Shown piece after piece: positions 1 through 64,000 of a DNA stretch of 64,000 nt (the first letter of the stretch is position 1; every line of letters begins with the position of its first letter). Source of the stretch: Bradyrhizobium frederickii (GTDB lineage: Bacteria; Pseudomonadota; Alphaproteobacteria; Rhizobiales; Xanthobacteraceae). Position numbers and translations under genes: made by a program. The notes beneath the pieces were generated by a model that had not been told where the DNA came from, searched no databases, and saw only the letters and a program-made list of their open reading frames with translations. The DNA lies in assembly GCF_004570865.1 (NCBI RefSeq), contig NZ_SPQS01000012.1, positions 1 through 64,000 of the forward strand, written 5' to 3'.

Positions 1-591
1 GGCGTGCACATCGGCGGTGGTGGCGGCGGTGCCGCGTTCCACGGCGGTGGCGGCAGTTTCGCTGCTGGCGCCGCGGCGCGTCCAGGAGGGGGCAGTTTCG
101 CAGCCGGTGCAGCGGCTCGTCCGAGCGGAGGCACTTTCGCAGCCGGTGCAGCGGCGCGTCCAGGCGGCGACACTTTCGCAGCCGGTGCAGCGGTTCGTCC
201 GAGCGGCGGCACGTCCTTCACCGGTGGCGCAGCCCGCAACTTCGCAGCCGGCAGCGGCGGCACCTGGCAGAACCGCAGCGGCAGCTGGAGCGGCGGAAAT
301 AATTGGAGCGGCGGAGGCCGGCACTATCACCACCGTCGCGGCGGCTTCTGGCCGGGCTTCGCGGCCGGCGCGGCGATCGGCGGCCTCGGCTCATACGCCT
401 ATTACGGCGGCGGCTATGGCTATTACGACGACCCCTACTACTACGACAGCTATTATGACGAGCCGACAGTAGCGGTGGTTCCCGACAGCGGCGGCGATTC
501 CGCAGCCTATTGCGCGCAGCGCTACAGATCCTATGACCCGGCTTCGGGCACCTATCTCGGCTATGACGGGCAACGGCATCCCTGCCCGTAA
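1..591 (+). CDS. BA14K-like repeat protein, 5' truncated
   Basis: The reading frame is open from the left window edge, so the true start and any signal peptide lie outside; an internal GTG at 4 is only a technical start. The first third is built of about 13-residue Gly/Ala units of the type FAAGAAARPGGG, repeated four to five times between roughly 50 and 245. A Gly/Tyr-rich middle with a short hydrophobic stretch (GFAAGAAIGGLGSYAYYGG) follows. The C-terminus (YCAQRYRSYDP..TGTYLGYDG-type, ending RHPCP) matches the BA14K family of small rhizobial and Brucella envelope proteins. A strong terminator follows at 614-642. The role is unknown; an outer surface or periplasmic location is inferred from the family. 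Confidence 0.75.
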   Translation, partial: GVHIGGGGGGAAFHGGGGSFAAGAAARPGGGSFAAGAAARPSGGTFAAGAAARPGGDTFAAGAAVRPSGGTSFTGGAARNFAAGSGGTWQNRSGSWSGGNNWSGGGRHYHHRRGGFWPGFAAGAAIGGLGSYAYYGGGYGYYDDPYYYDSYYDEPTVAVVPDSGGDSAAYCAQRYRSYDPASGTYLGYDGQRHPCP

Positions 592-613
592 CCACGCCAG
601 CCACACGTAAAGG

Positions 614-642
614 AAGGCGTCGCAGCGCTGCGACGCCTTTTT
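614..642 (+). terminator. Rho-independent terminator of the BA14K-like gene
   Basis: A perfect GC-rich inverted repeat (GGCGTCGCAGC against GCTGCGACGCC) is followed directly by TTTTT, 23 bases after the stop codon at 591. Confidence 0.85.
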
Positions 643-802
643 CGCGCATCGGCTACATATCCGCGATGCCGCGCACAGCGAGCCCATCGCCGGCGATGAT
701 GCATACAATTGGATGTAAATGGACCTCTATGCATCGCACCGTGCATATCTACCGAGACCCAATCCAAAATTGACCCGACACACGATTCGCGGATATCACC
801 AA

Positions 803-830
803 TCCCAGTGGGGACTTCGATCTACTGGGA
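803..830 (+). promoter_or_regulatory. Inverted repeat covering the ribosome binding site of the response regulator
   Basis: TCCCAGT (803-809) and ACTGGGA (824-830) are perfect inverted repeats 14 bases apart. The right arm contains the GGGA of the likely Shine-Dalgarno sequence (GGGAAG, 827-832) for the ATG at 837. In RNA the hairpin would occlude the ribosome binding site; in DNA it could be an operator. Function is inferred only. Confidence 0.4.
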
Positions 831-836
831 AGTTTC

Positions 837-1253
837 ATGCCGCGTATTCTCGTGGTTGATGACGATCCGATGGTCGGCGCGACCATCGAGGTCCTCCTCC
901 AACGTCAGGGCTTCGATGTCACGCTGACCGACGGTGGTGAAACTGGACTGGCTGCGCTGGAAACGCAGACATTCGAGGTGATGCTGGTTGACATCTTCAT
1001 GCCGCACATGCGCGGCTTCGAGTCCATCCGCATCTTTCACGAGCGCGCACCGGCCACTCCGCTGATCGCGATGTCCGGCTACGCCTTCGCCTCATCCGCC
1101 TCGCCCTCTCCCGATTTCCTCCGCATGGCGCTGGAGCTTGGCGCAACGCGCTGCCTGCGCAAACCGTTCACGCCGGAAGCGTTGCTGACCGCGATCCGGG
1201 AATGCCTCGCAAGCGAGAGCGCGCAGCCGAAGGACCAGAAAGAATCCCCTTGA
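837..1253 (+). CDS. Single-domain response regulator (CheY-like receiver)
   Basis: The protein has 138 residues, essentially one receiver domain. The acidic pocket is VVDDD near residues 6-10, the expected phospho-acceptor is Asp52 in MLVDIFMP, a Ser/Thr switch residue sits in IAMSG (Ser80) and the conserved Lys109 is in LRKPF. There is no output domain, so it probably works in a phosphorelay or by protein contact. Its last codons overlap the start of the downstream hybrid kinase gene, which indicates co-expression and makes that kinase the obvious partner. An inverted repeat covers its ribosome binding site. Confidence 0.9.
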   Translation: MPRILVVDDDPMVGATIEVLLQRQGFDVTLTDGGETGLAALETQTFEVMLVDIFMPHMRGFESIRIFHERAPATPLIAMSGYAFASSASPSPDFLRMALELGATRCLRKPFTPEALLTAIRECLASESAQPKDQKESP

Positions 1254-3520
1254 TTCCAACGCAGCGCGTCATTCTGGGTACCGGACTTGCCATCCTCCTG
1301 ATCATCACCGCGGCCTCTATCGCCCTCGACGTCAAATCGCGGTCCGAGGCGGCGTGGGTCAATCAGACGGTTCAGGTCCAGAAGAAGATCTCCGATCTGC
1401 GCGTGCTGCTGCGCCGCGCCGAGAGCGCCGCGCGCGGCTACGAGCTCTACCGCACCCCGGGCTTCAGCGCCGATTTCCAGGCGGTGCAGGCCCAGATCGC
1501 GCCGGCGCTGGCCGACCTCAAGCGCGGCGTGCGCGACAATCCCGATCAGGTCGCGCTGCTGGAGGGCACCGAACCGCTGGCGCTGCGCCGGGTCGAGATC
1601 GCGGCTGAAGCGATGCGGCTGCGCGCGGCGAACGACCAGGCCGGCATTGCCGCGCTCAACGGCAGGGCCGAGGGCCGCGGCCTCATGGACACCGTGATGG
1701 GCAACCTCGACCGCCTGAGCGCGGAGGAGGAACGCCTGCTCGCCGCGCGCTCCCAGGATTCGCGCCGCACGGGCGTCGTGCTGCTCGGCATCGACGTCGC
1801 TGGTGCCGTACTGATCCTGCTGCTGGTCGCGCTGGTGATGCGCGAGAGCCGGCGCGCCACGGTGCAGCTCCAAAGCACGCTGAGCGAGACCACGGCCGCC
1901 AAGGACGCGCTCGCGGCGGCGGTGGCCGATCGCACGCAGCATCTGGTGACGGCGCATGACGAGCTGCGCCTCTCGGTCAACGTGCTGCAAAGCACGTTCC
2001 ACAGCATGGCGGAGGCGGTGCTGGTGATCGACGCCGAGGGCAACGTGCTGCTGTCCAATCCGGCCGCGGAGCGCATGCTGCTGCATCGCACCGGCATGAA
2101 CCTGCGCAATCTGCGCACGCTGTCGGACGTCTTCCACGGCGACGGCGTGACGCCGATGCAGGCCGACGAGCTGCCTTCGGTGCGCGTGCTGCGGGGCGAG
2201 AAGTTCGAAGATCTGGAGATGATCGTCCGCCCGCACAACGGCATTCCTCCCCGCCATCTCATGGTCAGCGGCCGGCCGATGCTGGACGGGCAAGGCGAGA
2301 TCTCCGGCGCGGTGCTGGTCTATCACGACGCCACCATGTCGCGCGAGACCGAGCGGCAGCTGTATCAGTCGCAGAAGCTGGACGCGATCGGCAAGCTGAC
2401 CGGCGGCGTCGCGCACGACTTCAACAACATGCTGACCGTGATCTCCGGCAACACCGAGATGCTGGTGGAAGGCCTGAAACAGCAGCCCGAGCTGCAGCGC
2501 GTGGCGCGGCTGATCGACGATGCCGCCGAGCGCTGCGCCGAGCTGATCCAGCATCTGCTCGCCTTTGCGCGCCGGCAGCCGCTGCAGCCGCGCAACGTCG
2601 AGATCAACGCCGCGATCGCGGACATCGCAAAGCTGCTGCGCCCCACCCTCGGCGAGCAGATCCAGATCGAGACCGTGCTGGAACAGGGGCCGATGACCGC
2701 GCATATCGATCCGTCACGGCTCACCAATGCCGTGCTCAACATGGCGATCAACGCGCGCGATGCCATGCCGAACGGCGGCACGCTGCTGCTGGAGACCCAC
2801 CGCGTCGTGCTGGACGAGGCCTATGCGCAGGCCCATCCGGACGTGACGGCCGGCCCCTACATCATGCTCGCCGTCAGCGACACCGGCACCGGCATGTCCC
2901 TGGAGACCCAGCACAAGGCGTTCGAGCCCTTCTTCACCACCAAGGAGGTCGGCAAGGGATCCGGCCTCGGCCTCTCCATGGTCTACGGCTTCGTCAAGCA
3001 GTCCGGCGGCCACATCAAGATCTACAGCGAGGAAGGCCACGGCACCACGATCAAGCTCTATCTGCCGCCGGGCGAAGGCACGGCGGAGGTCGCAGCCGGC
3101 ATGGCGCCGCAGGCCGAAGGCGGCGCCGAGACCATCTTCGTGGTCGAGGACGACCCCTTGGTGCGCAACTTCGTCACCACCCAGCTCCAGAGCCTCGGCT
3201 ACAAGACGGTGGCCGCGCCCGACGGCAGAGCCGCGCTGGAATTGATCGGGGCCGGCCAGAAGTTCGATCTCTTGTTCACCGACGTCGTCATCCCCGGCGG
3301 CATGAGCGGCCGCGAGCTCGCCGAAGAAGTAGCCAGGCGCCGGCCGGGTGTGAGAGTGCTCTACACCTCCGGCTACACCGACAACGCGATCATCCATCAC
3401 GGCAAGCTCGACGACGGCGTGATGCTGCTGACCAAGCCCTACCGGCGCAACCAGCTCGCCGAGATGATCCGGAAGGCGCTGGGGGCTACCGCGTCGCCAG
3501 CACCACCGCCGCCAGCGTAA
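1250..3520 (+). CDS. CHASE3-PAS hybrid histidine kinase with C-terminal receiver
   Basis: Sensor kinase of the inner membrane, about 756 residues from TTG 1250. Order: TM1 (7-28), CHASE3-like periplasmic domain with the RRAESAARGYELY signature (about 35-170), TM2 (173-197), PAS (about 245-365), HisKA with His389 in VAHDFNNML, HATPase (N box NMAINARDAMP, G boxes DTGTGM and GKGSGLGLS), and a receiver with Asp678 in LLFTDVVIP. The TTG start overlaps the upstream TGA (TTGA) and suits translational coupling with the response regulator; an in-frame ATG at 1202 would add 16 basic residues. The 3' end overlaps the convergent transporter gene by 35 bases. The signal sensed is unknown. Confidence 0.9.
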   Translation: MIPTQRVILGTGLAILLIITAASIALDVKSRSEAAWVNQTVQVQKKISDLRVLLRRAESAARGYELYRTPGFSADFQAVQAQIAPALADLKRGVRDNPDQVALLEGTEPLALRRVEIAAEAMRLRAANDQAGIAALNGRAEGRGLMDTVMGNLDRLSAEEERLLAARSQDSRRTGVVLLGIDVAGAVLILLLVALVMRESRRATVQLQSTLSETTAAKDALAAAVADRTQHLVTAHDELRLSVNVLQSTFHSMAEAVLVIDAEGNVLLSNPAAERMLLHRTGMNLRNLRTLSDVFHGDGVTPMQADELPSVRVLRGEKFEDLEMIVRPHNGIPPRHLMVSGRPMLDGQGEISGAVLVYHDATMSRETERQLYQSQKLDAIGKLTGGVAHDFNNMLTVISGNTEMLVEGLKQQPELQRVARLIDDAAERCAELIQHLLAFARRQPLQPRNVEINAAIADIAKLLRPTLGEQIQIETVLEQGPMTAHIDPSRLTNAVLNMAINARDAMPNGGTLLLETHRVVLDEAYAQAHPDVTAGPYIMLAVSDTGTGMSLETQHKAFEPFFTTKEVGKGSGLGLSMVYGFVKQSGGHIKIYSEEGHGTTIKLYLPPGEGTAEVAAGMAPQAEGGAETIFVVEDDPLVRNFVTTQLQSLGYKTVAAPDGRAALELIGAGQKFDLLFTDVVIPGGMSGRELAEEVARRRPGVRVLYTSGYTDNAIIHHGKLDDGVMLLTKPYRRNQLAEMIRKALGATASPAPPPPA

Positions 3521-4397
3521 AGATCAGCGCCGCGATCTGTCCTGCCCCGAGCGGCTCGTGAAGCGCGATCGCCGATGCGACGACGCCGAGCACCGGCACC
3601 GCCATGGTGCCGATCGCGGCGACCGAGGCCGGCAGCCGCGCCAATGCGGCGAACCAGCTGACATAGGCGATGCAGAACTGCACCACGGTCGAGTAGATCA
3701 ACAGCCACCAGCCGAGCGGCGTCACCTTGTCCAGATGCGTGGTCTCGACCAGGAGGCCGATGATGGAGATCGGCAGGCAGCCGATCCCGATCTGCCAGGC
3801 CGCGGCCGTGATCGGCGGCAGGTGGATCGGATACTTCTTGGAGAACACCGTGCCGACGGCGAAGCCGAACGCGCCGCCCAGCGCCATGATGATGCCAGGC
3901 AGCTTCTCCACGCTGGCGGCGATGCCGTTGCCGCCCATGATCGAGGCAAGGCCAACGAAGGCCATCACCAGCCCCAGCGTGCGCAGCAGCGTCGGCCGCT
4001 CGCCCAGCACCGGCCAGGCGATGATCGACGCCCAGACCGGCATCGTATAGGCAATCAGCGCCGCCTCGCTCGCCGGCAGCCACAGCAGCGCCAGGCCCAT
4101 CAGCACCATCCAGCCGGTGACGTTGAGCACGGCAGCGGTGAGCAGGCGCGGCCACGTCGCCGCATCCACACGCAGACTCTGCCGGCGCAGCACCGCCAGC
4201 GCCGCCAGCAGCACGGCGCCGAGCACGCCGGTCACCCCGCGCAAGGTCAGCGGCGGCAGCTCGGAGAGCAGGAATTTCGTCACCGGCCAGTTGAAGCCCC
4301 AGCCGATCGAGGTGATGGCAAGAAACATCAGGCCGGCCGGGGCGATGCGCGGTCGCGCATCCCGGCGAGTCGAATCAAGCATGGGGGTATCCGGCAA
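3486..4397 (-). CDS. DMT-superfamily (EamA) transporter
   Basis: The 303-residue integral membrane protein carries about ten hydrophobic segments and the two tandem EamA halves typical of drug/metabolite transporters. Examples are the N-terminal FLAITSIGWGFNWPVTKFLL and the second-half motifs GGAFGFAVGTVFSKKY and VAAIGTMAVPVLGVVASAI. Substrates of this family range from amino acids to nucleotides and cannot be told from sequence. It is monocistronic and convergent with the hybrid kinase, whose 3' end it overlaps. Confidence 0.88.
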   Translation of the reverse strand: MPDTPMLDSTRRDARPRIAPAGLMFLAITSIGWGFNWPVTKFLLSELPPLTLRGVTGVLGAVLLAALAVLRRQSLRVDAATWPRLLTAAVLNVTGWMVLMGLALLWLPASEAALIAYTMPVWASIIAWPVLGERPTLLRTLGLVMAFVGLASIMGGNGIAASVEKLPGIIMALGGAFGFAVGTVFSKKYPIHLPPITAAAWQIGIGCLPISIIGLLVETTHLDKVTPLGWWLLIYSTVVQFCIAYVSWFAALARLPASVAAIGTMAVPVLGVVASAIALHEPLGAGQIAALIFTLAAVVLATR

Positions 4398-4695
4398 AAT
4401 CGAGCGTCAGCTTGGCGCGGATTCGCCGCCCAAACCACCACCCCGGCGGGCATGCCTGCCCCCACCTTCCGTAGGGCTACGTGAGTCCTGCTGGCGCAAT
4501 CCCTTCGCCTAAAAATATACCTGCCCTGTGAACAGCGGGATGAAGCCTGCGCAGCATCACCGGATGCAAATTTTTTCAGTTGGGAATCCCTGAGGACTCA
4601 CTGATACTTGCCTCCACAACAGGCGCGGCGAAGACCCCTGTTATCCCCCACAATCCACCATATTTAGTATTTGATTCAGGAACTCGCACTAGTTC
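4398..4695. other. Intergenic region between the EamA gene and the nrdJ promoter
   Basis: About 300 bases without a convincing gene. It holds the upstream side of the EamA gene and a run of moderately AT-rich sequence (around 4500-4690). No repeat or known RNA was recognised. Confidence 0.5.
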
Positions 4696-4724
4696 TTGAC
4701 GGGCGCAACGGAGAGTCCTAGCTT
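4696..4724 (+). promoter_or_regulatory. Sigma-70-type promoter for the nrdJ leader
   Basis: TTGACG (4696-4701) and TAGCTT (4719-4724) are separated by exactly 17 bases, and the upstream base makes CTTGACG, the common rhizobial -35 form. Transcription would begin near 4731, leaving about 415 bases before the nrdJ ATG. Confidence 0.6.
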
Positions 4725-4730
4725 TCGGTC

Positions 4731-5145
4731 CGTTCGGCGCGAGTGAGTTTGCGTCCCGCCGGCACTCCCCCAAAGGGTCCCGCAAATCGGCACTCCGCCA
4801 AGCCAGCCAAAGGCAGCGGATGAGGGCTTGTCTGCCCGCGAAAGGCGGGACTCTTCGGGCGCCAGAACGGGCCGGCAACAGGCTCGGATGGCAAGGAAAG
4901 ACGTTGTGACGGTGGGGCGTTGAACGCATGTCGGGCTCATCCCCTTGGGGGCGGATGTAGCAAGGCATGCCGGCGGATGATCGGTGCGCGCATCGAGCCA
5001 TCGCGTCGGGAGAACAAGGGCCGGGTCCACCGGCTGAACTGTGGTGCCCCAAGGCCGAACGGCCGAGGGCGCCGCGAAATGAAATGTCGACCGGCATGCC
5101 TGAACGGAGGCGGGACCGGTCAAAACTTAAGGACGGGGCAAGACA
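4731..5145 (+). ncRNA. Candidate structured leader RNA of nrdJ
   Basis: This 415-base stretch between a good promoter and nrdJ is rich in nested hairpins. CCCGC (4835-4839) pairs with GCGGG (4845-4849). GGTGCCC (5043-5049) pairs with GGGCGCC (5067-5073) around an inner GGCC/GGCC stem (5053-5064). GACCGG (5089-5094) pairs with CCGGTC (5116-5121) around an inner GCCT/AGGC stem (5098-5111). The last hairpin ends about 10 bases before the AAGGACGGGG ribosome binding region. The cobalamin riboswitch hallmarks (GCCACTG, and the B12 box with CAGGAGACCTGCC) were looked for and not found. It could be a cis-acting switch or a separate small RNA. A long minus-strand ORF here looks spurious. Confidence 0.45.
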
Positions 5146-8100
5146 ATGCGGATTGAGCGGCGCCACACCACTTCGGGACAGTCACCTTACGCAGGGATAG
5201 ATTTCCGGCTGACCACGTCGGAGATCAGAAATCCCGACGGCTCGGTCGTGTTCAAGCTCGACAATGTCGAGGTGCCCACGGAATGGTCGCAGGTCGCCTC
5301 CGACGTGCTCGCCCAGAAATATTTCCGCAAGGCCGGCGTCGCCGCGCGCCTGAAGAAGGTCGAGGAGGATTCCGTCCCCTCCTTCCTGTGGCGCTCCGTG
5401 CCCGACACCGAGGCGCTCGCTGCTCTCCCTGAGAAAGAGCGCTATGTCAGCGAGCTCAGCGCCAAGCAGGTGTTCGACCGCCTCGCCGGCTGCTGGACCT
5501 ATTGGGGTTGGAAGGGCAAGTATTTCTCGAGCGACGAGGACGCCCAGGCCTTCTACGACGAGCTCCGCTACATGCTCGCGATGCAGATGGTCGCGCCGAA
5601 CTCGCCGCAATGGTTCAACACCGGCCTGCACTGGGCCTATGGCATCGACGGTCCCGGCCAGGGCCATTATTACGTCGACCCCTTCACCGGCAAGCTGACC
5701 AAGTCCAAGTCCGCCTACGAGCACCCGCAGCCGCACGCCTGCTTCATCCAGGGCGTCGGTGACGACCTCGTCAACGAAGGCGGCATCATGGACCTCTGGG
5801 TCCGCGAGGCCCGCCTGTTCAAATACGGCTCCGGCACCGGCTCCAACTTCTCGCGCCTGCGCGGCGAAGGCGAAAAGCTGTCGGGCGGCGGCCGCTCCAG
5901 CGGCCTGATGAGCTTCCTCAAGATCGGCGACCGCGCCGCCGGCGCGATCAAGAGCGGCGGCACCACGCGCCGCGCCGCCAAGATGGTCGTGGTCGACGTC
6001 GATCATCCCGACATCGAGACCTATATCGACTGGAAGGTGAAGGAGGAGCAGAAGGTCGCCGCCCTCGTAACCGGATCCAAGATCAACCAGAAGCACCTCA
6101 AGGCGGTGCTGAAGGCCTGCGTCAATTGCGAGGGCTCGGGCGACGATTGCTTCGACCCCGAGAAGAACCCGGCGCTGCGCCGCGAGATCAAGCTCGCCCG
6201 CCGCAGCCTCGTGCCTGACAATTACATCAAGCGCGTCATCCAGTTCGCCAAGCAAGGCTACAAGGACATCCAGTTCGACACCTACGACACCGACTGGGAC
6301 AGCGAAGCCTACCTCACGGTATCGGGCCAGAACTCCAACAATTCGGTCTCGCTGCGGGACGACTTCCTGCGCGCGGTCGAGACCGACGGCGACTGGAATC
6401 TCACCGCCCGCACCTCCAGGAAGGTGACGAAGACGCTGAAGGCGCGCGACCTCTGGGAAAAGATCGGTTACGCCGCCTGGGCCTCGGCCGATCCGGGCCT
6501 GCACTTCAACACCACCATGAACGACTGGCACACCTGCAAGGCGTCCGGCGACATCCGCGCCTCCAATCCGTGCTCGGAATACATGTTCCTGGACGACACG
6601 GCGTGCAACCTCGCCTCGGCGAACCTGCTGACGTTCTACAACATCGAGACCAAGCGCTTCGACGTCGAGGGCTATGAGCATCTCTGCCGGCTCTGGACCA
6701 TCGTGCTGGAAATCTCGGTGATGATGGCGCAATTCCCGTCGAAGGCGATCGCCGAGCTCTCCTACGAGTTCCGCACGCTCGGCCTCGGCTACGCCAATAT
6801 CGGCGGCCTCCTGATGACCATGGGCCTGCCCTACGACAGCAAGGAAGGCCGCGCGCTCTGCGGCGCGCTGACCGCGGTGATGACCGGCATCACCTACAAG
6901 ACCTCGGCGGAGATCGCCGCCGAGCTCGGCACCTTCCCCGGCTACAAGAAGAACGCCCAGCACATGCTGCGCGTGATCCGCAACCACCGCCGCGCCGCCC
7001 ACGGCCAGTCCAACGGCTACGAGGCGCTCAGCGTCAACCCGGTGCCGCTCGACCTCGTCTCCTGCCCGCAAGCCGATCTCGTCAGCCGCGCCCAGGCGGC
7101 CTGGGATGCGGCGCTCGAGCTCGGCGAGCAGCACGGCTATCGCAACGCCCAGACCACGGTGATCGCGCCGACCGGCACGATCGGCCTCGTGATGGATTGC
7201 GACACCACCGGCATCGAGCCCGACTTCGCCCTGGTGAAGTTCAAGAAGCTCGCCGGCGGCGGCTACTTCAAGATCATCAACCGCGCGGTCCCCGCGGCGC
7301 TGCGCGCGCTCGGCTATCGCGAGAGCGAGATCGCGGAGATCGAGGCCTACGCCGTCGGCCATGGCTCGCTCTCCAACGCGCCCGGCATCAACGCCTCGAC
7401 CCTCAAGGCAAAAGGCTTCACCGATGAAGCCATCGCCAAGGTCGAGAAGGCGCTGCCGACCGCCTTCGACATCAAGTTCGCCTTCAACAAGTGGACCTTT
7501 GGCGAAGATTTCATCCGCGACCAGCTCGGCATCGGCGCTGAAGCCATTGCCGCGCCGGGCTTCGACCTGCTCCAGGCGGTCGGCTTCACCAAGCGCGAGA
7601 TCGAGGCGGCCAACGTCCACATCTGCGGCGCCATGACGGTGGAAGGTGCCCCGCACCTCAAGGCCGAGCACTATCCGGTGTTCGACTGCGCCAATCCCTG
7701 CGGCAAGATCGGCAAGCGCTATCTGTCGGTCGAGAGCCACATCCGCATGATGGCGGCAGCGCAGCCCTTCATCTCGGGCGCGATCTCCAAGACCATCAAC
7801 ATGCCGAACGACGCCACGGTGGAGGACTGCAAGTCCGCCTACATGCTGTCGTGGAAGCTCGCTCTGAAGGCCAACGCGCTCTATCGCGACGGCTCCAAGC
7901 TCTCCCAGCCGCTCAACTCGCAGCTCATCAGCGACGACGAGGACGAGGACGATGCGGTCGAGACCCTCTACGAGAAGCCGATGGCGGCCCGCACCGCCCA
8001 GGTCTCGGAGAAGATCGTCGAGAAGCTGGTCGAGCGCATCATCGTGATGCGCGAGCGCGAGAAGATGCCGGATCGCCGCAAGGGCTACACCCAGAAGGCG

Positions 8101-8916
8101 GTCGTCGGCGGACATAAAGTCTATCTCCGCACCGGCGAGTATGACGACGGCCGTCTCGGCGAGATCTTCATCGACATGCACAAGGAAGGCGCGGCGCTGC
8201 GCTCCTTCATCAACAACTTCGCCATCGCGGTGTCGCTCGGCCTGCAATACGGCGTGCCGCTGGACGAATATGTCGACGCCTTCACCTTCACCCGCTTCGA
8301 GCCGGCGGGCCCCGTGCAGGGCAACGACAGCATCAAGTACGCGACCTCGATCCTCGACTACGTCTTCCGCGAGCTCGCGGTGAGCTACATGTCGCGGTTC
8401 GACCTTGCCCATGTCGATCCCAACGAGACGGGCTTCGACGCGCTCGGCAAGGGCGTCGAGGAAGGCAAGGAGCCGAACGAGGACGGCGGCCACCACGCCA
8501 CCCGGCTGGTCTCGCGCGGCCTCACCCGCTCCCGGACCGACAACCTCGTCGTGATGCGCGGCGGCAGCGCCGCGGTCACGCAAGGCAACGACAGCGCGCC
8601 CTCCGGCGGCAGCAAGGTCACCGCGATGGCCTCGCACAGCGCCAGCGCCCGCGTCGGCGACGTCCTCGAAGGCGCCGTCGCCCTGAAGCAGGAAGTCCAG
8701 CACGACCTCTCGCCGACGGAGAAGCTGGAAGCGCTGCAGTGGAGCAAGGCCGGCACCGCCGCGGTTGCGGTACCCAGCAAGGCCGAGCGCCGCGCGGAAG
8801 CCAAGGCGAAGGGTTATGAGGGCGAGATGTGCAGCGAGTGCGGCAACTTCACGCTGGTGCGGAATGGCACGTGCATGAAGTGCGATACGTGCGGAAGCAC
8901 GACGGGGTGTTCGTGA
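5146..8916 (+). CDS. nrdJ: Class II (adenosylcobalamin-dependent) ribonucleotide reductase
   Basis: Reduces ribonucleotides to deoxyribonucleotides using AdoCbl to make the thiyl radical, independent of oxygen. The 1256 residues match the long proteobacterial NrdJ form. The N-terminal region has the PQWFNTG and [11 protein letters not shown] motifs; Cys476 lies in NPCSEY and Cys487 in DDTACNLAS. Further on are APTGTIG, an internal acidic linker ([10 protein letters not shown] near residue 928), and a C-terminal Cys-rich tail ([22 protein letters not shown]), as expected for the redox-active tail. The ATG at 5146 has AAGGACGGGG upstream. It stands alone, behind a long structured leader and before a hairpin at 8938-8965. 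Confidence 0.97.
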
Positions 8917-8937
8917 TCGAGCACTAAAAAAAGTGAG

Positions 8938-8965
8938 CGCATGCCCGGCCGATCCCGGGCATGCG
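8938..8965 (+). terminator. Hairpin downstream of nrdJ
   Basis: A perfect 11-bp stem, CGCATGCCCGG against CCGGGCATGCG with a 6-base loop, begins 22 bases after the nrdJ stop. There is no U run on the plus-strand side; the A7 tract before the hairpin would give U's only for minus-strand transcription. It is therefore a processing or Rho-assisted terminator rather than a textbook one. Confidence 0.6.
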
Positions 8966-9195
8966 TAAGGCGTAGGTTACGTGTTGTTGAATTGGCCGAG
9001 TGCTGCAAAGTCAGCGTGCAGGCAGCTCAGATAAGTTTCAATAAGACCTCTCCGCTACTGCAGCAGAAGCCACTGGATTCAATCCGGCAAGCCGTGGCTC
9101 AACTCAAGCCCACCGAATAAAACAGAAGCTGCACTGAAACACTGTTCTTCTAACAACTAGGAATATCGAAAGATAGCGAGTTCAAGAAGCGCGCA

Positions 9196-10956
9196 ATGTT
9201 TACCAGTGTCAAGTTTCGCAACTTCAAGTCGCTCCGGGATTACACTGTCCACTTGAAGCGAACCAATATATTGGTCGGCCCCAACAATGCGGGTAAATCA
9301 AGTATCTTAGACGCGTTTCGTGTACTCGGTGCGGCGCAAACGTTCGCAATGCGCAGAAATCCTACACCATTAACGATCGGGCGCGACACGATCTCGGGAT
9401 ATGAAATTCCTCAGTCCCAACTTCCTATCTCTCTTGAGAATATTCATACAGACTACCACTCTGAGCACGAGACTTCCGTCACGTTCCAAATCGAGAACGG
9501 CAACAAGCTACAACTCTTGTTCTTTGAAAACTCGCGCTGCGTTCTTGTGGCCGATAATTTGGGACGTCAAATTCAGAATACTTCCTCGTACAAGCGGAAC
9601 TATCCGCTCACAATCTCCATATTCCCGACTCTCGGTCCGCTCGAAGAAGAGGAAAGCCCCGTCGATCCTGACTACCTTCGCCGTTGGCAGTCCACGCGGC
9701 GATCAAACCGACTTTTTCGCAACATCTGGTACCAGAACAGATCGAACTTTGATCAGTTCAAGTCTTTGGTCGAGGAAACTTGGCCCGGCATGACAATATC
9801 GCCGCCTGAGCGACACGGATTTAACCCCGCTCGTCTCACAATGTTTTGCGTCGAAAACAGAGTCACTCGAGAGGTATGCTGGGCTGGCTTCGGCTTTCAG
9901 GTGTGGCTTCAACTGCTTACCCATCTCCAGGCCGCAAGGGACGCAACCACAATGATCGTGGATGAGCCGGAGATATACCTACACCCGGACTTGCAGCGCC
10001 GTCTTTTTTTGCTGCTCAAATCCATGAACAAGCAACTGGTTATGGCCACGCATTCCTCGGAAATCGTGAATGAGGCCGAGCACGACGAGATTCTCCTCAT
10101 CAACCGCACTCGACGGACTGCCAAACGAGTTGGCGATATAGATGGCCTTCAAGAGGCGCTCTTCACAATCGGCTCTGGCCAAAACATACATCTGGCCCGT
10201 CTTTCACGCGGTCGCAAGATACTCTTTTTTGAGGGTGAGGACATAAAGCTCATGAAGAAGTTTGCAGCCCGGTTTGGGTATCGCAACTTCGAAAATGAGA
10301 CGAGCATAACAGTCGTGCCTTTAGGTGGCTTCTCTCACAAGCAAAAGATCGCCGACGCAGCCTGGACTTTCGAAAAGGTTCTCCGCGCCGAAATATCTAT
10401 TGCCGCGCTGCTCGATCGCGATTACCGCTGTGCCGAAGAAGTCGAGGAGATCGCCCGTTCAGTTCCGGCATCGATACCCGCCTTTTTCATTCTGGAGAGA
10501 AAGGAGATCGAAAATTATCTGATCGAGCCTCACGCCATTGCAAGCGCGATAAACGAGCGCTTGGCAGGTCAGTCAAACCGCACGCGCCCCGATCTAACCG
10601 CTGAAGAGACGACGCAGATCTTAGATCAAATCGCGAACGGCATGAAATCAATGGTTTTGAGCCAGCTCGCAGGAAACCGTACCCGCTTCTTCGAAGGACG
10701 GACCCGTCGCGATCCATCGACTGTATTTAATGAAGCAATTGAGTATCTGGACGCCAAATGGACATCAACTTCGAGCAAGCTAACTGTCGTCCCTGGCAAG
10801 CAACTTCTATCTTCGCTAAACACGCACCTGCAAGAAGCCATGGGAGTGTCGATTACTCCAACTCAGATCATTCGATCCTTGTCTCTGCCAAACGACTGCG
10901 ATCTGCGGCGCATACTTGCTGCGCTGGACGAATTTGCTGCCACTCATCAATCGTGA
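9196..10956 (+). CDS. OLD-family-like ATPase with C-terminal TOPRIM domain
   Basis: The 586-residue protein has an N-terminal ABC/SMC-like ATPase: Walker A GPNNAGKSS at about residues 29-37, Walker B MIVDEPEIYLHP near 255-266, and the H-loop ATHSSE near 285. A TOPRIM-like part follows, with the acidic ILFFEGEDIKLM motif, LLDRDY, and the ERKEIENYLIEP motif common in OLD nucleases. OLD proteins are ATP-regulated nucleases, several of which act in phage defence; that role here is inferred. It lacks an adjacent UvrD-type helicase, so it resembles the stand-alone class. Base composition is visibly more AT-rich than the neighbours, and a palindromic repeat sits just downstream, which fits horizontal acquisition. 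Confidence 0.82.
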   Translation: MFTSVKFRNFKSLRDYTVHLKRTNILVGPNNAGKSSILDAFRVLGAAQTFAMRRNPTPLTIGRDTISGYEIPQSQLPISLENIHTDYHSEHETSVTFQIENGNKLQLLFFENSRCVLVADNLGRQIQNTSSYKRNYPLTISIFPTLGPLEEEESPVDPDYLRRWQSTRRSNRLFRNIWYQNRSNFDQFKSLVEETWPGMTISPPERHGFNPARLTMFCVENRVTREVCWAGFGFQVWLQLLTHLQAARDATTMIVDEPEIYLHPDLQRRLFLLLKSMNKQLVMATHSSEIVNEAEHDEILLINRTRRTAKRVGDIDGLQEALFTIGSGQNIHLARLSRGRKILFFEGEDIKLMKKFAARFGYRNFENETSITVVPLGGFSHKQKIADAAWTFEKVLRAEISIAALLDRDYRCAEEVEEIARSVPASIPAFFILERKEIENYLIEPHAIASAINERLAGQSNRTRPDLTAEETTQILDQIANGMKSMVLSQLAGNRTRFFEGRTRRDPSTVFNEAIEYLDAKWTSTSSKLTVVPGKQLLSSLNTHLQEAMGVSITPTQIIRSLSLPNDCDLRRILAALDEFAATHQS

Positions 10957-10973
10957 CGTGCGGAATGTAGCCC

Positions 10974-11055
10974 GTAGGATGGGTTGAGCCCTTGCGAAAC
11001 CCATCGTTCGACGATCGGCATCGATGTGTTTCGCTTCCGCTCTACCCATTCTATG
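10974..11055. repeat. Palindromic repeat family A, copy 1
   Basis: GTAGGATGGGTTGAGCCCTT begins the element, and a degenerate inverted version (CGCTCTACCCATTCTATGA) ends it. The core contains GCGAAACCCATCG and GATGTGTTTCGC. Other copies are at 11385-11460 and 12092-12180. Confidence 0.8.
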
Positions 11056-11114
11056 AACTTTCGAATATTCTGGGGGCGTGGAAGACAACCGCGGTCAGCT
11101 TCTAAAGGCTCGGC

Positions 11115-11363
11115 ATGACCATTTCGGCAACGAGCGTTCGCTTCGACGAACACACAATGTGGGTCGAATTGTCGGACGGCCGTACGCTCGGCGTCCCGCT
11201 TGCCTGGTTTCCGCGGCTGCTGCACGCAACGTCTGCCGAGCGCAACCGAGTCGAACTGAGTCGTGTCGGGCTGCACTGGGAAGCGCTCGACGAGGACATT
11301 TCCATAGCGAGCCTCCTCGCCGGCCGAGGCGACGTAACGCGATCCACGGACCATGCGGCATAG
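11115..11363 (+). CDS. DUF2442 domain protein
   Basis: An 82-residue protein with the DUF2442 pattern: VRFDEHTMWVELSDGRTLGVPLAWFPRL followed by a segment ending with an LHWEALDEDISIASLL motif. DUF2442 proteins are small, often encoded next to DUF4160 toxin-like or other accessory genes; no DUF4160 partner is visible here. It is flanked by family A repeats on both sides. The function is unknown. Confidence 0.8.
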   Translation: MTISATSVRFDEHTMWVELSDGRTLGVPLAWFPRLLHATSAERNRVELSRVGLHWEALDEDISIASLLAGRGDVTRSTDHAA

Positions 11364-11384
11364 CCAGCACGTATTAGTTTGCAG

Positions 11385-11460
11385 AATAGGCCGAGCGAAG
11401 CGACGCCCATCAACCCTGTCAACGATGGGTTTCGCAAGTGCTCAACCCATCCTACGAGCT
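11385..11460. repeat. Palindromic repeat family A, copy 2
   Basis: Right-hand arm GATGGGTTTCGCAAGTGCTC then AACCCATCCTACGAGCT matches the ends of copies 1 and 3. The left arm (ATAGGCCGAGCGAAGCGACG) is more diverged. Confidence 0.75.
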
Positions 11461-11550
11461 GAATTGTCTTTGCGGTCGAGCCCTTCCCCCCTAAACTCCA
11501 GACTCCACCGGCATCGGTTCCGACGGGCGCGGTAGAAGCGGAGTGAAGTT

Positions 11551-12066
11551 ATGCCCAAACCGGAAAGCTTCCCGATCGAGAAGATCTTCGTTCCCACGAA
11601 GCAGAAGAAAGCCATCAAGCCCGAGATCGTCGAGGAGATCGCGGAAAGTATTCTGGACATCGGACAACAGGCCCCCATTTCCGTTCGGCTCGACGGAGAC
11701 CGCCTCGTTCTGGTCGAGGGACTGCATCGGTTAGAGGCCTGCAAGGCGCTCGGCGAGACGACCATTCTCGGCGTCCTGGTCCCGGCCGAGCTTGCTCAAC
11801 ATAAGCCGCTGTTGTCCGAGCGACCCGAAGTCGAGGCAGAGCGCATCAAGATGGCGCGATTGAAACAGTTGCGCCTCGAGAAGGAAGCCGCAGAGGCAGC
11901 GACCTCTGCCTTGAAGCGTGTCAACGCAACGGAAGCTCCGCGCACCCATCCAACAAGGGGCGTCCGCGACAATCCGAAGGCGTCACCGGGCCGGTCTGCG
12001 AAATCGCCACCGAAAACATTGTCGGACTGGATCACGCAGCAAAAGGGCAGCGGCGGCCGCTATTGA
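11551..12066 (+). CDS. Solitary ParB/Srx-type N-terminal domain protein
   Basis: A 171-residue protein. Residues 1-90 resemble the ParB-like nuclease/CTP-binding fold: SFPIEKIFVP, an IAESILDIGQQAPISVR segment and the hallmark LVEGLHRLEACKALGE (the GxHR motif, here GLHR). No helix-turn-helix or dimerisation domain follows; the tail is a basic, low-complexity region ending in a LSDWITQQKG segment. There is no ParA beside it, so chromosome partition is unlikely. Related solitary domains occur in accessory loci. Family A repeats lie on both sides. Confidence 0.75.
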   Translation: MPKPESFPIEKIFVPTKQKKAIKPEIVEEIAESILDIGQQAPISVRLDGDRLVLVEGLHRLEACKALGETTILGVLVPAELAQHKPLLSERPEVEAERIKMARLKQLRLEKEAAEAATSALKRVNATEAPRTHPTRGVRDNPKASPGRSAKSPPKTLSDWITQQKGSGGRY

Positions 12067-12091
12067 TGGCCGGCTCGTTGCCGAAGAAGCA

Positions 12092-12180
12092 GCTTGTAGG
12101 ATGGGTAGAGCCCTTGCGAAACCCGTCATTCCGCGACCGCCATTGATGGGTTTCGCTTCGCTCTACCCATCCTACGAGCT
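12092..12180. repeat. Palindromic repeat family A, copy 3 (best preserved)
   Basis: AGCTTGTAGGATGGGTAGAG at the left and its inverse CTCTACCCATCCTACGAGCT at the right enclose GCGAAACCCGTCATT and GATGGGTTTCGC arms. The stop codon of the decarboxylase-like gene touches its right end, so it may also serve as a transcript end. Confidence 0.85.
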
Positions 12181-12581
12181 TACCCCGAACGCCGGGCAGC
12201 AAAGACCTCCTTGGCGGCGAACAGGCCGTTGAGCGCCGCGGGGAAGCCCGCATAGACGGCCATCTGCATGATGACCTCGGTGATCTCCTCCTTGGTCAGC
12301 CCGACATTCAGCCCGGCCTCGATATGGACCTTCAGTTGAGGCGTCGCCGTTCCCATCGCCGTCAGCGCTGCGATAGTCGCGATTTCACGGGCGCGCAGGT
12401 CGAGGCCGGGGCGGCTGTAGATGTCGCCGAATGAGAACTCGAAAATGTAGTTGGCGAAATCGGGGGCGATATCCGCCAGCGCGGCAATGACGTTATGGCC
12501 GGCTTCTCCGTCGATTTCAGCGAGCGCCCGCTTGCCGCGTTCCAGCCGGCTTTCGCCGACGCTCGGGGATTGCTGCGTCAT
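12180..12581 (-). CDS. Carboxymuconolactone decarboxylase family protein
   Basis: A 133-residue all-alpha protein of the CMD/AhpD superfamily, with the family pattern LDLRAREIATIAALTAMG, then KVHIEAGLNVGLTKEEITEVI and MAVYAGFPAALNG. It has no CxxC motif, so it is closer to PcaC-like members than to the AhpD alkylhydroperoxidase. It overlaps the end of the MerR-type gene by 65 bases and is probably controlled by it. The substrate is unknown. Confidence 0.88.
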   Translation of the reverse strand: MTQQSPSVGESRLERGKRALAEIDGEAGHNVIAALADIAPDFANYIFEFSFGDIYSRPGLDLRAREIATIAALTAMGTATPQLKVHIEAGLNVGLTKEEITEVIMQMAVYAGFPAALNGLFAAKEVFAARRSG

Positions 12582-12945
12582 GGTCCTTCATCCTCATGTC
12601 GGTGCCGGCGTATCCGGCAATTTTGCTGTCGAGGACGAGAAGGCAGGCTTGCAGATCGGCCAATTGGGCGCGAACACGTTCGCGGTGCTGTTCGAGCAAG
12701 GCCTGGCGTTTCGCTTCCGTGCCGACGCCACGCTCCCGCAAGGCTGCATATTGCAGCATGTCCCGAATGGGCATTCCGGTTGTCTTGAGACGCCCGAGAA
12801 ATTCGATCCAGGTCAGGATTGATGCGTCGTAATTGCGTTGGCCCGATTGGTCCCGGTCAGCGTGGGGGAGCAACCCGATCCGCTCATAATATCGGATGGT
12901 GTAGGTCGACAGCCCCGAACGCTTTGCCAGTTCGCCAATCTTCAT
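12517..12945 (-). CDS. MerR family transcriptional regulator
   Basis: A 142-residue regulator with an N-terminal winged helix (MKIGELAKRSGLSTYTIRYYE, then RIGLLPHADRDQSGQRNY) and a dimerisation coiled coil (residues 75-115). There are no metal-binding cysteines in the usual places, and the tail after residue 120 is divergent. The ATG at 12945 overlaps the TGA of the upstream small gene (ATGA), which fixes the start and argues for coupling. A longer in-frame ORF from 12972 lacks that logic. Downstream it overlaps the CMD-family gene. Confidence 0.88.
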   Translation of the reverse strand: MKIGELAKRSGLSTYTIRYYERIGLLPHADRDQSGQRNYDASILTWIEFLGRLKTTGMPIRDMLQYAALRERGVGTEAKRQALLEQHRERVRAQLADLQACLLVLDSKIAGYAGTDMRMKDHDAAIPERRRKPAGTRQAGAR

Positions 12946-13280
12946 GAACGCCCGTCTTTCGTCACGACGCACGGGAAGCTACCGGTTAGAGCGCACTCTA
13001 AGTCAATAGGGAAAATGCTTGGCTTGGCCTTGGTGTGCCAGCACTCAAGTTCGGGGGCCGCATCACACCGCGTCGAGATCTGAAGCTCCATCAACGCCAT
13101 GCGCTGCAGGACAACGGGGTCCCGCTCGCCCTCCTTCGCGGTGCGGAGGATCGATTCCGCGATCGCCTGAACATGCGCGGAGCCGACCGGCGCAGGCAGC
13201 GACGCAACCGCGCTGTCCAGCGCAGCTTTCATGACGTCGATCGTTTCAGGCGAAAAGGATGCATTTGAAAAGTCTAGCAT
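12942..13280 (-). CDS. Small conserved rhizobial protein of unknown function
   Basis: 112 residues from the ATG at 13280 (MLDFSNASFSPETIDVMKAAL). The first 70 residues, rich in helix-formers and with a SAHVQAIAESILRTAKEGERDP segment, look like a small helical protein common in Bradyrhizobium. The rest (from about residue 72) is Cys-containing and atypical. Its stop overlaps the MerR ATG (ATGA), so the three genes 13280 to 12180 form one unit. An upstream ATG at 13352 is possible but would overlap the GlsB gene. Confidence 0.6.
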   Translation of the reverse strand: MLDFSNASFSPETIDVMKAALDSAVASLPAPVGSAHVQAIAESILRTAKEGERDPVVLQRMALMELQISTRCDAAPELECWHTKAKPSIFPIDLECALTGSFPCVVTKDGRS

Positions 13281-13348
13281 GGCACCAATCCGGAGGTCAC
13301 CGCGCGCCCGCGTCTTGCCGGCGCGCGATGTCGCTGCTTCAGCATGGG

Positions 13349-13654
13349 TCACCAGCGCCGGCCCCAGCTCCCGCGCCAGCTGCTTCCCCAGCCACCGCCA
13401 CCGCGAACCAGGCGGACGACCAGGAGCAGCAGCACCGCGCCGATAGTGGCGTTGACGATCGCGCTGATGATGCCGCTGCCAAGATGCACGCCGAGCTGAG
13501 GCAACAACCAGGTGCCGACAAACGCGCCGAGGATTCCGACGATGATATCACCGACGATCCCAAAGCCGGTGCCGCGGACGATCTGGCCCGCCAGCCAGCC
13601 GGCGACGAGACCTACAAACAGGATGACCAAGAGACTTTCGCTCGACATATGCAT
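13349..13654 (-). CDS. GlsB/YeaQ/YmgE family stress-response membrane protein
   Basis: 101 residues with three hydrophobic helices and the transglycosylase-associated signature: a LVAGWLAGQIVRG segment followed by GIVGDIIVGILGAFVGTWLL. The C-terminus is Gly/Arg/Trp-rich. Proteins of this family are small inner-membrane proteins induced by general stress; the biochemical role is not known. Confidence 0.92.
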   Translation of the reverse strand: MHMSSESLLVILFVGLVAGWLAGQIVRGTGFGIVGDIIVGILGAFVGTWLLPQLGVHLGSGIISAIVNATIGAVLLLLVVRLVRGGGGWGSSWRGSWGRRW

Positions 13655-14042
13655 TTTTCTACCTCAATCGTTAGGTCTGAATGACGGTGGGTCTGAGCAA
13701 GCCAGTCTGCGGTCGATCTGAATCGCATTGCCGCATCGCGCCGTCCGGAATCGCGCCGTCCGGACAGTTTCCGGTTGGTACGCACGGAGGATAAAGGCCT
13801 CGTGCCTGAGCCGCTCCAGCAAGGCGAATGCGGTCTTTTTGTCGCTGCAGGGATTCAGGATCGGAAGTTCGATCCTGCTGCGCACCGGATCATCGGCTCA
13901 ACAGGTGCAAGAGCCAACGGTTCCTCCGCACACAACTTATATTTGAATATGTCGATTCTTTTCAGGCCCGCACCGGACATGAGACCGCAAACGTCACGTT
14001 TTTCCGGTTTTTGCCGGCGTTTCCGACAACGACGCATCGATC
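13655..14042. other. Intergenic region without a convincing gene
   Basis: Holds a perfect direct repeat (ATCGCGCCGTCCGGA twice at about 13736-13766) inside a 73-codon minus-strand ORF (13664-13885) that has no recognisable family. AT-rich sequence near 13930-13970 could be a promoter region. No function can be assigned. Confidence 0.4.
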
Positions 14043-14166
14043 GTAGGGTGGGCAAAGCGACTTGTCCGCCGTAGCTCGAAGAGCGAAGGCGGAAGCGTGC
14101 CCACGACTTTGATCATGTCGGAGAAAGTCCGTGGGCACGGCGCAAGCGCGCCTTTGCCCACCCTAC
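14043..14166. repeat. Palindromic repeat family B, copy 1
   Basis: A perfect 15-bp terminal inverted repeat, GTAGGGTGGGCAAAG (14043-14057) and CTTTGCCCACCCTAC (14152-14166), encloses a second palindrome (CGTGCCCACG and CGTGGGCACG). A diverged copy lies at 35614-35690. The length and structure resemble MITE-like elements. Confidence 0.85.
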
Positions 14167-14178
14167 AATTGTCGTGAC

Positions 14179-14460
14179 CTACCACCAATACGGCCAGCGC
14201 CAGCCCTCGTAGCGCACGTAGGACGGCACCAGCGGCGGGCCGTAGGGATCGACCTTGTCGTCCTCGGGGCGATAGCGATAGCGCGGAACGATGTTGTAAT
14301 CCCACGGCGTCGGCCTCAGCACGGGCGCCGTGACGATGAGCCGCTCTTGCGGTGCGCGAACGACGACGGCTTTGCGCGTCTTCGCCTCGGCGCCGGAGGT
14401 TGCAAGGCTGCACAGCACCAGGGCGGTTCCGAGCGCGCAGGCGGCGGTCAATTTTGTCAT
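14179..14460 (-). CDS. Small secreted protein of unknown function
   Basis: 93 residues from the ATG at 14460, which has GGAG six bases upstream. A signal peptide (MTKLTAACALGTALVLCSLA..GAEA) is followed by a basic stretch and a Pro/Tyr/Trp-rich C-terminus ending GWRWPYWW. No family was recognised. It is probably periplasmic or associated with the envelope. Confidence 0.7.
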   Translation of the reverse strand: MTKLTAACALGTALVLCSLATSGAEAKTRKAVVVRAPQERLIVTAPVLRPTPWDYNIVPRYRYRPEDDKVDPYGPPLVPSYVRYEGWRWPYWW

Positions 14461-14540
14461 GCGTTGGTCTCCTTCGCGGCGAAGAGTGCAAAAGGATGTT
14501 CGGCAAGGCAAGCAAATTTCGCGCGAGATGTTTTCTGCGG

Positions 14541-14585
14541 CCATCCTTCGAGACGCCCGCTTTGGGCGGGCTCCTCAGGATGAGG
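14541..14585. repeat. Palindromic repeat family C, copy 1
   Basis: CATCCTTCGAGACGCCCGC and GCGGGCTCCTCAGGATG flank a short loop. The same element is found at 15923-15966 and, inverted, at 16007-16054. Confidence 0.8.
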
Positions 14586-14632
14586 GCGGAATGCGCGGCA
14601 ACAGCTTCAGCAGGCGCGATTGTTGCTCAGCA

Positions 14633-15307
14633 TCACTCACGCGCGCGGCGCAGGGCTTGCTCCAGCGTCTTCCGCTGCTTGTCCCAGCGGGTCTCTTCGG
14701 CCTCGGCGCGCTCCTCAAGCGCGGCTCGCGCGGCTTCGATCTCCTCCGCCTTCGCCTCGTGCTCCCGCCTCGCTTTGTCCAGCGCCGCTTCCGCTGCGCC
14801 GACGGCCTTGTCGCGGCGCGCGCGCTCTTTGGCGCGGGCGGCCTCCTCCTTGTGGCGCGCGGCCTCGCGCCGCCGCTCCTCCTTCTCGAACGCCGCGGCG
14901 GCCTTGCGGGCCGCCTGCTCGTCGAGCTTGCGCGACGGCTTCTTTGCGGACTTGGCGGCCTTGTTTGCGGTCCTGTTTGCTGTCTTGGCCGGACGCTTAC
15001 CGGGTTTGCGCTTGGACCTGGAAACGTCCTCGGCAAGATCGGTGGGCAGCTCGGCGCTTTCGGTGAACGGCCCGTCGGATCCGACCGGGCGCCTCAGCAC
15101 GATCCCCGGCTTCGCCAGCGTCGCCGCGACGATGTCGGGGTCGTCAGTCTCCTTCGCGGCGCCCTGATGGAACAGATTGGAGCTGGCGCCCCAGGCCTCA
15201 AGCGCCGCCTTCATCGAGGGCGCGGCGATGGCCTGGTCGTAGAAGCCGAGCGAGGTCTGGTAGGTCTTCAGCTTCCGTGTCGGTTTGCTTTTCGCTCGCT
15301 TTGGCAT
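14633..15307 (-). CDS. Lys/Ala/Glu-rich coiled-coil protein, TolA-like in composition
   Basis: 224 residues from the ATG at 15307. Residues 1-75 are a distinctive N-terminal part (KLKTYQTSLGFYDQAIAAPS, ALEAWGASSNLFHQG). This is followed by a basic linker of K/A/R repeats and a long charged coiled coil (about residues 125-224, KAAAAFEKEERRREAARHKE and onward). There is no signal peptide or membrane segment. Such proteins are often named TolA-like on composition alone, which is not evidence of a Tol function. Family D repeat overlaps its upstream side. Confidence 0.7.
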   Translation of the reverse strand: MPKRAKSKPTRKLKTYQTSLGFYDQAIAAPSMKAALEAWGASSNLFHQGAAKETDDPDIVAATLAKPGIVLRRPVGSDGPFTESAELPTDLAEDVSRSKRKPGKRPAKTANRTANKAAKSAKKPSRKLDEQAARKAAAAFEKEERRREAARHKEEAARAKERARRDKAVGAAEAALDKARREHEAKAEEIEAARAALEERAEAEETRWDKQRKTLEQALRRARE

Positions 15308-15327
15308 GTCGCCCCGATTGTCGTCCC

Positions 15328-15409
15328 GTAGCCCGGATGAGCGAAGCGATATCCGGGACTCATCCCACCGAAGGCAATTCCCGGATGTCGCTTCGCTCAT
15401 CCGGGCTAC
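15328..15409. repeat. Palindromic repeat family D
   Basis: A perfect 22-bp terminal inverted repeat: GTAGCCCGGATGAGCGAAGC.. at 15328-15349 and its inverse at 15388-15409. It lies between two minus-strand genes. Confidence 0.88.
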
Positions 15410-15412
15410 GAA

Positions 15413-15817
15413 CTACGAACTCTCCAGCAACGCATCGTATCCCTTCTCGCTGAACGCCAGCAGACAGAACCCGTGTCCGAACGGATCGGCCAGCATCGCG
15501 ATCCGGCCATAGGGCGCATCGCGCGCCGGCACCTCCAGGATCGCGCCGGCGCGCAGCGCGCGTTCGACGGCCGCATCGACATTCTCGACCACGACGTCGA
15601 CATGCACCGGCGTCCAGTGCCGTTCGTAGCGGCGGCGGTCGCCGCCGGCGCCCACCGTGCCGGCCTGCTTGGTCAGGAGATAGACCGGCGCCGGCCAGCC
15701 GAGCAGCTCGACGAAGCCGGCGCCGAAGCGGCGGCCGACCGTGAGGCCAAAGGCCTCGGTGTAGAAGCTGGTGGCTTGCTCGATATCGGGGACGTCGATG
15801 TTGAGGAGGAAGCTCAT
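15413..15817 (-). CDS. VOC (glyoxalase/bleomycin-resistance) family protein
   Basis: 134 residues from the ATG at 15817 (MSFLLNIDVPDIEQATSFYT). The two beta-alpha-beta-beta-beta modules of the vicinal oxygen chelate fold are visible, with VHVDVVVENVDAAVERALRAG and the closing GRIAMLADPFGHGFCLLAF. The second module's DPFGHGF motif is typical. The substrate is unknown. A longer reading frame from 15874 is less likely, because homology-like sequence begins at MSFLL. Confidence 0.88.
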   Translation of the reverse strand: MSFLLNIDVPDIEQATSFYTEAFGLTVGRRFGAGFVELLGWPAPVYLLTKQAGTVGAGGDRRRYERHWTPVHVDVVVENVDAAVERALRAGAILEVPARDAPYGRIAMLADPFGHGFCLLAFSEKGYDALLESS

Positions 15818-15922
15818 GTCGGACTCGCTGCGCATTTGCGCCGCGAGCCTAGCTGGATGGCGCGTCAGCGTCATCCAGGATGATGCCGCACGTTCGCGCT
15901 GCAGCGTCTGCCGGCCCGCGCG

Positions 15923-15966
15923 CCTCGTCCTTCGAGACGGCGCTTACGCGCCTCCTCAGGACGAGG
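15923..15966. repeat. Palindromic repeat family C, copy 2
   Basis: CTCGTCCTTCGAGACGGCGC and GCGCCTCCTCAGGACGAGG form the arms. Confidence 0.78.
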
Positions 15967-16006
15967 CTAAGCGGCATGGCATCCGTTGCGACCGCCGCCA
16001 CGCAAC

Positions 16007-16054
16007 GTCCTCATCCTGAGGAGCCCGCATCAAGCGGGCGTCTCGAAGGATGGC
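16007..16054. repeat. Palindromic repeat family C, copy 3 (inverted)
   Basis: GTCCTCATCCTGAGGAGCCC and GGGCGTCTCGAAGGATGGCC, opposite in orientation to copies 1 and 2 and 40 bases from copy 2. Confidence 0.8.
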
Positions 16055-16110
16055 CACACACGTCGCGCTCAGATGCGATCGCCTCGTCACCGGACGGGCG
16101 GCACCATTGC

Positions 16111-16210
16111 ATGATGCGCCTGTTTTGCCCGACGCCTCAAAAAGAATTTCGCCCCAACCGAAAACGCGAGCCTTATCAAGCCCCCCTCTACTGTGCATGG
16201 GGTTGTTTTC
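16111..16210. repeat. Dispersed repeat family E, copy 1
   Basis: Starts with ATGATGCGCCTGTTTTGCCC and ends with CTACTGTGCATGGGGTTGTT. The same blocks, CCTGTTTTGCCCGACG near the left and CTACTGTGCATGGGGTTGTT near the right, recur at 60341-60440 with a different middle. Confidence 0.8.
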
Positions 16211-16233
16211 GCGAAATCGTGCTGGCGAGGTGC

Positions 16234-16593
16234 TCACCTGCCCCTGAGGCTGAGGATATAGGCCGACAGCACATCCGCCTGCTCCGGCGAGATCACGAGG
16301 TTGGGCATGTTCTGGTGACTGGTCCGCCAGAACACCTTGAGCGACAGCGCGGTGGTGCCGCTGCGGTCGGCGATGGCCTGGAAGCTCGGGGCATCGTCGA
16401 ACCATCCGGCCATGCCCGGCTCTACCGCGTGACAGGTCTGGCACCATTCCTGCGCCAGGCGATGCCCTTCGGCGACCGCACGGGGACCGGACCGCGGGGC
16501 GCCCGCGGCGGTGTGGATCACGCTGAACAGGAACAGCACCGACAACGCGATCAAAAGAGCGAGGCCGAGATGGATTCGAGCACTATGCGACAT
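16234..16593 (-). CDS. Monoheme c-type cytochrome
   Basis: 119 residues. An N-terminal signal or anchor segment (LGLALLIALSVLFLFSVIH) is followed by a single heme-attachment motif CQTCH near residue 51 and a probable distal Met in QNMPNLVISPEQ, ending with the class I cytochrome helix ADVLSAYILSL. It would carry electrons in the periplasm. It has no oxidase or dehydrogenase neighbour, so the partner is unknown. Confidence 0.9.
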   Translation of the reverse strand: MSHSARIHLGLALLIALSVLFLFSVIHTAAGAPRSGPRAVAEGHRLAQEWCQTCHAVEPGMAGWFDDAPSFQAIADRSGTTALSLKVFWRTSHQNMPNLVISPEQADVLSAYILSLRGR

Positions 16594-16718
16594 CGCCCAA
16601 CCTCACCGCGATTGAATCATCGACCCAGCCTAGATTTGCAAGGCAAGGCCAAGTTGATCTGCGTCAAGGACGGAGCCGATCAGGGCGCTCGTCTTCGCAG
16701 GAACCGCCGCCCGCGTCC

Positions 16719-17171
16719 TCAGCACGCCACGAGATCGGTGTGGCCGAATCCCTTGGAATAATCGAGCAGCGAGATCACCGTCGGTGTGAGACGGATCAGC
16801 CGCACCTCGGAAGGCTTCGGCACCGGGAGGCCGGAGGCCTTCTGCTCGGGATAACGCGCCATCAACAGCGCGATCGCCTTCTCGGCTTCGGTCGGGTCGG
16901 TCACGGCCGCCGCCCGCGCCGCCATGGACACGCCGGTGATCTCCATCACCTGCGCCGGGTCGTCGTCGATCGCCAGCGACACGCGGTCGTCGCGGGACAG
17001 GTTCTGCGCCTTCTGGCTGTCGATGCCGCAGAGGAAGTAGATGGTGAAACCTTCGTTGGCGTAGCCGACCGTCGTCACTTGCGGCCAGCCGTCCGGGCGC
17101 ACGGTTGCGATCCGCATCGTGCGGTGCTGGTCCAGCAGGGTCTGAATCTTTTGTCTGAGAGTGTCGTCCAT
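16719..17171 (-). CDS. Pyridoxamine 5'-phosphate oxidase family (split-barrel) protein
   Basis: 150 residues with the flavin-reductase-like split barrel: RTMRIATVRPDGWPQVTTVGY, a DSQKAQNLSRDDRVSLAI segment, and a C-terminal VRLIRLTPTVISLLDY strand. The family includes FMN- or F420-binding oxidoreductases and general-stress proteins; this member is closest in outline to stress-type PPOX proteins. The exact cofactor and substrate are unknown. Confidence 0.88.
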   Translation of the reverse strand: MDDTLRQKIQTLLDQHRTMRIATVRPDGWPQVTTVGYANEGFTIYFLCGIDSQKAQNLSRDDRVSLAIDDDPAQVMEITGVSMAARAAAVTDPTEAEKAIALLMARYPEQKASGLPVPKPSEVRLIRLTPTVISLLDYSKGFGHTDLVAC

Positions 17172-17336
17172 CGTACGTCTCCGGTGGTCATTGCCCGAAG
17201 ACGATACGACCCTTGCGCGCGATGCCGTTGACGCAGCTCAACCCGCGCGCGCAAGTATGCCTCATCGATCATGCCGCTCGCCAGGATCAAGGCGAATGCA
17301 TAAGCTCGCGCTCAGTCGACGTCAGGAGGCATCACC

Positions 17337-17510
17337 ATGAATGGCAACCGCTATTACGGCGTTCGCGTCGAGGGCGCGAAATACGGCGTCGGCTTCGGCT
17401 CGGCGCTCGCCATCGCGATCTCCTATGCCGACAACCATTCGATCCTGTGGGCGATCATCCACGGCATCCTCGGTTGGCTCTACGTGATCTTCGTTGCGCT
17501 GTTTCGGTGA
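17337..17510 (+). CDS. Small membrane protein (57 aa)
   Basis: A short ORF with an excellent ribosome binding site (AGGAGG six bases before the ATG). It starts MNGNRYYGVRVEGAKYGVGF, has an ALAIAISYADNHSILWAIIH segment and ends with one strong hydrophobic helix (GILGWLYVIFVALF). Codon third positions are G/C biased. The role is unknown, although its form matches small membrane proteins seen in many Bradyrhizobium genomes. Confidence 0.7.
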   Translation: MNGNRYYGVRVEGAKYGVGFGSALAIAISYADNHSILWAIIHGILGWLYVIFVALFR

Positions 17511-17620
17511 TATCGCACCGGCGGCCGATGGCCCCGGCAGCTTTCCCTTGCTTTCCTGTTCCCGGCCCCTACGGTCGCGCCGCGAACGTGAGACGAGCAA
17601 AGGGTTAGACGAGACTTGCC

Positions 17621-17971
17621 ATGACCGACACGATGAAATGCCCCGCCTGCAGCTCCGAGCACGCCTATCAGGACCGCGATCTCTGGGTCTGCCCGGAATG
17701 CGGCCATGAATGGAGCGGGGCGGTGGAGGCGGCCGCGGAGACCGCGCCGGATGCCGGCGTGCGCGATGCCAACGGCAATGCGCTCGCTGACGGCGACAGC
17801 GTCATCGTGATCAAGGATCTCAAGATCAAGGGCTCATCCTCGGTGGTCAAGGGCGGCACCAAGGTGCGCAACATCCGCCTCCAGGACGCCAGCGACGGTC
17901 ACAACATCGCCTGCAAGATCGACGGCATCGGCGCGATGAACTTGAAATCGGAGTTCGTGAGGAAGGCGTAG
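17621..17971 (+). CDS. yjdM: YjdM/PhnA family zinc-ribbon protein
   Basis: 116 residues. An N-terminal zinc ribbon ([12 protein letters not shown], then [10 protein letters not shown]) is joined to the PhnA domain ([30 protein letters not shown], and a closing [20 protein letters not shown]). The length and order match the YjdM family, once named alkylphosphonate utilisation protein PhnA although no C-P lyase genes are nearby. The molecular role is unsettled. Confidence 0.92.
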
Positions 17972-18039
17972 CGGCGGCTGTTAGCTGAGACGGTGGATCC
18001 CGCCTCTGCGCGGAACCCACCTGCTTCACGCGATGTCGC

Positions 18040-18294
18040 TCAGCGGGCAGCGCCCGTGGTGACGTTCGCGGTCGTCAGCTTGCGCGGGCTGAGGACGTTC
18101 GTCTGGTGGACCGAGGCGACCGTGGTCGGCGCAGCAAGCTGTTGCTCGACATGGGCGGCGCCGAGGACGCGAACCTGCAAGGGCGAGACCGGAAATCCGT
18201 TGGTCTCGTAAGTCGGCAGTTCGGCCGCAAAGGCCGCGGTGCTGCCCGCGATCGTCAGGATGGCGGCGGCGATCGACAAAGTCTTCTTGTTCAT
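18040..18294 (-). CDS. Small secreted protein of unknown function
   Basis: 84 residues from the ATG at 18294, preceded by CCGGAG. A clear signal peptide (MNKKTLSIAAAILTIAGSTA, then AFA) precedes a mature part of about 60 residues (ELPTYETNGFPVSPLQVRVL, then Gln/Thr-rich sequence). Longer frames from 18414 are unlikely since the signal peptide would become internal. No known domain. Confidence 0.72.
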   Translation of the reverse strand: MNKKTLSIAAAILTIAGSTAAFAAELPTYETNGFPVSPLQVRVLGAAHVEQQLAAPTTVASVHQTNVLSPRKLTTANVTTGAAR

Positions 18295-18465
18295 TGGTGC
18301 TGCTCCGGAAGAGGAAGGTCGGAGCATATTTAGGCCGGCTTTGCTGCATTGCGACATACTCTGCTGCATTGCAACAGCGCGTGCGGTGCATGGCAATATG
18401 TTTAATGTGTCCAACGCTTTGGCCGAATCACGCCGGCCGCGACAAAGCGCATTTGCAGACAGTGC

Positions 18466-18669
18466 TCAGCCACCGAGCACGTTGCCCCAGCCATCAAACA
18501 GATAGCTCTTCCAGGCCACGGTTCCATCGGCGCCCGGTCGACTGGCCCGCTTGTAGTCGTCGGCTTGGTCGGCAGTCCAGGTGACGATCGTGTCGGTGAG
18601 GCGGTCGTGCAGGATGGCGGGTTCGGTGGGATCGAAGGCGTCCATGGGACGAAGCGAGGCATGCGTCAT
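18466..18669 (-). CDS. Small hypothetical protein
   Basis: 67 residues from the ATG at 18669 (MTHASLRPMDAFDPTEPAIL), with a HDRLTDTIVTWTADQADDYK segment and a C-terminal WKSYLFDGWGNVLGG. It is soluble with no recognised family. A second in-frame Met at residue 9 could be the true start. Longer upstream frames are discounted because their sequence is not protein-like. Confidence 0.5.
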   Translation of the reverse strand: MTHASLRPMDAFDPTEPAILHDRLTDTIVTWTADQADDYKRASRPGADGTVAWKSYLFDGWGNVLGG

Positions 18670-18927
18670 GGGCGACCAAACGTGCGAGCCGCAACAAAGT
18701 TGCCGCGACGCGGCGATCAAGCTGCTTTGTGGAACCCGCGTTGCCCCCCAGCAACACTGCCGCGAAAAGCCGATTTTCGCCGATCTGCGCCATTGCGCTG
18801 CCACACCGTCCCCCGAACAATCGACGCGCTGCGTGCCTTTCCGTGCAAGACTGTTTGCGTCAGACTGTTTGCATCATGACTGTCCGGACAAGACGGGTTC
18901 GGGCAGAACCGTTTGGAGGCAGGGATC

Positions 18928-20232
18928 ATGAACGATCGGCGGTCTCTTCTGGTGGCGGTCACCTGCCCCTCGGCCGTGCTCGCCGGCTGGCTGGCGCTCT
19001 CCTTCTCCGCCTATGCCCCAGCCCTCATCGAGAACAGCAGTGCCAATGCGGCTGCCGTCTCGCGCGCCAAGGATCTCGGCCGGCTCGACCTCGCCGACGT
19101 GCCGCGCGCTGCGACGATCGAGGACGGCATCGCCTTGACCGCCGACATCGCGGCTGCCGTGGCCGCGGCACCGGCTCCCACGAGCGCTGAAGCGGCGCCC
19201 GAGACGCCCGCTCCCGCAATCAAGCTCGCCTCGGCCGATCCGGCACTGATCCTGCCGGTGGAGGCGCCGCCTGCGTTGCAGATTTCGCCCGAACCGGAGC
19301 CCGTCGTCGGCGAGGCTGCCCCGGTCGCGGCGCCGGAGCCCGTCAAGCTCGCCTCAGCCGATCCCACCGAGATCGTGACGACGGACGCGCTGTCCCCCGC
19401 GGCGATCGCCAGCGGCCCGGCCACGCCCGTGAGCAAGGCATCGCCGCCGGCCGACACCGTCGCCGTGCTCGACGAATGTTTCGTCATGGATGCGTGTATC
19501 GACCGCTATCTCTGGGCGCTCTATCAGCGCACCGCCAAGGAAGACACGATCAAGGTTCAGGAGCGGCGCGCGGTCACGATCAAGCGCAAGGGCAAGACGG
19601 TCACGGTGATGCGCAGCTTCACCAAGCTGGTCGATCAGGACTTCACCTGGAAGGATCCGAAGGCCGCCGAGCACGCCGGCATGTCGATGATGGATTACGT
19701 CATCGGCGGCATGGACAAGAGCTTCAAGCGGAAGCTGTTCCGCACGCTGCTCGCCGCGGAGGCCGCCGGCCTCTCGCCCGGCATCACCAGCGCGTTCCGC
19801 GACGATTATCGCCAGTCGATCGCGAGCGGCCTGAAGGCGGCCTCCGACCGGTCCTATCACGGCGGCAGCTCGCGCGGCGGCTACGGCCACGGCATGGCGG
19901 CCGACATCGTCAGCACGCAAGGGACTAACCGGGCACAGCGCTGGGTCTCGACCGAAATCCTGTGGAAGTGGGTCGATGCCAACGGCAAGGCGTATGGCAT
20001 CGGCCGGCCCTACCTCGGCCGCGATCCGCCGCATGTCGGCCCCATCGACGGCCAGGAGTACATCTCGCGCCGCGGCACCGGCGACGGCAAGCAAGTCGCC
20101 AGCGTGAAGTCCAGGAAGGCCGTGCGTGCCGCATCCCAGGCCAAGCCGCCAAAGGCTCAGGCCGCACGCGAGCAGAAGAGTCCGGCCCAGCCGCAGAAAT
20201 CGGCGCAATCGACCGGCAAGCGCGCGACCTGA
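18928..20232 (+). CDS. Membrane-anchored M15/VanY-like peptidase
   Basis: 434 residues from the ATG at 18928, with GGAGGCAGGG upstream. A signal anchor (LLVAVTCPSAVLAGWLALSF) leads into a long Ala/Pro-rich linker containing a repeated KLASADP unit (twice), then a C-terminal domain. That domain has ITSAFRDDYRQ, a SYHGGSSRGGYGHGMAADIV segment and DPPHVGPIDGQEY, which fit the His/Asp/His zinc site of M15-type D,D-carboxypeptidases. It probably acts on peptidoglycan in the periplasm. The tail is basic and Lys/Gln-rich. It converges on pdxY, whose stop lies 4 bases away. Confidence 0.78.
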   Translation: MNDRRSLLVAVTCPSAVLAGWLALSFSAYAPALIENSSANAAAVSRAKDLGRLDLADVPRAATIEDGIALTADIAAAVAAAPAPTSAEAAPETPAPAIKLASADPALILPVEAPPALQISPEPEPVVGEAAPVAAPEPVKLASADPTEIVTTDALSPAAIASGPATPVSKASPPADTVAVLDECFVMDACIDRYLWALYQRTAKEDTIKVQERRAVTIKRKGKTVTVMRSFTKLVDQDFTWKDPKAAEHAGMSMMDYVIGGMDKSFKRKLFRTLLAAEAAGLSPGITSAFRDDYRQSIASGLKAASDRSYHGGSSRGGYGHGMAADIVSTQGTNRAQRWVSTEILWKWVDANGKAYGIGRPYLGRDPPHVGPIDGQEYISRRGTGDGKQVASVKSRKAVRAASQAKPPKAQAAREQKSPAQPQKSAQSTGKRAT

Positions 20233-20236
20233 AGCC

Positions 20237-21055
20237 TTACGGCGCGCGTCCCGACGTCGGCAGCGGCACCAGCCGCATCTCGGCCGTGCCGGCGTCCTGC
20301 GTGCGCACCAGCACCGCAAAGACGGTTTCGACCGCAAGCCGCACCGCGGCCTCCGTCGCCTGGCCCCTGGCCAGATGTGCTGCGATCAGGCCGGTGAGGA
20401 GATCGCCGGTGCCGTAAGGGCGGATTGGCAGGCGCTGCGTTGCAAAGCGCGACAATTGCCCGCCGGCACACAGGATCGTCTCCACCTGCCCTGCCGCCGT
20501 GTCGGCGAGCGTGCAGCCGGTCGCGACGACGTCGATGCGGCCGGTCCCCGCCAGCGCCGCACACGCCGTGCGCAGGCCCTGCGCATCCGCGATCGTGAGA
20601 CCTGAGAGCAGCTCGAGCTCGAACTGGTTTGGCGTCGTCAGGTTTGCCGCCGGCAGCAGCCGGTGCCGGACCACGTCCAAAATGCCGTCGGCGACATAGA
20701 CGCGGCCGTCATCGCCGATCACGGGATCGCAGAGATAGACAAGCTTCGCATTCCGCGTCAGCGCCCGCTCGACGAAATCGGCGATCACGGCGGCATTGCC
20801 CGGCGAGCCGAGATAGCCGGTCACGAGCACGGCCGCCTCGTCGACCAGCCCGCGCTCCTCGACACCCTTCAGGAGATCGGCGACGAGCTCGGTCTCCAGC
20901 ACGCGGCCGCGCAGGCTCGGATAGCGCGGATGGTTGGACAGCAGCGTCGTCGGCACCGCCGCAACGTTCACGCCCTCCGCCTGCATGGCGTAGGCGGCCG
21001 CGCTGTTGCCGACATGGCCGTGGACAACCTGGCTTTGAATGGAGATGACGAGCAT
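20237..21055 (-). CDS. pdxY: Pyridoxal kinase
   Basis: Phosphorylates pyridoxal in the B6 salvage pathway, using ATP. 272 residues from the ATG at 21055 (MLVISIQSQVVHGHVGNSAA, the typical N-terminus). Conserved sites include TTLLSNHPRY, TGYLGSPG, the CDPVIGDDGRVYV segment, TTPNQFELELLSG and the anion-hole motif GTGDLLTGLIAAH with the catalytic Asp. A longer frame from 21091 is unlikely. It follows the tetR-type gene at 58 bases on the same strand. Confidence 0.93.
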   Translation of the reverse strand: MLVISIQSQVVHGHVGNSAAAYAMQAEGVNVAAVPTTLLSNHPRYPSLRGRVLETELVADLLKGVEERGLVDEAAVLVTGYLGSPGNAAVIADFVERALTRNAKLVYLCDPVIGDDGRVYVADGILDVVRHRLLPAANLTTPNQFELELLSGLTIADAQGLRTACAALAGTGRIDVVATGCTLADTAAGQVETILCAGGQLSRFATQRLPIRPYGTGDLLTGLIAAHLARGQATEAAVRLAVETVFAVLVRTQDAGTAEMRLVPLPTSGRAP

Positions 21056-21113
21056 GAAAAGGTCCGTACGGACAAACGTCAGGCGATGCAACAGGCGCCC
21101 CGGATCTCAAACT

Positions 21114-21746
21114 TCAGCGCCGTGTCAATTCCCCGAGATAAGCACAGAACATGTCAGCCAGCCCGTCGGCATAACGCGCGATCTCGGCGGCGCTGCGCGG
21201 CGTCTCCGAAAACCGCTTGCCGACCTCACTCAGCGTCGTCTTGATCAGCTCGCCAGCAAGCTCGCGTGCGGCCGCGGAGGCTTTCGGCAGCGCTTCCCGC
21301 ATGAACGCCGCGATGATCCCCTCCCCCGCGGCCCGAGCGTCGTGCGCCTCCGGCGCGTCGCGATAGAGCGGCGCGGCATCGTTGAGCGCGATGCGGATTG
21401 CGGCCTCCTCGCACTCGGAGCGGATGAAGGCATGGACCAGCGCGCGTAGCCGCGCCGGCGGCGGCTTCGTCCGGTCCGCCAGGATGCCGCGCAGCAGCTC
21501 GCTGGTGCGCCGCCACTCGTCGCTCTGGAGACGGAACAGGATCGCGGCCTTGTTGGGAAAATATTGATAGAGCGAGCCGACGCTCACCCCGGCGCGCTCC
21601 GCCACCCGCGCCGTGGTGAAACGCTGCGCGCCCTCCTTTGCCAGGACCTGAACAGCGGCATCGAGAATGGCCGTGACCAAGCCGGTCGAGCGGGCCTGTT
21701 GCGGCTGTTTTCGTGAGGAAACTGAACGGCTTCGACGATCGGCCAT
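21114..21746 (-). CDS. TetR family transcriptional regulator
   Basis: 210 residues. The helix-turn-helix is at about 22-68 (AILDAAVQVLAKEGAQRFTT, then VAERAGVSVGSLYQYFPNKA), followed by a helical ligand domain. It is divergent from the O-methyltransferase gene, and a strong palindrome lies in the 96-base gap (21772-21795), so it most likely represses itself and that gene. The ligand is unknown. Confidence 0.92.
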   Translation of the reverse strand: MADRRSRSVSSRKQPQQARSTGLVTAILDAAVQVLAKEGAQRFTTARVAERAGVSVGSLYQYFPNKAAILFRLQSDEWRRTSELLRGILADRTKPPPARLRALVHAFIRSECEEAAIRIALNDAAPLYRDAPEAHDARAAGEGIIAAFMREALPKASAAARELAGELIKTTLSEVGKRFSETPRSAAEIARYADGLADMFCAYLGELTRR

Positions 21747-21771
21747 GGTGTGCCCGGTGAATGCGAATAGG

Positions 21772-21795
21772 AAATGCGACGAATTAGTCGTATTT
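21772..21795. promoter_or_regulatory. Palindromic operator between tetR and the O-methyltransferase gene
   Basis: AAATGCGAC (21772-21780) and GTCGTATTT (21787-21795) are inverted repeats matching at 8 of 9 positions, with AATT at the centre. The 24-bp size and position are typical of a TetR operator. Confidence 0.65.
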
Positions 21796-21842
21796 CACCC
21801 GGCGCGCAAGCACGCGCTCTTCCTCACCCCTGGAGACCTCGA

Positions 21843-22508
21843 ATGACCACCCCAATCATCACATCGCTTGCGCCGCTGCTGGATCGCCTGTTCGACGAGG
21901 CCGAGGCAGCAAGCGGCGCAACGCGAGCCGCCGTCGCCGATTTGTCCGAGGCAGACCGGGCGCGGATGATGCGGAGCAAGACCGATTACCGCGCCCTCTA
22001 CGGACGCCTGAAGGACGTCCCGCTCGCGGTCTCGCGCGAGACCGGAACACTGCTCTACATGCTGACGCGCAGCTCCGGCGCGCGGACGATCGTCGAGTTC
22101 GGCACATCGTTCGGCATCTCGACGCTGCACCTTGCCGCAGGCTTGCGCGACAATGGTGGCGGCCGCCTCATCACCAGCGAGTTCGAGTCGTCCAAAGCGG
22201 CGCGGGCGCGAGAAAACCTCTCGGCTGGCGGCTTGATCGATCTCGTCGAAATCCGCGAGGGCGACGCGCTGACAACGCTTCAAGCCGATCTGCCCGATAC
22301 GATTGATCTCGTGCTGCTCGATGGCGCCAAGGCGCTCTACCCGGATATCCTCGATCTGCTGGAAAACCGCCTCGGACCGGGTGCGATCATCGTCGCCGAC
22401 AATGCCGACGACAGCCCGGACTATCTGGCGCGCGTACGCAGGCCCGGAAGCGGCTACATGTCGACGCCCTTCGCCGAAGACGTCGAACTCTCCGTGCGGA
22501 TCAGCTAG
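21843..22508 (+). CDS. SAM-dependent O-methyltransferase
   Basis: 221 residues from the ATG at 21843 (GGAG seven bases before). The class I methyltransferase motifs are visible: VEFGTSFGISTLHLA (motif I), the acidic end of beta 2 in LITSEFESSKAA, and IDLVLLDGAKALYPDIL with IIVADNADDS. This is the arrangement of catechol or caffeoyl-CoA O-methyltransferase-like enzymes. The substrate is unknown. Probably controlled by the divergent TetR regulator. Confidence 0.85.
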   Translation: MTTPIITSLAPLLDRLFDEAEAASGATRAAVADLSEADRARMMRSKTDYRALYGRLKDVPLAVSRETGTLLYMLTRSSGARTIVEFGTSFGISTLHLAAGLRDNGGGRLITSEFESSKAARARENLSAGGLIDLVEIREGDALTTLQADLPDTIDLVLLDGAKALYPDILDLLENRLGPGAIIVADNADDSPDYLARVRRPGSGYMSTPFAEDVELSVRIS

Positions 22509-22714
22509 CGCTGGATCGACGCACCGCAGGATCCCGAGCCGCCGCACCATGATCGCGCGGCGGCATCGTATGCCTCAGCACAGGTCCTCGGGCCCCGTTT
22601 GCTCCAATCGGTGTCGCAGGTTCGTCACTCACACATGATATCTGCTCGCGGCAAAAAGCCGTCCATGGGGTTGGCTTGGCTGCCCTACGGTATCTCTCTC
22701 ACGCCGAGAGGCTC

Positions 22715-23059
22715 ATGACCTCCGCTCTCAATGCTTACGCGGCCCTTGCCCTCGCCATCGTGTTCGAGGTCACCGCATCGGCGCTTCTGCAGCAGTCCGC
22801 GCAGTTCACCCGTCCCTGGCCGACGCTGGCGATGGTGATGTTCTACGTCGCCTCGTTCTATGCGCTGTCGGTCGCGATCCGGGTCATTCCGTTGAGCATC
22901 GCCTATGCGATCTGGGGCGGCGTCGGCATCATCCTGACCGCCACCGTCTCCTTCGTGCTGTTCCGTCAGATACTGGACTCCGCAGCCTTCGTCGGCATCG
23001 CCCTGATCGTATCAGGGGTCGTGGTCATCAACCTGTTCTCGGAGAGTGCGGTGCGTTGA
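22715..23059 (+). CDS. Small multidrug resistance (SMR) family transporter
   Basis: 114 residues with four transmembrane helices; start ATG 22715 with GAGAGG upstream. The essential membrane Glu is in AIVFEVTASALLQQS in TM1 (Glu17). Other family features are the SIAYAIWGGVGIILT segment and a C-terminal helix LIVSGVVVINLF. SMR proteins are dual-topology proton-coupled exporters of cationic compounds. There is no paired SMR gene, so it may work as a homodimer. Confidence 0.92.
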   Translation: MTSALNAYAALALAIVFEVTASALLQQSAQFTRPWPTLAMVMFYVASFYALSVAIRVIPLSIAYAIWGGVGIILTATVSFVLFRQILDSAAFVGIALIVSGVVVINLFSESAVR

Positions 23060-23084
23060 TCTCGGAAAGCTGCGGCGCGCAGAG

Positions 23085-23450
23085 CTACTGGCTCTGCACC
23101 GGCTTGGGCTGATGCGGGATGGATCGCGCCGGCTTCTTCGCGGGCTTGGCCGCAGCGCCCGGCGGCGGCGCGTCGACCGATACCAGATAGGCGGCGAGCA
23201 CCTTGGCCGAGTCCGAGCTGGTCGCGTAATGGTCCTTCAGGAACCAGGACAGCGTCAGGGTGAAGCGACCCTTGGCAAGGCCGCGCGGACTGCGATGGCA
23301 GGTTGTACAGCCGTCGGCGAAGAGCTTGGCGGGCGACTTGCCGGCGTCGAGGTTTTGCGCGGCTGCGACCGTCGCCGTCAAAACGGCCACGGCTGCAAGA
23401 CTTATCAGGGGCACGATCCGCGTGCGCCCCGGTCCAAACAGCGATGTCAA
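23085..23450 (-). CDS. Secreted monoheme cytochrome-like protein
   Basis: About 121 residues using the TTG at 23450, which has GGGGACGA upstream; no ATG fits. A signal sequence (PLISLAAVAVLTATVAAA) precedes a CTTCH heme-binding motif and helices (RFTLTLSWFLKDHYATSSDS) ending SAKVLAAYLVSVDAP, then a Lys/Pro-rich tail. The fold resembles a cytochrome c domain. Longer upstream frames read into a different small gene. Confidence 0.72.
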   Translation of the reverse strand: MTSLFGPGRTRIVPLISLAAVAVLTATVAAAQNLDAGKSPAKLFADGCTTCHRSPRGLAKGRFTLTLSWFLKDHYATSSDSAKVLAAYLVSVDAPPPGAAAKPAKKPARSIPHQPKPVQSQ

Positions 23451-23476
23451 ATGTCGTCCCCTCGCGCAGCTGTCGG

Positions 23477-23656
23477 TCAGGCTGCCGACAGCTGATCGAA
23501 TTCGGGCGGCGCGTAGGCCTTGCCGTCCTGGTCGGTGATCACGACCCGCCACCCTTCGCTCGCCCACACCCTTGCCTTCGCCACGATGAGCAGCCGGCTC
23601 TCGCGGGCGAAACTGTACTTTTCGTTGTCGCGTTCTGCGACCATCTTGTAGGCCAA
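23477..23656 (-). CDS. Small conserved protein (59 aa)
   Basis: A short frame from TTG 23656 (AAGGGGAC upstream) or ATG 23644. The sequence MVAERDNEKYSFARESRLLI, continuing with AKARVWASEGWRVVITDQDG, looks like a genuine small basic protein of about 55-60 residues with a GWRVVITD beta-type end. The sequence upstream of it in the same frame is not protein-like. The function is unknown. Confidence 0.6.
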   Translation of the reverse strand: MAYKMVAERDNEKYSFARESRLLIVAKARVWASEGWRVVITDQDGKAYAPPEFDQLSAA

Positions 23657-23916
23657 TTCGCGTCCCCTTGCTCGCCCTGCACCCGGCCTCCTCGTGGCAG
23701 CGGGCTTTGGCGGCAATTCGCCGGGAGCGTGGCAATTTGGTGCCATCCGCAGGCACGGCGCCGGCGGCCGGCATCGCGATTGGCTGCTGGCGTCGCAGGC
23801 TTGCCCCGCCTGCGACGGCACCGGGGGGCCACCTTCATGTCGTGCTGAATCGGCCGCCGCGAGCCGGTCCGTCACATCAGCTGCAACGGAACCGAGCGTC
23901 CCAACTTCGAGCTCCG

Positions 23917-24021
23917 CTAAAGGATGATCCGGAAAAGTGCGCAGCGGTTTTCCGAAAAGATCATGCTTGAACAACAACCTAAAGCGCGATGACGATTCAT
24001 CCTAATCGCATCGCGCTTTAG
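23917..24021. repeat. Dispersed repeat family F, copy 1
   Basis: Contains GGATGATCCGGAAAAGTGCG, then GCGGTTTTCCGAAAAGATCA and finally an AAAGCGCGATG / CATCGCGCTTT inverted pair. An inverted second copy is at 51832-51933, and a fragment (AAAGCGCGATGCGG) is near 28713. Confidence 0.82.
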
Positions 24022-24296
24022 TGCACGCGGATGATATGGGGACGGCCGAGATCGATCAGTCCCTGCACCGCCGAGAGGCGGTCGTCGAGGGCTGCGATGG
24101 TGAGCAGCAGATTGTTACGGCGCTCGTCGAGCATGCCCATCTCGGCGCCGGTGAGTTTCGCGCTCATTCGTTCCTTGTGAATCCCTTCGAGGGATTCGCG
24201 CAGTCCGGCAATCAGATTGGCCAGCTGCTTGGCCTCTTTGGTCATCGACCGCTTCGCGACATTGTGGCGGCGCGTCTCCGCCTGGCTCTGTCTCAT
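24018..24296 (-). CDS. Small conserved helical protein
   Basis: 92 residues. The ATG at 24296 is preferred over the ATG at 24302 because GGAGG lies six bases before it. The protein is helical and charged, with KEAKQLANLIAGLRESLEGI and RRNNLLLTIAALDDRLSAVQ; a coiled-coil protein is likely. Its 3' end abuts repeat F. No known domain. Confidence 0.62.
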   Translation of the reverse strand: MRQSQAETRRHNVAKRSMTKEAKQLANLIAGLRESLEGIHKERMSAKLTGAEMGMLDERRNNLLLTIAALDDRLSAVQGLIDLGRPHIIRVH

Positions 24297-24466
24297 CGTC
24301 ATCCTCCCGTGCCCCGCTGCCCCGAGTGGATGCTTGCATCTTTGGGTACACATCTTACGATCGATGAAATCTGCCCGCGAAGAACTTTCTTAAATTGTAC
24401 GCGCAGGGAACCCGGATGAATCCAGCAGAAAGCCCGGCGCGAGGGCCGGGCTTTCCTTAGGGCTTC

Positions 24467-25519
24467 CTAGTGCTTCTGGTGGCCGCCGCCAGGGCCGCCG
24501 GCCTGGGCACCGCCGCCGCGAGGCGCGGCATTGACGTGCGGAGCGCCGCCACCGCCGTGCGGCATTGCAGGAGCAGCGGCACGGGGCGCCGGCATCTGCG
24601 CCCGGGCATTCATTGGCGCGCCGTGGCTCACGTTCGGCTGCGCGACATGCGGCGTCGCGGGTCTCGCAGCAGGTGCGGCGGAGACACGCGGCGCTTCATG
24701 CGCGCGGCCCATCGGCTGGGTACGCACCGCAGCGGGGCTGGCGGCCCGTTCGTGCATCATGCGGGCCTGGGCATCGCGCGGATTGCGAGCCTGCACATTG
24801 GTCCGCTCATGCGCGATGCGCTCGCTCCGTCCGGCACGCGTCCGGTCGGCGGCAACAGCCGCGTCACGTTTCGTGATCGGAGCGTCACGTCTCGTGGTCG
24901 CAGCGTCGCGTTTCGTAATCGCGGTGTCGCGCTTCGCGATGGCGGCGTCGCGCGTGGCGATCGCGGCGTCGGGCCGCGCGTTCGCGGCGTTACGTCCGGA
25001 GATCGCGGCGCCCTTGCCCCGCACGCCTTCCCGTTCCAGAGCAACCGCCGCATCGCGCGTCGCCGCGCGACCGATGCGAGCCGCGCGCGGATCAAGCGTC
25101 ATCCGGGTCGCGATGCTCTGGTGCGAACTCCAGTAGCTATTCCAATAGGCGTGACGACGATACCAGGGACGTCCCGAATAATAGCTCGACCAGTACGAGG
25201 TCAGCACGAAGGGGACGACGGGCACATCGATCACATCGGCGTAGTCGGGCAGATAGACGTAGTGGTTGCGATAGAGATATTCGAGATATTGCGACGAGAC
25301 CCAGCCGCGATCGTCGGAGAAGCTGACGTCGCACCAGGCATTGCCGCGCAGGCAGCCATGGATGTTGACGCGGGCGCCGCCGGGGATGCGATCGACGAGG
25401 GGAAAGCCCGCGCCCGGCCCGGCGCGCAGGCCGGTCGAGACGGTGACGATGCCCGGCGCGGCCAGTGCGGCCGTTGGCGCGAGCAGCAATGCGGCAATCA
25501 AAACGGTCTTGAACTTCAT
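24467..25519 (-). CDS. Exported SH3-domain protein with repeated Arg-Asp-Ala tract
   Basis: 350 residues from the ATG at 25519. A signal peptide (MKFKTVLIAALLLAPTAALA) is followed by a bacterial SH3 domain (about residues 25-80: TVSTGLRAGPGAGFPLVDRI and VSFSDDRGWVSSQYLEYL). A Tyr/Trp-rich spacer follows, then a tract of seven-residue units of the form xxKRDAA (about 165-225), and a Pro/Ala/His-rich tail ending QKH. SH3b domains bind peptidoglycan or proteins in the periplasm. The downstream tail has no known family. Confidence 0.75.
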   Translation of the reverse strand: MKFKTVLIAALLLAPTAALAAPGIVTVSTGLRAGPGAGFPLVDRIPGGARVNIHGCLRGNAWCDVSFSDDRGWVSSQYLEYLYRNHYVYLPDYADVIDVPVVPFVLTSYWSSYYSGRPWYRRHAYWNSYWSSHQSIATRMTLDPRAARIGRAATRDAAVALEREGVRGKGAAISGRNAANARPDAAIATRDAAIAKRDTAITKRDAATTRRDAPITKRDAAVAADRTRAGRSERIAHERTNVQARNPRDAQARMMHERAASPAAVRTQPMGRAHEAPRVSAAPAARPATPHVAQPNVSHGAPMNARAQMPAPRAAAPAMPHGGGGAPHVNAAPRGGGAQAGGPGGGHQKH

Positions 25520-25674
25520 GGCGTGTTCCTCCTCTTTCGAGTCGGAACGCGCTGGCGGAACGGGCGTTCCGTGCGCGAGGGGCGCATCCGTCAAAAGATT
25601 GAAACGCAGACGGCGCGCGGTTCAATATTCATTCGCCGTTCATCGGCGCAATGCGCAAGCGACCTGCCGGACCG

Positions 25675-27594
25675 TCAGTTGACCTGCAGCATGAAGGCGT
25701 CGAAGTACGATGCAAGCCCGGCAAAGTCGTCGAGCGGCAGCACGTTCGCGACATATTGGTCCGGCCTCACCACGACCATGCAACCGGCTTTCCGATCGAT
25801 GCCGCGCATGGCGAAAACGTCGTGGCCGCTCTTGAGGTCCGGGCAGAACATCTTCTCGTAGTCGAGCAAGCCGTAACGGCCTTTTCGCGGGAGCAGCAGC
25901 GGCGGCATTGCCTCGACGGCGAGCTCACGATGGTTTTGCTGAAACACCGCGCGCAGATCGATCACGCTGTCGACGTCGGCGCCGCCCCGCGTATAGCGCC
26001 TGACCGGCGACTCCCTGGCCTCGGCGAGGAAATTGCAGAGCGCGCGAATGGCCGAGCCTGTGGCGGCAGGATCTTCCGCGGGAGAAAACGCATAGATCCG
26101 GAAACGGCCGTCGGCCTGCCCGGCGTGACCGAGATGGACCGGCTTTGCGTCAGCCAGCCGAATCACCGGCGCGGAATGGAAGCGCTTACCGATGACGAGG
26201 CCTTGCGCGAGGTGCTGATGCGACGCCGCGCCGGTGAGGAGCGAGGGCCTATAATGCGTCGCCGTGCCCGCGGTGTAGCGGCCGTGCCGGACGAAATAGT
26301 CCTGGGTCCTGGCTGCATCGGCGCCGCCGGCCTTGGCGGAGGCAAGAATGCCCGCCCATTCGCGGTCGAAATCGATCAGCTCCTTGGCGACGGCCTGGCG
26401 CTCGGCCGAATAGGAATGCAGCAGCTGTGGGGCGCACTGCTTCCGCATGACGGCCGCGAGCTTCCAGCCGAGATTGAAGGCGTCCTGCATCGAGACGTTC
26501 ATGCCCTGCCCCGCCTTCGGGCTGTGGGTGTGGCAGGCATCGCCGGCAATGAAGATGCGCGGCAGGCGCGTTGCGATCTCCGCGTCCGGCACGTCGTCGA
26601 ACTTATCGGTGAGGCGCTGACCGATCTCGTAGACCGACCACCAGGCGATCTCCTTCACCTCCAGCGTATGCGGCTTCAGGATCCGCTGCGCCTTGGCGAT
26701 CACGTCGTCGGCGGTGATGTTGCGGCTCGCGACGCGCTCGCCGACCTCGAGCTTGGCGAGTTCGACATAGATGCGGACCATGTAGCCGCCTTCGCGCGGA
26801 ATTATCAGCAGGCTGCCGTCCTTCGCCGACTGGATCAGCGACTTGAAGCGGATGTCCGGAAAATCCGTCACCGCCAGCACGTCCATCACACCCCAGGCGT
26901 GGTTGGCGGAATCGCCGTGCAGCTCGCGCCCGATCGACTTGCGCACCGTGCTGCGCGCGCCGTCGCAGCCGACGACATAGCGCGCCTTGATGGTCTCGAC
27001 CTTGCCCTCGTTCGCGGCATCGACGCGTTCGAGGCGCACGGTCACGGCATGATCGCCGGGACGCGCGGCCGGATCGACCTGGAGGTCGAGAAGACGGCGG
27101 CTGTAAAAGGGTTCGAGCTTGGCCGGCGATTTGCGCATGATGTCGAGAAAGCCGTCATGGATGCGCGCCTGGTTGAGGATGACGTGCGGGAATTCGGACA
27201 ACCCGTCCTCGACGTCCTGCACCCGGCCGCTGCGGACGATGGTGTCGGGTCGCCGTTCGTCCGGCTTCCAGAACGTGGTCTCGTTGACCCAATAGGCCTC
27301 CTTCAGCACGCGCTCGCTGAAGCCGTAGGCATGAAACATCTCCATGGTGCGGCAGGCGATGCCGTCGGCCTGCCCGACCAGCAGGCGGTCGGGCTTCTGC
27401 TCGACGATGCAGGTCTTGATGTCGGGGAATTGCGCGAGCTGCGCGGCGAGCGTGAGGCCGGCCGGCCCGCAGCCGACGATGAGGACATCGACCTCATCAG
27501 GCACCGCGCCCACTGCGCCGGAAGCCTGAACGCGGTCGGCGGGATCGGCAATCTCGGGATCGCCCGGCTGAAATCCATTGAGATGGAATTGCAT
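25675..27594 (-). CDS. mobA: 3-hydroxybenzoate 4-monooxygenase (FAD-dependent)
   Basis: Flavoprotein hydroxylase giving protocatechuate from 3-hydroxybenzoate. It is 639 residues from the ATG at 27594 (MQFHLNGFQPGDPEI), a length equal to the Comamonas MobA as I remember it. It has VDVLIVGCGPAGLTLAAQLA (FAD GxGxxG), the RYVVGCDGARSTVRKSIG motif, the RIFIAGDACHTHSPKAGQGM motif (GD at the FAD) and the C-terminal thioredoxin-like domain of phenol hydroxylases. MarR-type regulation from the divergent gene is likely. No ring-cleavage genes are in the window. Confidence 0.88.
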   Translation of the reverse strand: MQFHLNGFQPGDPEIADPADRVQASGAVGAVPDEVDVLIVGCGPAGLTLAAQLAQFPDIKTCIVEQKPDRLLVGQADGIACRTMEMFHAYGFSERVLKEAYWVNETTFWKPDERRPDTIVRSGRVQDVEDGLSEFPHVILNQARIHDGFLDIMRKSPAKLEPFYSRRLLDLQVDPAARPGDHAVTVRLERVDAANEGKVETIKARYVVGCDGARSTVRKSIGRELHGDSANHAWGVMDVLAVTDFPDIRFKSLIQSAKDGSLLIIPREGGYMVRIYVELAKLEVGERVASRNITADDVIAKAQRILKPHTLEVKEIAWWSVYEIGQRLTDKFDDVPDAEIATRLPRIFIAGDACHTHSPKAGQGMNVSMQDAFNLGWKLAAVMRKQCAPQLLHSYSAERQAVAKELIDFDREWAGILASAKAGGADAARTQDYFVRHGRYTAGTATHYRPSLLTGAASHQHLAQGLVIGKRFHSAPVIRLADAKPVHLGHAGQADGRFRIYAFSPAEDPAATGSAIRALCNFLAEARESPVRRYTRGGADVDSVIDLRAVFQQNHRELAVEAMPPLLLPRKGRYGLLDYEKMFCPDLKSGHDVFAMRGIDRKAGCMVVVRPDQYVANVLPLDDFAGLASYFDAFMLQVN

Positions 27595-27633
27595 GAGCAC
27601 CTCTCCCGGCAACGTTCTGTTTGAATATTGCTC

Positions 27634-27656
27634 AGTATGCTGACTATCAGTATGCT
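27634..27656. promoter_or_regulatory. Candidate MarR operator between mobA and marR
   Basis: AGTATGCTGA and TCAGTATGCT flank CTA, giving both a direct repeat of CAGTATGCT-like sequence and an imperfect inverted repeat with CTGA..TCAG at the core. It lies in the 104-base divergent gap. Confidence 0.5.
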
Positions 27657-27698
27657 TGTCAACGAGCCGTACCGTCGCTGTCCCAGGAGAAGAATTCG

Positions 27699-28163
27699 GT
27701 GAAAGACAACAACGACATGCCCGGGCATCTGGCGCGCCGGTTCCAGCAGATCGCGGTCGCGGTGTTCCTGGCCGAGGTCGAGGATGCCGGCTTCGACCTG
27801 ACGCCGGTGCAATACGCCGCGCTCGCGACCATCAAGGCCAATCCGGGGCTCGACCAGGTGACGCTCGCAGGACTGATCGCCTATGACCGCACCACCATCA
27901 CCGGCGTGATCGACCGCCTCGTGCAGAAGGGCCTTGCCGAGCGCCGTGCCTCCAGCCGCGACCGCCGGGCCCGCGAGCTCGTGATCACCGACGAGGGCCG
28001 GCGCACGCTGCGCAAGATCACACCGGCGGTGGAATCAGCCCAGCGCATCATGCTGCGCGGCCTCAGCGCGAAAGAGGGCGAGGAGCTGATGCGGCTGCTG
28101 CGCAAGGCGATTGCCGCCGGCAACGATCTGAGCCGCGCGCCGCTCCGGGACGTGCAGGCCTGA
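27699..28163 (+). CDS. MarR family transcriptional regulator
   Basis: 154 residues from GTG 27699, with GGAGAAG nine bases upstream; ATG 27717 would be the alternative. The winged helix is typical: TPVQYAALATIKANPGLDQV, LAGLIAYDRTTITGVIDRLV, and the wing ASSRDRRARELVITDEGRR. It is divergent from mobA and probably represses it, releasing on a benzoate-type ligand; this is inferred from layout and the family. Confidence 0.9.
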   Translation: MKDNNDMPGHLARRFQQIAVAVFLAEVEDAGFDLTPVQYAALATIKANPGLDQVTLAGLIAYDRTTITGVIDRLVQKGLAERRASSRDRRARELVITDEGRRTLRKITPAVESAQRIMLRGLSAKEGEELMRLLRKAIAAGNDLSRAPLRDVQA

Positions 28164-28282
28164 TCGGGTAGCGTATCGACAATTGGCACGGTGCAACGAA
28201 ACCAGGAACTAACCTTCGGCTGCTACGGTCGGCCCCGTTCAGCGCTTAACGCGCGATTAACTTTGCAGGTCGGGGGTTTTGC

Positions 28283-28714
28283 ATGTTCAGGTGTCTCATC
28301 GCGGCCGCGGCCATCGCGCTCTCGACCGGCCATGCGTTCGCGAACGGCCATGGCGGCGGCGACCCTCCTCCGCCGAAGCCCGAGGCGACGACGGCGCCGG
28401 CGAAGGTGGTCATCACCAAGCAGGGCCCCAAGCTCGTCGATCTCAAGGGTATGACGCTCTATTACTACGAGCGCGACACCACCGGAAAGACATCGAACTG
28501 CAACGGCAAGTGCACCGAGAGCTGGGTGCCGCTGCCCGCAACGGCCGACGCCAAGGCGATCGGCGACTTCACCGTGATCAGCCGCAACGACGGCAGCAGG
28601 ATGTGGGCGTACCGCTATCGTCCGCTCTACACCTCGCCCGCCGACAAGGCGCCCGGCGACGCCAACGGCAATGCCACGACGCTGCAATGGCGGATCGCGC
28701 GGCCTGAAAACTAA
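28283..28714 (+). CDS. COG4315 secreted repeat protein
   Basis: 143 residues. A signal peptide (MFRCLIAAAAIALSTGHAFA) leads to a Pro-rich linker and two copies of the COG4315 motif: LKGMTLYYYERDTTGKTSNC followed by NGKCTESWVPLPA, then GSRMWAYRYRPLYTSPADK. Members are secreted, sometimes lipoproteins, and often occur next to redox genes. Its function is not defined. A fragment of repeat F follows the stop. Confidence 0.85.
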   Translation: MFRCLIAAAAIALSTGHAFANGHGGGDPPPPKPEATTAPAKVVITKQGPKLVDLKGMTLYYYERDTTGKTSNCNGKCTESWVPLPATADAKAIGDFTVISRNDGSRMWAYRYRPLYTSPADKAPGDANGNATTLQWRIARPEN

Positions 28715-28765
28715 AGCGCGATGCGGTCAGCCCAGGCATGTGAAGGTCAGAGCGCGTAAGCTCTG

Positions 28766-29419
28766 TTAGCCCCGCCAGCCACCGCCCGTCTCTGCCCGCG
28801 CACTCTGTCCGGGCGGGAGCACCACGACCATCGAATTGAGCTTCACCCGGTCGTACAGGTCGATCACGTCCTCATTGCGCATCCGGATGCAGCCGGACGA
28901 GATCGCCTGCCCGATATATTCGGGCTGGTTGGTGCCGTGGATGCGATAGAGCGTGTCCTTGTTGCCGACATAGAGATAGATGCCCCGCGCGCCCAGCGGA
29001 TTGGCGGGGCCACCGGGAACGCGCGCCGGATACGGTCCGAGCCGCGCCTGGATATCTGCCGTCGGAACCCAGTCCGGCCATTCCGCCAGGCGGCCGACCC
29101 GCGCGACGCCTGAGAAGGCCATGGCTTCCTCGCCGACCGCAACGCCGTAACGGATCGCCTTGCCGTCGGGCAGCACGTAATAGAGATAGCGCGCGTCGGT
29201 ATCGACGAGGATGGTGCCGGGCTGCTCCTTGCGGTGATAGTCGACGATGTGACGGAGATATTGCTCGGGCACATTCGCCTGCGCATAAGGCGTATGCGCG
29301 AGCAGCTGCCGGTCGCGCGGCGTCATGCTTGCATCGGTCGACGGTGACAACGTCGTCTGCATGCAGCCGCCCAGCGGCAGCAAGGCGATAGCGAATAAAG
29401 CGATTAAAGATCTTGGCAC
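28766..29419 (-). CDS. L,D-transpeptidase (YkuD family) lipoprotein
   Basis: 217 residues from GTG 29419. A lipobox (LLPLGGC) near residue 19-20 marks an outer-membrane or periplasmic lipoprotein. The YkuD domain follows: TILVDTDARYLYYVLPDG, and the catalytic HGTNQPEYIGQAISSGCIRM with its Cys nucleophile and His. It cross-links peptidoglycan 3-3 or attaches lipoprotein to it. A frame extending to 29569 would add 50 residues without a signal sequence and is not favoured. Divergent from the coiled-coil protein gene. Confidence 0.9.
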   Translation of the reverse strand: MPRSLIALFAIALLPLGGCMQTTLSPSTDASMTPRDRQLLAHTPYAQANVPEQYLRHIVDYHRKEQPGTILVDTDARYLYYVLPDGKAIRYGVAVGEEAMAFSGVARVGRLAEWPDWVPTADIQARLGPYPARVPGGPANPLGARGIYLYVGNKDTLYRIHGTNQPEYIGQAISSGCIRMRNEDVIDLYDRVKLNSMVVVLPPGQSARAETGGGWRG

Positions 29420-29727
29420 CGCCGGCCCCTGTAGCGGATAGCAGCACCCCCAGCCCCGCCAGATGTTGCCAAAATCGTGCTGAAAAAAAGGCAGAGGGGA
29501 ACACGTGCCCGTGTTCGACAAATTGGGTTCCATGACCACAAACGGCGGGAGACGTCGCATCATCTCCATCCCCTCGCCTTGCTTTGGTCAAACCCGGCTG
29601 GACTCGTGCGTCATCGGCCGGGCTCATCGGATTTGGATGGGCTCCCCTCAACAGATCGGCTCGCGCCAATGCGAGCGACCACGACTTAACACCCGGGCTA
29701 CAACGCCTGGGCTTCAAAGGAGCTGCG
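29420..29727. other. Divergent intergenic region
   Basis: 308 bases between the L,D-transpeptidase and the Pro/Ala-rich membrane protein. An open frame on the plus strand continues upstream of 29728, but its sequence (Cys/Arg-rich) is not protein-like. No repeat or RNA was recognised; both promoters probably lie here. Confidence 0.4.
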
Positions 29728-30783
29728 ATGCTCGCGACGCTGAACCCCAAGCAAATCGTCGATGAGATCGTGAAGGACACGGTCAAGGACAACGATCCGC
29801 ACGACGCGATTCAGATTGCGCCCGACATCGTGCTGGCCTCGCGCCCCGCAAGCGTTGCACCCGCGTTGGCGCCTGACATCACGCCCCGTCCGGAACCGAA
29901 ATTCGCCCCGCCGCCCAAAATCTCGCTGGAGCCCAAACGCTCCCTGGAGCCTAGATTCGCTCCTGTCTCGGAGCCGCCGGCGGCGCCGCCGCCCGCGATC
30001 GACACGGCCGTACGCGTCGCGGCGAGCGACGATCATGTCCGGCCGAAGCGATCCGCGGTGCGCAAGTGGCTGCGCGGTGCGTTCGTCACGTTTCTGTTTG
30101 CGGGAGGAAGCGCGGCTGCCACCATCGCCTGGGAGAAGCACGGCGATACAGCCAAACAGCAGCTCGCCGAATGGACGCCTGCTTTAACGTCGCTGGCGTC
30201 GCTGACGTCGCTGCTGCCCTCGACATCGCCGACCGCGCCGGTCGCCCCCGCGCAGGCCGCGGCGCCTGCGGAGCAAGCTGCCCCGCCCGCAGCGCAAATG
30301 GCAACCGATCGAGCCACCGATCAATCGGCTACGCCGCCTGTGGCGCAAGTTGCAGCGGCCGCGCCTGCGGCAACAGCTTCCGATGCAGCGCAGTCGGTGC
30401 AATCGATGACGCGCGACCTCGCTGCGATGGCGCAGCAGATCGAGCAGCTCAAGGCCAACATCGCCGAACTGAAGGCTGGACAGGAGCAGATGGCGCGCGA
30501 GATGGCGAAGCCGCCCGCGCCGAAACCGGTGGCCAACGCCAAGCCGGTCGATCCGCGCACACGCGCAGCCGCGCTGCCGCCGAAACCTCCGGCGCCGCCC
30601 ACGGTTCGCAAGCCGCAGCCGGTCGTGTCGCACACCTACATGCCGGCTTATTCGCCCCCGCCGCTCGCGCCTGCCCCGCCGTCGTCGCAGGCCTCAGCCG
30701 TCCCGCCGCCGCCGGCCGCCACGACCCAGGCGGTTGCCGATGACGACGGACCCGTCGTGCGTCCGCCGATGCCGTTGCGTTAG
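29728..30783 (+). CDS. Pro/Ala-rich single-pass membrane protein
   Basis: 351 residues from the ATG at 29728 (AAAGGAG upstream). Residues 1-110 are cytoplasmic and Pro-rich, followed by one transmembrane helix (RGAFVTFLFAGGSAAATIAW). The periplasmic part has an Ala/Pro linker, a coiled coil (QQIEQLKANIAELKAGQEQM) and a Pro-rich end. The layout is TolA- or TonB-like in composition, but no defining domain is seen. A strong hairpin follows at 30881-30920. Confidence 0.72.
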   Translation: MLATLNPKQIVDEIVKDTVKDNDPHDAIQIAPDIVLASRPASVAPALAPDITPRPEPKFAPPPKISLEPKRSLEPRFAPVSEPPAAPPPAIDTAVRVAASDDHVRPKRSAVRKWLRGAFVTFLFAGGSAAATIAWEKHGDTAKQQLAEWTPALTSLASLTSLLPSTSPTAPVAPAQAAAPAEQAAPPAAQMATDRATDQSATPPVAQVAAAAPAATASDAAQSVQSMTRDLAAMAQQIEQLKANIAELKAGQEQMAREMAKPPAPKPVANAKPVDPRTRAAALPPKPPAPPTVRKPQPVVSHTYMPAYSPPPLAPAPPSSQASAVPPPPAATTQAVADDDGPVVRPPMPLR

Positions 30784-31158
30784 ACGCGCGCAATCCACAT
30801 GGCGACAAGGCGCACGCTGTCCGAGTCGATATGATGCGTTGAGTCCGGGCAACTACGGGAAAGGATGTTTCCCGCTCAAGAGAGAAAAGGCCGTCGGGAT
30901 CTATGCCGGCGGCCTTCTCTTGCAGCTGCCGGTTCCCGGAGCCCGGTTCTGCTGCAATTCCATGCCTTATGATTGCTTCGCGTATTTAATAAATTCTTAA
31001 TGGCCCTGCGGGCTGCACATCATTTCTGCGCCATAAGCACAGAGATTGCGCGACCTTCTCATTCGATAGATATCGACTCAGTGGTACCATCCTGGACGTG
31101 TCGAGACTTCCATTGAAGACTTGTTTTCAAAGTCGGGTCGTCACATCGGGGAATTCGG
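30784..31158. other. Intergenic region with terminator-like hairpin
   Basis: 375 bases without a gene. It contains the hairpin at 30881-30920 and, from about 30960 on, AT-rich sequence that may carry the promoter of the DUF6894 gene. Confidence 0.5.
30881..30920 (+). terminator. Long imperfect hairpin after the Pro/Ala-rich protein gene
   Basis: AGAGAAAAGGCCG (30881-30893) pairs with CGGCCTTCTCT (30910-30920), extended by CGG/CCG. TTGC follows, so it is a weak U tract. Confidence 0.6.
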
Positions 31159-31389
31159 ATGCCTTACTACTCCTTCGATCTTGTGGTTGGTGAAGAGTTC
31201 AGGAACCAGGGCGGAATCATTCTCGAGGACATCGAGGTCGCCTCCGATCGCGCCGATCAACTCGCATGCGAGCTGTCGCAGGTGAAGCCGGAGCTGCAGC
31301 AGAGGGGTTGCGCGGTGCGCGTCACCGATCGCGATCACAACGAGCTCTATCGCACGCCGCTCGATCCGGTGCCGGCCTGGCGCCGCTGA
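31159..31389 (+). CDS. DUF6894 family protein
   Basis: 76 residues of the kind common in rhizobia: MPYYSFDLVVGEEFRNQGGI, LEDIEVASDRADQLACELSQ, and the closing VTDRDHNELYRTPLDPV. The pattern (acidic D/E-rich first part, then a conserved D..E.Y.. strand) matches DUF6894. No function is known. Its stop is immediately adjacent to that of the convergent SDR gene (TGATCA). Confidence 0.82.
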   Translation: MPYYSFDLVVGEEFRNQGGIILEDIEVASDRADQLACELSQVKPELQQRGCAVRVTDRDHNELYRTPLDPVPAWRR

Positions 31390-32175
31390 TCATTCGTCGA
31401 GCGCCGGCGGCTCGAACCAGTTCGTCAGCGCCAGTCCGCCGTCGACGACGAAGGCCGCGCCGGTGACATAGCCGGACAGCTTGTTCGACAGCACCGTGAG
31501 CGCCATCGGTGCGAGGTCGTTGGCCTCGCCGAGACGTCCGAGCGGAATGTGCCGCGCCAGCGCGGGATCCGCAACGAACCCGCCGGCCGCGATCGCACCA
31601 GGCACCAGCGCATTGACGCGGATGCCGTAGCGGCCGAACGTCTTGGCCAATTCCTTCACCAGCATCGCCATCCCTGCCTTCGCCGTGGAATAATGCGGCA
31701 GGTTGCGCGGCGTGCCCGCATGCAGCGAGGTAAGCAACAGGAACGAGCCCGGCCGCTTCGCCGCGATCAGGCGCTTTGCGAGTTCGCGCGCCAGATGAAA
31801 GCCGGCGTCGAGATTGACAGCGTGCATCTGCTGCCAGGTTCTGCGATCGACCGCGAGCGCATGATCGGCCTCGCGCCGCGGCGGCGATGCGCTGTGGACG
31901 AAATGCGTGATCTCGCCCAATGCCGCCTTCGCCGCTTCGAGCAGCGCCTCGCATGCGTCCAGCTCGGCGAGATCGCCGACCCAGGGCACGGCGAGTTCGG
32001 GCCGCGGGCTGGCGCCGATCGCAGCACTCACCCGCTCGGCATCGACGTCGGCAAACACGGTCCGGACGCCCTCGCCGACCAGAGCCTGCGCGATGGCGCG
32101 GCCGATGCCGTTGCCGGCGCCAGTCACGAGCGCCGCGTCACGGGTGGGATCGAACGGCGTGCTGAACAGGCTCAT
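31390..32175 (-). CDS. Short-chain dehydrogenase/reductase (SDR)
   Basis: 261 residues from the ATG at 32175 (MSLFSTPFDPTRDAALVTGA). Classical SDR motifs: TGAGNGIGRAI for nucleotide binding, HSASPPRREAD in the NAG-equivalent position, a serine in LLLTSLHAGTP, and the active-site YSTAK near residue 165. The C-terminal VTGAAFVVDGG is standard. The Asp in FADVDAER suggests NAD(H) preference. The substrate is unknown. Confidence 0.9.
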   Translation of the reverse strand: MSLFSTPFDPTRDAALVTGAGNGIGRAIAQALVGEGVRTVFADVDAERVSAAIGASPRPELAVPWVGDLAELDACEALLEAAKAALGEITHFVHSASPPRREADHALAVDRRTWQQMHAVNLDAGFHLARELAKRLIAAKRPGSFLLLTSLHAGTPRNLPHYSTAKAGMAMLVKELAKTFGRYGIRVNALVPGAIAAGGFVADPALARHIPLGRLGEANDLAPMALTVLSNKLSGYVTGAAFVVDGGLALTNWFEPPALDE

Positions 32176-32306
32176 GTCGCTCTCCGAGGCCGGGATGCGG
32201 GCCACGATAGCGCACCGCGGGGCGAAGCGACAAATTCGCAGCCCCACCATTGCCGAGCCGCTCGCCGGACGCTAGCCTCTGCAAAAAATCGGAGGAGATA
32301 CCAAGG

Positions 32307-32696
32307 ATGCGCTACGGTTTCGTGATGGCTGGCCTGTTGTTGATCGCCGCTCCGGCCCAAGCCGAGGACCATCCGCGCTCAACCTATGTGACGATGGTCC
32401 TGCAGGCCTTCGCCGCCAAGGTCGAATGCCCGGGCACCGACGTCGTCTACCAGGACCTCGTCGAGAAGGCACAGCAAATGCACCTGCCCGAGGGCACCAC
32501 CGAGAAGGTGCGCAAGGCGATCGCCTGGATGCACACCGGCGGCAAGATGGGCGAGAAGCAGGATGACGATTTGATGGCCGAGGTCGCGGTGGCGACCCAG
32601 GCGACCGATCTCAACCAGCGCCGCCTCGGCATGCCCAGTTGGTGCGAGGCCCAGAAGACCAACCTCGCCGGCCTGATCCGCGCCAAGGGCGGCTAG
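32307..32696 (+). CDS. Secreted protein of unknown function
   Basis: 129 residues from the ATG at 32307, with GGAGGAG about ten bases upstream. A signal peptide (MRYGFVMAGLLLIAAPAQA) is followed by a helical mature domain (LQAFAAKVECPGTDVVYQDL, MPSWCEAQKTNLAGLIRAKG) with two Cys that could pair. Probably periplasmic. No recognised family. Confidence 0.75.
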   Translation: MRYGFVMAGLLLIAAPAQAEDHPRSTYVTMVLQAFAAKVECPGTDVVYQDLVEKAQQMHLPEGTTEKVRKAIAWMHTGGKMGEKQDDDLMAEVAVATQATDLNQRRLGMPSWCEAQKTNLAGLIRAKGG

Positions 32697-32822
32697 CAAG
32701 GGCGGCTAGCAGGCCGGTTTTCGCGGCGTTAAGCACGCGGCCGCGAGATTTTCCGTCGGCCAACAATTGTCACAATTCTGGAAAGCATGCGGGGCCTCTT
32801 CGAATTCGAACAGGAACCTCTC

Positions 32823-33068
32823 ATGCGGATGATCCATTTCGTTTTCGCCGGCACGCTCGCGGCCGCCACGGTGCTCACCGGCCCTGTGCTGGCGAAGAAT
32901 TCAAACAGCCAGAAAGCCGAGGGCAATTCGCCCTCTTCCGGTTGCAGCGCGTATCAGCAGGCGCCTGACGGGACCTGGGAGCCGCTCCCTTGCAAGGAAG
33001 CAGGGGACCGCAGCCAGTCGCAGACCCGCCGATCCCAATCGCAGGGAACCGAGCGCGACGGCCGTTGA
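32823..33068 (+). CDS. Small secreted protein, Gln/Ser/Arg-rich
   Basis: 81 residues from the ATG at 32823 (CAGGAAC upstream). A signal peptide (MRMIHFVFAGTLAAATVLTG, PVLA) leads to a mature peptide with two Cys (SGCSAYQQAPDGTWEPLPC) and a low-complexity SQSQTRRSQSQG tail. The function is unknown. Confidence 0.7.
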   Translation: MRMIHFVFAGTLAAATVLTGPVLAKNSNSQKAEGNSPSSGCSAYQQAPDGTWEPLPCKEAGDRSQSQTRRSQSQGTERDGR

Positions 33069-33089
33069 CGCGGCTTGCTGCTGCGGCGG

Positions 33090-33275
33090 TCAGCTCTGGT
33101 GAGGCCCACGCATGATCTTCATGGCGTCGGCGATGTGACGCCACTCCCTGGCCTCATCGCCCTCGCCGCGGCTCTCGCAGGCCTGGGCCTGCTCGGCGGC
33201 CTTCGCGATCGCAGCAAAACCGTGCTGTTCGAGCATCTGCCGTGCAACGGTATGGACCTGGACCTCGGACATCAT
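33090..33275 (-). CDS. Small helical protein (60-61 aa)
   Basis: A short frame with Met at residues 1 and 2; sequence MMSEVQVHTVARQMLEQHGF, then AAEQAQACESRGEGDEAREW and a C-terminal AMKIMRGPHQS. It looks like the small rhizobial proteins with a KAAEQAQ helix and an E..W..I core. The function is unknown. Confidence 0.7.
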   Translation of the reverse strand: MMSEVQVHTVARQMLEQHGFAAIAKAAEQAQACESRGEGDEAREWRHIADAMKIMRGPHQS

Positions 33276-33412
33276 GGGCGCTCTCCGTCTGACGAAACCG
33301 CGGGGACCTGGCTTGGCTCTCCGCGGTTTTCGGTAACGATTTGGCCGCAGGCCCCGTTCCGCCCGCCGCCGATCACATCGGCAGGCTTGGGCGCCTGAGT
33401 GACGCGAACGAC

Positions 33413-33445
33413 AAAGGCGGCCCGCTATGCCCAGCGGACCGCCTT
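33413..33445 (-). terminator. Terminator of the minCDE operon
   Basis: AAGGCGG (33414-33420) and CCGCCTT (33439-33445) with an inner CCGC/GCGG stem form a strong hairpin 39 bases after the minE stop; on the minus strand it is followed by TTTGTC. Confidence 0.7.
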
Positions 33446-33483
33446 CTCACCCACCCCAAATGGCTCGTCGTCGGCCGCGATCC

Positions 33484-33765
33484 CTACGCGACCGCCGCTT
33501 TCTTGCGCTCGAAATCGTTGGGCACCTCGATATCGACCTCCAGGGTCGACACCTCGTCGCCGCGTTCGAGCCGGACGATGACCTTGGTCGGGTCCAGCGT
33601 GACGTGCTTGGAGACGACGGCAAGGATTTCCTCACGCAGCACGCCGAGCAGATCGGGCTGGCCACGCATTCCGCGCTCATGGGCAAGCAGGATCTGCAGC
33701 CGTTCGCGCGCGACGGGTGCAGAGGCCTTGTTGCCGCGGAGAAGCCGAAGCAGACCCATGCTCAT
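33484..33765 (-). CDS. minE: Cell division topological specificity factor
   Basis: 93 residues. MinE binds MinD and stimulates its ATPase to drive pole-to-pole oscillation, keeping MinC from mid-cell. The N-terminal membrane-targeting part ([11 protein letters not shown]) is followed by the anti-MinCD stretch ([18 protein letters not shown]) and the topological domain with [15 protein letters not shown]. The ATG at 33765 overlaps the minD stop (ATGA), which fixes the start and signals coupling. Confidence 0.95.
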
Positions 33766-34577
33766 GCCGCCCTCCGTCGCAGCAGGCGATCCATGAAGCC
33801 CTTGCGCTCGGTCGGCACCTGCATCGGCACGGTGTCGCCGCATAGCCGGCGTGCCGCGTCGATATAGGCCCGCGCTGGTGCGCCGTCGGCATTCGACAGC
33901 GTCACCGGCGTGCCGACGTTGGAGGCACGCAGCACGTCCTGGCTCTCGGGGATGATGCCGAGCAAGGGTGTTGCGAGGATCTCGAGGATGTCGTCGATCG
34001 TCAGCATCTCGCCGCGCGCGGCGCGGGAGGGATCGTAGCGGGTGATGAGAATGTGCTTCTCGACCCGCTCGCCCTTCTCGGCCCGCACGGTCTTGGAATC
34101 GAGCATGCCGATGATGCGGTCGGAATCGCGCACCGAGGACACTTCGGGATTGGTGACGATCACGGCCTCGTCGGCAAAGCGCATCGCCATGGACGCGCCG
34201 CGCTCGATGCCGGCCGGGCTGTCGCAGATCACCCAGTCGAAGCGGCTGCGCAGGTCGGCGATGACCTTGCCGACACCCTCTTCCGTTAGCGCGTCCTTGT
34301 CGCGGGTCTGCGAGGCCGGCAGCAGCCAGAGGTTCTCCAGCCGCTTGTCGCGGATCAGAGCCTGCGGCAGCTTGGCCACGCCCTGCACCACGTTGATGAG
34401 GTCGAACACGACGCGGCGCTCGGCGCCCATCACGAGGTCGAGGTTGCGCAGGCCGACGTCGAAGTCGACGACGACGACCTTGTCGCCGCGCTGCGCCAGC
34501 GCGGCCCCCAGCGCGGCGGTGGTCGTGGTCTTGCCGACCCCGCCCTTGCCTGATGTCACGACCAGTACCTTGGCCAT
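33762..34577 (-). CDS. minD: Septum-site determining ATPase
   Basis: 271 residues, deviant Walker [11 protein letters not shown] at about residues 10-19, [12 protein letters not shown], and [12 protein letters not shown] with the switch Asp. The C-terminus ends in a basic amphipathic helix ([15 protein letters not shown]), the membrane-targeting sequence. ATP-bound MinD recruits MinC to the membrane and is released by MinE. Lies 19 bases after minC and overlaps minE by 4. Confidence 0.97.
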
Positions 34578-34596
34578 TTCTGAAATCTCCTTCTGA

Positions 34597-35295
34597 TCAG
34601 TTCAGCGCGGTAATTCGCATGGTGTTGCCCTGCAGGAAGGCCTGGGCTGGCCGACCGCGAAGCGCGGCGTCGATATCGTCGGCGGTCTGATAAAACCCAT
34701 CGATCGCAAGCAGTTCGGCTTCGATCTTCTGGCAATAGATGCGCGCGCTCGTGTGACCGTTGACGCCCGCCATGGCGCGGCCGCGCAGGGCGCCGTAGAC
34801 GTGGATCGAGCCGCCGGCGACGACTTCCGCGCCCGATCCGACCGAACCCAGGATGGTGACGTCGCCGTCCGGGAAGATCACGGTCTGGCCCGAGCGCACC
34901 GGGTTTTCGAGCAGCAGCGAGGTTGGCTTGGTCTCGGACTTCGTCTCGGGCTTCTTCGGCGCGGTCGGCTCGACCACGCAGCTGCGCCCGCCCGACAGCA
35001 GCGGCGGCATCATCGGCGTGAGCTTCGCCTCCTCCACGCCCTCGATGCCGAGCACCCGGATGTTGCGGTCCTGCAGGCTGGTGAGCAGGTGACCGATGCC
35101 GGACTGGCTGAGATCGACCGAGGACAAATCGATCACCACGGGCCGGCCGGCAAAGAAGCCCGGCGAGCGCGCAATGGTGGCGTCGATCTCGTGCAGCCAG
35201 TCCTGGACCGGAACCGTCGGCGTAAACACGAAGGCCACATAGGAGCGCCCGCGCAGGCGTACCATTTGGCGTTGAGGTTTGACTGCAGCCTCCAT
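34597..35295 (-). CDS. minC: Septum-site determining protein
   Basis: 232 residues. The N-terminal FtsZ-inhibiting domain (RGRSYVAFVFTPTVPVQDWL, with VVIDLSSVDLSQSGIGHLL) is joined by a linker to the C-terminal beta-helix that binds MinD (SGQTVIFPDGDVTILGSVGS, IHVYGALRGRAMAGVNGH). Activated by MinD to block FtsZ polymerisation at the poles. First gene of minCDE, with the promoter in the gap upstream of 35295. Confidence 0.95.
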   Translation of the reverse strand: MEAAVKPQRQMVRLRGRSYVAFVFTPTVPVQDWLHEIDATIARSPGFFAGRPVVIDLSSVDLSQSGIGHLLTSLQDRNIRVLGIEGVEEAKLTPMMPPLLSGGRSCVVEPTAPKKPETKSETKPTSLLLENPVRSGQTVIFPDGDVTILGSVGSGAEVVAGGSIHVYGALRGRAMAGVNGHTSARIYCQKIEAELLAIDGFYQTADDIDAALRGRPAQAFLQGNTMRITALN

Positions 35296-35409
35296 GGCGG
35301 CCGACTCGTTCCCTGTTATTGAATGGTTAACGATGCGGCGGATATGGTTAACGGCCGGTTAATTCTCCGCGGGATTACGTGGGGGATGGGGCCGGTTGGC
35401 GCCGCTCGC

Positions 35410-35545
35410 GTGTCCCGGACGCGCCGCAGCGTGCAACGCTGCTGCGCAGAGCCGGGACCCAAGCCGCCAGGGTCATGCCCTCGGCGAAATGGGCCCCGGC
35501 TCTGCAGCGCAACGTCCAAGGGACGGTGCGCAGCGTCCGGGGCAC
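35410..35545. repeat. Compound palindromic repeat family H
   Basis: GTGTCCCGGACGC at the left and GCGTCCGGGGCAC at the right form the outer arms. An inner pair, GCAGAGCCGGGACCC (35446-35460) and GGGCCCCGGCTCTGC (35491-35505), is nested inside. No ORF in this stretch is convincing. Confidence 0.8.
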
Positions 35546-35613
35546 GAGCCGAGAACGAAGCGACGCCTCGTCCTCTACTTCTTCACCCTGCTCGCATCCA
35601 TTTTGATTGCAAA

Positions 35614-35690
35614 GCGCAAGCGTGCCCACCATGCTAAGTGGCGCAAGTCGTGGTGGGCACGGCGCAAGTGCGCCTTTGCCCACTCTTCAA
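35614..35690. repeat. Palindromic repeat family B, diverged copy
   Basis: GCGTGCCCACCATGC and GTGGTGGGCACGGCGC, ending CGCCTTTGCCCACTCTTC. It matches the inner palindrome and right arm of the element at 14043-14166 but has lost the left arm. Confidence 0.65.
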
Positions 35691-35723
35691 GCGCGGCGCA
35701 ATCGCGGCACCGCGCCTCTCACT

Positions 35724-36815
35724 TCAGCTCTTGTTGCGCATCTTGCTGAGCAGGTAATTGTCGTAGAAGTTTTCCGCGATCTGCGTATAGAACAGCAGCT
35801 GCTTCATATACGCGTCGTGGCTTTCCTTGGTGCGCTTGAACAGATCGCTCTTGGCGGCGAGCTCGTTCAGATGGTCCTGGGTCGCGTTGTAGCAGGCCTC
35901 CAGCACCGGTTGCGGGAATGCCTTCAGCTCCGCGCCATTGGCGAGCAGCCGCTTCAGCGCCGCCGGATTCACACTGTCGTATTTCTCGAGCATCCAGGCG
36001 CCGGCCGCCGAGCCGGCCTGGTTGACGATCGCCTGATACTGCTTGGGCAGCGACGCCCATTTCTCGTCGTTGACGATCATGTGCAGCATGGCGCCGCCTT
36101 CCCACCAGCCCGGGAAATAATAATATTTGGCGACCTTCTGGAAGCCGAGCTTCTCATCGTCATAGGGACCGACGAATTCGGCGGCGTCGATCGTGCCCTT
36201 CTCGAGGGCCGGATACACATCGCCGCCCGCGATCTGCTGCGGAACGACGCCGAGCCTTGCCAGCACATGGCCGCCCATGCCGGCGATGCGGAATTTGAGC
36301 CCCTTGAGGTCGTCGACGGTCTTGATCTCCTTGCGGAACCAGCCGCCCATCTGGGTGCCGGAATTGCCGCAGAGGATCGCATGGGCCTTGAACGGCTTGA
36401 GCGCCTCGTTGGCAAGGTCGGCGCCGCCGCCGAAGTGCCACCACGATTCCTGATGGCGATGGTTCATGCCGAAGGGCGCGCCGGTGGCATAGGCCAGAGC
36501 GGGCTCCTTGCCGATGTAGAAATAGAGCGGGGTCTGCGCCATCTCCACCGAGGCGGTGCTGACGGCATCGAGCGCCTGCAAGCCCGGAACGATCTCGCCA
36601 GCGCCGAAGGTCTGGATCTGGAATTTGTTGTCGGTGGCCTCCGCAACGTATTTCGCGAAGGTTTGCGCCGTGCCGTAGATGGTATCCAGCGACTTCGGGA
36701 AGCTCGAGGTCAGGCGCCATTTGATCTCGGGCGCGCTCTGCGCGATCGCAGGTGCAGCAACCAGCGTCGTCGCGCCGGCAACCGCGCCGCCCTTAAGGAA
36801 TGTACGGCGTTTCAT
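35724..36815 (-). CDS. TRAP-type substrate-binding protein (DctP family)
   Basis: 363 residues from the ATG at 36815 (CAGGAGAG upstream). An Arg-rich N-terminus MKRRTFLKGGAVAGATTLVA indicates Tat export (RRTFLK). The family features are WRLTSSFPKSLDTIYG, GAGEIVPGLQALDAV, and the conserved Arg in LKGLKFRIAGMGG that contacts a carboxylate ligand. TRAP transporters need DctQ and DctM membrane subunits; neither is adjacent, so the partner genes must be elsewhere. The ligand is probably an organic acid or polyol-type compound. Confidence 0.88.
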   Translation of the reverse strand: MKRRTFLKGGAVAGATTLVAAPAIAQSAPEIKWRLTSSFPKSLDTIYGTAQTFAKYVAEATDNKFQIQTFGAGEIVPGLQALDAVSTASVEMAQTPLYFYIGKEPALAYATGAPFGMNHRHQESWWHFGGGADLANEALKPFKAHAILCGNSGTQMGGWFRKEIKTVDDLKGLKFRIAGMGGHVLARLGVVPQQIAGGDVYPALEKGTIDAAEFVGPYDDEKLGFQKVAKYYYFPGWWEGGAMLHMIVNDEKWASLPKQYQAIVNQAGSAAGAWMLEKYDSVNPAALKRLLANGAELKAFPQPVLEACYNATQDHLNELAAKSDLFKRTKESHDAYMKQLLFYTQIAENFYDNYLLSKMRNKS

Positions 36816-36931
36816 GATGGGCTCTCCTGAAAGTAAGTTTCGAACATGCGGGCTTGCGGCAACGGTCGTCGCGGATCGTTTGCCCGTTCCTGCAGCGCAG
36901 TTCAAGCTGTGCGGACGAGGCCCGTAGGCGC

Positions 36932-37189
36932 TCAGAGCAACTTCGCGCTGACGAACAGCGCTCGCACGGCGTTGGTCGCCTGCACCGCCAGCATCGCATT
37001 ACCGGCAGCGCCTTCCAGGGCCGCGACGGCGTCCTCGTGCAGGGAGCGGAATTCCATCCACTCGACCGACTTGAAGTTGGTGAGGAATTGATAGGCCTGG
37101 CCGACAGTCGCGATCGCCAGCGTATCGCCGTTCAGCTTGATCTTGAACGTCGTACGCAGCGGGGTCTCGGAACTTGATGGATCACTCAT
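36932..37189 (-). CDS. DUF982-like small protein
   Basis: 85 residues. The pattern of a short beta part (FKIKLNGDTLAIATVGQAYQ), a central FLTNFKSVEWMEFRSLHEDA, and a C-terminal helix (LAVQATNAVRALFVSAKLL) fits the DUF982 fold seen in many rhizobial proteins, though divergence is high. The function is unknown. Confidence 0.6.
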   Translation of the reverse strand: MSDPSSSETPLRTTFKIKLNGDTLAIATVGQAYQFLTNFKSVEWMEFRSLHEDAVAALEGAAGNAMLAVQATNAVRALFVSAKLL

Positions 37190-37257
37190 GGGCTGCTTCT
37201 GGACGATGACGGCTTAACGAAGGGGAAACGGCAGCCCTGCCGTAGCAGGCAAGAATA

Positions 37258-38295
37258 TCAGGAGTCGGTGCTCGCGCGTTGCGCGACGGTCGTCGCCCCG
37301 CTCAGGCTCGGCACCACGACCAGGCGGTTGAACTCGCCATTGTCGTAAGCTTTGAGGAAACGATCATAGTCCTTGATCGAGACGCAGCCGTTGGAATCGC
37401 CACGCGGCCCGAGCAGGTAGCTATGGGTGAGAAGGCCGACGCGGCCGAGCGCGCTGGTGCCCTCGGTCGGCGTCAAGCGCAGCGCGCGGATGCCGTGGAA
37501 CAGCTTCTCGCGCGGCTTCAGATCGTAGATCGCGGGCGGGGTCGCGCCGACCATGCGCTGATCGACATGATCGGGGTCGTCCATCAGCGCGCCCATGCCG
37601 GAATGGGCTTCGAGCACGACGCCGCTCGGCAGGTAAAGCGCCTTGGCCTTGATGTCATAGACGGCGGTCCGCGAATCGTAGCCGAGGGCGGCGAGATCCG
37701 GTGCCTTGCTGAACAGGCCGTCGCCGGGCGTCAGCGACGCCAGCCTGATCTTGTCGGTGAATTTCTCGAAGAAGTTGCGGTTGTCGACCCTGGGATTGGT
37801 GGTGTCGGCATAGGCCTGACTGGAGGCGATCTGGGCGGAGAGGTCAGCCTGAACCGGGCGCGAGCGCGGCATCGGGATGGCGTCGGCGCGCTGCGAGGAC
37901 CTGGTCTCCTCGGTCATGAACCGGTCATCGTCGGTCAGGGTCGAACGCCAATCGCTGCCCTGGAGCTTCTGCGCCAGCATCGCCTTGGCGTCGCGGAGCT
38001 TGAGCTGGACCGTACTCACGGCGGAACGCTCCAGCGTCCGCAGGCCGAGGTCCCGGGCCGGCGGATTGGCGGCCGCCGAAGCGAAGCGATCCTCAAAAGA
38101 AGGGGTATTGGCCGGCGGCAAGGCGGCGGAGACTAGCGCGCTGGACTCGCTCAAGCTCGAAGCTCCGATGTCCGCGACCCAGGCGGCGGCACCCATCGCC
38201 AGCGCGACGGCAGCCAGAGACAGCAAAACGCGCTCCGCCCGCCCAATACGGCGGCGCGGCAACAGCCTCTCGGCGCGTGCGCGGTCGGAAACCAT
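37258..38295 (-). CDS. DUF2778 (L,D-transpeptidase-like) membrane protein
   Basis: 345 residues. An N-terminal transmembrane helix (VLLSLAAVALAMGAAAWVA) is followed by about 150 residues of low-conservation spacer, then DUF2778 (about residues 200-340). Visible motifs: GVVLEAHSGMGALMDDPDHV, the HGIRALRLTP histidine, and GDSNGCVSIKDYDRF with a Cys in the usual nucleophile place. DUF2778 includes Tlde1-type toxins and envelope-modifying enzymes; here there is no immunity gene or secretion system nearby, so a housekeeping wall function is more likely. Confidence 0.8.
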   Translation of the reverse strand: MVSDRARAERLLPRRRIGRAERVLLSLAAVALAMGAAAWVADIGASSLSESSALVSAALPPANTPSFEDRFASAAANPPARDLGLRTLERSAVSTVQLKLRDAKAMLAQKLQGSDWRSTLTDDDRFMTEETRSSQRADAIPMPRSRPVQADLSAQIASSQAYADTTNPRVDNRNFFEKFTDKIRLASLTPGDGLFSKAPDLAALGYDSRTAVYDIKAKALYLPSGVVLEAHSGMGALMDDPDHVDQRMVGATPPAIYDLKPREKLFHGIRALRLTPTEGTSALGRVGLLTHSYLLGPRGDSNGCVSIKDYDRFLKAYDNGEFNRLVVVPSLSGATTVAQRASTDS

Positions 38296-38427
38296 CAGAT
38301 CCCCAAATCGACCCCCGGGGGGCCCAACCCCCGCCCGGAGACTCTATACCAGCTACCACATTGGGAGCCAAAAGTTAGGCATAATCGCGGCCGGCAAGGG
38401 CCTGACAGGGCATCCCCGGGGTATCCA

Positions 38428-38865
38428 ATGACCGATCCTTTCGATCTCGAGCGCTTCGTCAGGGCCCAGGACCCGGTTTTTCGCGCCGTCGAGGGGGAGC
38501 TGGCCCGGGGCCGGAAGCAGACTCACTGGATGTGGTTCGTCTTCCCGCAAATCACCGGTCTCGGCTTCAGCTCCATGTCGCAGCGCTACGCCATCGGCTC
38601 CCGCGCCGAGGCGAAGGCCTATCTCGCCCATCCCGTGCTCGGGGCGCGCCTGATCGAATGCACCGGGCTCGTGCTCGCCGTCCAGGGACGGAGCATCAAT
38701 GCGATCCTCGGCGCGCCGGACGACGCCAAATTCCGCTCGTCGATGACGCTGTTCGGCGCAGTGTCCGATGAGCCCATTTTCGGCGCGGCCCTCGCCCGCT
38801 ATTTCGCAGGCGAGCGCGACGTCGCGACACTGGAGATCCTGTCGAAGCTGGATCGGCGGGCCTAG
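38428..38865 (+). CDS. DUF1810 family protein
   Basis: 145 residues with the characteristic sequence FVRAQDPVFRAVEGELARGR, then KQTHWMWFVFPQITGLGFSS and RYAIGSRAEAKAYLAHPVLG. The domain is widespread but has no established biochemical role. No partner gene can be inferred. Confidence 0.92.
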   Translation: MTDPFDLERFVRAQDPVFRAVEGELARGRKQTHWMWFVFPQITGLGFSSMSQRYAIGSRAEAKAYLAHPVLGARLIECTGLVLAVQGRSINAILGAPDDAKFRSSMTLFGAVSDEPIFGAALARYFAGERDVATLEILSKLDRRA

Positions 38866-38973
38866 CCTCCGATCAACGCCCCTGGGGGGCATCGGCCAGA
38901 GCGTAAACCCGAGATTAACACCGGCAAACTATCGTCCGGGCAAAATAATTCGCCGTTATTTGCCGGACAGATT

Positions 38974-41055
38974 ATGAAAATCGGTACGCTCCTGACGACC
39001 GCCATCATTTCGCTCTCGACCGTGGGCGGCGGCCTCGCCGTCTACGTCGCCCTGACCAAGTACCAGACGATGGAGCGCATCACCGAGGCTCAAGGCCGGC
39101 TGGCGATCGTCCGCGCCGTCAGCGACATCCCGCGCTACCTCAATCCCGAACGCGGCTTTTCCACCAACATCCTATATGGGCCCGCCAGCATCGACCCGGC
39201 GTTGCTCGCCGAGCAGGACAAGCTGCGCAAGCAGACCGACGGCGCCCGCGACAAGATGAACGGGCTGCGCAAGGAGCTGCCCGGCTCGTTCAACGACGGC
39301 GCTGCCATCGGCAGCAATATCGACGGCATCAATGCGAAATTCACCGCGCTGCGCGAGGCCATCGACAAGGCGCTCACCGGGCCGGCCGAGGCGCGCAAGG
39401 ACGCGGCCAAGAGGATCGTCGCCGACAACGCCGTGCTCAACAGCGGCGTGACCGCGCTGCTCAACGAGCAGGTCCGCCGCATGGCGATCCTCAACGGCGA
39501 CGCCTACCGCCAGGCCAGCTACGCCAACATCGCGATGACGCTGCGCGACGTCGGCGGCTTCAATTCCAGCCTGCACAAGAATCTCGTCGGCGGCAAGAAG
39601 CCGGCGACCGACGCCGAGAAGGCCGACATCGCCCGCTCGCAGGGCCGCAACGACCAGCTCGTGATGGCGCTACAGGAACTGCGCGGCAATCCGGCAACGC
39701 CGGCGAACGTCGCCGCCGCGCTCGAGAAATTCAACGCGACCTATGTCGAGGAGTTCGGCCGCGAGCTCAAGCTGGTCAAGGACGGTGCGGTCAGCGGCAA
39801 GTACGAACACGACATGGAGACCTATTACGCCGCTACGCAGCGCGGCCTCGGCACCATCATCGAGGTTCGCGACGCGTTCTATGACAATGCCGAGCAGATC
39901 CTCACCGGAGCCTCCTCCGCCGCGCGCACCAGCTTCACCGTCGCGCTTGCAGGCCTTGTCGCCGTGTTGGTCGCGAGCGTCGGCCTCGTCGTGATGGTCC
40001 GCCGCCGCGTCTGCGCTCCGATCGTCAACCTGACGACGCGGATGTCGCGCCTTGCCGAGGGCGAGGTCGCGGACAGCATTCCCGGCGCCGAGCGCTCCGA
40101 CGAGATCGGGGCGATGGCTGCGGCCGTTCAGGTCTTCAAGGACAACATGATCCGGGCCGACCGGCTCGCGGCCGAGAAGCAGGCCGAGAACGACGGCAAG
40201 ATGCGCCGTGCCCAGGCACTCGACGAGCTCACCCGCGCCTTCGAGGCCAAGGTCACCGAGCTCGTCGGCGGCCTGTCCCGGGCCTCCGCGACCATGGAAA
40301 GCACCGCGCAGTCGATGACCTCGACGGCGGCCCAGACCAACAGCCAGGCCGCGGTCGTCGCCGCTGCCTCCGAGCAGACCTCGAGCAACGTGCAGACGGT
40401 CGCCAGCGCCACCGAAGAGCTGACCTCCTCGATCTCCGAGATCGGCCGCCAGGTCGCACAAAGCACCGAGATCGCGGCCCGCGCCGTCGACAACGCCCGC
40501 CGCACCGGCGACACCGCACGCACGCTGGCCGAGGGCGCGCAGAAGATCGGCGACGTCGTCACGCTGATCCAGAGCATCGCCGAACAGACCAATCTTCTCG
40601 CTCTCAACGCCACGATCGAGGCCGCCCGCGCCGGCGATGCCGGCCGCGGCTTTGCCGTGGTTGCCTCCGAAGTGAAATCGCTGGCGGGCCAGACCGCCAA
40701 GGCGACGACCGAAATCTCCGAGCAGATCGCGGCGATCCAGACCGCGAGCGACGAGACCGTGGCCGCGATCCGCAACGTCGCCGACGTCATCGGCGAGATC
40801 GACCAGATCGGCACCGCGATTGCCGCGGCGATCGAGGAACAGGGCTCGGCCACCAAGGAGATCGCCCGCAGCGTCCAGGAAGCCGCCCGCGGCACCCAGG
40901 AGGTCAACACCAACATCTCCGGCGTGCAGCGTGCCGCCGACGACACCGGCGCCGCCGCGCGGGAAGTGCTGGTCGCCGCCGAGCAGCTCTCGACCCAGTC
41001 GCGCGATCTCGCCGGACAGTTCGACCGCTTCCTCGGCGAGGTCAGGGCGGCGTAG
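38974..41055 (+). CDS. Methyl-accepting chemotaxis protein
   Basis: 693 residues. TM1 (about 7-30), a helical periplasmic sensor domain of about 280 residues, TM2 (about 317-345), HAMP (345-400, [20 protein letters not shown]), and a cytoplasmic signalling domain (about 420-690) with the hairpin tip [20 protein letters not shown] and [20 protein letters not shown]. There is no C-terminal pentapeptide for CheR/CheB. The ligand is unknown. It is free-standing and not in a che operon. Confidence 0.95.
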
Positions 41056-41084
41056 GAGCAGATTCGTCTTCGCGGCGAACGAGA

Positions 41085-41675
41085 TCAATAAGGCGGCGGC
41101 TTGCGCGCGCGCTGTGCTTTCGCCGCCTCGATCCACCACCTCAAATCATCGGCGAAGCGCGGGAACGAACGCTCCAGCGCCTTGCCGCCCTCGCCGATCG
41201 GCTCACCCTCGGCCGACAATGTCTGCGCGATCGGGCCGACGCCGATGGTGCTCGACACCACCACCATGCCCATCTCCGACAGCGTGCCGTGCCAGGCGGT
41301 TGCGGCGCGCGCGCCGGACAGCCGGCCGGCCGAATAGCTCACGATCGCGGCCGGGCGCCAGAACCACTCTTCGAGGAAATGGTCGGTGAGATTCTTCAGG
41401 CCGGGCTGGATGCCCCAATTGTATTCGCCGGTGACGAACACGAAACCGTCGGCGCCGCGGATCTGTCCGGCCAGCTTTTCCAGCGCCTCGGGGGCCGAAC
41501 CCTTGGGATATTCCTTGTACATGCGGTCGAGCATCGGCAGGCCGACCGCCTTGGCGTCGATGAACTCGACGTCGTCGCCGCGGCTACGCAGACCATTGAT
41601 GACGAAATTCGCAAGGCGGATGCCCATGCGGTCGGAACGGTAGGAACCGTAGAGGACGAGAATGCGATTGCCCAT
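41085..41675 (-). CDS. NADPH-dependent FMN reductase family protein
   Basis: 196 residues with a flavodoxin-like fold: LVLYGSYRSDRMGIRLANFV for FMN phosphate, and FVFVTGEYNWGIQPGLKNLTDHFLE containing the conserved EYN(W) motif. The C-terminal helix (RFADDLRWWIEAAKAQ) is extended. It reduces FMN or quinones using NAD(P)H in the cytosol. The exact substrate is not predictable. Confidence 0.9.
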   Translation of the reverse strand: MGNRILVLYGSYRSDRMGIRLANFVINGLRSRGDDVEFIDAKAVGLPMLDRMYKEYPKGSAPEALEKLAGQIRGADGFVFVTGEYNWGIQPGLKNLTDHFLEEWFWRPAAIVSYSAGRLSGARAATAWHGTLSEMGMVVVSSTIGVGPIAQTLSAEGEPIGEGGKALERSFPRFADDLRWWIEAAKAQRARKPPPY

Positions 41676-41725
41676 GGCCGGACGGTAGCACGAAACCGGC
41701 GTGCGTCCCTACTCGCTTTGTCGGA

Positions 41726-42673
41726 CTATTGTCCGCGACCGCGGCCCAGCGTTTGCGACGGCGACTCGCCGAACTGGACGCGGTAGCTTCTGGAGAAATC
41801 GCTGAGATGCCAGAAGCCAAACGCCAGCGCGATCGCCTTGACGCTATCGGCGCCGGCGAGAAGCTGCCGCCGCACCAGCCACAGCCGACGCAGGCGCAAA
41901 TAGCGGTGCAGGCTCATGCCCCGATAGCGGCGGACGACGTCGTGCATGGTGCGAACCGACAGCCCGAGCTTGCGCGCGATCTCATCGCTGTAGATCGGCT
42001 GCGATAAATCCTCGGTCAGCAGTGCGCGGATACCCTGGAACATCCTGAATTTCCGCTCGTCGTTGGGGCCGAGGGTCCAGCGGGCCGAGACGACGCTTTC
42101 GAAGGCCTCGTCGACGGCTCCGAGCAGGGACTCCTTCATCGCCGCGCCCTTCAATGAGAGTTCCGGCGCCTCGGCCGGGTCGGACGCCTCGGCCAGCACC
42201 TCACGAACCACGATGCGCAGCCGGTGCAAGCCGGCCGCTGAGACTTCAAAAATCTTGAAGCTCGAGAGCGTGGCCGGCCAGCCGCGGTCCCGCACCTCCG
42301 GCCTGAAAACCACCGAGGCGATTTGTCGCTGCACCTCCTCAATGGTGGTGTAGGCAGCGCCGCCGCTGCCGATGACCACGACCGGTCGGGCGCGCTGCGA
42401 GCCATTGAAGCGAACGGGTACGTCGAGGTCGTCCATCGTGAAGCCGATCGCCGTGCAATTCTCGACCAGCTGCGCATCGACCATTCGCGGAAACGTCTGC
42501 GTCAAATTCACGTCGCAGCCGGGCAACGACAGGATTGTCTGCTCAGCCGAAATCCTCCGTACGAAAGGCGTGAATTCGAAATTCAGCCCGCGTATGGCAC
42601 TTCGAAATTCGTCGACGTCTGAGAAGCGAAATGTTTGGATTGCCAATCTCGGTACATCGTCAATGCTGTTCAT
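41726..42673 (-). CDS. AraC family transcriptional regulator
   Basis: 315 residues. The C-terminal pair of helix-turn-helix motifs (about 220-310) shows YSDEIARKLGLSVRTMHDVV, YLRLRRLWLVRRQLLAGADS and the second-helix part IALAFGFWHLSDFSRSYRVQ with the closing FGESPSQTL. The N-terminal 200 residues form an AraC-type sensory domain without a clear ligand family. It is divergent from the DUF2336 gene, with a 299-base gap, so it could control that unit. Confidence 0.92.
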   Translation of the reverse strand: MNSIDDVPRLAIQTFRFSDVDEFRSAIRGLNFEFTPFVRRISAEQTILSLPGCDVNLTQTFPRMVDAQLVENCTAIGFTMDDLDVPVRFNGSQRARPVVVIGSGGAAYTTIEEVQRQIASVVFRPEVRDRGWPATLSSFKIFEVSAAGLHRLRIVVREVLAEASDPAEAPELSLKGAAMKESLLGAVDEAFESVVSARWTLGPNDERKFRMFQGIRALLTEDLSQPIYSDEIARKLGLSVRTMHDVVRRYRGMSLHRYLRLRRLWLVRRQLLAGADSVKAIALAFGFWHLSDFSRSYRVQFGESPSQTLGRGRGQ

Positions 42674-42972
42674 GACAACGGGAAACGTAACGTCGCGTGG
42701 ACGTGCGTCAGGCCGCGGCTCCGGTTCGTTCCCCCTTCGGTTTTCGATCCCCCGAAAAGGATCAATCTTAACGTGTCCTGAGCAATTGGTGCGGAGCTCG
42801 TTGAAAGAACAAGCCGGGCACGTCCTGTCTCGCCGAATTTCGATAGCGTTTCCCGCACCTTAATTGGTACTTAAATACCCACGTTTCGATATCTAAAATT
42901 CAATATTAACAACTTTGAGGCGAAATACGGTCGTTTAAACGTCAAAGTTATTTCAAATTTCGGGCCCCTGCC
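42674..42972. other. Divergent control region between araC-type and DUF2336 genes
   Basis: 299 bases without a gene. The part from about 42860 to 42960 is distinctly AT-rich (TTTCGATATCTAAAATTC and nearby), suitable for promoters in both directions. No clear palindrome was found by eye. Confidence 0.5.
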
Positions 42973-44082
42973 ATGACGGCAAATTCGCCTGCTGATGTTT
43001 TGGTCGAGTTGGAGGACGCGGTCGCAACGTGTCCACGGGACCGCTGCGCGCGCATTCTTTCCGGCATCATGCAGCTGCTCACCAGCAGCCGCGACCGGCC
43101 TCAGGAATTGCTCGCCAATGTGGTCGACGGCGTTCTGCTGCGGCTGACAGAGCGGGTCGAGGCCAATGCGTTGATCGAGCTCAGCACAGCACTCGCGGAA
43201 CTCGCGGTGGCTCCGCCGAAGACCGTGCGGCGTCTCGCCTCACACCACGATCCGGAGGTGGCGTGCCCCCTCTTGCTGAGATCGCAGTCACTGTCCACAG
43301 CCGATCTCAAATCGATCGCGGCCTCGAGCGGCGAACGGCAGCAACGCGCGATCGCCGCCCGCGCGCCGATCGATCCGCCGGTGATCGAGACGCTGATCGA
43401 GGCCGGCTCGCGCAGCGTTTGTGCTGCGCTGATCGCCAATACAGAGGCACGATTCCCTGACGCCGCCTACGCCGCGCTGGTCGGGAAGTGCCTGACGGAT
43501 GATGAGCTCACGAAGGCGCTGGCCGTCAGGCCGGACACGCCCGATACGGTCATGCGGAAGTTGCTGTCGGCCTCACCGGCTCCAAAATCCGGCACAGGGC
43601 CGAAGGCGACCGTCTCGCTTCAAGCCGTAGCGGCCGCGCCAATCGTCCCCAAGCTGCCCTGCGCGGCCGCCTATGCCGGCGCGCGGCCGGAGATCGTCGC
43701 GCTCAACCGCATCGGCAAGCTCAACGATTCCACAGTGAACCGCTTCGCCATCCGCGGCGAGACCGCCAACCTCGTCACGGCCCTATCGGTGCTTTCGGGG
43801 GCTCCCATCGAAATCGTCGAGCATCTCATGACCGACGACGATTGCGAGGGTCTCGTGATGGCCTGCCGCGCCTCGCGGCTGAACTGGCAGACCACGCTGG
43901 CCATCTTGGGCAATCGCTACGGCAGAAGGCTTTCCGTCGCCGAGCGCGAACGCGCGCAGCAAATGTTCGAGACACTGCTTCTGTCGACCAGTCAGTGGGC
44001 GGTGCGTTGGGGGGAAATTGCGGCAAGCGCCAAGGAGAGCAGTCGGGAACATCGCGGCGCAGAGATGGGGATCAGCCGATGA
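42973..44082 (+). CDS. DUF2336 domain protein
   Basis: 369 residues made of HEAT-like helical repeats: LLRLTERVEANALIELSTAL, VRRLASHHDPEVACPLLLRS, and repeated LIANTEARFPDAAYAALV-type units, the DUF2336 pattern. DUF2336 proteins in alphaproteobacteria are often linked to motility or second-messenger genes; the molecular role is unknown. Its stop overlaps the PilZ start (ATGA). Confidence 0.88.
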   Translation: MTANSPADVLVELEDAVATCPRDRCARILSGIMQLLTSSRDRPQELLANVVDGVLLRLTERVEANALIELSTALAELAVAPPKTVRRLASHHDPEVACPLLLRSQSLSTADLKSIAASSGERQQRAIAARAPIDPPVIETLIEAGSRSVCAALIANTEARFPDAAYAALVGKCLTDDELTKALAVRPDTPDTVMRKLLSASPAPKSGTGPKATVSLQAVAAAPIVPKLPCAAAYAGARPEIVALNRIGKLNDSTVNRFAIRGETANLVTALSVLSGAPIEIVEHLMTDDDCEGLVMACRASRLNWQTTLAILGNRYGRRLSVAERERAQQMFETLLLSTSQWAVRWGEIAASAKESSREHRGAEMGISR

Positions 44083-44408
44083 AATTCGACGGTCGCAAAG
44101 CCTCTCGCGTGAAAATGGACCACAGGCAGCCGGTCAATCTCATGGGTTCGGACGGCACCTGGCGACGCCGTTGCGTATTGCTGGACGTGTCGCAAAGCGG
44201 CGCCAAGGTCGAGGTCGAGGGCACGCTCGACGTGCTCCAGGCCAAGGAGTTCTTCATGCTGCTGTCGTCGACCGGCCTCGCCTACCGGCGCTGCGAACTG
44301 GTCTGGATCGACGGCACCACGGCTGGAATCCACTTCATCGCGACCGACGGCAAGAAGAAGCCTGCAGGCGCACCAGCGCCTGCGCAGACCGCGGTTCGAG
44401 GCAAATAG
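44079..44408 (+). CDS. PilZ domain protein
   Basis: 109 residues from the ATG at 44079, which overlaps the DUF2336 stop. The PilZ pattern is visible: basic R-rich N-terminus (FDGRKASRVKMDHRQPVNLM), then DVSQSGAKVEV (the D/NxSxxG motif) and a LVWIDGTTAGIHFI end. PilZ domains bind cyclic di-GMP. The first-motif arginines fit but are not a perfect RxxxR, so binding needs testing. Confidence 0.88.
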   Translation: MKFDGRKASRVKMDHRQPVNLMGSDGTWRRRCVLLDVSQSGAKVEVEGTLDVLQAKEFFMLLSSTGLAYRRCELVWIDGTTAGIHFIATDGKKKPAGAPAPAQTAVRGK

Positions 44409-44466
44409 ATTCGAACATTCCACCTGGCGTCTGACATTCAGACAGTCGCAAAGTGTAGGTCAGATC

Positions 44467-45588
44467 GTGCAGCACGCGCCAACAAGATCCGGCCCGGTCG
44501 ATAGTGACGGCGGCATCCGTCAGACGGGAACCGATCGCCCCTTCCTGCATGTGCTGGCCGACACGTCCGACAAACTCTCGGGCATCTGCTCGATCCTCAA
44601 CGAGAAATTCACCATTGCCGGCGAGCGGCTCGATGCCGATTCCAGGCTGTCGCAGACGCCAGCCGCAATCGTCATCCGCGCGGAGCTGCGCGATGTCGAC
44701 AACATCGCCGCGATCAAGAAGCGGGCCAGCAAGCTGGCGAAGGCCAGGAAGCGCATCTTCCTGCTCGATCACGCCTCCCACGTCTGCATCTCGCAAGCCT
44801 ACGCGCTCGGGGCGACGCTGGTCCTTTCCGGCACGGTCACCCGGACCAGGCTGCTGGCGGCGCTGGCCGATCCGGCCGGCGGGGTATCCGCATCGTCAGG
44901 CGACACGTCGCAACCGGACAACGCCGTCGAGACCGCCGCGACCGCGATCGCATCGATGTTCACGGCCATGACCCTCGGCCAACCGCTCGACGTCGAGGGC
45001 ACCAAGGAAGCCGGTCGCCAGATTGCCGATCGTATCACCCAGCATGGCCTGACGGAGTGGCTCATGACGGTGCGGCGCCATCACGAAGGAACCTATCAGC
45101 ATTGCCTGCTCGTGACCGGCGTGGCCATCGACTTCGGACTGAGCCTCGGCGTCGGCAGGACCGACCTGGAACGTCTCTACTCGGCTGCCATGTTCCACGA
45201 CATCGGCAAGGCGCAGATTCCGCTCGCCATCCTCGACAAGCCTGGCCGCCTTGATGCCGCCGAACGCGCGCTGATCGAAACGCATCCGGCCGCCGGTTAC
45301 GAGTTTCTGAAGGGGCATGACGGGATCTCGCCGGAGATACTCGATGCCGTTCGCCATCATCACGAGTACCTCGACGGGAGCGGTTATCCCGACACGCTCT
45401 GCGCCGAGAGCATTGGCGACATCGTGCGAATTCTGACGATCGCGGACATTTTCGCGGCGCTGATCGAGCACCGGCATTACAAGCCGACCATGCCGCGCGC
45501 GGAGGCCTACGACATTCTGTGCGGGATGAACGGGAAGCTGGAGAAGGCGCTGGTCCGCTCATTCAAGCAGGTCGCGCTCACGCGGTGA
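44467..45588 (+). CDS. HD-GYP domain phosphodiesterase with receiver-like N-terminus
   Basis: 373 residues. Residues 25-135 resemble a degenerate receiver (FLHVLADTSDKLSGICSILN) lacking the usual phospho-Asp context. Residues 185-370 form an HD-GYP domain: His212 in YQHCLLV, HD at 244-245 in MFHDIGKAQIP, the HHHE cluster at 297-300 and GSGYP at 304-308. HD-GYP enzymes degrade c-di-GMP (or c-di-GAMP) to GMP or pGpG. It is encoded 58 bases after the PilZ gene, so effector and hydrolase are linked. The degenerate receiver suggests control by another partner. Confidence 0.9.
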   Translation: MQHAPTRSGPVDSDGGIRQTGTDRPFLHVLADTSDKLSGICSILNEKFTIAGERLDADSRLSQTPAAIVIRAELRDVDNIAAIKKRASKLAKARKRIFLLDHASHVCISQAYALGATLVLSGTVTRTRLLAALADPAGGVSASSGDTSQPDNAVETAATAIASMFTAMTLGQPLDVEGTKEAGRQIADRITQHGLTEWLMTVRRHHEGTYQHCLLVTGVAIDFGLSLGVGRTDLERLYSAAMFHDIGKAQIPLAILDKPGRLDAAERALIETHPAAGYEFLKGHDGISPEILDAVRHHHEYLDGSGYPDTLCAESIGDIVRILTIADIFAALIEHRHYKPTMPRAEAYDILCGMNGKLEKALVRSFKQVALTR

Positions 45589-45615
45589 GCACGGCAGACC
45601 GTTCTCGAACGCCGC

Positions 45616-45819
45616 CTAGTGCGTCGCGCGATAGCTGGCGCGGCGCGGGATGGATCGGCAGGCCAGCCCATCGGCCAGCAGCTTCATGTCCTCGTGCCGG
45701 CCGCTGCGAATCAGCCGACCGAACTCTTCGGGTGTGAAAGGAAGACTTGGATCTTCATCGATCGGGCGCCGCACTCGCGGGCCGAAGAAACGCCGAACCA
45801 GGCTAGCCAGCCGCCGCAT
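45616..45819 (-). CDS. Small hypothetical basic protein
   Basis: 67 residues, MRRLASLVRRFFGPRVRRPI, then DEDPSLPFTPEEFGRLIRSG and a basic tail; a GAGGGAAT ribosome-binding-like sequence precedes its ATG. It looks protein-like but no family is recognised. It sits in the gap between a plus-strand operon and the nitroreductase gene. Confidence 0.5.
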   Translation of the reverse strand: MRRLASLVRRFFGPRVRRPIDEDPSLPFTPEEFGRLIRSGRHEDMKLLADGLACRSIPRRASYRATH

Positions 45820-45949
45820 GTCAATTCCCTCGCGCCAGCAACAAACCTCTCAGTCCGCGTATTGTTCCTCCTGCACCTTCGAGATTGCAAGAGGCCGCTT
45901 GGGACTCCGCACCAAAAATTTCTGCGAGAGAATAATCTCCTCTTCGCTG

Positions 45950-46627
45950 CTAATCGGCAAAACCCACGTAGCGTACAAACTCCTGATTGTGTTCGCGGTC
46001 CGAGCGCACCGCGTTTGCGGCAAAGCCGTCGTCCGGATAGCCCATCGCGACGCACGTCATGATGACCTCGTCCTCCGGAATCTTCGCCACCTCGCGCACG
46101 ATGTCGGAGCGCATGATGCCCTGCCCGTTGATCACCGAGCCGAGGCCGCGGTCCCACGCCGCGAGCACGATGCCGTAGCAGAGCGCGCCGAGATCGAAAT
46201 GGCAGACCGCGCCGGGATCGAGCACGCGGTCGTAGGTCAGGACCAGCGAGACCGGCGCGTCGAACTGACGGAAGCCGCGCAGCACCCAGTCCTGCCGCAT
46301 CGGCTTGTCGTCGCGAGCGATCCCCATCGCACCGAACAGCTTCTTGGCGATGTCGACCTGCCGCGTGCGGTGCACGCCCTGGTACTCGCCATGGCTGACG
46401 ATGTCGCGCTTGACCTTGGCGCCGCCGATCATCTCCTCCATGTTGCGGCGGCGCACCTCTTCGAGCGGGCTGCCGGTGAGCACGTGGACATGCCATGGTT
46501 GGGTGTTCATCGACGACGGCGCGCGCTTGGCGCTCTCGATGATAGCCTCGATCACCGCGCGCGGCACCGGCTCCCTCCTGAAGCCACGCACGCTGCGGCG
46601 CGACTGGACCAGCGTTTCGAATTCCAC
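45950..46627 (-). CDS. Nitroreductase family protein
   Basis: 225 residues from GTG 46627 (GGGAGG eight bases upstream; no ATG fits). The family sequence is clear: RRSVRGFRREPVPRAVIEAI, the FMN-binding SSMNTQPWHV, GYPDDGF near the C-terminus. FMN-dependent reductases of this group act on nitro or other electron acceptors and often homodimerise. It is divergent from the esterase gene by about 120 bases. The substrate is unknown. Confidence 0.9.
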   Translation of the reverse strand: MEFETLVQSRRSVRGFRREPVPRAVIEAIIESAKRAPSSMNTQPWHVHVLTGSPLEEVRRRNMEEMIGGAKVKRDIVSHGEYQGVHRTRQVDIAKKLFGAMGIARDDKPMRQDWVLRGFRQFDAPVSLVLTYDRVLDPGAVCHFDLGALCYGIVLAAWDRGLGSVINGQGIMRSDIVREVAKIPEDEVIMTCVAMGYPDDGFAANAVRSDREHNQEFVRYVGFAD

Positions 46628-46747
46628 CTCGCAGAACCTCCCTGCCCGTTCATCCTTCGGCGTGACGACACGAGGCCGGTTGCCGATGCGGCGCGCAAAA
46701 CCTATGCTACCCCGCAAGCAAGACCAAGAACCCCTGAAGGAGCCGCC

Positions 46748-47710
46748 ATGGCCGCGCCACTCGATCCCGTCATCGCCGAGATCATTCCGCTCATGCCGAT
46801 GCGCGATCCCACGGTCATGACGCCACAGAGCGCCCGCGATTCCTTGCGCGCACTGGCTGCCTCGCGCGCCGCCATCCCGCCTCCGGTCGTCGATAGCGTC
46901 GTGGATATCAAGGTCAAAGGCGGCGCCGGCCCGCTTCCGGCGCGGGTCTACCGCGTCGGCACCACATCCGCGCCGACCGTGGTGTTCTTCCACGGCGGCG
47001 GCTGGGTCGCGGGCGACCTCGACACCCACGACCGGCAGGCGCGCAACCTTGCGATCGAGACCGGCGCCGTCGTTGTCTCCGTCGATTATCGGCGCCCGCC
47101 GGAAACGCGCTTTCCCGGCGCGTTCGAGGATGCTTTTGCCGCAGTGAGTGACGTCTTCAACCGCGTCGCGGAATTTGGCGGCGATGCAAAACGCCTCGGC
47201 GTTGCCGGCGACAGCGCCGGCGGCAATCTCGCCGCGACCACCGCAATCGCCTGCCGCGACGCCGGCATCAAGCTCGCCGCGCAATTACTGGTCTATCCCA
47301 TCACCGACGTCCTCGGCGGCTACGCCGATGCGCGCGAGAACGCGCGCTATCCCTCGCGCGCCGAGAATGCCGAGGGTTACTTCCTGACGCGTGCCACGAT
47401 GGAATGGTTTTGCGGCCATTATCTTGCCGATCCCGGCCATGCTTCCGACTGGCGTGTCTCGCCGCTGCGCGCAACATCCCTCGCCGGTGTCGCACCTGCG
47501 GTGGTGACCACCGCCTGGTTCGATCCCCTGCGCGACGAGGGCGCGGCCTATGCGCGCGCGCTGGAAGCGGCCGGCGTCCGGGTCAAGCATCATGAGGGCC
47601 CCGGCCTGATCCACGGCTATTTCGGCATGGGCGATGCCTCGGACGTCGCGCGCGCCGAGGCACAAGCCGCCCGAGCCGACTTCAAGGCGCTGCTGATGCG
47701 CGGCGCTTGA
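46748..47710 (+). CDS. Alpha/beta hydrolase (hormone-sensitive-lipase family esterase)
   Basis: 320 residues from the ATG at 46748 (GAAGGAG upstream). HSL-type features: HGGGW oxyanion motif (VVFFHGGGWVAGDLDTHD), nucleophile serine in GDSAGGN, an Asp in WFDPLRDEG and the His in LIHGYF. It hydrolyses short carboxylic esters in the cytosol; the natural substrate is unknown. The reading frame extends upstream but only the region from 46748 is protein-like. Confidence 0.92.
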   Translation: MAAPLDPVIAEIIPLMPMRDPTVMTPQSARDSLRALAASRAAIPPPVVDSVVDIKVKGGAGPLPARVYRVGTTSAPTVVFFHGGGWVAGDLDTHDRQARNLAIETGAVVVSVDYRRPPETRFPGAFEDAFAAVSDVFNRVAEFGGDAKRLGVAGDSAGGNLAATTAIACRDAGIKLAAQLLVYPITDVLGGYADARENARYPSRAENAEGYFLTRATMEWFCGHYLADPGHASDWRVSPLRATSLAGVAPAVVTTAWFDPLRDEGAAYARALEAAGVRVKHHEGPGLIHGYFGMGDASDVARAEAQAARADFKALLMRGA

Positions 47711-47727
47711 CCCGCATCGGCGCGCCA

Positions 47728-48099
47728 TCAGGACGTGGCAGCCGGCACCTCGAAGAAACCGGTCGCCTGAACCAGGCGACCATCTGCGCCGAAACGGCCG
47801 AAGCTCTCGCCCTTGACGAAGGCACGGCCGGCGCCGTCGAACATCGTCCAGCGGAAGAGCCCCTGCTCGTGGTGCTCGAGGAAGCTGTCGTTCCTGAAAT
47901 AGGCGCCAGGAAATTTCAGCTGCGTTTGCCCGATGCGCTCCATCAAGGCCTCGCGCCCCGCAACCTGCGAGGCCGGATCGGTGTAGATGCAATCCGCGGC
48001 CACGCTCTGTTCGAGCAGCCGACGCCGCTCGTTCTCATCGACGGGTCCCCACGCCGCCTGATAGGCGTTCCAGGTTTTCAGTCGCGCCTCATCGTTCAT
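47728..48099 (-). CDS. SnoaL-like (NTF2-fold) protein
   Basis: 123 residues from the ATG at 48099 (AGGGGACGAGCAGG upstream). The NTF2-like cone fold is suggested by the LKTWNAYQAAWGPVDENERR helix and strands ending FVKGESFGRFGADGRLVQAT GFF (two pieces). Members are small ligand-binding or isomerase-type proteins; no catalytic residue is obvious. It is divergent from a tetR-type gene with a strong palindrome between them, so likely regulated by it. Confidence 0.8.
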   Translation of the reverse strand: MNDEARLKTWNAYQAAWGPVDENERRRLLEQSVAADCIYTDPASQVAGREALMERIGQTQLKFPGAYFRNDSFLEHHEQGLFRWTMFDGAGRAFVKGESFGRFGADGRLVQATGFFEVPAATS

Positions 48100-48137
48100 C
48101 CTGCTCGTCCCCTGCGGTATCATCGCCTGAAGACAAA

Positions 48138-48162
48138 TTGACAATTTTCGATATTTTGTCAA
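48138..48162. promoter_or_regulatory. Palindromic operator between SnoaL-like and tetR genes
   Basis: TTGACAA (48138-48144) and TTGTCAA (48156-48162) are perfect inverted repeats separated by 11 bases. Size and place are typical of a TetR operator shared by the divergent genes. Confidence 0.68.
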
Positions 48163-48191
48163 GTTGTGGATGCTACGTAATGGTGAGGCTC

Positions 48192-48755
48192 ATGGCTCAA
48201 TCGCGCGCTTCGAAGGAACAGCTGGCCGTCGCGGCCGCGATGGAGGTCTTTTCGCGCTACGGCTATGCCCGCACGACGATGGGCGACATCGCCGCCGAGG
48301 CCGGGATATCGCGGCCGGCGCTTTACCTGCTCTTCCCCGACAAGGAGGCCGTCTTCGGGGCGGTCATCCAGGCAATGGACGAGCAGAAGCACCGCGAGAT
48401 CAGGGCCGCGATCGCGGGCTTCGACAGTCTTCACGCCAAGCTGCTCCACGCCTGCAAATCGTGGGGATCCCATGGCTTCGACCTCGTCGAGGCGCATCCG
48501 GATTCAGCCGATCTATTCGACCTCCGTTTCGCCGCGGTCCGGCAGGTCTACGATAATTTCCAGTCTCTGGTCGCCGAGCTCATCCGCGATCAGGTGCAAT
48601 CCGCGAGGATGGCGGACCGGCCGGAAGTTTTGGCGCGATGCCTCGTCTTTGGCATGCGCGGACTGCGCGAGACCGCCAGAAGCGGCAAGGAGATGCGGCG
48701 GCTGATCGCCGTTCAGGTCGCCATGCTCGTCAGAAGCATCGGGGGCAAGGTGTGA
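48192..48755 (+). CDS. TetR family transcriptional regulator
   Basis: 187 residues from the ATG at 48192 (GAGG five bases upstream); the ATG at 48180 is an alternative. The N-terminal helix-turn-helix (AVAAAMEVFSRYGYARTTMG, IAAEAGISRPALYLLFPDKE) is classical; the C-terminal part (FDLVEAHPDSADLFDLRFAA) is a ligand domain without a known class. The palindrome at 48138-48162 is its likely operator, controlling itself and the SnoaL-like gene. Confidence 0.92.
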   Translation: MAQSRASKEQLAVAAAMEVFSRYGYARTTMGDIAAEAGISRPALYLLFPDKEAVFGAVIQAMDEQKHREIRAAIAGFDSLHAKLLHACKSWGSHGFDLVEAHPDSADLFDLRFAAVRQVYDNFQSLVAELIRDQVQSARMADRPEVLARCLVFGMRGLRETARSGKEMRRLIAVQVAMLVRSIGGKV

Positions 48756-48770
48756 GCTGCGCAGGACGAC

Positions 48771-49235
48771 CTATCGCGCGCTCCGCGCCTGCTGCGCGGT
48801 GTGTCCCCACATTTCGTCCCAATCCTGACCGGCGGCGTCGACGACGCGGCCGTCGGCTTCGAAGAACTTGTTCGGCACCTGGAAGATCGCGAGGATCAAG
48901 GCGCCGTCCGGACACCACGCGGCATGCCGGCTGCCCGCCTCGCGCCAGATGAACTCGCCGGCCTTGCAGGCGAAGCCCTGAGCGGGCCCCTCCTTGTCGA
49001 CGAGCGCGCCTTCAATGACCCAGCTCTGCTCGATGCCGACATGCTCGTGATCGGGCAGCACCGATCCCGGCGCAAACCGCATCAAGGCCGTCATCAGGCC
49101 CGTGCGCCGGTCGAACAGCAGCGTCTTGGCCTCGCACCCCGGAAAGCGGGTTTTTTGCCATTCCATGTCTTGAGGCCGAACCAGGTGAGAATGCCGATCG
49201 GCGGCCTCCGGGTGTTTCGGGATCACGGCGTCCAT
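48771..49235 (-). CDS. ChrR-type cupin protein
   Basis: 154 residues from the ATG at 49235. The cupin beta barrel shows RFAPGSVLPDHEHVGIEQSW, with His/Glu metal-site candidates (HEH..EQ), and AGSRHAAWCPDGALILAIFQ. This resembles the anti-ECFsigma ChrR C-terminal cupin but lacks the zinc-binding anti-sigma domain, so it is more likely a stand-alone cupin. No ECF sigma factor is adjacent. Confidence 0.82.
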   Translation of the reverse strand: MDAVIPKHPEAADRHSHLVRPQDMEWQKTRFPGCEAKTLLFDRRTGLMTALMRFAPGSVLPDHEHVGIEQSWVIEGALVDKEGPAQGFACKAGEFIWREAGSRHAAWCPDGALILAIFQVPNKFFEADGRVVDAAGQDWDEMWGHTAQQARSAR

Positions 49236-49437
49236 CACGATGCTCCATCCAGCTCGGCCGGCCAAGCCTAGCAGGATTGCCCGCCGGGGTCAGCGAGCAG
49301 TGCAACAGACCGCGCGCCGTCCGAATGCGCGCGGCAGAAATCGCCTGATAGACCGGACGGCAGACCATCATCCAGCTTGATTGCGCCACGATTCCCGGCT
49401 CCAATCTCCACGCCATTTCTGGCTGACGGAGACACCC

Positions 49438-49686
49438 ATGATGAAGCGGATTTTCCTGGCTGCGATCGTTGCCACCTTTGCAGCAGGCTCGGCCTTCGCG
49501 CAAGAAACCTGCGAGAGCAAGGCGGTCGGCAAGGACGGCAAGCCGCTGGCCGGCGCCGCCAAAACGTCGTTCCTGAAGAAATGCAAGGCGGATGCCTGCG
49601 CGCCCAAGGCCGTCAGCGCCGACGGCAAGCCGCTCGCCGGGGCCGCCAAGAACAGCTTCATGAAGAAGTGCGAGGTCGGCGCGTAA
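49438..49686 (+). CDS. PsiF-repeat secreted protein
   Basis: 82 residues from the ATG at 49438 with GGAG six bases upstream. A signal peptide (MMKRIFLAAIVATFAAGSAF) is followed by two PsiF repeats of about 28 residues, each with the pattern CxxKAVxxDGKPLAGAAKxSF followed by KKC. PsiF was named for phosphate-starvation induction in Escherichia coli; a role in this organism is not known. Confidence 0.88.
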   Translation: MMKRIFLAAIVATFAAGSAFAQETCESKAVGKDGKPLAGAAKTSFLKKCKADACAPKAVSADGKPLAGAAKNSFMKKCEVGA

Positions 49687-49734
49687 GCGCAGGGATTTGG
49701 CTGCTTCTTTGGCGAGCAATCGCTCCACGAACTC

Positions 49735-49819
49735 GTCATGCCCGGGCTTGTCCGGGGCATCCACGTTCTTCGTGCCGCGCGAAAAATCGTGGATGGCCGG
49801 GACAAGCCCGGCCATGACG
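49735..49819. repeat. Palindromic repeat family G
   Basis: GTCATGCCCGGGCTTGTCCG at the left and GACAAGCCCGGCCATGAC at the right form long inverted arms around the centre ATCCACG...CGTGGAT. This is a common rhizobial intergenic palindrome type. Confidence 0.85.
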
Positions 49820-49826
49820 GAGGGAG

Positions 49827-50702
49827 TTAATCCCGCCTGAACCGATAATCGAACGCATCGCCCAGCGGCTTGATCCACCCCGCCGTCGGCGCCGGAAAAT
49901 GCACCGGCAGAATCAGCGTGTCGGTACCCGCCACCGACGCAAAGAACTTGCGCCGCGACAGCGCCGACTGCTTCGGATCCCAATCCGGCCGCGCCGACCA
50001 GTCCGGCTCGCGGCACTGGATCTGGTGATGCATGAGGTCGCCCGCGACCACGGCGCGCTGGCCCTTCGAAAAGATGTTGACGCAGCAATGGCAGGGCGAA
50101 TGCCCCGGCGTCGGCGTCAGCGTCACGGTGTCGTTGAGCGCGTAGTCATCGTCGACGAGCAGCGCCTGGCCAGCCTCGACGATCGGCAGGCAATTGTCGC
50201 GGAAGACCGTGCCTGGCGGGTTGTTGCCCTTGGCATGCTCGGCCTCCCACGCCGCGTACTCCCCTTTGTGGAAGACGTACTTCGCGTTCGGAAACGTCGG
50301 CACCCAGCGGCCGTCGCGCAAGATCGTATTCCAGCCGGTGTGATCAATGTGCAGATGCGTGCAGAACACGTAGTCGATCTGCTCGAAAGAGATACCGAGC
50401 GCGAGCAATTCGTTGCGCCAGCGCTCCTTGCCGGGAAAATCGAACGGCGGCGGATGACCCTTGTCCTCGCCGGTGCAGGTATCGACCAGAATGGTGTAGC
50501 GCGGCGTGCGCACAACAAAGGTCTGATATGTGATGACCATCATGCCGCGCGCGGCGTCGAACGTCTCCGGCTCCATGGTCGGCAGATGGCGTTTGAACAC
50601 GCCCTCGTCATAGGCCGGGAAGAAATCCTGCGGCCGGCGCCACGGCCCCTCCCGCTCGATCACCGCATCGATGGTGATGTCCCCGATCCTGAGCTGCCGC
50701 AT
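49827..50702 (-). CDS. Metallo-beta-lactamase fold hydrolase
   Basis: 291 residues. The metal-binding signature THLHIDHTGW (HxHxDH) near residues 115-124, a downstream TPGHSPCHC histidine, VAGDLMHH aspartate and LPVHFP histidine complete a binuclear site. The family includes lactonases and other hydrolases. No quorum-sensing gene is nearby, so the substrate is not inferred. Confidence 0.9.
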   Translation of the reverse strand: MRQLRIGDITIDAVIEREGPWRRPQDFFPAYDEGVFKRHLPTMEPETFDAARGMMVITYQTFVVRTPRYTILVDTCTGEDKGHPPPFDFPGKERWRNELLALGISFEQIDYVFCTHLHIDHTGWNTILRDGRWVPTFPNAKYVFHKGEYAAWEAEHAKGNNPPGTVFRDNCLPIVEAGQALLVDDDYALNDTVTLTPTPGHSPCHCCVNIFSKGQRAVVAGDLMHHQIQCREPDWSARPDWDPKQSALSRRKFFASVAGTDTLILPVHFPAPTAGWIKPLGDAFDYRFRRD

Positions 50703-50849
50703 TGCTGTTCGCTTCCCCTTCTTGAGGGAAACGTAGCGGCCGGCATGGGACCATTCAAGTCATGCACCGCGTGCCGCGCTCATGCGCGACGACCGCCGCA
50801 AATCGACCTCAAACTCGGCTCACGGTGATCGCGAAATTGGAAGGATCGC

Positions 50850-51833
50850 GTGGGAAGAAAACTCAAATTCGCCGCGCTGGCACTGATTGCCGTCGCGGCT
50901 GGCGTCTACGTCAACAACACCAGTCTTCTCACGCCGCATCCCGGTGGCAAGCCGGTCCTACTCGCCCATCGCGGCATGGCGCAACGCTTCGATGAGCGCG
51001 ACGTGAAGAGCGACACCTGCACCGCCGCACGGATGTTGCCGCCGAGGCACGATTATCTGGAGAACACCCTGCCCTCGATGCGCGCGAGCTTCGAGGCCGG
51101 CGCCGACATGATCGAGCTCGACGTGCACCCGACGACCGATGGCCGGTTCGCCGTATTCCACGACTGGACGCTCGACTGCCGCACCGACGGTCAGGGTGTC
51201 ACGCGCGAGCAGAGCATGGCGAAGCTGAAAATGCTCGACATCGGCTACGGCTACACCGCCGACGGCGGCAAGACATTCCCGTTTCGCGGCAAGGGGATCG
51301 GGATGATGCCCACGCTGTCGGAGGTGTTTGCCAGCTTTCCTGAGAAGGGACTTCTTATCAATGTGAAGAGCCGTGAGGCGAGCGAAGGCGAGAAACTCGC
51401 CGTCGTGCTGAACGCGTTGCCGGCCGAGCGACGGCGGACCATCATGGTCTATGGGGGTGACGAGCCGATCGAGATGATCCGTCGCCTCACCCCTGATGTC
51501 CGCACCATTTCGCGGGCGGCGATCCGAGCCTGCCTGATCCGCTATATCGCCTATGGCTGGACCGGCCTCGTCCCGCCGGCGTGCCGCAACGCGATGGTGC
51601 TGGTCCCAGTCAACGTCGGCCCCTGGCTATGGGGCTGGCCCAACCGCTTTCTCAATCGGATGACCGATGTCAACAGCGCGGTCTTCGTGCTCGGCCCCTA
51701 CAGCGGCGGCGAATTCTCCACCGGCATCGATACGCCCGAATTGTTCGCCCGGCTCCCGCAAGGCTATTCCGGCGGCGTCTGGACCAACGAGATCGAGACC
51801 GTCGCCAAGCTCGCGGGCAAGAGCAAAGACTAA
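50850..51833 (+). CDS. Glycerophosphodiester phosphodiesterase family protein
   Basis: 327 residues from GTG 50850 (GGAAGG upstream). An N-terminal hydrophobic signal or anchor (FAALALIAVAAGVYVNN) precedes the GDPD TIM barrel: LLAHRGMAQRF (catalytic His-Arg), ENTLPSMRASFEAGADMIEL with E/D metal ligands, and FAVFHDWTLDCRTDGQG with the second His. It hydrolyses glycerophosphodiesters in the periplasm. The DVRTISRAAIRACL segment is more diverged than usual. Confidence 0.88.
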   Translation: MGRKLKFAALALIAVAAGVYVNNTSLLTPHPGGKPVLLAHRGMAQRFDERDVKSDTCTAARMLPPRHDYLENTLPSMRASFEAGADMIELDVHPTTDGRFAVFHDWTLDCRTDGQGVTREQSMAKLKMLDIGYGYTADGGKTFPFRGKGIGMMPTLSEVFASFPEKGLLINVKSREASEGEKLAVVLNALPAERRRTIMVYGGDEPIEMIRRLTPDVRTISRAAIRACLIRYIAYGWTGLVPPACRNAMVLVPVNVGPWLWGWPNRFLNRMTDVNSAVFVLGPYSGGEFSTGIDTPELFARLPQGYSGGVWTNEIETVAKLAGKSKD

Positions 51834-51933
51834 AGCGCGATAAGATGAGGAAGAATCGTCATCGCGCTCTACGTTATCCTCTTGGCATGATCTTTCCGGA
51901 AAACCGCTGCGCATTTTTCCGGATCATGCTTTA
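51832..51933. repeat. Dispersed repeat family F, copy 2 (inverted)
   Basis: Starts AAAGCGCGATAAGATG at the glycerophosphodiesterase stop and ends CGCATTTTTCCGGATCATGC, the inverse order of the copy at 23917-24021. It fills the whole gap to the ABC-F stop codon and may act as a bidirectional transcript end. Confidence 0.82.
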
Positions 51934-53553
51934 GCTCCGCAGCCCCGGCGCCTCCTGCCCGGTGCGCGCGACATATTCGGTGTAGCCGCCGCCGAACTGG
52001 TGGATGCCCTCCGGCGTCAGCTCCAGCACGCGGTTCGACAGCGTCGCCAGGAAATGCCGGTCGTGCGAGACGAACAGCATGGTGCCCTCGAAATCCGACA
52101 GCGCGTTGATCAGCATCTCCTTGGTGGCGAGGTCGAGATGGTTGGTCGGCTCGTCCAGCACCAGGAAGTTCGGCGGATCGAACAGCATCTTGGCCATCAC
52201 CAGCCGCGCCTTCTCGCCGCCGGACAGCACCCGGCAGCGCTTCTCGACGTCGTCGCCGGAGAAGCCGAAGCAGCCGGCAAGCGCGCGCAACGAGCCCTGC
52301 CCGGCGGTCGGAAATGCATATTCGAGCGACTCAAACACCGTCTGCTCGCCGTCGAGCAGGTCCATCGCGTGCTGGGCGAAATATCCCATCTTGACGCTGC
52401 CCCCAAGCGCCACCGTGCCCTTGTCAGGCTCGCTCGCGCCCGCGACCAGCTTGAGCAGCGTCGACTTGCCGGCACCGTTGACGCCCATCACGCACCAGCG
52501 CTCCCTGCGGCGGATCATGAAATCCAGCCCGTCATAGATGCGCTTGCTGCCGTATCCCTTGTGCACGCTCTTGAGCGCGACGACGTCCTCGCCCGAGCGC
52601 GGCGCCGGCGGGAAGTCGAACGCCACGCTCTGGCGGCGCCGCGGCGGCTCGACCCGCTCGATCTTGTCGAGCTTCTTCACCCGGCTCTGCACCTGCGCCG
52701 CATGCGAGGCGCGCGCCTTGAAGCGCTCGATGAACTTGATCTCCTTGGCGAGCATCGCCTGCTGGCGCTCGAACTGCGCCTGCTGCTGCTTCTCGTTCAG
52801 CGCGCGCTGCTGCTCGTAGAACTCGTAGTTGCCGGTGTAGGTGGTGAGCGAGCCTGAATCGATCTCGATCACCTTCGAGATCACGCGGTTGATGAACTCG
52901 CGGTCGTGCGAGGTCATCAGCAGCGCGCCTTCGTAATCGTGCAGGAATTTTTCCAGCCAGATCAGGCTTTCGAGGTCGAGATGGTTGCTCGGCTCGTCGA
53001 GCAGCATGACGTCGGGGCGCATCAAGAGGATGCGCGCCAGCGCCACGCGCATTTTCCAGCCGCCGGAGAGTTTTCCGACGTCGCCGTCCATCATCTCCTG
53101 GCTGAAGCCGAGGCCCGCCAGCGCCTCGCGCGCGCGGCCGTCGAGCGCATAGCCGTCGAGCTCCTCGAAGCGGTGCTGCACCTCGCCGTAGCGGGCGATG
53201 ATCTCGTCCATCTGGTCGGCCTTGTCAGGATCGGCCATCGCGGTCTCGAGCTCGCGCAGCTCGGCGGCGACCTCGCTGACCGGACCCGCGCCGTCCATCA
53301 CCTCGGCCACGGCGCTGCGGCCAGACATCTCGCCGACGTCCTGGTTGAAATAGCCGATGGTGATGCCGCGATCGACCGAGACCTGGCCCTCGTCGGGCAG
53401 GTCCTGGCCGGCGATCATCCGGAACAGCGTGCTCTTACCGGCGCCGTTTGGGCCGACGAGCCCGATCTTCTCGCCCTTGTTGAGGGCGGCGGAGGCTTCA
53501 ATGAACAGGATCTGGTGGCCGGCTTGCTTGCTGACGTTGTCGAGGCGGATCAT
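51931..53553 (-). CDS. ABC-F family ATP-binding protein
   Basis: 540 residues from the ATG at 53553 (MIRLDNVSKQAGHQILFIEA), with two ABC domains. Domain 1 has GPNGAGKSTL, LSGGWKMRVALARIL and LLDEPSNHLD. The interdomain linker is rich in Gln/Lys/Glu (QQRALNEKQQQAQFERQQAM). Domain 2 has GVNGAGKSTL, LSGGEKARLVMAKML and LDEPTNHLDL. There are no transmembrane segments. ABC-F proteins act on ribosomes in translation (EttA, Uup, YbiT types). A 15-residue longer frame from 53598 is less probable. Confidence 0.92.
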   Translation of the reverse strand: MIRLDNVSKQAGHQILFIEASAALNKGEKIGLVGPNGAGKSTLFRMIAGQDLPDEGQVSVDRGITIGYFNQDVGEMSGRSAVAEVMDGAGPVSEVAAELRELETAMADPDKADQMDEIIARYGEVQHRFEELDGYALDGRAREALAGLGFSQEMMDGDVGKLSGGWKMRVALARILLMRPDVMLLDEPSNHLDLESLIWLEKFLHDYEGALLMTSHDREFINRVISKVIEIDSGSLTTYTGNYEFYEQQRALNEKQQQAQFERQQAMLAKEIKFIERFKARASHAAQVQSRVKKLDKIERVEPPRRRQSVAFDFPPAPRSGEDVVALKSVHKGYGSKRIYDGLDFMIRRRERWCVMGVNGAGKSTLLKLVAGASEPDKGTVALGGSVKMGYFAQHAMDLLDGEQTVFESLEYAFPTAGQGSLRALAGCFGFSGDDVEKRCRVLSGGEKARLVMAKMLFDPPNFLVLDEPTNHLDLATKEMLINALSDFEGTMLFVSHDRHFLATLSNRVLELTPEGIHQFGGGYTEYVARTGQEAPGLRS

Positions 53554-53676
53554 GGGGTCATTAAAGGGGGATTTTTGCGTTGCAGCGTCATAGGCCATGC
53601 GGGCCCAGAGGGGAAGCCCGGCGCGGTACGGATCAGCCCTGTTCCGCAGCCAAATTCGCGCAATTCGACCCGCAAC

Positions 53677-55236
53677 TTAGGGCTTGTAGACCTCCACCGT
53701 CTGCATCATGCCCATCTCCTCATGGTTCATCATGTGGCAGTGGAGCATGTAGACACCGGTGAAATCGATGAAGCGCGAGCGGAACACGACCTGGCCGCCC
53801 TTGCGCTCCACGATCACGGAATCCCGCCATTCCGGCACGGCCAGCGCCTTACCGTTGACCGAGACGACCTGGAACGGATTGGTGTGGATGTGGAAGACGT
53901 GGTCGTCATGCTCATGCGTATTGACGATGGTCCATTCTTCGACCGCGCCCAGCTTGACCCGCTGATCGATGCGGCGGGGATCGAACTTCTTGCCGTCGAC
54001 GAAGAACTCGAACTCCTGCCAATGGCCGGCGGCATCGGCCTCCGGCGCGGTTGCCGACAAAGTCACCTTGCGACGGTTGGTGATTTCGGAATCCTTGATC
54101 GTGGCAAGCGGCGCCGGCGGCAGGGCGCGCGGCAGCTTCATGTCGATCGGCGCACCTGACACCACGACCCGCGCTAGCGGCCCGACGGGCGAAGGATGGC
54201 CCTGGTCGTAGGGCGCGGCGTTAAAGGCGTAGGTGCCGGGGCCGCCTGCCTTCACCAGAATGTCCGCGCGCTGGCCGGGCGCGATCAGGACCTGCTTGAG
54301 CGGTTGCATGGCGCCGAGCTGGATGCCGTCATAGGCGATCGCATGCAGATCGTGCTTTTCCAGGTCGAGCAGCATGTCGTCCTGATAAGCGGCATTGAGG
54401 ATGCGCCACCGCTGTACCTCGCCGGGTCGCATGTCGATCATTGGCCGGCGCTGGCCGTTGATAGCGAGAAAGCGCGTCGCGGTCTCGGGAAACAGCGTCT
54501 CGAAATTCTCGACCATGCCGTTGGCGTCGTAGACCACCTGGGTGAGCACCATGAGGCGTTCGCGGGCTGTCGCGATCTCGGGAACGTCGGCGAAATCGCC
54601 CTCGATGACGACGGCACCGACCATGCCGGAGGACATCTGAATGTCGGCGCTGCCGTGGTGATGCGGGTGATACCAGTAGGTGCCCCTCGTGTGGTCGGCC
54701 GGCAGGGTGATCTCGATGTTGTAGCTGCGGCCCGGTGCCATGGAGCGCATGACATTGTCGGCAATCCCGCTCGGGCTGGTATGCGCGCCGTGGAAATGGA
54801 AATTGGTGTTGTTGAACTGGTGCGGATGGCTGATGTCGGCCGGCATTCCATCGCGGTTCGGCGGCAGGTCGTTGATCATCTTGATGCGGAGGGTCTCGCC
54901 GGGCTTCATGCGCAGGGTCGGCCCGGGGCTGCCGCCTTCATAGGACCTGACATAGAGCCTGACGCCGCCGATCTGGCGATAGGCGTAGCCAACACGCAGG
55001 GTCGTGCTCAGCAGGCCATTGACGGACCGCCGCACCTCGGGCTCGAGCAGCGGCTGATCCATGGCGGGAACCGGGGTTTCCGGAACCATCCCCATCGTCG
55101 GCGACATGTCCGCGGTGTGGGACATGCCCGCATGGTCGTGCGCGGCATGCTGGGCCTTCGCGCTGCCTGCGACCAGCGACATCGCGCCCGCCTTGAGACC
55201 GTAATCGAGCAATTGGCGCCGCGAGAGCTTTGTCAT
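53677..55236 (-). CDS. Tat-exported multicopper oxidase
   Basis: 519 residues from the ATG at 55236 (MTKLSRRQLLDYGLKAGAMS, a Tat signal with SRRQLL). Copper ligand motifs in order: HFHGAHTSPSG, YWYHPHHHGSADI, HVFHIHTNPF and HCHMMNHEEMGMM, covering the T1 site and trinuclear T2/T3 cluster. A His/Met-rich segment (HAAHDHAGMSHTADMSPTMG) near the N-terminus may bind copper. Laccase- or CueO-like oxidase in the periplasm; substrate and partner unknown. Divergent from the molybdenum hydroxylase operon. Confidence 0.92.
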   Translation of the reverse strand: MTKLSRRQLLDYGLKAGAMSLVAGSAKAQHAAHDHAGMSHTADMSPTMGMVPETPVPAMDQPLLEPEVRRSVNGLLSTTLRVGYAYRQIGGVRLYVRSYEGGSPGPTLRMKPGETLRIKMINDLPPNRDGMPADISHPHQFNNTNFHFHGAHTSPSGIADNVMRSMAPGRSYNIEITLPADHTRGTYWYHPHHHGSADIQMSSGMVGAVVIEGDFADVPEIATARERLMVLTQVVYDANGMVENFETLFPETATRFLAINGQRRPMIDMRPGEVQRWRILNAAYQDDMLLDLEKHDLHAIAYDGIQLGAMQPLKQVLIAPGQRADILVKAGGPGTYAFNAAPYDQGHPSPVGPLARVVVSGAPIDMKLPRALPPAPLATIKDSEITNRRKVTLSATAPEADAAGHWQEFEFFVDGKKFDPRRIDQRVKLGAVEEWTIVNTHEHDDHVFHIHTNPFQVVSVNGKALAVPEWRDSVIVERKGGQVVFRSRFIDFTGVYMLHCHMMNHEEMGMMQTVEVYKP

Positions 55237-55512
55237 ATCCGCTCTGACTGGAGAGACGTCGTTCGGATCGTGCTGCATTTGAGTTTCGCTCCCGTTACCG
55301 ATCCGTCTTCAGTTTGATTCGATCCTAAGGCAAGCGCGAAAGGACGATTCCGTCCGGGAACCGCGTTGCATGCACCGGTTGTAAACGCCATGCCCCTCTT
55401 TATCGTCGCATGACGAATCACGATGGATTCGAGCTAGCATTGGCGCGGACCTTCCGGGCATCGATGCCGTGGGCATCGTGATGTCCTCGAAACTCTGTAC
55501 AAGGATCTGATC

Positions 55513-58284
55513 ATGGAGCCTTCGCGACGCGAGTTCGTGAAGTGGTTGTCGGCGGGAGGCATCTCGGTCAGTCTGTCGCATCTTGCTTCGGCGACGACAG
55601 CTCCCTTCGCAGCCCACGAGACGCTGCCCGGACGCGGCAAGTTCAATCCCGCGACCAAGGGCGCCGGCCGTGTCGACGCCGTCGCCAAGGTCACCGGCGC
55701 GAAGCTTTACGCCTCCGACTTCCGGGCCAACGATCTCGCTGGCTGGCCGCAGGCCACCTCGCACGCTATCCTGGTCCGCGCCAACGACGCCACGCACGTC
55801 TATACCGGCATGGATCTCGCGCGCCTTGGCGGCGCACTCAAGCCGTCGGTGGTGGTGACTGCCGCTGATCTCGACCGGATCGGGACGCAGGTGCCGGAAT
55901 TCTATGCGGGCGACCTGTTCTGTCCGGTCGGCAAGACGCCGCTCTATCTCGGCCAGCCGGTCGCGCTTTTGATCTTCGAAAAGTTCGACGCCTTCGACCA
56001 GGCGCGTCTCGCGCTGCGGGAGGGCACGTTCGTCCAATTCGGCGAGGAGACCGGGCCCGTCGTCGTGCCCGATTATGGGGCCTTCCGCTTCACCCGCGTG
56101 GCAGGTCCTTCGCCTGACAAGCCGGATGTCTATTCCCCGCTCCAGGCGGGCTGGGTCTCGCCCAAGAAGGTGCAGAGCGCGGCGCTGCCGGTGTGGTCAC
56201 CCCTCGCGAAGGAAATGCCGGCGGATTACGCCAAGGCGGCGAGACATGGCGAGCAGATCCGCGCCGAGCTCGCCGCAGACGACGCCTCGCTGCTGGTGCT
56301 CGACCGCGAGTTCGAGACGCAATCGGTCGACCCGATGTTCCTGGAGCCGGAATGCGGGCTCGCCTGGTACGACGGCAAGGGTGGCAATCTCGAACTGCTG
56401 CTTGGCGTCCAGTCGCCCTACGAGGCGGCGGAGTCGATCGCGCATCTGTTTGGCAAGGCCCGCGCGCCCTACAAGCCGGCGCACATCAACGCGCAGTTCG
56501 CCCATGTTGGCGGCGGTTTTGGTGGCCGCGATCACACGCCTTTCATTCTCTATGTTGCGCTCGCGGCGGTCTGCTTTGCCGGTAGGCCCGTGCGGCTGGC
56601 GCATGACCGCTACCAGCAGTTTCAGGGCGGCATCAAGCGCCACTCGATCAAGATGCGCTCGCGCATCGGCATCGATCGCGCGACCGGCAAGATCAAGGCG
56701 TTCGCCGCCGATCACGTGCTCGACGGCGGCGGGCTCGCCCATTTCTCGGCCAGCGTCGCCGTCGTCGCGGGCACCGGCGCGATCGGCATCTACGACATTC
56801 CGAAGGTCGACGTCAGGACCGTCGCGGTGCACTCGCGCGGCGTGAGCGCGGGCTCGATGCGTGGCTACGGCATCCTGCAAGCCATGACGGCGCTGGAGGT
56901 CCTGATCGACGAGGCGGCGTCCGAGCTCAAGCGCGATCCGATCGAATTCCGGCGGCGCAATGCGCTGCCCCAGAACGGTCGGACCATGACGGGCAATCCC
57001 TATATCGTCTCGGTGCGCACGCCCGAAATCCTCGACAAGCTCGAGAAGCATCCGATCTGGCAGCAGCGGGCACAATTCAAGCAGACGTCGTCGGATCGGT
57101 TGGTCGGCACCGGCGTCGCCTGCGTGACGAAAGACTATGGCTCCGGCGCGGACGCTTCGCTCGGACGCGTGGAGCTTGCCCCCGACGGCAAGATCGCAAT
57201 CTATTGCGATCATGTCGAGATGGGCAACGGCATCGGTACGGCGCTGGCCAACCGGGTCGCAAGCCATCTCGGCGTCATCGCCGATGAGGTCTCGGTCGCC
57301 CGCGTCGATAGCTATGACGTACTCGGGCTGGTCACGTCCGGCGATCCCTCCACCATGGACCAGAAAACCCAGGATGCCGCGGAGAAAAATCCGCGCTGGG
57401 TGCCCGCGATTAGCTCTCCGACTAGCTCCTCGATCGGCGCGCATGTCGGCACGCATTCCTCCGCCGAAGCCGCCCGCGTCATTTTCCGCTTCGGCCTGTG
57501 GCCGGCAGCGCTTGAGCTGTGGCGCATCGCAAGGACTGATCCGCGCGCGCGCCAACGGGACGCCGCAAGCTGGCAGAATGGGCAGCTGACCATGCCCGGT
57601 CTCGAACCGCTGGCGCTGCCGGTACTGGCCGCAACAGCTCATGCGCGCGGCTTCGTTACCGGTGCGGTTGCGCACAGCTTCTCGCGCTGGGCGTGGTCGC
57701 GGGCACGCTTTCCGCTGTTCGGCGAGCAATACCGCGCCGACATCGACGCGCTTGCGATCCGCCGCGGCAACGGTAAGTTCGAGCGGATCAACCGAACCAG
57801 CGTGAAGTTTCCGCCGACCGACAACAACCGGATCGGCACCGCCTACACCTCGATGTGCGGCACGGTCGTCCGCGTCGAGATCGAGCGCGCGACGGGCGCC
57901 TTGCGTATCGCCAAGGCCTACAGCGTGCTCGAATGCGGCACCGCACTCGTACCCGAGGTGGTGATGGGCCAGGCCCAGGGCGGCTTCGCCATGGGCGTCG
58001 GCTACGCGCTTCTGGAACATTTGCCGCCGTTCGAGAGCGGACCGGGCGGCGGCGATTGGAATCTCGGCCGCTATCTGGTCGCTCGCGGCTCCGACCTGCC
58101 GCTCCGCGATCTCGAGATCGAGATGCTAAAGCCGCAGACGCCAGACGAAGCACCGAAGGGCATGGCGGAGGTCGTGATGATCCCGATTGTGCCGGCGCTC
58201 ATCAACGCCATCTACGACGCCACCGGCCATCGCTTCCGCTCGCTGCCGGTCAGCTCAAGCCTTTTGAAGGGAGTGCTCGCGTGA
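55513..58284 (+). CDS. Xanthine dehydrogenase-type molybdopterin-binding large subunit
   Basis: 923 residues. A Tat signal (MEPSRREFVKWLSAGG) sends the enzyme to the periplasm. Molybdopterin sites: GGGFGGRDH, GSMRGYG and the C-terminal KGMAEVVMIP segment with the catalytic Glu, as in aldehyde or isoquinoline oxidoreductases. A variable middle region (AISSPTSSSIGAHVGTHSSA and nearby) is lineage specific. It overlaps the 2Fe-2S gene by 4 bases (GTGA). Substrate is an aldehyde or N-heterocycle by family; not resolved here. Confidence 0.92.
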   Translation: MEPSRREFVKWLSAGGISVSLSHLASATTAPFAAHETLPGRGKFNPATKGAGRVDAVAKVTGAKLYASDFRANDLAGWPQATSHAILVRANDATHVYTGMDLARLGGALKPSVVVTAADLDRIGTQVPEFYAGDLFCPVGKTPLYLGQPVALLIFEKFDAFDQARLALREGTFVQFGEETGPVVVPDYGAFRFTRVAGPSPDKPDVYSPLQAGWVSPKKVQSAALPVWSPLAKEMPADYAKAARHGEQIRAELAADDASLLVLDREFETQSVDPMFLEPECGLAWYDGKGGNLELLLGVQSPYEAAESIAHLFGKARAPYKPAHINAQFAHVGGGFGGRDHTPFILYVALAAVCFAGRPVRLAHDRYQQFQGGIKRHSIKMRSRIGIDRATGKIKAFAADHVLDGGGLAHFSASVAVVAGTGAIGIYDIPKVDVRTVAVHSRGVSAGSMRGYGILQAMTALEVLIDEAASELKRDPIEFRRRNALPQNGRTMTGNPYIVSVRTPEILDKLEKHPIWQQRAQFKQTSSDRLVGTGVACVTKDYGSGADASLGRVELAPDGKIAIYCDHVEMGNGIGTALANRVASHLGVIADEVSVARVDSYDVLGLVTSGDPSTMDQKTQDAAEKNPRWVPAISSPTSSSIGAHVGTHSSAEAARVIFRFGLWPAALELWRIARTDPRARQRDAASWQNGQLTMPGLEPLALPVLAATAHARGFVTGAVAHSFSRWAWSRARFPLFGEQYRADIDALAIRRGNGKFERINRTSVKFPPTDNNRIGTAYTSMCGTVVRVEIERATGALRIAKAYSVLECGTALVPEVVMGQAQGGFAMGVGYALLEHLPPFESGPGGGDWNLGRYLVARGSDLPLRDLEIEMLKPQTPDEAPKGMAEVVMIPIVPALINAIYDATGHRFRSLPVSSSLLKGVLA

Positions 58285-58805
58285 CGACCCTCAGCCTCAC
58301 CATCAACGGCCAGAAGCACGGCCCGATGGACGTCCGCGACGATCTCTCGATGAACGATTTTCTGCGCGAGATGCTCGGCATGACCGGGACCAAGTTCGGC
58401 TGCGGCGCCGCACAATGCCTGAGCTGCGCCATCATCGTCGACGCGCCCGATGGCACCAGCTACACCAGCCCGACCTGCATCGCGCCGGCCGTGAACTTCG
58501 ACGGCAAGTCGATCCGCACCGTCGAGGGTCACGCCAAGGACGGCCAGCTCTCGGCGCTGCAAAAGGCCTTCGTCGATCATTTCGCGTTTCAGTGCGGCTA
58601 CTGCACGGCGGGCTTCCTCAACGAAGGACAGGTCCTGCTCGAACGTCTCGCACGCGCGCCGGTGCCGCGCGAGGCTCTGGAGCAGACGATCGCGGACGCC
58701 CTTGATGGCCATCTCTGCCGCTGCACCGGCTACATCAAATATCACGAGGCGGTGCGCGACGTGATCCTCGCCGATTCAAACCGCTACCTCATCGCCACCA
58801 AGTGA
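58281..58805 (+). CDS. 2Fe-2S subunit of the molybdenum hydroxylase
   Basis: 174 residues from GTG 58281, which overlaps the large-subunit stop. Plant-type cluster: [10 protein letters not shown] with the further Cys at SPTCIAP; second cluster: CGYCTAGF and CRCTGY, the standard four-helix domain. It carries electrons from the Mo centre to the cytochrome. No signal peptide, so it is probably co-exported with the Tat-targeted large subunit (hitchhiker export). Confidence 0.92.
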
Positions 58806-58813
58806 CACGAGCC

Positions 58814-59431
58814 ATGTTCTCTGACGCGCGCTTCAAGACGATGGCCGTGATCGCGGCGCTCGCCAGCAGCCTTTGCGCGGGCTACGCGGCCTCCGAAACA
58901 GCGAGCCATGTCCTGGCGTCGCCCGACAGCTTTGCCAACATCACCGATGTCGAAAAGCGCTCGGCGGCGATCTTCACCGAGCTCGGAAAGGTTCTGACGC
59001 ACCCGCGCTGCACCAACTGCCATCCGGCCGGCGACAGCCCGCGGCAAGGCGACAATCCCCGCCTGCATCAGCCGCCAGTCACGCGCGGCGCTGACGGCCA
59101 CGGGCTCGAGCCGATGCGCTGCCACACCTGCCACCAGAAGGCCAATTTCGAGCCCGGCCGCATGCCCGGACATCCCGAATGGCATCTCGCCCCGCGCGAG
59201 ATGGCCTGGGAGGGCAAGACCGCCGGCGAGATCTGCGAGCAGATCAGGGACCCCAAGCGCAATGGCGGGCGCAAGGTGGAAGAGCTGATCGACCACATCG
59301 GCAAAGACACGCTGGTCGGCTGGGCCTGGCAACCCGGCTTCGGCCGCTCGCCCGTACCGGGCACGCAACAACAGGCCGGCGCGCTGGTCGAGGCCTGGGT
59401 GAAGGCGGGGGCGGCCTGTCCGGCACCGTGA
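58814..59431 (+). CDS. Diheme c-type cytochrome, electron acceptor of the molybdenum hydroxylase
   Basis: 205 residues from the ATG at 58814; a GTG at 58802 would overlap the 2Fe-2S stop and add 4 residues. An N-terminal signal ([19 protein letters not shown]) precedes two heme motifs, CTNCH and CHTCH, in helical sequence ([20 protein letters not shown]). Third gene of the operon, so it most likely passes electrons from the 2Fe-2S subunit to the respiratory chain. Confidence 0.88.
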
Positions 59432-59518
59432 TGAGGCTGGCGCAAGTCCTCATAATCGTCGGCTTGAATGCTGAACGGACACGGCCCATGTCCGCGCGGG
59501 CCAATCGAGTTTGTGAGC

Positions 59519-60223
59519 CTACGCCCTTCGCATGAGCTTGAGCGACGCCGCGAGCCGCAGGCTGCGCTTGCCCGCCAGCGCGATGCCTTCGAGCTCGCCG
59601 CTGTCTTCCGTGCAGGTCCCCGAGAAGCCGATCCCGACCTCGAAGCCGCCGAACACGGGATTCTCGCCCTTCGCCGGCGTGTGCTCCTGGTTCAGCATCT
59701 CGCCCTTCCAGCGGCCGTCCGCGGAAGAATAGGAGCCGAGATAATAGAAGAACGCATCGCCGCCGAGGATGCGGCCGTCGATCAGCAGCATCACGCCGGA
59801 GAGGCCGGCCTCGACGCCGTCGAGCGCGCGCAGGCTCATCCCGTAGAGCCCGTTGGCGATGCCGCCCTGCCCGATCGTGCCGCGCGGCGGCAGCGCGCCA
59901 TCGTCGAGCCGGGTGAGATTGGCCCAGAAATGCGCGCCCGGCATGGTGTCGGCGCCACCCTGCAGGCGGATCTGATCGCCGATCAGCCGCCCTCGCGCAC
60001 CGATCCTGGCGACGTCCGCGCCCATCAGCGGCTTGTAGTTGGGATCGAGATTATGCCGCTCGGTGATCACCTCGGCGACGATCTCGCCGTCACGCTCGGC
60101 ATAGGTGCCGAGATGCGCGAAGCCCGAATTGCCGCCCAGCATCTTGCCGTCATGCAGGCACATGATGCTGCGTCCGAACGCGTCGTTGACGCCGTATTCA
60201 ACCTTGTAGAGTCCGTCCAGCAA
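59519..60223 (-). CDS. Double GrlR-like domain protein, paralog 1
   Basis: 234 residues from TTG 60223 (MLDGLYKVEYG). Two copies of a GrlR-like fold, residues 1-115 and 130-234, each with a DGLY(S/K) start and a GG...FYYLGSY/FAHLGTY core; the second has GVMLLIDGRILGGDAFFYYL. GrlR is a small regulator of type III secretion in enteric pathogens; this tandem form is not clearly linked to that process. It shares the architecture and much of the sequence with 62559-63260. The upstream ATG at 60271 would add 16 residues without homology. Not obviously in an operon. Confidence 0.72.
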   Translation of the reverse strand: MLDGLYKVEYGVNDAFGRSIMCLHDGKMLGGNSGFAHLGTYAERDGEIVAEVITERHNLDPNYKPLMGADVARIGARGRLIGDQIRLQGGADTMPGAHFWANLTRLDDGALPPRGTIGQGGIANGLYGMSLRALDGVEAGLSGVMLLIDGRILGGDAFFYYLGSYSSADGRWKGEMLNQEHTPAKGENPVFGGFEVGIGFSGTCTEDSGELEGIALAGKRSLRLAASLKLMRRA

Positions 60224-60340
60224 CGTCTTGAACCCGCAAAATCGGAAAGCAAATTGCCGGCTACCTAGCATCGCCGCCGCATTGAAGCCACCGGCTTTTC
60301 CGCGCAGCGCCGGCCACGAAACGCACGTCCGCCACGATGC

Positions 60341-60440
60341 CATTATGCCCCTGTTTTGCCCGACGGGTCAAATCGACTTCGAAAAATCCGCATGCGTGTG
60401 ATTTCAACGGCTTGGCTACTGTGCATGGGGTTGTTTTTCG
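60341..60440. repeat. Dispersed repeat family E, copy 2
   Basis: TTATGCCCCTGTTTTGCCCG at the left and GGCTACTGTGCATGGGGTTG at the right match the ends of the copy at 16111-16210, in the same orientation. Confidence 0.8.
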
Positions 60441-60508
60441 ACTTTTGTCTCCGGCTCGCGAAAAAGATCAGGCTTGAACCGGCCTCCGCCGAGGCGCGAC
60501 CAACCGGC

Positions 60509-60967
60509 ATGGATACGAGACCGCAATCAGCCGAGGACGAGCTCAGCGCGATCATCGCCAGCGCCGCAAAGCAGCAGCTGCTCGATGCGGCATACGGGCT
60601 CTGGCGCCAGCGCTACCGCCTCGACACGATCGCGTGCCGTCCGACCGCCGAAGAGATCCGCATCAACCGCACCCTCACCCCGGAGCAGTTCGGCGCCAAG
60701 TACCGCTGGGAACGCGAGCATGCGCATGAGGGGCCGATGTTCGGCTATGTGAAGCGTGCCCATCCGCGCGCCGACGATCAGGCGATCCGGCAGGCGATCA
60801 TCACCGCCGTCAAATTCGAAGACGAGTACAACAAGCACTTCGACTGGAACGGCGATTTCTGGGATTGCGTGGTGCGCGCGGTAGCACAAGCCGCGCGAAT
60901 ATATCCCGACTATCTCGAGACCACCTACCGCGACGCCCGCAACGATCTCGCCTACTACATGAAGTGA
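60509..60967 (+). CDS. Soluble protein of unknown function
   Basis: 152 residues from the ATG at 60509. It is helical and charged, with SAIIASAAKQQLLDAAYGLW, TLTPEQFGAKYRWEREHAHE and a C-terminal FDWNGDFWDCVVRAVAQAAR segment. The frame extends up to 60356 but that part is repeat E, not protein. No known family, though it resembles conserved Bradyrhizobium proteins. Confidence 0.65.
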   Translation: MDTRPQSAEDELSAIIASAAKQQLLDAAYGLWRQRYRLDTIACRPTAEEIRINRTLTPEQFGAKYRWEREHAHEGPMFGYVKRAHPRADDQAIRQAIITAVKFEDEYNKHFDWNGDFWDCVVRAVAQAARIYPDYLETTYRDARNDLAYYMK

Positions 60968-61002
60968 GCCGGCCGGGCTCTGCCCTGACCGGGAGATGTG
61001 GA

Positions 61003-61824
61003 TCAGAAGCACAGCGTGGTGACGAGCTTGCCCTGCTTGTCCTTGATCGCATAGGGACAGCGAATGCGCTCCAGCGCCTTCTTGGCGTCCTCGTCGCCGA
61101 GCGCCGCGGCACGCTCGTAATAGGCCTTCGCGGCGTCCTTGTCCTTGGGGCCGCCCCGGCCTTCCTGTGCGAAGGCACCCATCCGCTCCAATGCACCGGG
61201 ATGGTTTTGTGCCGCCGCCTTCTCGAACAGCGCACGCGCCGCGACCTCGTCCTTCGCGCCACCCGAGCCTTCGGAGAGCATCAGGCCGAGCTGGTACTGC
61301 GCTTCCGCGTTGGTCTCGGCAGCCCTGCCGAGCAGCGCGCGCGCCTGCGCGGGATCGGCCGGCGCGGCGCCACCTGCGCCGCCGAGCGCGGCGAGATTGC
61401 TGACGCCACGGGGGTTGCCGGCCTGCGCCGCCTTCTCGAACAACTTTCGCGCTTGCGCCTCGTCCTTGGCAACGCCCGCGCCGGTGGCATAGGCCACGCC
61501 GAGTTCGACCATGGCCGCGCTAGATCCCTTGTCGGCGGCCTTGCGCCAGGCCGCGATCGCCTCTCCGGTCTGCCGGTTGGCCGCATAGGCGCGGCCGAGC
61601 GCGAACATCGCGCGCCGCGAGGATGGCGCGGCCTGCTTGCAGAACCTGATCGCCGTTGCAATGTCGGAGGCCGCGATCTCCGCCACGCCCCTCACGTCGG
61701 CCGGCTTGTCGGGATCGCTGGGATCGGCGGCGACCCGGTCGCACAGAACGAGATCGGCCGATTGCGCCTGCGCCGTCAGGGGCACGGCGAGCGCGAACAG
61801 CATGGCAAGGAGGTAAGTCCGCAT
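61003..61824 (-). CDS. Secreted Sel1-repeat protein
   Basis: 273 residues from the ATG at 61824. A signal peptide (MRTYLLAMLFALAVPLTAQA) is followed by four to five Sel1-like units of about 36 residues such as AMVELGVAYATGAGVAKDEAQARKL (in two pieces) and YQLGLMLSEGSGGAKDEVAA. The Sel1 fold mediates protein contacts in the periplasm. It ends with an unusual KDKQGKLVTTLCF. Last of the apparent operon with the binding protein and GrlR-like protein. Confidence 0.85.
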   Translation of the reverse strand: MRTYLLAMLFALAVPLTAQAQSADLVLCDRVAADPSDPDKPADVRGVAEIAASDIATAIRFCKQAAPSSRRAMFALGRAYAANRQTGEAIAAWRKAADKGSSAAMVELGVAYATGAGVAKDEAQARKLFEKAAQAGNPRGVSNLAALGGAGGAAPADPAQARALLGRAAETNAEAQYQLGLMLSEGSGGAKDEVAARALFEKAAAQNHPGALERMGAFAQEGRGGPKDKDAAKAYYERAAALGDEDAKKALERIRCPYAIKDKQGKLVTTLCF

Positions 61825-61856
61825 GAGCACCACGTTGCGTCCCCGTTCCGGCAAAT

Positions 61857-62540
61857 TCAAGGCTCGAGTCCCGATTGGCGCAGCACGGGCTCGACATCAG
61901 GCGATGCCAGATAGCGCAGCAGCCGGTCGGCGGCTTCCGCATGTTTCGCATTCGCCATGCGGCCAGCGGAGAACACGGCCGGCGTCTGCAATTCGTGCGG
62001 GATCGGTCCCACCACCTCGATGCCTTCGACCTGCTTCAGCTCGCTGATCTGCTGCACGGCAAGATCGGCCTCGCCGCTGACGAGGCGCTGCGCCGTGAAC
62101 CCCTGCTCGACGATGCTGGCCCTGGCGTTGATCTCGGCCGCGATCCCCATCCGCACGATCAGCTGCGCGAAGTAGACGCCGCTCGCGCCCAGCCGCGAAT
62201 AGGCAACGGACCGCGCCGCGAGCAGCGACTTGCGCAGCGCCGCTTCGCTGCCGATGTCGGGCTGCTTCTGCCCGGCCCGCACCGCGATGCCGACATAGGA
62301 GCGCGCCAGATCGACCGCGCCATCGGCAAGCACGCGGCCCTCCGCGATCACCTCGTCCAGCCCCTCGCGCGTGAGGATCACGAGATCAGCGGCCTCGCCG
62401 TCGCGCAAGCGCTTCAGCAGGGCCAGGGTCGGTGCGAAGTCCGCGTCAACATGGATGCCTGTTTCAGCCTCGAAGGCGCCGGACAGGCTCCGCATCGCGC
62501 CCATCAGGCCGAGCGTCGAAAGCATGCGGACTTTTTCCAT
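61857..62540 (-). CDS. ModA/Wtp-like substrate-binding protein without signal peptide
   Basis: 227 residues (ATG 62540, GGGAAG upstream). The type II periplasmic binding fold is suggested by MGAMRSLSGAFEAETGIHVD, ADLVILTREGLDEVIAEGRV and SVAYSRLGASGVYFAQLIVR, with IPHELQTPAVFSAG near the end, as in molybdate-type binding proteins. The N-terminus starts directly in the first strand, so it is probably cytosolic and might be an intracellular sensor. No transporter genes are adjacent. The gene begins 18 bases after the GrlR-like gene. Confidence 0.8.
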   Translation of the reverse strand: MEKVRMLSTLGLMGAMRSLSGAFEAETGIHVDADFAPTLALLKRLRDGEAADLVILTREGLDEVIAEGRVLADGAVDLARSYVGIAVRAGQKQPDIGSEAALRKSLLAARSVAYSRLGASGVYFAQLIVRMGIAAEINARASIVEQGFTAQRLVSGEADLAVQQISELKQVEGIEVVGPIPHELQTPAVFSAGRMANAKHAEAADRLLRYLASPDVEPVLRQSGLEP

Positions 62541-62558
62541 CTGCGCTTCCCGTCACGA

Positions 62559-63260
62559 TCAGGCGCGGTGCATCAGCTTGAGCGCGGCGGTCAGGCGCAG
62601 GCTGCGCTTGCCGGCAAGCGCGGCCGCCTCCATCACCGCCTCTTCCGCGTCGTAGCGACCGGAGAAGCCGATGCCGACCTCGTGGCCGCCGAAGATCGGA
62701 TCGTCCTTGGCCGGCGTGTGCTCCTGGTTGAGGATCTGGCCCTTCCAGCGGCCGTTCGCGGCGGTGTAGCTGCCGAGATAGTAGAACGAGGCATCGCCAC
62801 CGAGGATGCGGCCCCGGTTGAGCAGCATCACGCCGGTGAGGCCGCCGTCGAGACCGTCGAGCATGCGCAGATGGATGGAATAGAGACCATCGGCGATGCC
62901 GGCTTCGCCGATGCCACCGGCAATCGGCACCTCGTCGTCCGTGATCGGTGTCATCACCGACTGGAAGGGAATGCCCGGCAGCTCCTTCAGTTCGCCCTTG
63001 AAGCGATAGAGGTCGCCATCCGCCCAGCCCTTGGCGAGCAAGGTGGCGTCGTCAGTGCCCGCCATGGCGCGGTAGTTCGGATCGGGATTATGGCGGACGG
63101 TGCTGATCACGATATCGACGCCGCTGTCGGTCTTCTCATAGGTGCCGATATGGGCGAAGGCCGAATTGCCGCCGAGCATCTTGCCATTGCCGGCATGCAT
63201 CACGCTGCGGCCGACGGCGTCGCCGAGCTGAAATTTCACCTTGTAGAAGCCTTCAAACAC
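62559..63260 (-). CDS. Double GrlR-like domain protein, paralog 2
   Basis: 233 residues from GTG 63260 (GGGGA upstream). Two GrlR-like domains, residues 1-105 and 125-230, with MFEGFYKVKF and the ADGLYSIHLRMLDGLDGG and GVMLLNRGRILGGDASFYYL cores. It is the closest relative in the window of 59519-60223 (for example both have HTPAK..N/DP(V/I)FGG and GIGFSG). The next gene starts 18 bases downstream. Role inferred at best as a ligand-binding or regulatory protein. Confidence 0.75.
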   Translation of the reverse strand: MFEGFYKVKFQLGDAVGRSVMHAGNGKMLGGNSAFAHIGTYEKTDSGVDIVISTVRHNPDPNYRAMAGTDDATLLAKGWADGDLYRFKGELKELPGIPFQSVMTPITDDEVPIAGGIGEAGIADGLYSIHLRMLDGLDGGLTGVMLLNRGRILGGDASFYYLGSYTAANGRWKGQILNQEHTPAKDDPIFGGHEVGIGFSGRYDAEEAVMEAAALAGKRSLRLTAALKLMHRA

Positions 63261-63375
63261 CGGCCGTGTCCCCGGGCCTCGCGCGCATCGCAGGACATTC
63301 TATCGCGCTTTCAGCGGCAATGGACAAGTGTCGCGCGGCCGGGCCAGGCAGTTACCAGACGACCGTCATCCAAAT

Positions 63376-63412
63376 GCAAAAATCCGCCGGAGCCTTGCAG
63401 CTCCGGCGGATT
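63376..63412 (-). terminator. Rho-independent terminator of glnII
   Basis: AATCCGCCGGAGC (63381-63393) and GCTCCGGCGGATT (63400-63412) form a perfect 13-bp stem with a 6-base loop; on the minus strand it is followed by TTTTTGC. It begins 45 bases after the glnII stop. Confidence 0.92.
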
Positions 63413-63456
63413 GAGCACCAACCCGGGCCAGCCCCCCAGCCCGGGCCGGGAGGATC

Positions 63457-64000
63457 TTAGGCCGCGGCCTTCTTGTCGGTCGGCACGGAGGCGATCGTCT
63501 TCAGGATCTGCGAAGCGATCTGGTATGGGTCGCCCTGCGAGTTCGGACGGCGGTCTTCCAGATAGCCCTTATAGCCGTTGTTGACGAAGGAGTGCGGAAC
63601 GCGGATCGAGGCGCCGCGGTCGGCAACGCCGTAGCTGAACTTGTTCCACGGCGCGGTCTCGTGCTTGCCGGTCAGACGCTTGTCGTTGTCCGGGCCGTAG
63701 ACGGCGATGTGGTCCATCAGGTTCTTGTCGAAGGCCGCCATCAGCGCCTCGAAATATTCCTTGCCACCCACGGTGCGCATGTACTCGGTCGAGAAGTTGG
63801 CATGCATGCCCGAGCCGTTCCAGTCGGTGTCGCCGAGCGGCTTGCAGTGGAACTCGATGTCGATGCCGTACTTCTCGGTCAGGCGCAGCATCAGGTAGCG
63901 GGCCATCCACATTTCGTCAGCGGCCTTCTTGGAGCCCTTGCCGAAGATCTGGAATTCCCACTGACCCTTGGCGACTTCCGCGTTGATGCCTTCATGGTTG
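63457..64000 (-). CDS. glnII: Glutamine synthetase type II, 3' end
   Basis: Makes glutamine from glutamate and ammonia with ATP. The frame runs off the right edge, so only about 180 C-terminal residues are present. Visible GSII sequence: GINAEVAKGQWEFQIFG at the edge, EMWMARYLMLRL, CKPLGDTDWNGSGMHANFST (the ammonia/glutamate site), GKHETAPWNKFSYGVADRGA and IRVPHSF. Rhizobia carry this eukaryote-like enzyme beside GlnA. The terminator at 63376-63412 closes the transcript. Confidence 0.97.
   Translation of the reverse strand, partial: NHEGINAEVAKGQWEFQIFGKGSKKAADEMWMARYLMLRLTEKYGIDIEFHCKPLGDTDWNGSGMHANFSTEYMRTVGGKEYFEALMAAFDKNLMDHIAVYGPDNDKRLTGKHETAPWNKFSYGVADRGASIRVPHSFVNNGYKGYLEDRRPNSQGDPYQIASQILKTIASVPTDKKAAA

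Follow-up and report, generated by a model that had tools for sequence, protein, structure and literature searches.

What might a soil bacterium do with three closely spaced genes, the first encoding a protein with two GrlR-like domains in one chain, the second a binding protein that lacks a signal peptide, and the third a protein with Sel1 repeats? The question arises near the right end of a window (meaning here the whole stretch of DNA analyzed, 64,000 nucleotides in length) from Bradyrhizobium frederickii, covering positions 1-64,000 of contig NZ_SPQS01000012.1 in a draft genome of 8.29 Mb (GCF_004570865.1). The original prediction took the three genes to be an operon and the pairing of the first two products to suggest an intracellular ligand-sensing unit. 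An open-access literature search, judged by its listings, found no work on this gene set. The features that bear on the question are these:

62559..63260, minus strand: DG1, a protein of two GrlR-like barrels (233 aa from a GTG start; by eye, without a signal peptide)
61857..62540, minus strand: SBP, a leaderless SBP_bac_11 protein (227 aa; subgroup pocket motif GxSG...QQxSE)
61003..61824, minus strand: Sel1-repeat protein with a hydrophobic, signal-like N-terminus (273 aa from ATG; 285 aa from a possible TTG at 61860)
61857..61860, minus strand: TTGA, in which the SBP stop overlaps the possible TTG start of Sel1
63299..63327, minus strand: promoter-like TTGTCC-17-GATAGA, 5' of DG1 (a lead only)
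63381..63412, minus strand: intrinsic terminator (stem and T run) after glnII and before DG1
59519..60223, minus strand: DG2, a second double GrlR-like protein (234 aa; 56% identical to DG1, in a separate clade)
60356..60967, plus strand: unnamed open reading frame between Sel1 and DG2, present in part of the relatives
63457..64000, minus strand: 3' part of glnII, for glutamine synthetase II (named by eye from sequence), the conserved upstream neighbor

Read along the minus strand, the right end of the window has the order glnII, DG1, SBP, Sel1 and then, past the opposite-strand frame, DG2. The prediction of three close minus-strand genes with a paralog nearby is confirmed, as the open reading frames lie where they had been placed, and the identities given to them are supported, by Pfam for the binding protein and the Sel1 protein and by fold for the GrlR likeness. 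The spacing is operon-like, as had also been claimed, with 18 nt between DG1 and SBP and 32 nt between the SBP stop and the Sel1 ATG.

The surroundings were also surveyed. Rfam has no match in positions 55000-64000 of the window, and PADLOC has none for the five proteins tried. An origin in defense or phage was rejected, with PADLOC blank for those five proteins and a single PHROG group, of unknown function, matching the Sel1 protein. For the opposite-strand frame at 60356-60967, the matches in relatives show 52-96% identity and are often pieces only, while a family search gave only sub-threshold matches, to a PHA granule family. Adjoining DG2, at 55513-59431 of the window, are genes (named by eye) for a molybdenum-hydroxylase-like large subunit, a 2Fe-2S-like subunit that overlaps its end, and a CxxCH protein; in most of 80 related loci, the fetched flanks have no match to these. 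A general link to the molybdenum hydroxylase (55513-58284, named by eye) was also rejected; in the fetched flanks of 80 related loci, some of them short, the large subunit was matched in 2 and the neighboring heme-type protein in 7.

Those 80 loci were found with DG1 as the query; a loss of DG1 is, of course, therefore invisible in them. The triple DG1-SBP-Sel1 is intact in 63 of the 80, so gene order is conserved across Bradyrhizobium, as the original prediction requires (4 of the 63 were flagged by script for DG1, solely through extra DG-like fragments nearby). In 60 of the 63 loci where both genes are intact, the SBP stop lies 32 nt from the Sel1 ATG; of the 70 loci with a measured DG1-SBP gap, 33 have 18 nt. 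The junction between SBP and Sel1 reads TTGA in 65 and ATGA in 2 of 70 Sel1 loci (67 of 70 together, SBP-less loci included). CCT encodes the final proline of SBP in 65 of 70 cases, although it makes up just 20 of the 523 other proline codons. The 12 codons before the Sel1 ATG have mean entropies of 0.66, 0.60 and 0.56, which gives no codon periodicity; this stretch may be either translated or a signal read as nucleotides.

Selection, too, has left its mark. Compared with the window, the median dN/dS is 0.13 for DG1 (71 comparisons), 0.18 for SBP (68) and 0.12 for Sel1 (60). Thus, the three genes are under purifying selection and are not chance reading frames. DG1 of the window is 97% identical to DG1 in two named Bradyrhizobium records. 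A diverged genome of the same genus (G485) has the whole glnII-DG-SBP-Sel1 order, with the gene in the DG1 place falling outside the DG1 clade, weakly, in a quick tree. One record labeled Frankia sp. RB7 (L064) has a Bradyrhizobium locus, its DG1 89% identical, and is probably mislabeled or contaminated.

Does a conserved cluster imply that its parts need each other? SBP is absent from 7 of the 80 loci and partial or truncated in 3 more, DG1 being kept in all of them. Sel1 is missing from 4 loci, one of which has a partial SBP as well; 1 further locus has it truncated, 2 have it with a broken frame, and in 1 it lies past the contig end. On a tree of glnII and DG1, the intactness of SBP changes at least 6 times and that of Sel1 at least 5, these being minimum counts. 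Five of the SBP-less loci (L025, L036, L047, L053 and L056) keep the last codons of SBP, L050 keeps the first 17, and L070 has no clear remnant; in L054, SBP has suffered an in-frame deletion. The SBP-less state as the original one was rejected, on these remnants, for most of the 7 clean SBP-less loci. One early absence of SBP is possible, from genome G453, where the order is glnII-DG1-Sel1 and SBP is missing without a clear remnant. Genome G475 has SBP and lacks Sel1; in G501, SBP is split into two pieces, and the stretch that was fetched contains no Sel1. In three genomes from two other genera (G035, G107 and G094), DG1-like genes occur without glnII, SBP or Sel1 in the 13.6-18 kb fetched.

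An obligate three-gene system was rejected as the default on these grounds, with SBP and Sel1 repeatedly lost and the parts occurring apart. Because the parts are often found or lost separately, this looks like a neighborhood more than one machine. It is a real, conserved Bradyrhizobium cluster of unstudied proteins that are probably separable modules rather than a single sensing machine. Across genera, the surroundings of DG1, glnII or SBP repeatedly include an SDR-like gene and, at part of the loci, also single C-type GrlR-like and tyrosine-phosphatase-like genes, all named by eye (L158, L159, L160, L011, L149, L249 and L250); these surroundings are read as an older neighborhood into which the cluster fits.

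If the cluster is a neighborhood, its constant neighbor must be considered. In all 80 loci glnII lies upstream of DG1, at a distance of about 1.1 kb in one of them, and G453 and G485 share this placement. The cluster might thus be an accessory of glnII with a link to nitrogen, its expression coming from read-through of the terminator or from shared signals, and might tune glutamine synthetase II or its regulation. Adjacency is the evidence for this, and we hold the idea to be doubtful. The stem and T run of a glnII terminator separate the two in 73 of 79 loci, and in G035, G107 and G094 the stretches fetched around the DG1-like genes lack glnII. A degenerate TTGTCC-17-GATAGA precedes DG1 in 62 of 79 loci, as counted without a shuffled control, and was not among the predictions of a general promoter scan. 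In an excerpt of one published study, blr4169 is named glnII (PMC6515984). We guess that the next genes bear the names blr4170 to blr4172.

The second gene also occurs outside the cluster. Pfam SBP_bac_11 (PF13531) scores 144.5 bits on SBP, against a cut-off of 25, over profile positions 4-226 of 227. The sequence retrieves ModA structures (E 1.5e-6), and the ModA equivalog TIGR01256 gives 33 bits, below its cut-off of 62.5. A structure prediction was poor (mean pLDDT 56.5). The claim that this protein lacks a signal peptide is well supported, as 0 of 70 relatives with an aligned N-terminus have an in-frame start more than 9 codons upstream, making all 70 leaderless. No ABC permease or ATPase genes adjoin SBP, whose neighbors are DG1 and Sel1. 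At the positions of the oxyanion ligands of E. coli ModA (S12, S39, A125, V152 and Y170), SBP has, as read off the alignment, G11, T38, S120, G147 and Q164, with none of the five identical. Its own pocket is conserved among 25 relatives, with S120 and Q164 each in 24 and G121, Q163 and E167 in all 25.

Relatives of SBP (E<=1e-15) occur in 85 of 148 sampled genomes of the family and in 33 of 40 genera. From outside the genus, 19 SBP loci (L130-L148) were inspected. A signal-like leader is seen in L140 and L148, L134 is undecided because of a long upstream frame, and the remaining 16 have no leader-like hydrophobic stretch. DG1 and DG2 find no match in the flanks (up to 1.5 kb) of any of the 19. 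Thus, this leaderless binding protein exists widely in its own right. Outside the genus, the nearest SBP (62% identical) is that of G100; its neighbor is an SDR-like gene, a Sel1 gene lies 3.3 kb off in the same orientation, and the 16 kb fetched hold no GrlR-like match. Genomes G067 and G065 hold 19 and 18 relatives of the SBP_bac_11 subgroup, respectively, and six places in G067 include both leaderless and leadered ones.

The third protein has its own distribution. Pfam Sel1 (PF08238) scores 76.4 bits, against a cut-off of 30.7, in 3 stretches. The N-terminus is hydrophobic, with a top 12-residue hydropathy of at least 2.12 in 70 loci, and by this sequence feature the protein looks exported. 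At E<=1e-60, it occurs in 49 of 148 sampled family genomes, one copy each, and in 14 of 40 genera. Thirty of these 49 loci were fetched. Seven, all of the same genus as the window, have DG1-SBP-Sel1; six, all of genus g23, have a double GrlR-like gene directly upstream and no SBP; one (L248, from G112) has a partial GrlR-like match upstream; and in the remaining 16, no such match lies within 1.5 kb. The DG-Sel1 pair is found in 6 of the 11 g23 genomes that gave matches. The DG gene and Sel1 are separated by roughly 1 kb in G014, and in G004 the DG gene is followed by a fragment of Sel1. Thus, the pair of GrlR-like and Sel1 genes recurs more widely than the triple does. The GrlR-like stretch in L248 (positions 1009-2289, genus g25), 39% identical to DG2 and directly upstream of the Sel1 gene, hints at wider pairing still.

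These distributions bear on the original idea of a single sensing unit. In that arrangement, SBP, loaded or empty, docks on DG1, which controls a regulator, while Sel1 reports or acts in the periplasm. The tight, conserved order and spacing are what such a unit should look like, as is the stop/start overlap between SBP and Sel1. SBP is leaderless in 70 of 70 relatives and has a DG gene next to it in all 11 genomes that the family sample includes from the genus (each has the close SBP, and 7 of them the Sel1 protein); the same order returns in G485. However, SBP is lost or broken in 10 of 80 loci that keep DG1, and Sel1 in 5 (absent in 4, truncated in 1), or 7 with the two broken frames. DG1-like genes live without either partner in G035, G107 and G094, all 19 SBP loci outside the genus are without a GrlR-like neighbor, and the third protein looks exported, which does not sit well with a unit said to be intracellular. 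The claim of an intracellular ligand-sensing unit is therefore not supported in that form, and we consider one integrated unit unlikely.

What, then, is DG1? The claim of GrlR likeness stands by fold, and by sequence it stays short of significance. GrlR (PF16518) is the sole Pfam family found in DG1 and DG2, at 15.3 and 21.1 bits, below the gathering cut-off of 26.8. Run over the genome of the window, the GrlR model gives no match at E<=0.1, missing even DG1 and DG2. Among 23 DG1 and DG2 proteins that were aligned, it matches 16 with E values no higher than 1 (the best 9e-5), and among 14 halves and singles it matches 10 (the best 1.6e-4). A profile match to GrlR structures was not found in PDB sequences, as sequence and profile searches with HMMER, in place of HHpred, did not retrieve them; the original prediction had named a missing match of this kind as grounds for refuting it. 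An EDED motif is reportedly a feature of GrlR, going by the title of a reference; read by eye, that exact string is absent from DG1 and DG2.

The AlphaFold2 model of DG1, built from 23 sequences (mean pLDDT 86.6, pTM 0.84), has 8 strands per half, folded as two barrels; the predicted structure thus gives the tandem that had been claimed. A Foldseek search of the PDB puts a TbpB lobe at rank 1, with an rmsd of 15 A. The best single-domain matches are GrlR (4kt5 and 2ovs), at ranks 2, 3 and 5, each spanning one whole barrel, with E values of 8e-4 to 1.6e-3 and TM scores of 0.74-0.76 over the target. In this model, the GrlR likeness of DG1 is carried by structure, without a significant sequence score. 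A caution comes from VIA-align, where GrlR reaches Z scores of 12.8 and 12.3 and designed barrels up to 13.8. As designed barrels align as well as GrlR does, this is a common fold, and no function follows from the match by itself.

Also among the VIA-align matches are small-molecule-binding barrels, including fatty-acid-binding proteins, an avidin and Cap15, at Z of about 6.5 to 11. These suggest that DG1 could be a lipocalin-like pair of ligand-binding barrels whose neighbors are unrelated to it. We think this quite unlikely, as GrlR, the closest natural match over a full domain, works by protein contact, according to part of a published account (PMC9979310).

Where did a protein with two such barrels come from? 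A tree of half-domains and single-domain proteins (60 rows, 113 columns) separates C halves and C-type singles from N halves and N-type singles with support of 100/98. Here, the N and C labels of the singles record which half of the model each matched, and the tree is unrooted; the program cautioned about long branches that meet and about a row that is a fragment, and placing the four labels takes 5 changes, the minimum being 3. Since the halves group with different single-domain subfamilies, they are old and different, not recent copies of each other, and a recent tandem duplication within DG1 is not favored. The double barrel may be a fusion of two singles or, the tree being unrooted, an ancient duplication followed by splitting; of the two, we favor fusion.

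The double form is confined in the sample. A double-length profile at E<=1e-30 finds it in 20 of 397 sampled genomes of the order, all in the family of the window. The window's own genome has 7 places that match DG1 at E<=1, two of them double and five single or partial. The DG1-like genes of G035 and G107 fall with DG1 at 100/99; that of G094 does so weakly and is unresolved in a quick tree.

The explanation that we prefer, while giving it somewhat less than an even chance, is that DG1, SBP and Sel1 form one transcription unit of separable modules. Transcription would start between the glnII terminator and DG1, and the three genes would be co-transcribed. DG1 would be a cytosolic pseudo-dimer, with two GrlR-like barrels per chain, and its job would most likely be that of GrlR, as a protein-binding anti-activator or adaptor that holds some regulatory protein other than GrlA. 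SBP would be a cytosolic binder of a small anionic or carboxylated metabolite, or its buffer, and may report it. The Sel1 protein would be exported and serve as a periplasmic scaffold. The conserved SBP-Sel1 spacing and the stop/start overlap argue against modularity here, suggesting that at least those two are expressed together for a reason. A bolder version, in which the covalent hetero-dimer of DG1 holds a non-GrlA regulator in the cytosol and metabolite-loaded SBP is the switch that releases it, making a transporter-less sensor in one operon, we regard as a long shot.

The hetero-tandem of GrlR-like domains is the most interesting part of the locus. In enteric pathogens, from which GrlR is known, it is a dimer of barrels and keeps an activator silent. 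A family of doubles drawn from two subfamilies, in soil bacteria and with the known partner absent from this genome, would pose the question of what barrels of this kind control in non-pathogens. Binding proteins without a leader are another class that has received little study, and some genomes of the family seem to carry a good number of them; should they bind metabolites in the cytosol, they would be sensors or buffers without an assigned role.

How close are these proteins to systems already known? The Sel1 protein shares its repeats and its signal-like N-terminus with periplasmic Sel1-repeat proteins of the ExoR type, but it scores 45.4 bits with the ExoR equivalog NF045484, below the cut-off of 450, and common repeats are enough to explain that score. 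SBP shares a full-length SBP_bac_11 domain with ModA and its kin, whose structures its sequence finds, but differs from ModA in having no leader, no transporter neighbors, no equivalog score over the cut-off, and no identical ligand residue. For the halves of DG1, the nearest relatives are the N-type and C-type single-domain GrlR-like proteins of its own bacterial family, which are, however, single barrels; we know of no function for them.

GrlR itself is the negative regulator of the LEE of enteropathogenic E. coli. Its GrlA/CaiF partner (PF07180) was searched for in the one genome that carries the window and was not found there, while a control search found it in E. coli. Without a GrlA/CaiF protein in the genome, the known mechanism of GrlR cannot simply carry over to DG1. 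In Sinorhizobium fredii, a gene named grlR is repressed by mannitol, as stated in an excerpt of one report (PMC9952627). According to part of another, GrlR is a homodimer of barrels and forms a GrlR2-GrlA complex (PMC9979310). DG1 differs from it in its sub-cut-off score, in the missing partner, and in having two unlike barrels per chain where GrlR is a homodimer of single-domain chains. It shares with GrlR the 8-stranded barrel and the pairing of barrels seen in the GrlR dimer, and GrlR is its best natural single-domain structural match. Since GrlR works as two paired barrels, DG1 looks like that dimer made covalent, with unequal halves.
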